Shown here: piece by piece, positions 1 through 33,695 of the stretch
Position numbering within the stretch: position 1 is the stretch's first letter
How the letters are laid out: every line of letters begins with the position of its first letter
Assembly: GCF_016862555.1 (NCBI RefSeq)
Contig: NZ_BONE01000087.1
Coordinates: 1-33,695, forward strand
Reading direction: 5' to 3'
DNA length: 33,695 nucleotides
Source of the DNA: Asanoa siamensis
GTDB lineage: Bacteria > Actinomycetota > Actinomycetes > Mycobacteriales > Micromonosporaceae
The notes under the pieces: generated by a model
Told to the model about the DNA's origin: nothing
The model's input: the letters and a program-made list of their open reading frames with translations, nothing else
The model's database searches: none
Translations under genes and position numbers: made by a program

Positions 1-138
1 GAAGCTCTCGGCCACTTCGGCCTCGTCGACGTCAACAGCGCCCGACTGTGCGTCGGTCCGCCGGGCCTTGAGCTCTTCCAGGCTGTCCTCGCCGAGGTCG
101 ACCTCGTCGCGACGCGGGGCGTCGTAGTCGGTGGCCAT
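1..138 (-). CDS. DUF4193 family protein, 3' part missing at window edge
   Basis: The first 46 residues are visible, starting MATDYDAPRR and continuing with an acidic run (EDSLEELKARR) followed by an Asp/Glu-rich segment. This start is characteristic of the DUF4193 family, small actinobacterial proteins of about 100 residues that usually end in a CxxC-type zinc ribbon. The C-terminal half, with the expected cysteines, lies outside the window and cannot be checked. The ATG at 136-138 has a purine-rich GGGAG stretch upstream on the minus strand. It is divergent from the LytR_C gene, the arrangement I recall for Rv2699c/Rv2700 in mycobacteria. Function is unknown. Confidence 0.85.
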   Translation of the reverse strand, partial: MATDYDAPRRDEVDLGEDSLEELKARRTDAQSGAVDVDEAEVAESF

Positions 139-526
139 CGGTCTCACTCTCCCGTATCGATAAGTCGCCTAGTTGTAACGCCAGGCGACGGTGTTTCGGT
201 TCCCGGTCGGCCGCGGAACTTCGGGGCGCGGACCTGACGGGCGCCCGCGAGCGCGGTACCTTACCTGCCCCTGCGGGAGGCATGTATACCGCCCTCGTGG
301 CCCTCTAAGACGCTCTTCGGCCCGAAGTTGTTCCCGATGTGACTCAGGCGACACGAAGATAGGTGTCCGACGCCGTGGATCACGTTCGGCGCGCCGGGGA
401 TGTCCCGGGTGTTTCCGCGCGTCCGGCGGACAACCGTTAACCTCGGTCGCAGACCGGGTGACCGAGGCCACGCCACAAGGCATGCCAACCGTGCCACCTC
501 CACAGTCACCAGCACGGGAGCCGGAA
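139..526. other. Divergent intergenic region between DUF4193 and the LytR_C gene
   Basis: 388 bases separate the two divergent starts. The region must carry both promoters, but I see no convincing -35/-10 pair. The sequence CCGTTAACC near 436 resembles part of the large palindromes found elsewhere in the window but is not a full copy. Open frames crossing the region have arginine-rich, shadow-like composition and are not called. Confidence 0.4.
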
Positions 527-1057
527 ATGACCTTTGCACGGGTGCGAGCGCTCGTGATCGTGGGCGTGCTCGGCGCGCTCGCCTTGGCCTTCGTGGTCTA
601 CGCGCTCGTCGACGACTCGCAGAAGGGTCGCACGCTGGCGGCACAGTGTCCGGAGGGTTGGCCGGTCGTCGATCTGACACTCAAGAAGGCCGACGACATC
701 AAGATCACTGTCTACAACGCGACCGACAAGCCGGCGCTCGCCGAGTCGGTCGCCAACGACTTCGCCAACCGCAAGTTCCAGGTGCTCAAGAAGGGCAACT
801 CGAAGACCGCGGTCGACAAGGTGGCCCTGCTCCGCTTCGGCCCCGAGGCGGTCGCCAGCGCCCACGTGATCCGGGCCTACTTCCTCGACGAGGCCGACAC
901 CGAGTACGACCCGGCCCGCAAGGGCGACGTCGTCGAAGTGGTGATCGGCGACCAGTTCAAGCAACTGGCCACCTCGACCGAGGTCAACCAGTCGCTTGTG
1001 GAACTGGCCGCGGGCGGCGAGCCGAAGCTGCCGCCGCAGTCCTGCCCCGCGCCGTAA
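527..1057 (+). CDS. LytR C-terminal domain membrane protein (Cei-like)
   Basis: The protein has 176 residues from the ATG at 527, which has GGGAG six bases upstream; an in-frame ATG at 482 lacks a clear Shine-Dalgarno site. A short cytoplasmic N-terminus is followed by one transmembrane helix (about residues 7-26), then an extracytoplasmic domain of the LytR_C type (KITVYNATDKPALA, then LLRFGPEAV). LytR_C domains are associated with cell-wall polymer attachment, but this protein lacks the catalytic LCP domain, so it is probably an accessory. Its place between DUF4193 and suhB/sigA matches Rv2700 (Cei, cell envelope integrity) of M. tuberculosis. Family and topology are seen in the sequence; the envelope role is inferred from synteny. 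Confidence 0.8.
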   Translation: MTFARVRALVIVGVLGALALAFVVYALVDDSQKGRTLAAQCPEGWPVVDLTLKKADDIKITVYNATDKPALAESVANDFANRKFQVLKKGNSKTAVDKVALLRFGPEAVASAHVIRAYFLDEADTEYDPARKGDVVEVVIGDQFKQLATSTEVNQSLVELAAGGEPKLPPQSCPAP

Positions 1058-1061
1058 CGGC

Positions 1062-1886
1062 TCAGGGCCCGCCGGCCGCGTCGAACTCCGCGAGCAGGTC
1101 GGTCAACGGGCCGAAGATGGCCGGCGGCGCCGCCACCGTCATGTCGTTGCCCGCCGGCCGGCCGTCGAGCCCACCGACCAGCAGGCCCGCCTCGCTGGCG
1201 ATCAGCCCGCCGGCGGCCCGGTCCCAGGGGTTGAGCCCCTTCTCGAAGTAGGCGTCGAAGCCGCCCTCGGCGGCCAGGCACAGGTCGATCGCGGCCGCGC
1301 CGAACCGGCGGATGTCGCGGACCCGGGTGATCAGCCGGGCCAGCACCTCGGCCTGGTGGGCGCGGCGTTTCGCGTCGTAGCCGAAGCCCGTGGCCACAAG
1401 GGCCTGCGCCAGGTCGGTCTGGGCCGAGCCGGTCAGCCGCCGCTCGCCCCGGAACGCGCCGCCGCCGAGCGTGGCCGTCCACTCGTCGCCGGTGGCCGCG
1501 TTGCGCACCACACCCGCCACGACCACCCCCTCGACCTCAGCGGCCAGGGAGACGGCGTACACGGGCAGACCGTAAAGGTAGTTGACCGTCCCGTCGATGG
1601 GGTCGACGATCCAGCGCACGGCGCCGTCGCCGGCCGTGCCGCCGAACTCCTCGCCCAGGACGGTGTCGCCGGGCCGCAGCGCGCCCAGCGCCGCGATCAC
1701 CTGGCGCTCCACCGCGCGGTCGGCCGCCGTGACGACGTCGGTGTCGGTCGATTTCGTGGAAACACCGGAGACTCCCTCCGCCCGCATGCTGCGCGCCGTG
1801 TCGGCCGCCTCGCGCGCCACGGTCACCGCGATGGCCAGAAGCTCCGCCGCCTGAGTTGCCCACGGATCCGGCGTGTTGTCGCTCAT
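1062..1886 (-). CDS. suhB: Inositol monophosphatase family protein
   Basis: This 274-residue protein is a Mg-dependent, Li-sensitive type phosphatase of the IMPase/FIG superfamily. The metal-binding signatures are present: GEE at 78-80, DPIDGT at 95-100 and WDRAAG at 221-226, giving the expected acidic ligands E79/E80, D95, D98 and D222. Length is typical. The ATG at 1884-1886 is preceded by a GGGGGA Shine-Dalgarno stretch. It converges on the LytR_C gene with 4 bases between stops and diverges from sigA. Substrate cannot be read from sequence; inositol-1-phosphate is the usual assignment and would feed phosphatidylinositol and mycothiol synthesis, but related phosphates are possible. Confidence 0.9.
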   Translation of the reverse strand: MSDNTPDPWATQAAELLAIAVTVAREAADTARSMRAEGVSGVSTKSTDTDVVTAADRAVERQVIAALGALRPGDTVLGEEFGGTAGDGAVRWIVDPIDGTVNYLYGLPVYAVSLAAEVEGVVVAGVVRNAATGDEWTATLGGGAFRGERRLTGSAQTDLAQALVATGFGYDAKRRAHQAEVLARLITRVRDIRRFGAAAIDLCLAAEGGFDAYFEKGLNPWDRAAGGLIASEAGLLVGGLDGRPAGNDMTVAAPPAIFGPLTDLLAEFDAAGGP

Positions 1887-2012
1887 CAGTCCCCCTTCAA
1901 TACGGTTACGATTTTGTCAAAGTCCATCGTTTGCTTTCCGCCGGCAGCCGCCATCGCGCGGCCGGGCCGCTGTGCAGGCGTGCGCCGTGCGATGTTTTGC
2001 CGCGGGCGGCGT

Positions 2013-2018
2013 TACAAT
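2013..2018 (+). promoter_or_regulatory. Possible -10 element (TACAAT) for the principal sigma factor gene
   Basis: TACAAT is a near-consensus -10 hexamer lying 138 bases before the sigA start in the 270-base gap shared with suhB. No good TTGACA-like -35 sits at 16-18 bases upstream. The assignment rests on the hexamer alone and is weak. Confidence 0.25.
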
Positions 2019-2156
2019 TCACGCCTGCTCACCTGTCACGAACTTCCCCCGCGGGGCCGGTTCGTGGCTCGGGGGCCCAACTACCTTTGAACCTGGCCCA
2101 CCGCATCGCTGGTTCCTACCGGCTGTGCCCGCTCGATCGCCTCCGGAAGGTCATTC

Positions 2157-3737
<1,581 letters not shown>

Positions 3738-3746
3738 CGACGAAGG

Positions 3747-4094
3747 TTACGGTTCCGCGTCGATCGTCTTGTGCGGCGCGGAATCGCCCGTCGGCTGTGT
3801 CGGCAGGGCGGGCGGGCCCGTGTGGTCGCCCTTGTGGAAATGCCGGTATTTCTCCTTGGGCGGCCGGTCGTTGGCCAGCAGCACCGCGGTCCACGGCAGC
3901 ACCACGGCGGCGGCGCCCACGAGCAGGAGCCAGAGCCACATCATCGGTGGCCGGGTCGCGACCAGCACCGCGAACACGATCACGCAGACGGCACGCAGCG
4001 ACATCATGAACACGTAGCGATGCGTCCGGCGGCGCAGCTGGTCGTCCTGGCTGCGTTCGGCGTCGGTGATCAGAACAGGTCGACCCGACTTCAC
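3747..4094 (-). CDS. DUF3099 membrane protein
   Basis: This 115-residue protein starts at a GTG (4092-4094). The DUF3099 signature is visible: VLITDAE near the N-terminus, QLRRRTHRYVFMMSLR, then two hydrophobic helices (roughly residues 37-53 and 57-80). A charged, proline-rich cytoplasmic tail with His residues (KYRHFHKGDH) follows. The chosen start has a -10-like TTGGAT six bases upstream, suggesting a leaderless transcript; a longer reading to 4208 would run over the divergent toxin gene and its promoter. The stop is 9 bases from the sigA stop. DUF3099 genes recur in this actinobacterial neighbourhood. Function is unknown. Confidence 0.8.
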   Translation of the reverse strand: MKSGRPVLITDAERSQDDQLRRRTHRYVFMMSLRAVCVIVFAVLVATRPPMMWLWLLLVGAAAVVLPWTAVLLANDRPPKEKYRHFHKGDHTGPPALPTQPTGDSAPHKTIDAEP

Positions 4095-4100
4095 CCTTCC

Positions 4101-4106
4101 ATCCAA
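4101..4106 (-). promoter_or_regulatory. -10 element of the DUF3099 gene (leaderless)
   Basis: On the minus strand TTGGAT lies six bases before the GTG start, the spacing expected when transcription starts on the first base of the codon. The 73-base gap to the divergent toxin gene therefore holds two back-to-back promoters. No -35 is obvious. Confidence 0.4.
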
Positions 4107-4155
4107 GCACCACCTCGGGGTATGCGCGACGGCGCGGTCCGTGTTACGTCCGTGG

Positions 4156-4161
4156 TACGTT
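4156..4161 (+). promoter_or_regulatory. -10 element of the BrnT-like toxin gene (leaderless)
   Basis: TACGTT is followed by six bases and then the GTG start at 4168, so the predicted +1 coincides with the start codon. No Shine-Dalgarno sequence at workable distance competes with this reading. Confidence 0.4.
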
Positions 4162-4167
4162 GAGGGT

Positions 4168-4452
4168 GTGGGCCGCCGGTACAGCTTCACCGACGACGCG
4201 TTGAGCAACCTCGCGGTCTACGACGTGACACCCGGCGAGGTCTGGGAGGCCCTGCACGGCACCCGGCGGGTCATCCGGCACCTCGACGAGCTCACCGTGG
4301 TCTACGCCGCCAGCCGGCGCGGCCGGCGGCTCGTGGTCCTGCTCGCCGAGACGGAACACGACGACCACGACTTCGACATCCTCTCGGCGCGCGCGATGAC
4401 CGACACGGAGATCAAGCGCTACGAGGAGACCGTTGGCGGTTGGGGGCGGTAG
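4168..4452 (+). CDS. BrnT-like (DUF497-related) putative RNase toxin
   Basis: The 94-residue protein starts GRRYSFTDDALSNLA and has a central strand-rich core (VVYAASRRGRRLVVLLAE). It ends with ILSARAMTDTEIKRYEE, which closely resembles the BrnT C-terminus (IISAR..T..E..YEE). BrnT proteins are small RelE-fold ribonuclease toxins that bind BrnA. Here a ribbon-helix-helix protein follows after 3 bases, in the toxin-first order known for BrnTA. The N-terminal half is divergent from classical BrnT (no FEWD..K start), so catalytic residues cannot be assigned. The toxin role is inferred from the C-terminal motif and the partner gene; activity is unproven. Confidence 0.6.
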   Translation: MGRRYSFTDDALSNLAVYDVTPGEVWEALHGTRRVIRHLDELTVVYAASRRGRRLVVLLAETEHDDHDFDILSARAMTDTEIKRYEETVGGWGR

Positions 4453-4455
4453 GCC

Positions 4456-4767
4456 GTGGACAGAGACCAGGCGATCAAGCGGTTCCACGAAGGCGGCGCG
4501 GACTTCGCCGACCTGATCAGCGACGGAGCGCCCGGCGACCTGCCGGTGCCCGACACCGAGCAGCCGATGGTCAGCCGGTCGGTGCGCCTCCCGCTGCACA
4601 CCTACGAACGGGTCCGGGCCGCCGCCGACGCGCGCGGCATCGGCGTCACCACGCTGATGCGGCAGTGGATCGAGGCGGGGCTCGCCGACCTCGACGACTC
4701 GGCCACGGTGTCCCTGGCCGACCTGCGCCGGGCACTGGCCACCCTGCCCCGCAACCACGCGGCCTGA
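4456..4767 (+). CDS. Ribbon-helix-helix antitoxin-like protein
   Basis: This 103-residue protein starts at a GTG preceded by G-rich sequence inside the end of the upstream gene. Residues about 38-76 form a ribbon-helix-helix: MVSRSVRLPLHTYERVRAA as the strand and helix 1, then GIGVTTLMRQWIEAGL as helix 2, the pattern of CopG/BrnA-type antitoxins. The acidic N-terminal 35 residues could be the toxin-neutralising segment, although in many antitoxins that part is C-terminal. Gap to the toxin is 3 bases, so they are probably co-transcribed and autoregulated. The RHH fold is well supported; pairing with the toxin rests on position. Confidence 0.65.
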   Translation: MDRDQAIKRFHEGGADFADLISDGAPGDLPVPDTEQPMVSRSVRLPLHTYERVRAAADARGIGVTTLMRQWIEAGLADLDDSATVSLADLRRALATLPRNHAA

Positions 4768-4772
4768 CGCGG

Positions 4773-5435
4773 ATGCGCGTCCTGCTGACCGGCACGACCG
4801 GCATGGTCGGTCAAGGGGTCCTGCGCGAGTGCCTGAACGCGCCCGACGTGTCCGAAGTGGTCTCCCTGGGCCGCTCCCCGCTCAACGCCGACCACCCCAA
4901 GCTGCGCTCGATCGTCGTGACCGACCTGTTCGACCTCGACGGCGTCGGCGACGGGCTGGCCGGCATCGACGCCTGCTTCTTCTGCCTCGGCGTCTCGTCG
5001 GTGGGGATGAGCGCGGAGACCTACGAGCGGATCACGTACGACCTGACGCTCGGTGTCGCCGACGCGCTGGCGGCGCGCTCCCCCGGCGCGACCTTCGTCT
5101 ACGTCTCCGGCGCCGGCACCTCCGAGACCTCCCGGCAGCGGTGGGCCCAGGTCAAGGGGCGCACCGAGCGCGAGCTCCTCGAGCGTTTCCCGCAGCGGGG
5201 CTACATGTTCCGGCCCGGGTTCATCCAGCCGTTGCACGGCATCCAGCCGCGCAGCCGGTTCTATCGCGCCCTGATGGCCGGCGGCGGTTGGCTGATCCCG
5301 CTCGTCCGCCGCGCGGCGCCCCGCCAGGTCGTGACGACCGAGGAGGTCGGCCGCGCGATGCTCACCGTGGCCCGCACCAACCCACCGACCCACGTCGTCG
5401 GCAATCCCGAGATCGCGGCCCTGGCCCGCTCCTAG
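4773..5435 (+). CDS. NAD(P)-binding SDR/epimerase-like protein
   Basis: The 220-residue protein has an N-terminal Rossmann motif TGTTGMVGQG (G7, G10, G13) and resembles the atypical short-chain dehydrogenases related to HTATIP2 (CFFCLGVSS, YVSGAG, VKGRTERELL, RPGFIQPLHG). In the position of the catalytic Tyr of YxxxK the sequence reads WAQVK (W124, K128), so classical SDR chemistry is doubtful and a binding or redox-sensor role is possible. The ATG follows the antitoxin stop by 5 bases, so it may be read through from the TA genes. The stop is followed at once by the large palindrome. Substrate is unknown. Confidence 0.75.
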   Translation: MRVLLTGTTGMVGQGVLRECLNAPDVSEVVSLGRSPLNADHPKLRSIVVTDLFDLDGVGDGLAGIDACFFCLGVSSVGMSAETYERITYDLTLGVADALAARSPGATFVYVSGAGTSETSRQRWAQVKGRTERELLERFPQRGYMFRPGFIQPLHGIQPRSRFYRALMAGGGWLIPLVRRAAPRQVVTTEEVGRAMLTVARTNPPTHVVGNPEIAALARS

Positions 5436-5438
5436 GAC

Positions 5439-5494
5439 CGCAAGGAACGGTCCGTTGTTAACGCATGTGCGTTAACAACGGACCGTTCCTTGCG
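5439..5494. repeat. Large palindrome, copy 1, between convergent genes
   Basis: Two 27-base arms (5439-5465 and 5468-5494) are perfectly complementary around a 2-base centre. The palindrome fills the whole space between the SDR stop (5433-5435) and the psuK stop (5495-5497). It shares the 23-base arm core AAGGAACGGTCC + GTTGTTAACGC with the element at 17784-17844. The core itself contains two smaller palindromes, AACGGWCCGTT and GTTAAC. As RNA it would form a very stable hairpin in either direction without a long U tract, so a bidirectional terminator is the simplest role. A dispersed repeat or a protein-binding site is also possible. Confidence 0.9.
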
Positions 5495-6406
5495 TCAGGG
5501 ACGGGCGCCGACGCTGACCACGGCGCGGGCGCCGGCGGCCACCGCGGCCGTCAGGCAGGCGCGTGGGTCGCCGCCGGCCAGCCAGGCCGTCAGCAGGCCG
5601 GCCGCGAACGCGTCACCCGCGCCGGTCGGGTCCACGACGGTCGCGCTGACCGCCGGCACCGCCACCTCGTCGCCGCCCGCGCCGGCCCAGACCGCGCCCG
5701 CGCCGCCGCGCTTGACGACCACCGCCGCGCCCAGCTCCGCCGCGAGCGCACGCGCCTTGTCCCGGCGGTCGGCGGCCAGCACCGCCGCCTCGTCCTCGTT
5801 GGCCAGCAGCAGGTCGACGCCGCGTACCCAGGACCGGAAGGCGGGACCCCCGACCTGCCGCAGCGGGGCCGCGGAGGCAGCGTCGACGCTCACCGTCAGC
5901 CCCAGCCCCCGGGCCACCGCCAGCGCCCGCAGGCCGGCCGGTCGCGACCGCTCGTCGAGCAGCGCGTAGCCCGACAGGTGCAGGTGCCCCGCACCACCGA
6001 CGGCCAGCGCCGCGGCGACCTCGTCCGGGTCGAGCAGCAGGCTGGCGCCGCGGTCGGTGACCATCGTCCGCCGGCCGCCCTCGGCCAGCACGATCACGGT
6101 GCCGGTCGGGGCGCCGGCGCGCGGGGGCAGCGGGCAGTCGACCCCGGCGGCCGCGAGCTCCGCGAGCCGGGCCGCGCCGGCCGCGTCGTCGCCGACCGCC
6201 GCCAGCAGCGTGACCGGCAGGCCGTGCCAGGCCAGCCAGGCCGCCGTGTTCGCCGCCTGGCCACCACCGGTGAACCGGATCGACGCGGCGGTGTCGGTGT
6301 CCGCCGCCGGCGGCCCGGCGAGCACGGCGACGACGTCGGTGACGAGGTCGCCCACTACGGCGACCCGGCTGGCTCTGCCGCCAAGATCGTCAGCGCTTCT
6401 TCTCAT
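5495..6406 (-). CDS. psuK: PfkB-family carbohydrate kinase, probable pseudouridine kinase
   Basis: This 303-residue ribokinase-fold enzyme has the PfkB N-terminal glycine-rich motif ([11 protein letters not shown], about 45-55) and the C-terminal signature [12 protein letters not shown] with the catalytic base D265. The ATG overlaps the psuG stop as ATGA, so it is translationally coupled to the pseudouridine-5'-phosphate glycosidase. That pairing supports a role in phosphorylating pseudouridine to pseudouridine-5'-phosphate, which PsuG then cleaves. Without the neighbour it would only be a generic sugar/nucleoside kinase, so specificity is inferred from context. It ends directly at the large palindrome. 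Confidence 0.82.
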
Positions 6407-7302
6407 GCGGCCGCGGCGGCGATCCGGGCGGCCAGGTCGGCGTTGCGGAGGATGATCCGGACGTTGACCTCGAGGCTGGCCCCGCCGGTGTGCTCGTGGA
6501 ACCAGCCCAGCAGGAACGGCGTGACCGCCTTGCCGGTCACCCCCTCCCGCTCCAGCGCGGCCATGCCCTCGGCCAGCGTGCGGTCGTGCAGGGCCGGGTC
6601 GAGTTGCTCGCCCGCGGGCAGCGGGTTGGCGATCACCAGCGCGCCGCGGTGCACGCCCTGGGCGGCCCGGGCAGTGATGGCGCGGGCGGCCTCCTCGGGC
6701 GAGTCCAGCGACCAGTCGACGCCGAAGCCGCTGTCGCTCAGATAGAAGCCGGGGAACCGCAGCGTCCGGAAGCCGGCCACGGCCACGCCGAGGGTCTCCA
6801 GCCGCTCCAGCGTCGCGCCGACGTCCAGGATCGACTTGACCCCGGCGCAGACGACCGCGATCGGGGTGCGCGCCAGCGTGACCAGGTCGGCCGACTCGTC
6901 GTAGGGCGCGTCCCGGTGCACGCCGCCGAGCCCGCCGGTGGCGAACACCCGGATGCCGGCCGCGGCCGCGATCGCGCTGGTCGCGGCGACCGTGGTGGCG
7001 CCGTCGACGCCCTTGGCCGCGGCCACCGCCAGGTCGCGGGCCGACAGCTTGGCCACGCCGTCGGCGTCGGCCAGGTGGGTGAGCTGGGCATCGTCCAACC
7101 CGACGTGTACGCGGCCGCCGAGCACCGCGATGGTCGCCGGGACGGCGCCGGCCGCCCGTACCGTCGCCTCGATCTCGCGGGCGACCTTCAGGTTGTCGGG
7201 GCGGGGCAGCCCGTGCGCGATGATCGTGCTCTCCAGGGCGACCACCGGCCGCCCGGCGCCCAGCGCATCGGCCACTTCCGGCGCTAATACCAAGTCGTTC
7301 AC
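6403..7302 (-). CDS. psuG: Pseudouridine-5'-phosphate glycosidase
   Basis: The 299-residue enzyme reversibly splits pseudouridine-5'-phosphate into uracil and ribose-5-phosphate. Residues matching the E. coli PsuG active site are present: E24 in [11 protein letters not shown]85 in AKLSARD, D139 in ESADL and K156 in CAGVKSILD. The [10 protein letters not shown] motif near 121-130 and the C-terminal [14 protein letters not shown] are also typical. I choose the GTG at 7300-7302: it gives family-typical length and has a -10-like TACGGT exactly six bases upstream. A longer reading would extend into the divergent DUF3039 gene. Forms an operon with psuK for salvage of pseudouridine from RNA turnover. 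Confidence 0.92.
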
Positions 7303-7308
7303 GTTGTC

Positions 7309-7314
7309 ACCGTA
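7309..7314 (-). promoter_or_regulatory. -10 element of psuG-psuK (leaderless)
   Basis: TACGGT on the minus strand is followed by six bases and the psuG GTG, so the transcript would begin at the start codon. It lies beside the dyad at 7324-7342, in position for that dyad to control access of RNA polymerase. Confidence 0.45.
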
Positions 7315-7323
7315 CGGGTGGCC

Positions 7324-7342
7324 AGGTGCGGCAACCGCACCT
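7324..7342. promoter_or_regulatory. Operator-like dyad in the psuG/DUF3039 divergent promoter
   Basis: AGGTGCGG and CCGCACCT form a perfect 8-base inverted repeat around CAA, with further partial symmetry outside (CCAGG ... CCTGG). It sits in the 58-base gap between two divergent, apparently leaderless genes, just upstream of the psuG -10. This is a good geometry for a repressor or activator of the pseudouridine operon. No regulator gene is adjacent, so the protein is unknown. Confidence 0.4.
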
Positions 7343-7348
7343 ACCTGG

Positions 7349-7354
7349 CAGACT
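7349..7354 (+). promoter_or_regulatory. -10 element of the DUF3039 gene (leaderless)
   Basis: CAGACT, one base from TAGACT, stands six bases before the GTG at 7361. Spacing is the same as at psuG and the TRIC gene. Confidence 0.35.
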
Positions 7355-7360
7355 TGATTG

Positions 7361-7636
7361 GTGACCAGTCCTAGCGTCCCCGACACCAGCGGCACGATTC
7401 TCGAGCGTCCCGTCGAGACGCCGTACGAGCAGGGCGACCACGAGCGGTTCTCGCACTACGCCGACCGCGACAAGATCACCGAGGCCATGGTCCTCGGCAC
7501 CCCCGTCAAGGCGCTGTGCGGCAAGGTCTGGGTCCCGTCGCGCGACCCCAGCCGCTTCCCGGTCTGCCCCGAGTGCAAAGAGATCTTCGAAGACGACCAC
7601 CGGTTCTACGACGAGGACCCCAAGTCCGACGGCTGA
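7361..7636 (+). CDS. DUF3039 zinc-ribbon-like protein
   Basis: The 91-residue protein carries the DUF3039 core [13 protein letters not shown] ... [28 protein letters not shown]. Cysteines C53, C69 and C72 (and possibly a nearby His) look like a metal-binding knuckle. The family is widespread in actinobacteria and is usually a single small gene in the sigA-sigB area; its role is unknown. GTG 7361 is chosen for the leaderless -10 spacing; the preceding TTG at 7358 adds one residue only. The TRIC-like gene follows after 14 bases with its own -10, so the two need not be one operon. Confidence 0.85.
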
Positions 7637-7638
7637 TC

Positions 7639-7644
7639 TAGAGT
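7639..7644 (+). promoter_or_regulatory. -10 element of the TRIC-family gene (leaderless)
   Basis: TAGAGT is followed by six bases and the GTG at 7651, which places the predicted +1 on the start codon. It lies right after the DUF3039 stop. Confidence 0.45.
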
Positions 7645-7650
7645 TCGGCG

Positions 7651-8259
7651 GTGTCACCCACCGCCGCACTCCTGCTCGCCGACCTCCTCGGCGTGGCCGT
7701 CTTCGCCGCATCCGGCGCATCCGCCGCAGTGGTCAAGCGACTGGACCTGTTCGGCGTCTGTTTTGTCGGGTTTGTGGCTGCCCTCGGCGGCGGCATCGTC
7801 CGTGACCTCGTCGTCAATCAGGCCCCTCCCCTGGCCTTCGACGACTGGCGCTACGCCGTTGTGGCAGCTCTCACAGCCGTCGCGGTCTTCTTCTTCCACC
7901 CGCAGCTCGCCCGGCTCCGCCGGGTCGTCGTCGTGCTCGACGCGGCCGGCCTGGCCCTGTTCACCGTCACCGGCACCCTGGTCGCCCTGCGGGCCGGCGT
8001 ACCGCCCGTCGGCGCCTGCCTGCTCGGCATGATCGCCGCGATCGGCGGTGGCGTGGCCCGGGACCTCCTGCTCGGCGAGATCCCGATCGTGCTGCGCCGG
8101 GAGATCTACGCGGTGGCCGCCCTGATCGGCGCGGTCGCGGTGATGGGCCTGTTCCGCGCGGACCTGACCGGCTGGCCGATGGTCGGGGCGGGCACGCTGG
8201 TCTTCGCCGTCCGGCTCGTCGCCATCCGCCGCAACTGGAACACCGCACCGCCCTCCTGA
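7651..8259 (+). CDS. Trimeric intracellular cation channel (TRIC/UPF0126) family protein
   Basis: The 202-residue integral membrane protein has about seven hydrophobic helices. It contains the duplicated UPF0126 repeat: GGGIVRDLV in the first half and GGGVARDLLLGEIP in the second. Glycine-rich GGG(x)RDL motifs are the family hallmark; bacterial homologues form trimeric K+/cation-permeable channels. The start is SPTAALLLADLLGVAVFAASGA with no signal peptide beyond the first helix. A strong intrinsic terminator follows 60 bases after the stop. Transported ion and physiological role cannot be read here. Confidence 0.88.
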   Translation: MSPTAALLLADLLGVAVFAASGASAAVVKRLDLFGVCFVGFVAALGGGIVRDLVVNQAPPLAFDDWRYAVVAALTAVAVFFFHPQLARLRRVVVVLDAAGLALFTVTGTLVALRAGVPPVGACLLGMIAAIGGGVARDLLLGEIPIVLRREIYAVAALIGAVAVMGLFRADLTGWPMVGAGTLVFAVRLVAIRRNWNTAPPS

Positions 8260-8319
8260 TGCGTTCGTCACCCTTGTGTCTGCTGGGGATCACGGTGCCG
8301 GCGTGGTTATGCTGAGACC

Positions 8320-8348
8320 CGCCTTCGCCTCACCGCGAGGGCGTTTTT
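8320..8348 (+). terminator. Intrinsic terminator with T tract
   Basis: A 9-bp stem (8320-8328 with 8335-8343, one G-T pair) and a 6-base loop are followed by TTTTT at 8344-8348. This is the only textbook U-tract terminator on the plus strand here. It lies 60 bases after the TRIC gene stop but only 23 bases before the helicase start, so attenuation of the helicase is a possible alternative role. Confidence 0.75.
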
Positions 8349-8371
8349 CGTGACGTGAGGGGGGCGCCGCA

Positions 8372-10108
8372 GTGGTAGCGAAACCATCGCTGGAGACGTT
8401 CCCGGCACTGCGGGCGTGGCAGCGCAAGGCGATGGTCGACTACCTGCGGCGCCGGTCCGACGACTTCATGGCGGTCGCGACGCCGGGCGCCGGCAAGACC
8501 ACGTTCGCTCTGCGGATCGCCGCCGAGCTGCTCAACGACGGCACCGTCGACGCCGTGACCGTGGTCGCGCCGACCGAGCACCTCAAGACGCAGTGGGCGC
8601 AGTCGGCGGCCCGGGTCGGCATCCAGCTCGACGCCGCGTTCCGCAACGCCGACCTGCACTCCTCCGCCGACTTCCACGGTGCGGTCGTCACGTACGCCCA
8701 GGTCGGCATCGCACCGCAGGTGCACCGGCGGCGGACCATGACCCGCCGGACGTTCGTCATCCTCGACGAGATCCACCACGCCGGCGACTCGCGCTCGTGG
8801 GGCGACGGGGTCAAGTCCGCGTTCGAGAACGCGACCCGGCGGCTGATGCTGACGGGCACGCCGTTCCGGTCCGACGACAACCCGATCCCGTTCGTGACGT
8901 ACGAGCGCGGCGAGGACGGCCTGCAACGGTCCCGGGCCGACTCGGTCTACGGCTACTCCGACGCGCTGCGCGACGCGGTCGTCCGCCCGGTCATCTTCCT
9001 GGCCTACTCCGGCGAGACCCGCTGGCGCACCAGCGCCGGTGACGAGCTCGCGGCCCGGCTCGGCGAGCCGATGACGCAGGACCTGGTGGCCCAGGCCTGG
9101 CGCACGGCGCTCGACCCGACCGGCGACTGGATGGTCCAGGTGCTCCGGGCCGCCGACGCGCGGCTGCAGGTCAAGCGGGCCGGCGGGATGCCCGACGCCG
9201 GCGGGCTGGTGATCGCGACCGACCAGCAGAACGCCCGGTCGTACGCGAAGCTGATCGAGCGGGTGACCGGCGAGAAGGCCGTCGTGGTCCTCTCCGACGA
9301 CGTCGGCGCGTCGGCCCGGATCGCCGCGTTCGCGGCGTCCGACCAGCGCTGGATGGTCGCGGTCCGGATGGTGTCCGAGGGTGTCGACATCCCGCGGCTG
9401 GCCGTCGGCGTCTACGCGACGAGCGCGTCGACCCCGCTCTACTTCGCCCAGGCGATCGGCCGGTTCGTCCGGGCCCGCCGCCCCGGTGAGACCGCCAGCG
9501 TGTTCCTGCCCAGCGTGCCGCACCTGCTCGGGCTGGCCAGCGAGATGGAGGCCGAACGCAACCACGTGCTCGGCAAGCCCAAGGAGGACGACGGCCTCGA
9601 CGACGCGCTGCTCGAGCGGGCACAGCAGACCGAGGACGCCAGCGGCGAGCTGACCAAGCGGCACGAGATGCTGTCGGCGACCGCCGAGCTGGACCAGGTG
9701 ATCTTCGACGGTGCCTCGTTCGGCACGGGCGCGCTGGCCGGCACGCCCGAGGAGGAGGAATACCTGGGGTTGCCCGGCCTGCTCACGGCCGACCAGGTGG
9801 CCACGCTGCTCAACAAGCGCCAGGCTGACCAGCTCGCGGCACAGAAGCGCCGGCCGGCGGCGGACGGGGCGGGTGGTGCCCGTGTGGTGGGGATGACCGC
9901 GGCGCCGCCGGCGCCGGTCTCGGCGGGCGAGCGAAGGGTCGTCCTGCGCCGTCAGCTCAACGCTCTGGTCGCGGCGCACCATCACCGGACAGGACTACCC
10001 CACGGGAAGATCCACGCGGAGCTGAGGCGTCTGTGCGGCGGCCCGCCCAGTGCCCAGGCGACGATCGAGCAGCTCGAGGAGCGGATCGCGACGGTACAAA
10101 CCCTCTAG
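8372..10108 (+). CDS. SF2 DEAD/DEAH-box helicase
   Basis: The 578-residue superfamily 2 helicase has the motifs in order: Q-like W16/Q17, Walker A TPGAGKTT (37-44), motif II DEIH (132-135), motif III LTGTP (160-164), motif V SEGVDIP (335-341) and motif VI QAIGRFVRAR (360-369). The C-terminal ~180 residues are charged and hinge-rich and match no domain I can name. The layout resembles the actinobacterial SF2 helicases related to RadD/type III restriction helicases, but no nuclease domain is fused. The GTG has GAGGGGGG upstream. Nucleic-acid substrate and role (repair or RNA metabolism) are not evident from context. Confidence 0.88.
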   Translation: MVAKPSLETFPALRAWQRKAMVDYLRRRSDDFMAVATPGAGKTTFALRIAAELLNDGTVDAVTVVAPTEHLKTQWAQSAARVGIQLDAAFRNADLHSSADFHGAVVTYAQVGIAPQVHRRRTMTRRTFVILDEIHHAGDSRSWGDGVKSAFENATRRLMLTGTPFRSDDNPIPFVTYERGEDGLQRSRADSVYGYSDALRDAVVRPVIFLAYSGETRWRTSAGDELAARLGEPMTQDLVAQAWRTALDPTGDWMVQVLRAADARLQVKRAGGMPDAGGLVIATDQQNARSYAKLIERVTGEKAVVVLSDDVGASARIAAFAASDQRWMVAVRMVSEGVDIPRLAVGVYATSASTPLYFAQAIGRFVRARRPGETASVFLPSVPHLLGLASEMEAERNHVLGKPKEDDGLDDALLERAQQTEDASGELTKRHEMLSATAELDQVIFDGASFGTGALAGTPEEEEYLGLPGLLTADQVATLLNKRQADQLAAQKRRPAADGAGGARVVGMTAAPPAPVSAGERRVVLRRQLNALVAAHHHRTGLPHGKIHAELRRLCGGPPSAQATIEQLEERIATVQTL

Positions 10109-10118
10109 AACGAAAAGA

Positions 10119-10152
10119 ACCGGCCGGAGCCCCGTGCGGGGTTCCGGCCGGT
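10119..10152. terminator. Bidirectional terminator between helicase and DUF7455 gene
   Basis: A 15-bp stem (one G-T pair) with loop GTGC lies between the two convergent stops. On the minus strand it is followed by TTCTTTTCG, so termination of the DUF7455 gene is the more canonical direction. Confidence 0.8.
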
Positions 10153-10168
10153 CTGGGCTTCGTTCGGA

Positions 10169-10414
10169 TCAGTTGGCGGAGTTCGACGCCATGAGGTCGG
10201 CGCCGCGCCACTGGAAGTCCGGGTCCGCCGCGAACTGAACCGTGATCTTCACCAGGTCGTCGGCGTACTTGTTGGCGTGGTGCCCGCAGAACACGAGCTC
10301 GCCCCCGCCCGCCATGGTGATCCGGAGCTTGCCGGCCGCGTTGCACCGGTCGCACCGTTCATCGGTTGCTGGGGGAACCACCGTGCCAGGCGGCGGCGTG
10401 AGAGTGGGGGTCAT
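10169..10414 (-). CDS. DUF7455 small zinc-binding protein
   Basis: The 81-residue protein has a proline/threonine-rich N-terminus, then RCDRCNAAGKLRITMAGGGELVFCGHH. C21, C24, C43 and H45/H46 form a likely zinc site. This matches small actinobacterial DUF7455 proteins, which are often found near housekeeping sigma genes; the C-terminal 30 residues here look family-specific. The ATG is preceded by a near-perfect AAGGAGG six bases upstream (10421-10427 on the complement), so high translation is expected. No function is known. Confidence 0.82.
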   Translation of the reverse strand: MTPTLTPPPGTVVPPATDERCDRCNAAGKLRITMAGGGELVFCGHHANKYADDLVKITVQFAADPDFQWRGADLMASNSAN

Positions 10415-10725
10415 CGCCTTCCTCCTTCGTCACCGATGAACATCATCCTTCGGTCTTTACTCACCTATCGTGCAACACCCGGTGGTGCTGCGGCCTTCCC
10501 AAGATGCCCCCGGGGGACCCAGGTCACACCTTGGTTGGTGACAGTGTGCCGGCACCCAAGGGGGCCGCGTCAATGATCTCGCTCGGACAACCCGCTTCTG
10601 ACGTGGATCTATTGACGTAGCGTGTCGAAAAGGTGACTCACCGTTGGGTCAAGGGCCTCTGCCACGGTATCCTGACAGCGCCTGTGTGGCACCTGCCGGA
10701 CACGCCCAAACGGGGGATCCGGCGA
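10415..10725. other. Gene-free stretch upstream of DUF7455 with an inverted repeat
   Basis: 311 bases without a credible gene. It holds the DUF7455 leader and Shine-Dalgarno. It also has an inverted repeat at about 10529-10561 (CCTTGG..GGTG pairing with CACCCAAGG) that could fold as RNA on either strand. TTGACG occurs near 10613 without a matching -10. A small RNA cannot be excluded or supported. Confidence 0.35.
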
Positions 10726-11307
10726 TTACCCGACAGACTTCGCGGCGGCCTTCATGGCCTTCTTGTAGTCGCGCACCTTGCCCAGGCTCGCGTCGTCAAC
10801 GATATCGGCCACGGACATGTGCGCACCCTCCTCCCCGTAGGCACCGGCCGCCTCGCGCCAGCCCGCCGGCTGCACGCCGTAGCGCTTCCCGAGCAGCGCG
10901 ACAAAGATCTGCGACTTCTGCTTGCCGAACCCGGGCAGCTCCGCCACGCGCCGCAGCAGGTCCCGCCCGTCGGCGGCCTGCGTCCACAGCCGCGCGGTGT
11001 CACCGTCGTAGCGGTCCACCAGCAACCGGCAGACCTCCTGCGTACGGGTCGCCATGGCCTTGGGAAAGCGGTGCAGCGCCGGCGGCCCGGCGAAGATCCG
11101 GATCAACTCGTCGGTGTCGAACCCGGCGATCTCCTGGGCGGTCGGCTCGTGCCCGAGCCGCTGTGACAGGACATAGGGGGACGTAAACGCCTTTTCAAGC
11201 TTGTCCTGTTGGTCCAGCGTCATGCCGATCAACAGCGCGAGCGGGCTCCGGTCGAGCAGCGCGTTCGCCTCCGGCGGGATGGGCAGCGAGAACGTCATGC
11301 GGACCAT
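10726..11307 (-). CDS. HhH-GPD superfamily protein (TIGR03252-like)
   Basis: This 193-residue all-helical protein has a helix-hairpin-helix motif LPGFGKQKSQIFVALL (about 124-139), as in base-excision DNA glycosylases, and an N-terminal PLALLIGMTLDQQ resembling the family's opening helix. It matches the uncharacterised actinobacterial HhH-GPD family TIGR03252. The stretch after the hairpin (KRYGVQPAGW) lacks the catalytic Asp found in Nth/MutY (VDTH), so glycosylase activity is uncertain. The start could be ATG 11307 or ATG 11298; neither has a strong Shine-Dalgarno. It is divergent from the DarTG module, 152 bases away. A role in lesion recognition is inferred from the fold. Confidence 0.75.
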   Translation of the reverse strand: MVRMTFSLPIPPEANALLDRSPLALLIGMTLDQQDKLEKAFTSPYVLSQRLGHEPTAQEIAGFDTDELIRIFAGPPALHRFPKAMATRTQEVCRLLVDRYDGDTARLWTQAADGRDLLRRVAELPGFGKQKSQIFVALLGKRYGVQPAGWREAAGAYGEEGAHMSVADIVDDASLGKVRDYKKAMKAAAKSVG

Positions 11308-11364
11308 CTTCGCCGACCGCCGCCCGCGCCGTCAGGCCGCCTCAGCCCAGATACTCGATCCCCT

Positions 11365-11380
11365 CGGCGCGCTCGCGCCG
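11365..11380. promoter_or_regulatory. Inverted repeat in the HhH-GPD/darT divergent promoter region
   Basis: CGGCGCG and CGCGCCG form perfect 7-base arms around CT. The position between two divergent starts suits an operator for darTG autoregulation, but GC-only repeats arise easily in this DNA, so confidence is low. Confidence 0.25.
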
Positions 11381-11459
11381 CGCCTGAGCCGACTGCGACT
11401 ACAGTCTCCTCCCGGACACGCCGGCCGAACGCGCAAGCACAGCCAGGGAGCCCTCGGAG

Positions 11460-12140
11460 ATGCCTGACGTGAGTGGCGCGGGTCCAAGGGATCAATGGAT
11501 TTACCACTTCACCCACATGGACAACCTCCAGCGGATCTTCAGTACGGGTCGCTTGCTCTGCGACGTCGCAGCCCGCGACGGACAGACCCGTACCGAAGTC
11601 GGCGATCCGGCAATCAAGCAGTCCCGGCGCCTACGCCCGGTCCTTGCGGGTCCGGGCGGACTCGTCGGAGACTACGTGCCGTTCTATTTCGCGAGTCGGT
11701 CTCCGATGATGTACCGCATCGCGTGCGACCACCGCGACAGCAAGCCGGACTGCTATGCCGGGGGTGATCGACCCCTCGTCTACCTCGTCACGACCATCGG
11801 CGCGGTCGTAGACGCGGGACTCGCCTGGGTTGGTACGGATGGCAACGCTGCCACTGCGACAAGCGAGTTCACCGCTGACCTGGGTTCACTCTCAACGATG
11901 GTCGATTGGCCGCTCATGATGGCCGAGCGCTGGAGCAATGCGCAGGACGACATGGACCGCCAACGCCGGCGGCAGGCCGAGTTCCTCGTCCACGACGCCT
12001 TGCCGACTCAGCTCATCCGATGGATTGCGACGTACAGTGATCAACATCGCTCACAGGCAGGACGCCTGATCAGCGGCCACCCGCTCGCTGAGCGAATAAT
12101 CGTCAGACCCAAGTGGTACTACGGGTTCGAGCGGAGGTGA
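11460..12140 (+). CDS. darT: DarT-type ssDNA thymidine ADP-ribosyltransferase toxin
   Basis: The 226-residue protein (DUF4433 family) should use NAD+ to attach ADP-ribose to thymidine in single-stranded DNA, blocking replication. Visible signatures are the N-terminal IYHFTHMDNLQRIFSTGRLLC (His/Thr NAD-binding start of DarT), IKQSRRLR (about 52-59) and VGDYVPFYFASRSPMMY. QAEFLVHDALP includes E174 at the position of the catalytic Glu. No frameshift or truncation is visible. A macro-domain DarG gene starts 4 bases after the stop, making the classical toxin-antitoxin pair. Codons ending in A or T look more frequent than in neighbouring genes, suggesting acquisition. DarTG systems act as anti-phage defence. 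Confidence 0.93.
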   Translation: MPDVSGAGPRDQWIYHFTHMDNLQRIFSTGRLLCDVAARDGQTRTEVGDPAIKQSRRLRPVLAGPGGLVGDYVPFYFASRSPMMYRIACDHRDSKPDCYAGGDRPLVYLVTTIGAVVDAGLAWVGTDGNAATATSEFTADLGSLSTMVDWPLMMAERWSNAQDDMDRQRRRQAEFLVHDALPTQLIRWIATYSDQHRSQAGRLISGHPLAERIIVRPKWYYGFERR

Positions 12141-12144
12141 GGAG

Positions 12145-13203
12145 ATGATCGAGGAAGGTCGCGGCAACTTGCTGACGGCTGACGTGGAGGCGCTGGTCAA
12201 CACCGTCAACACCGTCGGGGTTATGGGCAAGGGCATCGCCCTCCAGTTCAAGCGGGCATTCCCCGCCAACTACCGGGCCTACCGCGCTGCTTGCGCTCGG
12301 GGGGATGTTCAGTTGGGGCATGTGTGGCCCTTCGACACGGGAGTGTTGGGCCATCGGCGGTACATCCTCAATTTCCCTACCAAGCAACACTGGCGGAGTG
12401 CGTCAAGGCTCGAAGACATCGCGTCAGGTCTTGCGTCACTGGTTGAGACAGTGCGGCGACTCGAGATACGTTCTGTGGCAATCCCCGCCCTGGGATGCGG
12501 GAACGGCGGGCTCGCGTGGAGCGAGGTTCTCCCGTTGATCGAGAATGCTTGCGCCCAGATTCCAAGCGTCCGTGCGGTGGTGTTCCCACCGACAGGAGCG
12601 CCCGAGCCCGCGGCGATGCCGAACGCGACACCGCGACCGCGGCTGACGCCGATGCGGGCACTCTTGCTCGTTGCCGTCGATCGCTACCTCGTCCGCGCCC
12701 GGCTCCAGGAGGTGCGCGAGGGAGTCAGCGAGCTGGAGATCCAGAAGCTGGCGTACTTCCTGCAGGTTCTCGGGGCACCGACACGCTTGAAGTTCACGCG
12801 AGGGAGCTACGGCCCCTACGCCGCCGACCTGAGTCATGTGCTGGGCGACCTGGAAGGCCATTACCTGACCGGCATCGGTGACCGCTCCGCTCCCGTGACC
12901 ACCTTCGCTCCGATCAACCCCGCTCCGGGAAGCGTTCCGGCGGCGCAAGCCGTGCTCGCGCACGACCGAACTGCCGACGAACGCATCAATACCCTGCTGA
13001 GCCTCCTGGACGGCTTCGAAACCCCGTACAGCCTCGAACTGTTGGCGACCGTCCATTTCGCCGCTCACTGTCTCCCGCGCACCGATAACGCCGACGAGCT
13101 GACCAGGCGGGTCGAATCCTGGAGTCTCCGCAAGGCTCGCATGTTCACCGACAAACATGTTCGGATCGCCACTAACCGCCTGGCGGAGCGCAACCTTCTT
13201 TGA
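12145..13203 (+). CDS. darG: DarG-type macro-domain antitoxin
   Basis: The 352-residue antitoxin has an N-terminal macro domain (about 1-150) with GNLLTADVEALVNTVNTVGVMGKGIALQFK, NFPTKQHWR and ALGCGNGGLAW. K80 in FPTK matches the catalytic lysine reported for the Thermus DarG macro domain, which removes ADP-ribose from DNA. The C-terminal domain (about 170-352; LEIQKLAYFLQVLG, FTRGSYGPYAADLSHVLG) matches the DarG region that binds and neutralises DarT. GGAGG eight bases before the ATG overlaps the end of darT, so translation is coupled. Both the enzymatic and the binding half look intact. Confidence 0.93.
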   Translation: MIEEGRGNLLTADVEALVNTVNTVGVMGKGIALQFKRAFPANYRAYRAACARGDVQLGHVWPFDTGVLGHRRYILNFPTKQHWRSASRLEDIASGLASLVETVRRLEIRSVAIPALGCGNGGLAWSEVLPLIENACAQIPSVRAVVFPPTGAPEPAAMPNATPRPRLTPMRALLLVAVDRYLVRARLQEVREGVSELEIQKLAYFLQVLGAPTRLKFTRGSYGPYAADLSHVLGDLEGHYLTGIGDRSAPVTTFAPINPAPGSVPAAQAVLAHDRTADERINTLLSLLDGFETPYSLELLATVHFAAHCLPRTDNADELTRRVESWSLRKARMFTDKHVRIATNRLAERNLL

Positions 13204-13262
13204 CGCGGCGGCCCCGCAGACCGAGCGCCAGCAGGCTTCTTCTGAAAGATATCGTCGCCGGC

Positions 13263-13688
13263 ATGACGCATCCCTGGATCACCGAGCTCGGGCTGACGGC
13301 GCACCCGGAGGGCGGCTGGTACGCCGAGACCTGGCGGTCCGCGCACACCTTCGAGCCGACCGGGTACGCGGGCCCGCGCGCGGCCGCGACCGGCATCTAC
13401 TTCGCCCTGCTGGCCGGCGAGGAGTCGGCGTGGCACCTGGTCCGCTCCGACGAGCTGTGGCTCTGGCACGCGGGCGGCCCGCTGGCGCTGCGCCTCGGCG
13501 GTTCCGGCGCGGAGCCGGCCGAGGTCGAGACCGCCGTGCTGGGCCCGGACGTGGCGGGCGGCGCGCGGCCGCAGCTGCGCGTACCCGGTGGGGTGTGGCA
13601 GTCGGCTCTGCCCCTGACCGCCGAGCCGGTGCTGGTGAGCTGCGTCGTTTCGCCCGGATTCGACTTCGCCGATTTCAGGATGGTGTGA
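13263..13688 (+). CDS. Cupin DUF985 family protein
   Basis: The 141-residue protein is a DUF985 (cupin_5) protein: HPEGGWYAETWRS, the central TGIYFALLAGEESAWHLVRSDELWLWHAGGPL and the C-terminal LVSCVVSPGFDFADFRMV are typical. I start at the ATG 13263 (MTHPWITELGL), which gives the family length; an in-frame TTG at 13200 overlapping the darG stop would add an Arg-rich tail unlike the family. Members form beta-barrel cupins of unknown activity. The gap to darG is about 60 bases; it is ordinary backbone in codon use and unlikely to belong to the TA module. Confidence 0.85.
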   Translation: MTHPWITELGLTAHPEGGWYAETWRSAHTFEPTGYAGPRAAATGIYFALLAGEESAWHLVRSDELWLWHAGGPLALRLGGSGAEPAEVETAVLGPDVAGGARPQLRVPGGVWQSALPLTAEPVLVSCVVSPGFDFADFRMV

Positions 13689-13689
13689 T

Positions 13690-13712
13690 CCGTTCGACCG
13701 AACGGCCGTTTT
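13690..13712 (+). terminator. Possible short terminator after the cupin gene
   Basis: CCGTTCG and CGAACGG form a 7-bp stem with a 2-base centre directly after the cupin stop, followed within a few bases by TTTT. The tight loop is unfavourable, so this may instead be a protein-binding site. Confidence 0.35.
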
Positions 13713-13801
13713 GATCATCGCTCGTCTATGCGATGGTCTGGGTTCGCCCGGCGCGGGGGCATGGAGGCCGGGCGTGGCGAACGGCGAGGAGAGTTCACAT
13801 C

Positions 13802-15412
13802 GTGGTGTCCCGCACCGTCCGCAAAACCCTGGCGGCGATCGGCGCTGCCAGCCTGGTGGGTGCCCTGGCACTGGCCAACCCGGCCCAGGCCACCTCCAAC
13901 AACAACTCCGTACGCAAGCTCACCAAGGCGGTGACCCTCGGGGGCGTGCTCCGGCACGAGATCGCCTTCCAGGCCATCGGCAGCCTCAGCGGTGGCAACC
14001 GCGGCTCGGGCCTGGTCGGCTACGACCGCAGCGCCGACTACGTGGCGACGCTGATGCGGCTGGCCGGCTACGAGGTCACCCGGCAACCGTTCGAGTTCAA
14101 CTTCTTCGAGGCGTTCGGCTCGGCCTTCGAGCAGGTGTCGCCGAACCCGACCGTTTACGCGGAGGGTGTCGACTACAGCCTGGCCGACTACTCCGGGTCC
14201 GCCGACGTGACGGCCGCGGTCGTCCCCGTCGACCTCGCGCTGACGCCGCCGCGGGCGTCGACGTCGGGCTGTGAGCCGGGCGACTTCGACCCCGCCGTCG
14301 TGACCGGCAAGATCGTGCTGCTGCAGCGCGGCGGCACCAACTGCGGATTCGGCCTGAAGGTCGCCAACGCGGAGGCCGCGGGCGCCGCGGCGGTCATCCT
14401 GATGAACCAGGGCAACGGCACCCCGGAGGCCAACCCCGACCGCTACAACCTGCTGCTGCCCACGCTCGGTGCGCCGGCCGGCATCCCGGCCGTCGGCGTC
14501 TCCTACGCGACGGGCGAGGCACTCGCCAACACCCCGGGGCTCACCGTCCGGATCATGGCGGACACCACGTCAGAGGTCCGCCAGACCGAGAACGTGATCG
14601 CCGAGTCCCGTGGCGGCGACGCGACCGAGGTCGTCATGGCCGGCGCCCACCTCGACTCCGAGCCCGACACGGTCGGCATCAACGACAACGGCAGCGGCTC
14701 GGCCGCGCTGCTCGAGGTCGCGCTGCAGATGGCGAAGACGAAGACGCCCCACAAGACCAGGTTCGCCTGGTGGGGCGCCGAGGAGTCCAACCTGGTGGGT
14801 TCGACCTTCTATGTCGGAGAGTTGACGGCCGAGCAGCAGGCGAACATCGCGCTGTACCTCAACTTCGACATGATCGCGTCGGCCAACTACATCCTGGGCG
14901 TGTACGACGGCGACGACTCGGCCGCCGAGGGCGCGGGGGCGGGCCCCCCGGGCTCGGCCGAGATCGAGGCGGTCTTCCAGGACTTCTTCGCCGACCGCGA
15001 CCGGCCCACCCGGGCGGCTGATTTCACCGGCCGGTCCGACTACGGCCCGTTCATCGCGACGGGCATCCCGGCCGGCGGTCTCTTCACGGGCGCCGAGGTC
15101 CTGAAGACGGCGCAGGACGTCGCCGACTACGGCGGTGTCGAGGGCGCGCAGTACGACCCCTGCTACCACGACCCGTGCGACAGCCTGTTCCCCGTCCGCA
15201 ACGGCGCGGACGCGGCGCTCTACAAGGAACTCGACCGCCAGTACGACATGCTGGGCAACCTCAACCTCGAGGCCCTGGACATCAACTCCGACGCGATGGC
15301 GACGGCGATCCTCACGTTCGCCCTCGACACGTCGTCGCTGCCGGAGCGCGCGGCGGCCGCGACAGCCCGCACCGCGGGCCCGGTGTTCGTCGGCAAGGAA
15401 GGCTCCATCTAG
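13802..15412 (+). CDS. Secreted M28 family aminopeptidase with PA domain
   Basis: The 536-residue precursor starts at a GTG with GAGGAG upstream. A signal peptide (RTVRK, hydrophobic core, ANPAQA cleavage site near residue 30) sends it outside the cell. A protease-associated domain lies at about 120-260. The M28 co-catalytic zinc core follows with expected residues H283 (GAHLDS), D295 (NDNGSG), E327/E328 (WWGAEES), D356 (LNFDM) and H456 (DPCYHDPC), as in Streptomyces griseus aminopeptidase. All five ligands and the general base are present, so it is probably active, releasing N-terminal hydrophobic residues from peptides. A strong hairpin terminator follows. Confidence 0.93.
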   Translation: MVSRTVRKTLAAIGAASLVGALALANPAQATSNNNSVRKLTKAVTLGGVLRHEIAFQAIGSLSGGNRGSGLVGYDRSADYVATLMRLAGYEVTRQPFEFNFFEAFGSAFEQVSPNPTVYAEGVDYSLADYSGSADVTAAVVPVDLALTPPRASTSGCEPGDFDPAVVTGKIVLLQRGGTNCGFGLKVANAEAAGAAAVILMNQGNGTPEANPDRYNLLLPTLGAPAGIPAVGVSYATGEALANTPGLTVRIMADTTSEVRQTENVIAESRGGDATEVVMAGAHLDSEPDTVGINDNGSGSAALLEVALQMAKTKTPHKTRFAWWGAEESNLVGSTFYVGELTAEQQANIALYLNFDMIASANYILGVYDGDDSAAEGAGAGPPGSAEIEAVFQDFFADRDRPTRAADFTGRSDYGPFIATGIPAGGLFTGAEVLKTAQDVADYGGVEGAQYDPCYHDPCDSLFPVRNGADAALYKELDRQYDMLGNLNLEALDINSDAMATAILTFALDTSSLPERAAAATARTAGPVFVGKEGSI

Positions 15413-15427
15413 CACGACGTCGCGAGC

Positions 15428-15459
15428 GAGGGCCCTTCCCGGCTTCGGGAGGGGCCCTC
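15428..15459. terminator. Bidirectional hairpin terminator
   Basis: A 13-bp stem (one G-T pair) with a 6-base loop sits between the convergent peptidase and VOC genes and overlaps the VOC stop codon. There is no long T tract, which is usual in high-GC actinobacteria. Confidence 0.7.
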
Positions 15460-15823
15460 AGCGCCGCCAGGGGTGGTGGATCAGGCAGAACTCGTTGCCT
15501 TCCGGGTCGGCCAGGACCGTGAAGCCCTCGTCGCCCGTCTGGCCGACGTCCGTGCGGGTCGCACCGAGGGTTACCAGGCGGTCGACCTCCTCGGCCACGT
15601 GACCGTCCGGGGCGTAGAGGTCCGGATGGGCGCGGTTCTTGCTCCGCTTGTCGCCCCCGCCGGGCTGGAGCCAGACCGTCAGCGCCCCCGGACCGGCGTC
15701 CGCCGGCGGACGCAGGTGCTGGCCGTCGGCGTCGATCTCGTAGCCCAGCGCCGCCGACCAGAACGCCGCCATCCGGGCCGGGTCGCGGACGTCCAGCGTC
15801 CACTGCGTGAATCGGCTGACCAT
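15458..15823 (-). CDS. VOC/glyoxalase-like domain protein
   Basis: The 121-residue protein has the VOC fold pattern: FTQWTLDVRDPARMAAFWSAALGYEI at the start and FTVLADPEGNEFCLIHHP at the end, the typical metal-edge strand of glyoxalase-like proteins. It resembles the Glyoxalase_6 group common in actinobacteria, for which no substrate is agreed. The start at ATG 15821-15823 gives the standard single-domain length. It is divergent from the methyltransferase gene with 79 bases between starts. Possible activities are dioxygenase, isomerase or antibiotic binding; nothing nearby selects among them. Confidence 0.83.
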   Translation of the reverse strand: MVSRFTQWTLDVRDPARMAAFWSAALGYEIDADGQHLRPPADAGPGALTVWLQPGGGDKRSKNRAHPDLYAPDGHVAEEVDRLVTLGATRTDVGQTGDEGFTVLADPEGNEFCLIHHPWRR

Positions 15824-15889
15824 GCCGCCGACTCTGCCAGCGGGCCGCCATGATCGCCGGGTGGCGGCGGCGACGACAGCCGGGGCTGG

Positions 15890-15895
15890 CAGGAT
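15890..15895 (+). promoter_or_regulatory. -10 element of the methyltransferase-dtd operon (leaderless)
   Basis: CAGGAT, one base from TAGGAT, is followed by seven bases and the GTG at 15903. An in-frame ATG at 15894 overlaps this hexamer, so the GTG is preferred as the start. Confidence 0.35.
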
Positions 15896-15902
15896 GCCGT
15901 AC

Positions 15903-17372
15903 GTGTCCGACATGCTCCTGCCCCCCGATGGTGTCGCGCGGTTGCGGGACGCGCTCCAGGCGACCGGTTTCACCTCGGCGGGGATCGCCGCACGGCTCGG
16001 GCCGGCGGCCACCGCCGCGGTCGCGCGCAACGACTTCCGGGCCGCCCTGCGGATCACCGAGGACCGCGACCCGCTCAGCACGCTGATCCGGGTCTTCGTC
16101 TGCGCGCAGAGCGAGCCCGTCGAGGCCGTCGCCGCCGCGCTCGCGCCGCTGGACTTCGCCGAGGCGTTCGACGCCGGGCTGGTCGAGGCGGCGCCGGGCG
16201 GCCTGGTGCGGCAGGGCGTCGACCTCGAACCGTACGGCGACTCCTGGTGGGTGCTCTCCGACGTGCCCTCGTCGGCCCGGCCCGACCAGCCGCTGCGCCC
16301 CGACCACGTGCTCGGCATCGGCGGCGCCTCCTCGACCCTGGTCTCCGCCGCTATCCGCCGGCCGGTCGGCACCGCGCTCGACCTCGGCACCGGGTGTGGC
16401 GTACAGGCGCTGCACCTCGCCACCCACGCCGGGTCGGTCACCGCGACCGACCTGTCGCAGCGGGCCTTGCGGTTCGCCGCCACCACCGCGGCGCTCAGCG
16501 GGCAGCAGTGGGAGATGCTCGGCGGCGACCTGGTCGCGCCGGTCCGCGGCCGGCGGTTCGACCTCGTCGTCAGCAACCCCCCGTTCGTGATCGGGCCCGG
16601 CACCACCACGCACACCTACCGCGACTCGGGACGGGCCGGCGACGCGGTCTGCGCCGAGCTCGCCGCAGCCGCGCCGGACCTGCTCGCCGAGGGCGGCGTG
16701 ATGCAGTTCCTGGCCAACTGGGAACACGTCGCCGGTGAGGACTGGGGCGACCGGGTCGCCGGCTGGTTCGCCGGCACCGGGCTCGACGCCTGGGTGATCC
16801 AGCGCGAGGTCGCGGACCCGATGGCGTACGTCGGGCTGTGGCTCGCCGACGCCAACGAGGACGGCGACCCGGCCCGCGCCGCCGCCTGGCTCGACTGGTT
16901 CGACGCCAACGACGTCGAGGCGATCGGGTTCGGCCTCGTCACGCTGCGCCGGTCCGGGCACGACGACCCGGTCGTCCGCGTGGAGGACCTGCGCCAGCAG
17001 ACGCAGCAGCCGCTCGGCGACCAGATCGCCGCCTGGTTCGACCGGCAGGACTTCGTCCGGGGTGCCGACCTGCTGGCCGCCCGCTACCGCACCGCGCCGG
17101 GCCTGCGGCTCCAGCAGGAGGCCACGCTGGGTGACGAGGGCTGGGCGGTGGACCGGCAGGTGCTGGTGATGCCGTCGGGGCTGCGCTGGAGCGAGGAGGT
17201 CGACCCGCTGGTGCTCGCCCTGGTCAGCGGCGCCGACGGGCAGGTGCCGCTGCGCGACCAGCTCGCGGTGCTGGCCGCCGCCCACGAGGTCGCCGAGGAG
17301 GACCTGGCCGACGCCGCCGGGCCGATCGTGGCGCACCTGGTCGAGCGCGGCATCGTGGAGCCGGTCGCGTGA
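15903..17372 (+). CDS. Class I SAM-dependent methyltransferase (DUF7059/HemK-like)
   Basis: The 489-residue protein has an N-terminal helical DUF7059-like domain (about 1-130). A Rossmann methyltransferase domain follows with the SAM motif [15 protein letters not shown] and the catalytic motif [18 protein letters not shown] motifs transfer methyl groups to amide or exocyclic nitrogen, as in PrmC or N6-adenine enzymes. The C-terminal ~150 residues form an extra helical domain. The substrate is unknown; rRNA, tRNA or protein glutamine are all possible. The stop overlaps the dtd GTG (GTGA), so it is coupled with a tRNA quality-control gene, a slight hint toward a translation-related role. Confidence 0.83.
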
Positions 17373-17791
17373 GGGCGCTGGTCCAGACGGTCTCGCGCGC
17401 GTCGGTGACCGTCGACGACGAGGTCGTGGGGTCGATCTCCGACGGGTTGCTGGTGCTGCTCGGGGTCACCCACAGCGACGATCCCGCCAAGGCCGACACG
17501 CTCGCCCGCAAGGTCTGGGAGCTGCGGATCCTCGACGACGAGAAGTCGGCGAGCGATGTCGGCGCACCCGTCCTGGTGGTCAGCCAGTTCACGTTGTACG
17601 CGGACGCGCGCAAAGGGCGCCGGCCGAGCTGGTCCGCCGCGGCACCGGCCGAGGTGGCCGAGCCGCTGGTGACCGCGTTCGCCGACGCCCTGCGGAACCG
17701 TGGCGCGCACGTCGAGACGGGCCGGTTCCGGACCCACATGCTCGTGGAGAGCGTGAACGTGGGCCCGCGAACCGTGGTGCTGGAGCTGTAA
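17369..17791 (+). CDS. dtd: D-aminoacyl-tRNA deacylase
   Basis: The 140-residue enzyme hydrolyses D-aminoacyl-tRNA (and glycyl-tRNA-Ala) to protect translation from D-amino acids. It shows the DTD start [21 protein letters not shown], the active-site motif SQFTLYAD (72-79) and the C-terminal NVGPRT with the Gly-Pro pair (132-133) that gives chiral selection. Length is standard. The GTG start overlaps the upstream methyltransferase stop by four bases. The stop codon lies inside the left arm of the second large palindrome. Confidence 0.95.
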
Positions 17792-17844
17792 GGAACGGTC
17801 CGTTGTTAACGCTATGCGTTAACAACGGACCGTTCCTTACAGCT
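17784..17844. repeat. Large palindrome, copy 2, between convergent genes
   Basis: Two 29-base arms (17784-17812 and 17816-17844) are perfectly complementary around TAT. The element runs from the last codons of dtd to inside the stop codon of the Spo0M gene, so the 51-base intergenic gap is entirely palindrome. Its arms share 23 consecutive bases with copy 1 at 5439-5494, while the outer ends and centres differ. The outer bases have been fitted to the two gene ends (CTGTAA / TTACAG). A bidirectional terminator hairpin is the simplest reading; dispersal in the genome is inferred from the second copy. Confidence 0.9.
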
Positions 17845-18631
17845 AGCCGAACAGGCCCCGCTTGCGGAGGGACTGCTCGAGCCAGCCGTGCAGCTGGGCG
17901 GCCCAGTCGGTCTGGCCGGCGGTCGCGTAGTCGACGTTGAACCGGCCGAACGTGTCGTGGCCCTCGGTGAACAGGCCGCCGCGCTTGTCGAGCTCCAGCA
18001 CCACCTGCAGGTGCTGTGGCGTGGCCAGGAAGGTCACCTCGAGCTGGTTGCTCGCCCGCGCGTACTGCGGCGGCGGGTAGAACTCGATCTCCTGGTAGAA
18101 CGGCAGGCTCTGCTGGACGCCGTAGACGCGGCCGCTCTCGACGTCGGCCCGGGAGAACCGGAAGCCGAGCCGGAGCAGGCCGTCGAGGATGGCCTCCTGG
18201 GCCGGCAGCGGGTGCACGGCCACGGCGTCGAGGTCGCCCTTGTCGACCGCGCGGGCCACCTCGAGCTCGGTGCGCAGCGCCATCGTCATGCCGTGCAGGT
18301 GCTGCCCGTACACCTCGGTGATCGGGGTCTCCCAGGGCACGTCGAAGCGGAACGGGATGTCGTAGCGCTGCTTGGGCTCCAGGCGGAAGGCGCCGGTCGC
18401 GCGCTGGCGGTGGAACTCGGTCGTCGAGTCGTACTCGGCATCGCCGCTCTCCACCTCGACCCGGGTGACCATGCCGAGGGCGACGTACTCGATGTCGACC
18501 GCGTGGTCGCCGCCCTCGACGTGGATCTGGCCCTCGAGGAAACCGCCGGGGCGGCAGTTGGGGTTGGACAGCACCGTCTCGACGGACGGCCCACCGACGC
18601 CCAAGGCCTGCATCATTCGCTTGAAGACCAC
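17843..18631 (-). CDS. spo0M: Spo0M family sporulation-control-like protein
   Basis: The 262-residue arrestin-like Spo0M family protein starts [20 protein letters not shown], as Spo0M proteins do (MFKK..A..GIGG..VDT). It continues with the first beta-sandwich ([25 protein letters not shown]) and second domain ([27 protein letters not shown]). The GTG at 18629-18631 has AGAAAGG six bases upstream; an upstream in-frame extension of 19 residues has no support. Spo0M in Bacillus affects sporulation and cell-shape processes. In actinobacteria its role is not established; the presence fits a sporulating lineage. It stands alone, divergent from the second sigma factor. Confidence 0.85.
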
Positions 18632-18850
18632 GACGTGCCTTTCTGGTGTGAAGTTGTCGAGCAGACTAGCCGCCGGCGGCAACGGCACACGGTCGTGACG
18701 CGGTTCCGACCCTCAAATGCCGCAAGTCAGGCATATGGGCTCCCGGATTCATGCCACCCGCGGATTCTCCTCACCTCCGCTTCACGCCCCTTGCGGGAAG
18801 CTCTTCCCACGGCACACTCCGACGGTGTCGGGAAGCGGGGTAGCAGGAAC

Positions 18851-19807
18851 ATGAACGACTACGACCAGATCGACCTTGACGCCACCGACGAACGGGGTGT
18901 CTCCGCCGACCTCGTCCGGGCGTACCTCAACGGGATCGGCCGCACCAAGCTGCTGACCGCCGTCGAGGAGGTCGACCTGGCACGCCGGATCGAGGCCGGG
19001 TTGTTCGCCGACGAGAAGCTTGCGGCGGCCGACGTCCCCGACGGGCTCCGGGCCGATCTGGAGATCATCGCCCTGGAAGGGCGCGCCGCCAAGGACCGCC
19101 TCCTCGAGGCCAACCTGCGGCTCGTGGTCAGCATCGCGAAGCGCTACACCGGTCGGGGCATGGCGTTCCTCGACCTCATCCAGGAAGGCAACCTCGGTCT
19201 GATCCGCGCGGTCGAGAAGTTCGACTACGCGAAGGGCTACAAGTTCTCGACGTACGCGACGTGGTGGATCCGGCAGGCGATCACCCGGGCCATGGCCGAC
19301 CAGTCGCGCACGATCCGCATTCCGGTGCACATGGTCGAGCAGGTCAACCGCATGGTCCGCGCCCGCCGCGACCTCGCCGTCTCGCTCGGCCGGGAGCCCA
19401 CCGTGCCCGAGGTCGCGGTCGCGCTCGGCATGCCGGAGTTCCAGGTCATCGAGCTCATCTCGTACGACCGGGAGCCGGTCAGCCTCGACCAGGCCGTCGG
19501 CGAGGACGGCGAGAGCGCCCTCGGTGACTTCGTCGTCGGGGTCGACGCCCGCCAGGAGCCGGCCGACCAGGTGTCGGCGGGGATGCTCCGCAACGACGTC
19601 GAGATCGTGCTCTCCACGCTCTCGTCGCGCGAGCAGGCGGTGATCCGGCTGCGGTTCGGCCTCGACGACGGGCGCCAGCGCACCCTCGACGAGGTGGGGC
19701 GCGAGTTCGGGCTCTCCCGCGAGCGGATCCGGCAGATCGAGAAGGTGACGCTGCTCAAGCTGCGGCACCCGTCGCGGGCGCAGCGGCTGGAGGCCTACGC
19801 CTCCTGA
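18851..19807 (+). CDS. sigB: Group 2 sigma-70 factor (SigB/HrdD-like)
   Basis: This 318-residue protein lacks the long N-terminal region 1.1 and linker of the principal factor. Region 1.2 ([17 protein letters not shown]) begins near residue 19. Regions 2.1-2.4 are almost identical to those of the sigA product ([35 protein letters not shown]), so promoter -10 recognition should be the same. Region 3 differs more ([23 protein letters not shown]). Region 4.2 ends with [20 protein letters not shown]. The ATG has AGGA just upstream. It corresponds to the non-essential stress/stationary-phase sigma factors such as SigB of mycobacteria, also located between sigA and ideR. A hairpin terminator follows. 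Confidence 0.95.
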
Positions 19808-19817
19808 TCGTCCTTCC

Positions 19818-19848
19818 GGCCCCGCCACCTTTCTCCGGTGGCGGGGCC
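19818..19848 (+). terminator. Hairpin terminator after the group 2 sigma gene
   Basis: A perfect 12-bp stem (19818-19829 with 19837-19848) with a 7-base loop starts 10 bases after the stop codon. There is no T tract; strength comes from the GC-rich stem. Confidence 0.7.
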
Positions 19849-19941
19849 GATCCCGTCCTCCGGCCGCGCGCCGCGGTCGCGCTCGCCGCGTGCGGCCTGC
19901 TCGCCCTGGGTTGGTGGGGCTGGCGCAGCTTCGGGTGAGGC

Positions 19942-22495
19942 TCAGATGTGCCGCGGGCCTGTGTCCGGGCGGATGCCCGGGTCGCCGAACATCATCGTCG
20001 CGTGCAGGACCGACAGGCCGTCGGGGCGGGCCAGCACCGGGTGCAAAGAGAGCGAGCGCACCCGCGGCTGTTCGTCGGCCAACCGGCCCACGCGCAGCAG
20101 CAGGTCCACCAGGGCCGCGGTTGACGGGCCGCGCGCCGCGGTAGCCGTGCAGCAGCGGCGCCGCGCGGGGCTCGTCGACCAGGGCCGCCGCCGCGCGGTC
20201 GCTCAGCGGGGCCGCCCGCCACGCGCGGTCGCCCAGCAACTCGGTGGCCACGCCGCCCAGGCCGAAGCCGACCACGGGGCCGAAGGCCGGGTCCTCCATC
20301 ATCTCCACGACGCACGGCACCCCGGCCGGGACCATCGGCTGCACCAGGACCTGCGGCCCGAAGGCGGTCGCCAGCTCGCGGTAGGCCACCCGTACCGCCG
20401 GCTCGTCGCGCAGGTCCAGGCGGACCGCGCCCAGGTCGATGCGGTGGCGCAGGTTCAGGCCCGCGGCCTTGAGCGCGACCGGCGGGCCGAGCCGCGCGGC
20501 CTCCGCCACCGCCTCGGGCGCGGAGTCCACCAGGGCGTCCGGCACGAGCGGGATCCCGTACGCGGCGAGCAACCCCTCGCGGTCGTCGTGCGCCACCGCC
20601 CGGCCCGCGGCGTCCAGGTCCACCCCGGACAGTGGCGGCACCACGCCGGGCGGCTGGCGGCGCCAGCGCGCGTACGCGGCGACCCGGCCCAGCGCCCGCG
20701 CCGCCTCCTCCACCGACGGGTAGGCGGGGATGCCGGGCGGCACACGCTCCACAAGGGACGTGACGACCACGGGCTTGTCGCCGGCCAGCGCCACGCTCGC
20801 GATCGTCGCCGCGAAGTCGGCGTCGTCCTCGACCACCTGGCCGGGCAGCGGCGGCGCGAGCACGACGGCCACCGCGTCGACACCGTCGTCGACGGCTGCC
20901 TCGGCGAGCCGATCACCGAACTCGTGCGCCCCGGCGACCGGCCCGACGTCGCTCGGGTAGCCGTCGGCCACCACGAGCCCGTTGGCCACGCACGCGGCGG
21001 CGGCCAGGGTGGTCAGCGCCGGCGAGTTGCCGACCACGCCGACCCGGCCCCCGCCGGGCAACGGCTGGGTGGCCAGCAGCGCGCCGACGTCGAACAGCTC
21101 CCCGACCGTGTCGACCCGGATCACCCCGGAACGGGCGAACAGCGCGCGGACCGCGGCCGGGTCGGGGCCGCGCTCGATGCCGCCCGGCGGCCGGGCCGGC
21201 GACGCGACCGCGACGATCGGCTTGTCGCGGCCGATCCCCCGGGCCAGACGGGCGAACTTGCGCGGGTTACCGAAGGACTCCAGGTAGAGCAGGATCACGT
21301 CGGTGCCGGGATCGTCACGCCAGTACTGCAGCAGGTCGTTGCCGGACACGTCGGCCCGGTTGCCGGCCGAGACGAATGTGGACAGTCCGATCCCGCGCCG
21401 GTCCGCCTCCGCGAGCAGCGCGACGCCGAGCGCGCCGGACTGGCTGAAGAACCCGATCCGGCCCGGCGCCGGCAGCCGCGGGGCCAGCGTCGCGTTGAGC
21501 CGTACCGCCGGGTCGGTGTTGGCGATGCCCAGGCAGTTGGGGCCGACGACCCGCATGCCGCCCGCGTGCGCCCGGCGGATAAGGTCGGCCTGCGCGGCGA
21601 CGCCGGCCGGGCCCGCCTCCGCGAAACCGGCGCTGACGACCACCAGCGCGTGCAGCCCGGCCCGGGCCGCGTCGTCGATGACGGCCGCGACGCTCGCCGG
21701 TGGCACGGCCACGACACCGAGGTCCAACGGCACGCCGGCGTCCGTCGCCCGCGGCACGGCCGCGAGACCGCCGACCCGCGTCGCGTTGGGGTGCACCGGC
21801 ACCACGGGGCCGGCGAAACCGCCGTCGCGCAGGTGCCCGAGCACGGCCGCGCCGACACCGTGGCCGCTGGCGCTCGCGCCGTACACCGCGACCCCGCGCG
21901 GCGCGAGCAGCCGGGCGATCGACCGTGCCTCGGTGCGGTGCTCCCGCCGCCACTGCACCTCGAGCGAGCTCTCGGTCGGCGCGATCGGGAACGCGAGATG
22001 CACCACCCCGTCCGCGTAGCGGCGCTCGACCTCGTACCCGAAATCGGCGAAGACCCGCAGCATCGTCGCGTTGGCCGGCAGCACCTCGGCGACGAACCGG
22101 CTGATCCCGGCGTCGCGGGCGGCCGCCGCCAGATACTCCATGAGCAGCGGACCGATGCCCCGGCCCTGGTACGCGTCCTCCACCACGAACGCGACCTCGG
22201 CGTCACCGGAGTCGGGGCCGAGCCGGTCGTACCGCCCGATCGCCACGATCCGCCCGCCGACCTCGACCACGAACGCCTCGCGCTCGCGGTGGTCGACGTT
22301 GACGAACCGCTGCAGGTCGCGTTCGGGAATCCGCGGGTACGGCGAGAAGTAGCGCAGGTAGCGCGTCCGCTCGGAGAACCGCGAGTGCGCGGCGACGACC
22401 TCCGGCGCGTCGGCCGGTCGCATCTGTCGCACATGGACGGTGGTGCCGTCACTCAGCAACACGTCCGCCGACCGCTCGGCGGCATTCTCGGTCAC
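19942..22495 (-). pseudogene. pat: GNAT/acyl-CoA synthetase (NDP-forming) fusion, Pat-type acetyltransferase, frameshifted near the 3' end
   Basis: The order is N-terminal GNAT domain (about 13-175; acetyl-CoA loop QGRGIG at 110-115), CoA-binding and succinyl-CoA-ligase-like domains (FFSQSGALGVALL, VGVVGNSPALTTLAAA), and an ATP-grasp-like tail (PVALKAAGLNLRHR, VLVQPMVPAGVPCVVEMMEDPAFGPVVGFGLGG split over about 690-760). GNAT-first order is that of Streptomyces PatA, which acetylates acetyl-CoA synthetase lysines. The frame breaks near 20115-20125 (about residue 790). The family ending (VDLLLRVGRLADEQ ... FGDPGIRPDTGPRHI) continues in another frame to a TGA at 19942-19944. Unshifted, translation would run on antisense to the sigma gene. 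It could be a real mutation or a sequencing error; nearly all domains are intact, so activity may remain. Confidence 0.8.
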
Positions 22496-22546
22496 AGCGG
22501 CTCCGTCTTGGCTCGGTCTCCGTCCCTCACCATATGGCCGGGACGG

Positions 22547-23077
22547 TCATGGCCCGATCGTCTTGCGCATCTTGATCAAGGGCACCGGCGCCCCGCCCGA
22601 GGCGTCGGTGAGGTGCGCGACGGCGATGAATCCCGCCGACGCGTAGAGCGGCCGGCCGGCCAGGGTCGACACCAGCTCCACCTCGCGGAAGCCTTCGGCC
22701 CGGGCGGCCTCCTCACAGCGGCTCAGCACCAGCCGGCCCACACCGCGCCGGGTGTACGACGGATGGGTGTACATGGCCCGGATCCGGGCCGGTTGGGTGG
22801 CCGGGTCGAGCAGCGCGGCGTCGCGGCCGTCGGAGTGGTCGCCCCCGTAGAGCGTCGCCCGGCGGCTCCACCCGCCACAGCCCGCGACCGCTCCCTCCGA
22901 TGTCTCCACCACGAAGTAGGTGCCGTCGTCGAGGAGTTGCGAGTCGATGCCCATGATGGCGCGGCTGGACGCGATCTGGGCCGGGTCGAGGTACGCCCGT
23001 TGGAGCTCGTCGATCACGGCCGTGACCACCGGCGCGAGCGCCGGGAGGTCCGCGTGGGTGGCGAGCCGGACGCGCAT
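22547..23077 (-). CDS. GNAT family N-acetyltransferase
   Basis: The 176-residue single GNAT domain starts MRVRLATHADLPAL, has the central strand FVVETSEGAVAGCGGW, the acetyl-CoA pyrophosphate loop RRGVGRLVLSRCEEAARAEG and ends with LYASAGF. The ATG overlaps the acuC stop as TGATG, so translation is coupled to the deacetylase gene. It lies 51 bases before the Pat-type gene. An acetyltransferase directly coupled to AcuC recalls the acuA-acuC arrangement of Bacillus, but sequence alone does not show whether the target is a protein or a small molecule. Confidence 0.85.
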   Translation of the reverse strand: MRVRLATHADLPALAPVVTAVIDELQRAYLDPAQIASSRAIMGIDSQLLDDGTYFVVETSEGAVAGCGGWSRRATLYGGDHSDGRDAALLDPATQPARIRAMYTHPSYTRRGVGRLVLSRCEEAARAEGFREVELVSTLAGRPLYASAGFIAVAHLTDASGGAPVPLIKMRKTIGP

Positions 23078-24255
23078 CAGTCGCGGGGGTCGAGCGGGTC
23101 CAGGCCGAGGAGCGGGAAGACCGCCGTGCGGGTCTGGGTGATCGCGCGGTCGACCGCGTCGTCGCTGGCCGGTTGCCAGGGCTCGAAACTCACGTCGCCG
23201 TCGTCGGTCAGGCGGGGTGGGATGTCGCGGCCGGGCACCCGGTGGGCGGCCAGCGCGCGCCAGCCCGCCGGGGTCGGCGTGCGTGGGTCGAGCGGGGCGC
23301 CCGTCGCCGTGGCCAGCAGGTGGGTCCAGGTGCGGGGGACGACCTCGACCAGCGCGTACCCTCCCCCGCCCGTGGCCACCCAGCGGCCCTCGCACAGCTC
23401 CTCGGCCAGGTCGCGCATGGCGATCTGGGCCGCGCGCTGGCCGTCGACGGTGAGCCGCAGGTCGGCCAGCGGGTCCAGCCGGTGGCTGTCGGCGCCGCAC
23501 TGGCTGAACAGCAGTTGCGGGCGGAAGGCGCGCAGGACGCTGGGCACCACGGCGTGGAACGCGCGCAGCCAGCCGCGGTCGCCCGTACCCGGTGGCAGGG
23601 CGATGTTGACCGCACTGCCCTCCGCGCCCGGGCCGCCGATCTCCTCCGGGAAGCCCGTGCCGGGGAAGAGCGCGAGCGGCGACTCGTGCAGCGAGACGGT
23701 GAGCACGCGGGGGTCGTCCCAGAAGATCGCCTGGACGCCGTCGCCGTGGTGGACGTCGATGTCGACGTACGCGATGCGCTCGGCGCCCTGGTCGAGCAGG
23801 CGGGCGATGGCGACGGCCGGGTCGTTGTAGACGCAGAAGCCGGACGCCCGGCCCGGCATCGCGTGGTGCAGGCCGCCGGCGACGTTGACCGCGTGCCGGG
23901 CCTCGCCGCGCCAGACCGCCTCGGCCGCGGCGATGGTGGCGCCGGCGACCAGGGCGGAGGCGTCGTGCATGTGGTCGAAGACCGGGTTGTCGGGGCTGCC
24001 GAAGCCGTACCCGCTGAAGAACGGGTCGTGCGGCGCCGCCTTGACGGCGTCGATGTAGTCGGCCCGGTGCACGCGGGCGAGCGCGGCGTCGTCGGCCGGG
24101 GTCGGCTTGACGGTCCGGACGCCGGCGCGGTCGAGGATCCCCAGCTCGCGGGCCAGCGCCATGGTCAGCTCGACCCGCACGGGGTCCAGTGGATGATCAC
24201 CCAGGTCGTACCCGAGCAGGTCCTCGTCCCACACCACCACGGCGCCGTCCGGCAT
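23077..24255 (-). CDS. acuC: AcuC-type class I lysine deacetylase
   Basis: The 392-residue arginase-fold zinc deacetylase is of the class I HDAC/AcuC family. Active-site residues are visible: the H130-H131 pair in GGLHHAMPGRASGFC, zinc ligands D167 and H169 in DIDVHHGDG, D256 in QCGADSH, and the transition-state tyrosine Y300 in GGGGY. The ATG at 24253-24255 is preceded on its strand by CACGAT six bases upstream, so it may have its own leaderless start as well as being read from the rhodanese gene 26 bases upstream. With the following GNAT and Pat genes it probably removes acetyl groups from acetyl-CoA synthetase or other targets. Confidence 0.93.
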   Translation of the reverse strand: MPDGAVVVWDEDLLGYDLGDHPLDPVRVELTMALARELGILDRAGVRTVKPTPADDAALARVHRADYIDAVKAAPHDPFFSGYGFGSPDNPVFDHMHDASALVAGATIAAAEAVWRGEARHAVNVAGGLHHAMPGRASGFCVYNDPAVAIARLLDQGAERIAYVDIDVHHGDGVQAIFWDDPRVLTVSLHESPLALFPGTGFPEEIGGPGAEGSAVNIALPPGTGDRGWLRAFHAVVPSVLRAFRPQLLFSQCGADSHRLDPLADLRLTVDGQRAAQIAMRDLAEELCEGRWVATGGGGYALVEVVPRTWTHLLATATGAPLDPRTPTPAGWRALAAHRVPGRDIPPRLTDDGDVSFEPWQPASDDAVDRAITQTRTAVFPLLGLDPLDPRD

Positions 24256-24281
24256 GGCGCCATCGTGCCATGTCTGCCGCG

Positions 24282-25118
24282 TCACTCGCCTCCGGTCGCG
24301 ACCGGGCGGCTCGGGTCGGTGACCCAGTCGCTCCAGGAGCCGACATACAGAGCGGCGTCGGTACGCCCGGCGCGGTGCAGGGCCAGCACGGTGTGGGCAG
24401 CGGTGACGCCGGAGCCGCAGTACGCGCCGACCGGCTCGTCGTCCCGGACGCCGCTGGCCGCGAACGCCTGTTTCAGGTCGGCGGCGGCGCGCAGCTTGTT
24501 GTCGGTCGTGGTGTTGTCGGTGGTCGGGCGGTTGACGGCGCCGGGGATGTGGCCGGCGACCGGGTCGACCGGCTCGATCTCGCCGCGGAACCGTGGGGCG
24601 ACGCGGGCATCGAGCAGCGTGCCTTGTTTCGCGAGCTTCGCCGCGTCGTCGGCCGTGAGGGTGGGCAGGGCGCCGGGTTTGACGTCGATGTCGCCATGGG
24701 TGATTTCGGGCGTTTCGGTGGTGATGGGGTGCCCCTGGTCGCGCCAGGCTTGCAGGCCGCCGTCGAGGACCCGGGTGTCGCGGTGGCCGGCCCAGCGCAG
24801 GATCCACCAGGCGCGGGCGGCGGCCTGACCGTCGCCGGCGTCGTACACGACGACCGGTTTGTCGTTGGTCACGCCCTTGGCCCGCAACGCCGCCTGGAGG
24901 GTGGCCGGGTCGGGCAGCGGGTGCCGGCCGTGCCGGCCCGGTGCGCCGGCCAGTTCGGTGTCGAGGTCGACGAAGACGGCGCCGGGGATGTGGCCCTCGG
25001 CATAGTCCTCGCGACCGGGCCGGCCACCGAGCCGCCAGCGCGCGTCGAGCACGCTGGTGCCGGGCAGGGCGGCGAGCAACTCATCGGGGTCGATCGTGAG
25101 ATCATCGGCGGAAACCAC
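24282..25118 (-). CDS. sseA: Thiosulfate/3-mercaptopyruvate sulfurtransferase (rhodanese)
   Basis: The 278-residue tandem rhodanese has an inactive N-terminal domain (about 10-130; DYAEGHIPGAVFVD) and a C-terminal catalytic domain with the Cys loop YCGSGVTAA (C234), ending SWSDWVTDPSRPV. The CG[ST]GVTA loop is more typical of mercaptopyruvate/thiosulfate sulfurtransferases of the SseA group. It transfers sulfane sulfur to thiols or cyanide. The start is a GTG with GGAG a few bases upstream; divergent from ideR. It leads the acuC-GNAT-Pat run with a 26-base gap. Functional linkage to acetylation is not obvious. Confidence 0.9.
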   Translation of the reverse strand: MVSADDLTIDPDELLAALPGTSVLDARWRLGGRPGREDYAEGHIPGAVFVDLDTELAGAPGRHGRHPLPDPATLQAALRAKGVTNDKPVVVYDAGDGQAAARAWWILRWAGHRDTRVLDGGLQAWRDQGHPITTETPEITHGDIDVKPGALPTLTADDAAKLAKQGTLLDARVAPRFRGEIEPVDPVAGHIPGAVNRPTTDNTTTDNKLRAAADLKQAFAASGVRDDEPVGAYCGSGVTAAHTVLALHRAGRTDAALYVGSWSDWVTDPSRPVATGGE

Positions 25119-25209
25119 GCGCTCCAGTGAACACCCGCCCCGCGCCGTTCACGGCCCCGGGGTTGTCGGTGTCGCGAGGTAATATCGACAGCTAGGAGGG
25201 CCTTCTGCC

Positions 25210-25893
25210 GTGAATCACCTTGTCGACACGACCGAGATGTATTTGCGCACCATCCTCGAGTTGGAAGAGGAAGGTGTGCCCCCGCTGCGCGCCCGCATCG
25301 CGGAGCGGCTGCACCAGAGCGGCCCGACCGTCAGCCAGACCGTCGCCCGCATGGAACGCGACGGCCTCCTCACCGTCGAGGGCGACCGCCACCTGCTGCT
25401 GACCGACCTCGGCCGCGAACAGGCGGTCTCGGTCATGCGCAAGCACCGCCTCGCGGAGCTGCTGCTGGTCAACGTGATCGGCATGCCCTACGAGGAGGCA
25501 CACGAAGAGGCGTGCCGCTGGGAGCACGTGATGAGCGACGCGGTGGAGCAGAAGGTCTACGACCTGCTGAACCGCCCGACCCGGTCGCCCTACGGCAACC
25601 CGATCCCGGGTTTGGACGCGCTCGGCAACCCACCGGTGGAGCTCGACGGCTTCGACCACAAGGAGCGCAACCTGGCGTTCCCGGGCTTGACGGGCCAGGT
25701 GATCGTGCGCCGCATCTGCGAGAGCGTGCAGACCGACTCGGACGTGCTGCGCCAACTGCACGCGGCGGGCGTCGACCCGGGCGCGACGGTCACGGTGGCC
25801 CAGGAACGCGACGGCGTCATGATCGACCGCTCGGGCGACCAGGTCCGCCTACCCCGCGAGGTCGCCTCACGGGTGTTCGTGGCGGCCCACTGA
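25210..25893 (+). CDS. ideR: DtxR/IdeR iron-dependent transcriptional regulator
   Basis: The 227-residue Fe(II)-activated repressor begins NHLVDTTEMYLRTILELEEEG, almost the classical IdeR/DtxR start, with winged helix RIAERLHQSGPTVSQTVARMERDGL. Both metal sites are conserved: primary M10, C102, E105, H106 and ancillary H79, E83, H98. C102 (rather than the Asp-type site of MntR) points to iron rather than manganese. The C-terminal SH3-like domain (GATVTVAQERDG) is present. The GTG start has AGGAGGG ten bases upstream. It controls siderophore, iron storage and oxidative stress genes in relatives. The location downstream of the group 2 sigma gene is conserved in actinobacteria. No iron-box (TTAGGTTAGG-like) was seen in its own promoter. 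Confidence 0.95.
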   Translation: MNHLVDTTEMYLRTILELEEEGVPPLRARIAERLHQSGPTVSQTVARMERDGLLTVEGDRHLLLTDLGREQAVSVMRKHRLAELLLVNVIGMPYEEAHEEACRWEHVMSDAVEQKVYDLLNRPTRSPYGNPIPGLDALGNPPVELDGFDHKERNLAFPGLTGQVIVRRICESVQTDSDVLRQLHAAGVDPGATVTVAQERDGVMIDRSGDQVRLPREVASRVFVAAH

Positions 25894-25907
25894 CCCACAG
25901 CTTTCTT

Positions 25908-25944
25908 GGCGGCGGCCCGCCCCTTCGGGGGACGGGCCGTCGCC
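25908..25944 (+). terminator. Hairpin terminator after ideR
   Basis: A long GC stem (about 12 paired bases, one G-T, plus a short inner stem above a C/A mismatch) with apex TTCG begins 14 bases after the stop. It is followed by TGATTTCG. Confidence 0.7.
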
Positions 25945-26033
25945 TGATTTCGCGCCCGAACGGGTGGCGAGTGGTCCCTCTTGGTGGTGAATTGCACCAC
26001 TGCCCGCCATGCGAGCAGGCCTCGTTAACCGTC

Positions 26034-26184
26034 GCGGCATGTGACCTCGCCCATCTCGTCCAGGCGAGCAGCAAGCGCGAGCGACGGCAGGAACTGGCTC
26101 TCGCGGGCAGGTCTTCTTTGTCAGCGGCGGGCTGCCCGCCCACGTTGCGGTCGACGCCGTGGCTTGCCAGGCGTGAGGTGCGGG
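26034..26184. repeat. Tandem repeat of about 150 bp, copy A
   Basis: It starts GCGGCATGTGACCTCGCCC and ends near GGCGTGAGGTGCGGG. It repeats 159 bases downstream as copy B with a few substitutions, a 3-base deletion and a 1-base insertion. Inside, GCGGGCAG and CTGCCCGC form an 8-base inverted repeat separated by about 20 bases, so an RNA stem-loop is possible. Flanking DNA shows no gene on either strand that I would accept, although the minus strand is open across both copies. Confidence 0.85.
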
Positions 26185-26192
26185 CGACGTAT

Positions 26193-26341
26193 GCGGCATG
26201 TGACCTCGCCCATCTCGTCCGGGCGAGCAGCAAGCGCGAGCGGCGGCAGGAACTGGCTCTCGCGGGCAGGTCTGTGTCAGCGGCGGGCTGCCCGCCCACG
26301 TTGCGGTGGACGCCGTGGCTTGCCAGGCCGTGCGGTGCGGG
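26193..26341. repeat. Tandem repeat of about 150 bp, copy B
   Basis: This is the second copy of the unit at 26034-26184, separated by 8 bases. The inverted repeat GCGGGCAG ... CTGCCCGC is retained, while the loop sequence changes (TCTTCTTTG in A, TCTGTG in B). That pattern, arms kept and loop varied, fits a structured RNA or a protein-binding hairpin, but two copies are too few to prove it. Confidence 0.85.
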
Positions 26342-26487
26342 GCCGCTGCGGTTCGAGGCCTTGTCCTTGTGTCGCGGGCCTGGCAGGGACGGGCCCCCTG
26401 GGCCCGGCCCGGTGTCCGGCGGGAGCAGCGGTCGTGCCCACGACGAACCCGGGACCAGATCCAGATCTTGATCTTTCTCCGGAGAAA

Positions 26488-27114
26488 TCAGGGCTTGGGG
26501 GGCTTGGTCGATTCGACTTGTTTGGCGAGCGTGACGAGTTGCGGGCCGAGGGTTTTCGGCGGCGCCGGCGAGTCGGCGATGCTCGTGAAGCGCAGCGACA
26601 TCAGGCGCTTGTCCTTCGTGAGCCAGCACACCTCGAGGCCCGGGCCTGTTTTGTCGGTGGCGGCGATCGGTGACTGGTAGGCCGCCAGGCCCAGGCCCTT
26701 GACCGCCGTCGCGCCCTTGTCGGGGACGACGTCGGATTTGAAGATCTCCGCGTCGGCCGTGGTCTTGCTGATCGTGAGCGCCAGGTCGGGGAGGTCGCCG
26801 CCGTCCTGTGGCTGGACCACGCACGTCGTCGTGTCGCCGCTCTTGCTCGCCGCGGAGATACCGAAGCGGACGCCGATGGCCTTCTCGATCGCCGCGTAGT
26901 CGAAGTAGACGCACGCGCCGCCGGCCATCGCGGCCGGGAAGTTCGTGCGGACCGGGCTCGTGATGCGTTGCGGCGCCGGGTCGTCGTCGGCGCAGGCCGC
27001 CATGCCCAGCGTCGCTGTCAGGGTCGCGGTCGCGGCCAGGCAGGCCAGCGTGCGGCGACCATCCACCCTGGACCGTCGGGCGGGTGGGTCGCTGTCCCGA
27101 GGCGGCAGGACCAC
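26488..27114 (-). CDS. Secreted lipoprotein (DUF3558-like)
   Basis: The 208-residue lipoprotein starts at the GTG (27112-27114) with AAGGAG five bases upstream. An Arg-rich N-terminus and hydrophobic stretch lead to the lipobox GMAAC with C41 as the lipidated residue, so the mature protein sits on the outer face of the membrane. The mature part begins ADDDPAPQRITSPV and has four further cysteines in pairs (GGACVYFDY ... TTTCVVQP; LEVCWLTKD), recalling DUF3558-type actinobacterial lipoproteins. Assignment to that family is tentative. It lies 97 bases downstream of lhgO on the same strand and may be transcribed separately. Confidence 0.75.
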   Translation of the reverse strand: MVLPPRDSDPPARRSRVDGRRTLACLAATATLTATLGMAACADDDPAPQRITSPVRTNFPAAMAGGACVYFDYAAIEKAIGVRFGISAASKSGDTTTCVVQPQDGGDLPDLALTISKTTADAEIFKSDVVPDKGATAVKGLGLAAYQSPIAATDKTGPGLEVCWLTKDKRLMSLRFTSIADSPAPPKTLGPQLVTLAKQVESTKPPKP

Positions 27115-27211
27115 AACTACTCCTTGATCGACGCTTTGATCAGCGCAGGAGTGCACCGCCGGAAAACATACGGTGTCGTCGGGCGGGGCGGAAGTCCGGG
27201 TTGTCCGTCGG

Positions 27212-28426
27212 TCAGGACGGGAGTTGCGCCACGATGTGCTTGGCGATCTCCAGGGAGCTCGTCGCGGCTGGTGACGGTGCGTTGAGCACGTGCACCTGGC
27301 GGTCGCGGGCCACGATCAGGAAGTCGTCGACCAGGGCGCCGTCGCGGGCGATGGCCTGCGCGCGTACCCCGGCGCCGGCCGGCACCAGGTCGGCTTCCGT
27401 GACCGCGGGCACCAGGCGGGCCAGGCTCTCGGCGAACAGGCGGCGACTCAGGGAGCGGCGCACCTCGGTCAGGCCGTACCGGAAATGCTTTCGGGCCAGT
27501 CGCCACAGCCCGCCGTAGGCGGCGAAGTCCGCGATGTCCCGCGGGTTGATCCTGCTCCAGCGGTAGCCCTCGCGGGCCAGCGCGAGCACGGCGTTCGGTC
27601 CGGCGTGGACGGTGCCGTCGATCATGCGGGTCAGGTGGACGCCCAGGAACGGGAACTGGGGGTCGGGCACCGGGTAGATCAGGCCGCGGACCAGGCCGCG
27701 TCGCTCGGGGGTCAATTCATAATATTCACCCCTGAACGGTACGATTCGCGCGGGCGGTTCGACGCCGGCGAGGCGGGCCACCCGGTCGGCGTGCAGGCCG
27801 GCGCAGTTGATCAGGACGTCGGCGGTCAGGTCGCCTTCGCCTTCGCCATTGCCGCACGTCGTGTGGATGATCTGCTCGCCGCCGCGGGTCGAGATGCCGG
27901 TGACGCGCGTGCCGAGGCGCAGTTCGGCGCCGCCCTTCTCGGCTAGGTCGGCGAGCGTGGTGCAGACCGCGGTGAAGTCGACGATCCCGGTGGACTCGAC
28001 CCGCAGCGCCTCGACGCAGCGCAACTCGGGCTCGTACTCCTTGGCCTCGCCCGCCGTGACCAGCCGCGCGGGCAGGCCGTTGGCGACCGCCCGCTCGTGC
28101 AGCGCGTGCAGCCGCGGCACCTCGGACTCGTCGACGGCGACGATCAGCTTGCCGCAGACCTCGTGCGCGATGCCGTGCGTGGCGCAGAAGTCGACCATGG
28201 ACGCCCGGCCCGCGGCGCAGAGGCGGGCCTTGAGACTGCCCGGCTTGTAGTAGACGCCCGCGTGGATGACGCCGCTGTTGTGCCCGGTCTGGTGGGCAGC
28301 GACCCGCTGCTCCTTGTCGATCACGGTGACCGACGCGCCCGGGTGGTCGAGCGTGATCCGGTGCGCGGTGGCCAGGCCGACGATGCCGGCCCCGATCACG
28401 ACGTAGCGGGTCGGCTTCGGCTTCAT
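27212..28426 (-). CDS. lhgO: L-2-hydroxyglutarate oxidase
   Basis: The 404-residue FAD-dependent oxidoreductase of the DAO family has the N-terminal dinucleotide motif VIGAGIVGLATA (10-21). The LhgO signature HQTGHNSGVIHAGVYYKPGSLKARLC follows near 45-70. INCAGLHADRVA, GVHLTRMIDGTVHAGPNAVLA and the C-terminal NAPSPAATSSLEIAKHI also match. It oxidises L-2-hydroxyglutarate to 2-oxoglutarate, passing electrons to the respiratory chain in known examples, and so removes a by-product of malate dehydrogenase and lysine breakdown. The ATG follows the DUF5522 stop by 9 bases, so the two are likely one operon. Confidence 0.93.
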   Translation of the reverse strand: MKPKPTRYVVIGAGIVGLATAHRITLDHPGASVTVIDKEQRVAAHQTGHNSGVIHAGVYYKPGSLKARLCAAGRASMVDFCATHGIAHEVCGKLIVAVDESEVPRLHALHERAVANGLPARLVTAGEAKEYEPELRCVEALRVESTGIVDFTAVCTTLADLAEKGGAELRLGTRVTGISTRGGEQIIHTTCGNGEGEGDLTADVLINCAGLHADRVARLAGVEPPARIVPFRGEYYELTPERRGLVRGLIYPVPDPQFPFLGVHLTRMIDGTVHAGPNAVLALAREGYRWSRINPRDIADFAAYGGLWRLARKHFRYGLTEVRRSLSRRLFAESLARLVPAVTEADLVPAGAGVRAQAIARDGALVDDFLIVARDRQVHVLNAPSPAATSSLEIAKHIVAQLPS

Positions 28427-28435
28427 GGCGCGACC

Positions 28436-28687
28436 TTATTTCACGTACGGGCAGTGCCGGCAGCCTCGACCGCAACACGTCCCGCGCGCCGCGAGAAACC
28501 CGGCCGAAAGGACGAACAGCCCCGTCCGTGGGTCCGAGTATCCGGGCGCGTCGGCCAGGAGGGCGCGGTCGTGGGCTTCGATGATCTCTTGCTGGTGCCG
28601 GGCGTCGGCGGGCATCCGGCTCTCGTGCGGCTCGCGCAACGGCCGATCCGCCAGTGGCTTGCGCTCACCGTTGGTCGAGGTCACCAC
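28436..28687 (-). CDS. DUF5522 cysteine-rich small protein
   Basis: The 83-residue protein has a charged N-terminal part and the DUF5522 ending GYSDPRTGLFVLSAGFLAARGTCCGRGCRHCPYVK. The four-cysteine CCxxxCxxCPY knuckle suggests metal or Fe-S binding. Two adjacent GTG codons (28687 and 28684) could start it. A -10-like TAGGGT lies 9-12 bases upstream next to a tandem 9-base repeat (TATCGGACC twice, 28701-28718). It precedes lhgO by 9 bases. Function is unknown. Confidence 0.85.
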   Translation of the reverse strand: MVTSTNGERKPLADRPLREPHESRMPADARHQQEIIEAHDRALLADAPGYSDPRTGLFVLSAGFLAARGTCCGRGCRHCPYVK

Positions 28688-28796
28688 TCCACCCGTACCC
28701 TATCGGACCTATCGGACCAGTCGTCCGCTGCCTGAATGCCCTTCGCCGGTTATATCCCAAGAGGCATCATCCGTACGACGAGAGGGCGCCACGGGC

Positions 28797-29096
28797 ATGA
28801 CCACCGAATCCCTTCAGCGCGACGACCTGACCGACCTCGCGCGGACCGGCCTGCCGGCCCAGGCCCAGCCGCTCGACCTGCGCGAGACCGGGGCGTACGT
28901 GGACCGGGAGCCGGTGCTCGAGGTGCTGATCTCGGTGCGCCGGGTGGACGGCGGGCCGCCGTACCCGGCGATGTACCTGGGCCCGATCGCCGAGCCCTTC
29001 CTGGGCCGGGCTCAGGACGGCCTGCCCTTCGCCGCCCGGATCGACCCCCAACGTCCGGATCGGGTGCTGGTCGACTGGACGGCCTGCGCGGCATAG
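28797..29096 (+). CDS. Hypothetical protein
   Basis: This 99-residue protein has no recognisable domain, signal peptide or membrane segment. It starts MTTESLQRDDLTDLARTG, then has a strand-rich centre (VLEVLISVRRVDGGPPYPAMYLGPIAEPFLGRAQDGLPFAARIDPQRPDRVLVDW). Codon positions follow the GC-rich third-base pattern of real genes here, and the start follows AGAGGG sequence. The neighbouring 29125 gene begins 28 bases after its stop, so the two may be co-transcribed. No function is proposed. Confidence 0.6.
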   Translation: MTTESLQRDDLTDLARTGLPAQAQPLDLRETGAYVDREPVLEVLISVRRVDGGPPYPAMYLGPIAEPFLGRAQDGLPFAARIDPQRPDRVLVDWTACAA

Positions 29097-29124
29097 CCGC
29101 AGCTTGGGTGGGTACGCCGGTTAA

Positions 29125-29427
29125 ATGGAGACCACCTGGAAGCCCGTCGACTCGGGCGATGAGGGCACCTTGTCGAGCGGCGAGAAGCGCAGCCTCCCGG
29201 ACAGCGCGTTCGCCTTTCCCGACAAGCGCAAGGAACCGCTGACGGACGCTGACCACGTACGGAATGCGATCGCGCGCTTCGACCAGGTCAAGGACGTGAC
29301 GGACAAGGAACGCGACCAGGCGTTCGCCAACCTGAAAAAGGCCGCGAAACACTTCGACGTCGACATGACGGAGACGGACTGGCACGACTTGGGCAAGCGC
29401 CCGCACACGAACAACCCGAAGCAGTAG
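29125..29427 (+). CDS. DUF6582 domain protein
   Basis: The 100-residue protein shows the DUF6582 pattern SLPDSAFAFPDKRKEPLTDADHVRNAIARFDQVKDVTDKERDQAFANLKKAAKHFDVDM. This domain (sometimes annotated as a phage-like or prohead-linked small domain) is frequent in actinobacteria as a short stand-alone protein and has no proven role. It is hydrophilic and probably cytoplasmic and helical. The ATG at 29125 lacks a strong Shine-Dalgarno. It converges on nrdJ, separated by a long perfect palindrome terminator. Confidence 0.8.
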   Translation: METTWKPVDSGDEGTLSSGEKRSLPDSAFAFPDKRKEPLTDADHVRNAIARFDQVKDVTDKERDQAFANLKKAAKHFDVDMTETDWHDLGKRPHTNNPKQ

Positions 29428-29532
29428 CCGGGGAGTTGCTCCTTGGCGGGGTCGCGGCGCGACCCTGCTGAGGCCATCGCCGCTCACACTGTTACCGCCG
29501 GCGTGGATTGGGGCTCGCGGCGAAGGCCGTCG

Positions 29533-29574
29533 ACGCGGAAGGGGAGCCGATCGAGATCGGCTCCCCTTCCGCGT
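29533..29574. terminator. Long perfect palindrome terminator downstream of nrdJ
   Basis: Arms 29533-29552 and 29555-29574 are perfectly complementary for 20 bases around GA, an unusually long stem. It starts 9 bases after the nrdJ stop on the minus strand and about 105 bases after the DUF6582 stop. A bidirectional terminator is the likely role. Sequence is unrelated to the two large palindromes elsewhere. Confidence 0.75.
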
Positions 29575-29583
29575 TCGTGCTTG

Positions 29584-32493
<2,910 letters not shown>

Positions 32494-32531
32494 GTCACCT
32501 GCCCCCTCGTTTACGAACACATCGAAAAGCT

Positions 32532-33035
32532 TTACTTTGTACGCGTTTCCGCGTTGACAACCGCATGAGCGGTGCCCTCGAGTCGCGCGGCGGCGGCCGC
32601 CCGCAGCGTCTCGATCTCGCGCTCGAAGTCGCTCAGCGACTCGAACGAGCGGTAGACGCTCGCGAAGCGCAGGTAGGCGACCTCGTCCAGGTCGCGTAGC
32701 GGGCCGAGGATCGCGAGCCCGACATCGTGGCTCGGCACCTCGGCGGCGCCCTTGGCCCGAACGGTCTCCTCGACCTTCTGGGCCAGCAGCGCGATGTCGT
32801 CGTCGTCGACCGGCCGGCCCTGGCAGGCCTTGCGGACGCCCGTGGTGATCTTGGTGCGGCTGAACGGCTCGGTCACACCGCTCCGCTTGACCACGGCGAG
32901 GACGGCCTCCTCGACGGTGGTGAACCGCTTGCCGCACTCGGGGCACGACCGGCGCCGCCGGATCAGCTGGCCGTCGTCGGCCTCACGCGAGTCGACCACC
33001 CGTGAGTCGGGGTGGCGGCAGTATGGGCAACGCAT
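32532..33035 (-). CDS. nrdR: Transcriptional repressor NrdR
   Basis: The 167-residue regulator of ribonucleotide reductase genes has the N-terminal zinc ribbon [22 protein letters not shown] ... [12 protein letters not shown] (two CxxC pairs). An ATP-cone ([24 protein letters not shown] ... [13 protein letters not shown]) senses dATP/ATP. The C-terminal tail is somewhat longer than in E. coli. The ATG has AGGAGG-type sequence upstream. It is followed by nrdJ and probably represses its own operon. The region upstream holds motifs discussed separately. Confidence 0.97.
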
Positions 33036-33155
33036 CGACGACCTCCTCTCCTGAACTGATCCCGCGGATCACGCTAGTGCGACCCTCTGACACTTTCCGG
33101 GGCGTGGGACGCAGCGGTGCGCCGGGCACGCCGGTGGACAGCGGAGCCGCCCAAC

Positions 33156-33229
33156 GGTGGACAACGCTGTGCACAACTTGTGGGAAAGGTGTGGGTAACT
33201 ACTGTGAGTCTACCCCTACCTGTGGACAA
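33156..33229. promoter_or_regulatory. DnaA-box-like cluster upstream of nrdR
   Basis: Three 9-mers resemble the high-GC actinobacterial DnaA box TGTGGACAA (complement TTGTCCACA). They are GGTGGACAA at 33156-33164, TGTGCACAA at 33168-33176 (8 of 9 each) and a perfect TGTGGACAA at 33221-33229. All have the same orientation and sit 120-195 bases before the nrdR start. This suggests coupling of deoxyribonucleotide supply to replication initiation; binding is inferred only. Confidence 0.4.
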
Positions 33230-33245
33230 CTTACAGAGCTGTAAC

Positions 33246-33259
33246 TACTACATCTAGGG
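33246..33259. promoter_or_regulatory. Possible NrdR box
   Basis: TACTACATCTAGGG resembles the actinobacterial NrdR-box pattern (CACTACATCTAGTG as I recall it). NrdR boxes normally occur in pairs spaced by whole helical turns; no clear second box was found, although GTAACTACT is repeated at 33195-33203 and 33241-33249. Confidence 0.3.
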
Positions 33260-33499
33260 GTTCGACCGTAGGCCGCCCACGTCCCGGGGTCAAGTTGGGC
33301 GGGCGTGTCGCCACTGCCACGTTTCTGTCGCAGCGTGGCCGGTGTGACGGTCGTGACGATCCACACGGAGCCGCACGGGCCCGGTCGCGACGGCGACCAT
33401 CCGGGCGGGTGACACGCAGGCGAAAGCGCCCCGCGACTCACCGCGAGCCACACATCATCTGTCCCACAGGCCCCGCGAGCAAGCCAGGGCGCCGGCATC

Positions 33500-33695
33500 T
33501 CACTCGGCCGGTAGGACCAGCTTCTGGCCGGCGAAGACCGTGAAGTCGTCGAGGTGGTTGAGGCGACGGATCTCGCGGATCACCGTGAACGGCGCGTAGC
33601 CCGGACGATGCTTGGCCGCCACCGACCAGAGCGTGTCGCCGGGCTCGACCACCGCGATCTGCGGCGGCGGCGCGGGATCGGCGGCCCGCACCCCT
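33500..33695 (-). CDS. LysM domain protein, 5' part beyond window edge
   Basis: The visible C-terminal 64 residues contain one LysM motif: VVEPGDTLWSVAAKHRPGYAPFTVIREIRRLNHLDDFTVFAGQKLVLPAE, which binds the glycan strands of peptidoglycan. The preceding AADPAPPPQ looks like a linker. The start lies outside the window, so signal or membrane segments cannot be judged. Position upstream of nrdR fits Rv2719c-type LysM cell-division inhibitors located next to lexA in actinobacteria; this equivalence is inferred from synteny. Confidence 0.85.
   Translation of the reverse strand, partial: GVRAADPAPPPQIAVVEPGDTLWSVAAKHRPGYAPFTVIREIRRLNHLDDFTVFAGQKLVLPAE

Follow-up and report, generated by a model that had tools for sequence, protein, structure and literature searches.

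Dispersed palindromes in convergent gene gaps of Asanoa siamensis and an AbiEi/Vsr-like nuclease gene as their probable partner

The closest described counterparts of the repeats reported here are the REP/REPIN sequences that form REPtrons with RAYT (TnpA-REP) enzymes: tens to hundreds of extragenic palindromes, single and in inverted pairs, are dispersed through a genome, the enzyme gene is itself bracketed by such palindromes, and the repeat type tracks the enzyme lineage. RAYT genes are mostly inherited in place, and to our knowledge the HUH tyrosine transposases are the only enzyme class so far associated with REP-like palindromes. Excerpts of one report describe CGTC-tagged REPs as lacking a dedicated transposase (PMC3733652). 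The palindromes of Asanoa siamensis described below resemble REPtrons in these respects. Unlike in RAYT systems, however, the enzyme is an AbiEi/Vsr-like nuclease rather than a Y1 HUH tyrosine transposase, its gene lies within long nested inverted repeats, and the GTAG or CGTC tag at the hairpin base of REPs is missing: GTAG was found within 8 nt of either hairpin base in 2 of 40 elements and CGTC in 12 of 40 when any strand is counted but in none of the 40 in the sense position, and neither occurs inside the elements. By function the family thus works like REP/RAYT but misses two defining features, the Y1 transposase and the GTAG/CGTC tag, and it would form a separate class by its enzyme if the mechanism proposed below holds. 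Among the matches listed for the open-licence PMC literature, titles and abstract openings gave no account of these palindromes and no link between the gene and the repeats.

The window, i.e. the whole stretch of 33,695 nucleotides that was analysed, belongs to an A. siamensis draft genome (G000) of 8,781,664 bases in 219 contigs and contains two perfect palindromes separated by 12.3 kb. The first (5439..5494) has 27-nt arms (5439-5465 and 5468-5494, 100% match) around a 2-nt loop and lies between the convergent stops of an SDR/epimerase-type gene (4440..5435, plus strand; PF01370, E 7.7e-6), whose stop is 3 nt ahead of it, and a PfkB-family kinase gene (5495..6406, minus strand; PF00294, E 6.9e-49; named psuK in the preliminary description), whose stop codon abuts it. 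The second (17784..17844; 29-nt arms, 17784-17812 and 17816-17844, 100% match; 3-nt loop) overlaps both convergent stops of dtd, encoding a D-Tyr-tRNA deacylase (17369..17791, plus strand; PF02580, E 2.1e-47; the TAA stop lies within the palindrome), and of the Spo0M gene (17843..18688, minus strand; PF07070, E 6e-84; the stop overlaps the palindrome end). Both are simple elements with the common core AAGGAACGGTCCGTTGTTAACGC. RNA folding of 5436-5500 and 17781-17850 gave -52.6 kcal/mol (z -10.7) and -55.8 kcal/mol (z -13.3), respectively, and the T-tract after the hairpin core is weak (only TTCCTT). An Rfam search of the window returned no match. The preliminary description had reported the two palindromes, the near-palindrome AACGGWCCGTT nested in their arms and a similarity beyond chance that bespoke a dispersed family, and all three statements are borne out: the near-palindrome is real, and exact matches to the 15-nt arm number 43 across the genome, 22 in forward and 21 in reverse orientation, with none for the reversed control; these are far more than two copies, and the family is conserved in relatives. 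A further perfect palindrome in the window (29533-29574, 20-nt arms, 2-nt loop, ACGCGGAAGGGGAGCCGATC), 9 nt beyond the stop of a class II ribonucleotide reductase gene, had no copy among 111 loci compared and looks like an ordinary single terminator. Separately, part of a glyoxalase-like gene (15458-16615, minus strand; part at about 15480-15620) is matched at many other places in the five related genomes by short segments (about 68-97% identity) that are probably paralogous domains.

When up to three mismatches were allowed, a 21-nt unit was found at 66 places in G000 (control, 0). The basic unit R, approximately AAGGAASGGNCCSTTNTTAAC, occurs in simple palindromes, in half units with the linker GCTTTCCGCATA or variants of it, and in nested inverted units of the form R1-linker-R2-loop-R2'-linker-R1'. 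We compiled 35 elements from arm and unit matches, leaving out older-type copies such as C1:51214, and assigned the orientation of the adjoining genes with a codon-usage score for which nine genes served as the training set. The preliminary description had asked what fraction of copies falls between convergent stops, and by this score 26 of the 35 elements have convergent neighbours, 8 have neighbours on the same strand and 1 is in an unclear setting, compared to the quarter of convergent settings that one would reason to expect under random orientation. A GC3-based orientation, which put 17 elements in convergent, 16 in same-strand, 1 in a divergent and 1 in an unclear setting, was dropped, since it misplaced both window copies. 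A 400-kb sample of G000 contained no copy of the R family, with about 1.6 expected. Palindromes with arms of at least 14 nt and loops of at most 12 nt numbered 12 in that sample (none of the R family) and 26 in a sample of G318, a genome of another family, and none when either sample was simply shuffled. Viral contigs yielded no copy of the R-family palindrome at an arm length of 13 nt.

The exact 13-nt arm is narrowly distributed. Among 250 genomes of the family it is abundant in only three of six genomes of the genus (60 copies in G000, 121 in G052 and 61 in G088), occurs once in G018, is absent from G072 and G101, and numbers 0-5 in other genomes of the family; the 14 named matches all belong to Asanoa iriomotensis NBRC 100142, the source of G052. 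G018 carries the same element with the core AAGGGWCCCTT instead of AACGGWCCGTT, altered in both arms. With a degenerate pattern for such core variants, AGGARSGGNNCSTTNTTAWC, we found at least 10 copies in 44 of the 250 family genomes (reversed controls, 0) and 5 copies each in G072 and G101. These two genomes have a different palindrome, AGATCTAGGWAAA, with its mirror, in the gap between the SDR and psuK genes, and also on one side only of AbiEi-nuclease homologs of 30-34% identity (L261, 2150-2199; L262, 1710-1905).

Comparison of orthologous gaps revealed both occupied and empty sites. The dtd/Spo0M gap holds a copy in G000, G052 and G088 and is empty in G018, G101 and G072, where the two stop codons overlap or are separated by a few bases. 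The SDR/psuK gap holds a copy in G000 and G052, is empty in G088 with overlapping stops (CCTAGG), and is longer, with unrelated sequence, in G018, G072 and G101. In G018 this gap (L121) contains three near copies of an operator-like palindrome (approximately TTAGTGAGCGCTCACT) and no R element. We used 13 flank pairs for further loci, of which L008 was without usable orthologs and the gene site was treated separately; for the remaining 11 loci, 52 of 55 locus-genome pairs were retrieved (matches of 69-98% identity). Sorting by eye placed an R element in 14 of these 52 orthologous gaps, an unrelated GC hairpin in 8 and a longer insertion of another kind in 2; the other 28 are short and have neither R nor a clear hairpin. 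The GC hairpins occur in some other species at 3 of the 11 loci (L013, L031 and L019), and at L013 two species carry R and four carry GC hairpins. At L019 an R palindrome is present in five of six species, with a lineage-dependent core altered alike in both arms. Four genomes, G000, G052, G018 and G088, carry the nested form at L007, and in G088 an older-type copy adjoins newer-type units there. A visible layer of repeat turnover appears at L249 (G088:C1:1939892-1940584), where an older-type nested element stands beside newer-type units in one convergent gap. At L019 and L077/L252 the orthologous palindromes of G000 and A. iriomotensis have loops that are near reverse complements (CTTTC and GAAAC), as if inverted.

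The two arms of an element change together. In 11 distinct 49-nt elements, rows chosen from the variants seen and related to one another, both partners are altered in 8 of 23 pairs while pairing holds in 98.4% of cells, and none of 500 shuffles reached either value. Symmetric extension beyond AAGG/CCTT averaged 2.05 nt in 40 palindromes, compared to 0.78 nt with permuted flanks (maximum 1.53 in 2000). Such symmetric change fits selection for pairing or hairpin-templated copying of DNA, acting on either an RNA or a DNA hairpin.

These data bear on the proposal, also made in the preliminary description, that the palindromes form a family of bidirectional terminators. They do resemble bidirectional intrinsic terminators in placing a strong hairpin between convergent stops and in swapping with GC hairpins at some orthologous gaps; they differ from ordinary terminators in their lineage-specific common sequence, their dispersal as a family and their partner gene. 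One could argue that terminators were selected at convergent ends and came to share their sequence by gene conversion or duplication, the nuclease gene being incidental. The convergent location of 26 of 35 copies, the strong hairpins, the copy-specific symmetric arm extension and the unrelated GC hairpins in the same gap at L013, L031 and L019 (8 of 52 comparisons) agree with this account, and on their strength termination is a plausible secondary role. Yet a terminator has no need of a common 23-nt sequence, the T-tract is weak, 28 of the 52 orthologous gaps are short and free of hairpins, and the account would explain neither why palindromes of many sequences bracket a single gene family nor why gene and repeats co-occur, both described below. 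We regard selection for termination as an unlikely account of the family as a whole. For the third proposal of the preliminary description, a chromosome-organising site, the analysis brought up no support.

One nested copy in G000 encloses a 331-aa ORF. The predicted protein combines an N-terminal region of the AbiEi type with a C-terminal nuclease of Vsr/EDxHD-like, restriction-like fold, in which the nuclease motif is conserved. Pfam assigned AbiEi_4 and an MTES_1575-like nuclease to the G000 protein, the MTES_1575 score lying under the Pfam cut-off; the AbiEi winged-helix region is supported by Pfam, by the PADLOC AbiEi models and by fold, 29 of 29 sequences tested carried it, and NCBIfam gave no match for three of the proteins. 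The ortholog in G018 is 76% identical, lies at the same place and is bracketed by its own GGGWCCC repeats. In G052 and G088 a close homolog is absent, homologs there being only 29-30% identical; the gene site of G088 holds a decayed remnant with older-type GGGACCC repeats, and G101 has no remnant there. Homologs at E 1e-20 or better were found in 55 of the 250 family genomes, and a genome mostly has a single close homolog. With the threshold at E 1e-25, homologs were found in 72 of 397 genomes of the order, 19 of which belong to this family. In G146 (C10:92570-93455) the homolog is in two overlapping pieces, apparently through a frameshift, and this genome has 162 repeat copies. When the 30 best loci were grouped by linked similarity, a single 5' context took in 27 of them and a single 3' context 26, the three g17 loci forming another group, from which we conclude that the gene has mostly been inherited in place.

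The composition of the protein recalls two known systems. Like AbiE type IV toxin-antitoxin systems it has an N-terminal region of the AbiEi antitoxin type; unlike in AbiE this region is fused to a nuclease domain, and on reading the neighbourhood of the G000 gene, whose neighbours are by eye glyS and an XdhC-like gene, we noticed no AbiEii-like toxin. With the Vsr/EDxHD homing endonuclease I-Bth0305I it has the Vsr-like nuclease fold in common; it differs in its AbiEi-type N-terminal part, in the many dispersed palindromic copies that accompany it and, as far as its surroundings were read, in lying outside any intron or intein. The match of the N-terminal region to PADLOC models and the restriction-like fold could suggest a nuclease of anti-phage or plasmid defence, with the palindromes marking or protecting self DNA; given that its neighbours, as read by eye, do not look like a toxin, that no homolog of the protein was found among the phages searched and that many relatives have neither gene nor repeats, we consider a defence role highly improbable. 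Plasmids yielded one homolog, from Rhodococcus ruber, of 32% identity.

To what extent coding DNA travels with the repeats can be read from the 66 places in G000, among which only the AbiEi/nuclease copy and two half units around a stretch with proB enclose any. At the latter (L159, 1919-1975 and 3461-3515; G000:C68), the inverted half elements flank 1.5 kb that carries proB together with an MGMT-like gene and resembles a composite made up of host genes; as it contains housekeeping genes, we rejected it as the coding element of the R family. A RAYT or other Y1 transposase was likewise rejected as partner, as Y1_Tnp (PF01797) was not found in G000, G052 or G088; one of six genomes of the genus, G018, has a partial match that covers positions 47-121 of 121 and is interrupted by one stop, and PF01797 matched in 5 of 14 in a family control. 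The nested terminal inverted repeats around an ORF, the small non-coding derivatives and the empty sites are also what MITEs of a conventional insertion sequence would present, mobilised in trans by an unrecognised transposase. The elements are indeed like MITEs in being short inverted-repeat elements without coding capacity that are apparently kin to a longer coding element, but the coding copy matches AbiEi_4 and an MTES_1575-like nuclease and no known transposase, Y1_Tnp being the transposase family searched for in the genome, coding DNA was confined to the two settings just named, and comparison by eye of occupied and empty sites between species, a reading limited by divergence, gave no evident target site duplication. 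A conventional MITE origin is in our estimation very improbable.

The gene is bracketed by palindromes well beyond the copy in G000. Inverted repeats of at least 13 nt span it at 27 of the 30 best loci of the family, and repeats of at least 16 nt at 24, mostly of recognisable R type, compared to 30-67 (3-7%) and 0-7, respectively, per 1000 random places in each setting. At 20 further loci, spanning repeats of at least 13 nt were found at 7 (at least 16 nt at 4), namely in three g17 genomes with R-type repeats and four others, and none of 13 nt at the remaining 13; several more of these 20 loci have strong one-sided palindromes of other sequence. One palindrome of another kind, TGATCAGSGKMRTTTY, is itself dispersed in genomes of g39, with 22 copies in G080, 17 in G039 and 19 in G094 (controls, 0; none in G061, G072 or G101); the dispersed form is mainly the gene-adjoining one in G039 and G094 and mainly a sister variant in G080. 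Among 32 loci of other families (two listed twice), 21 are spanned by repeats of at least 13 nt, 15 by repeats of at least 16 nt and up to 52 nt, and 11 are without; at L300, one of the 21, one arm lies at the gene edge.

In G318 there are five homologs, two of them with a palindrome on one side only. The palindromes beside four recur in the 400-kb sample (7, 1, 4 and 2 matches with at most two mismatches; none for the fifth), and their cores were found neither in shuffled DNA nor in G000 DNA. Of the 26 palindromes in this sample, 7 share 12-mers with the gene flanks, compared to a control mean of 1.6 and a maximum of 10; in view of that maximum we rely on the mismatch-limited core counts instead. 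Six palindromes of the sample (at L333, L339, L343, L344, which has two, and L347) share the centre TTGCAAAATTTGCAA on either strand, as well as 12-mers with the flank of the homolog L312.

Repeats and gene also occur together. In the 250 family genomes, at least 10 repeats and a gene of at least 50% identity are both present in 35, repeats only in 9, gene only in 3 and neither in 203 (Fisher p 7.8e-31); when any homolog at E 1e-20 is counted, the corresponding numbers are 36, 8, 19 and 187 (p 5.9e-22), both tests ignoring kinship. In genus g4 every one of the 19 genomes with the gene is repeat-rich, as are three genomes without it. The 19 gene-bearing genomes without the R pattern have different repeats or none.

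An AbiEi-type region in the protein, palindromic sites adjoining its own gene and arms that change together, as if sites tracked a changing protein, could alternatively indicate immobile binding sites of an AbiEi-like regulator or nucleoid protein, maintained by selection. The positions of the sites speak against regulation, as 26 of 35 in G000 lie between convergent 3' ends and away from promoters; moreover, a gap that holds a site in one species may be short and empty in another, many sites are kept in G052 and G088 without a close homolog, and a regulator would have no use for the conserved nuclease motif. We therefore think it quite unlikely that the palindromes are simply binding sites.

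The preferred reading, which we hold to be probable, is that the palindromes are REP-like mobile repeats with the AbiEi/Vsr-like nuclease as their cognate enzyme and that the copies serve as bidirectional 3'-end hairpins. The data establish that gene and palindromes go together; mobilisation, cleavage and termination are inferences. The preliminary description had considered a REP-like repeat spread by a transposase: the dispersal, the occupied and empty sites and the partner gene agree with spread by an enzyme, and the partner is an AbiEi/Vsr-like nuclease and no known transposase. The protein would bind R as a hairpin, cruciform or duplex and nick or cut it; repair of the cut may then copy R to new sites and convert one copy into the sequence of another, and such conversion might underlie the turnover of GGGNCCC into CGGWCCG types. 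Copies would survive mainly between convergent 3' ends, where they may be harmless or may be useful as bidirectional terminators or mRNA-end hairpins. According to excerpts of a review, the target on which I-Bth0305I dimerises is almost 60 bp long (PMC3943268), a length that suits palindromes of 44-60 nt.

Several observations run counter to a nuclease-driven spread. G052 and G088 have many CGGWCCG copies (121 and 61 arms, respectively) without a close homolog; given the G088 remnant with its older GGGACCC repeats, the newer copies in G088 must have spread from another copy of the gene, before its loss, or otherwise. Furthermore, no homolog at E 1e-20 was found in 8 of the 44 repeat-rich genomes, the R pattern is missing from 19 genomes that bear the gene, bracketing is partial beyond the closest group (13 of 20 and 11 of 32 loci unspanned), and the dispersed copies in G080 are mostly a sister variant of the gene-side palindrome. 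Finally, the gene rarely moves, no target duplication was seen, G018 has its partial Y1_Tnp match and the MTES_1575 match is below the cut-off.

A wider reading, to which we give about even weight, is that these elements represent a novel superfamily of mobile palindromes across several families of one actinobacterial order, in which each nuclease lineage keeps a palindrome particular to it, both as terminal repeat and as non-coding offspring that number tens to hundreds. Cutting by the enzyme would drive copying and conversion, repeat and enzyme would change together, and the host would put the non-coding copies to use as bidirectional hairpins at gene ends. Such a system would have converged on the REP/RAYT arrangement with an enzyme of the homing-endonuclease type. 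As a palindrome family is here repeatedly paired with an unrelated nuclease, the palindromes themselves differing, what spreads a REP family becomes testable with a single protein and a single oligonucleotide. If the reading is true, Vsr-like nucleases would join the enzymes that spread DNA, the lineage-specific hairpins in convergent gaps of many actinobacteria would be explained, and the joint change of an enzyme and the sites it targets could be followed in one system.
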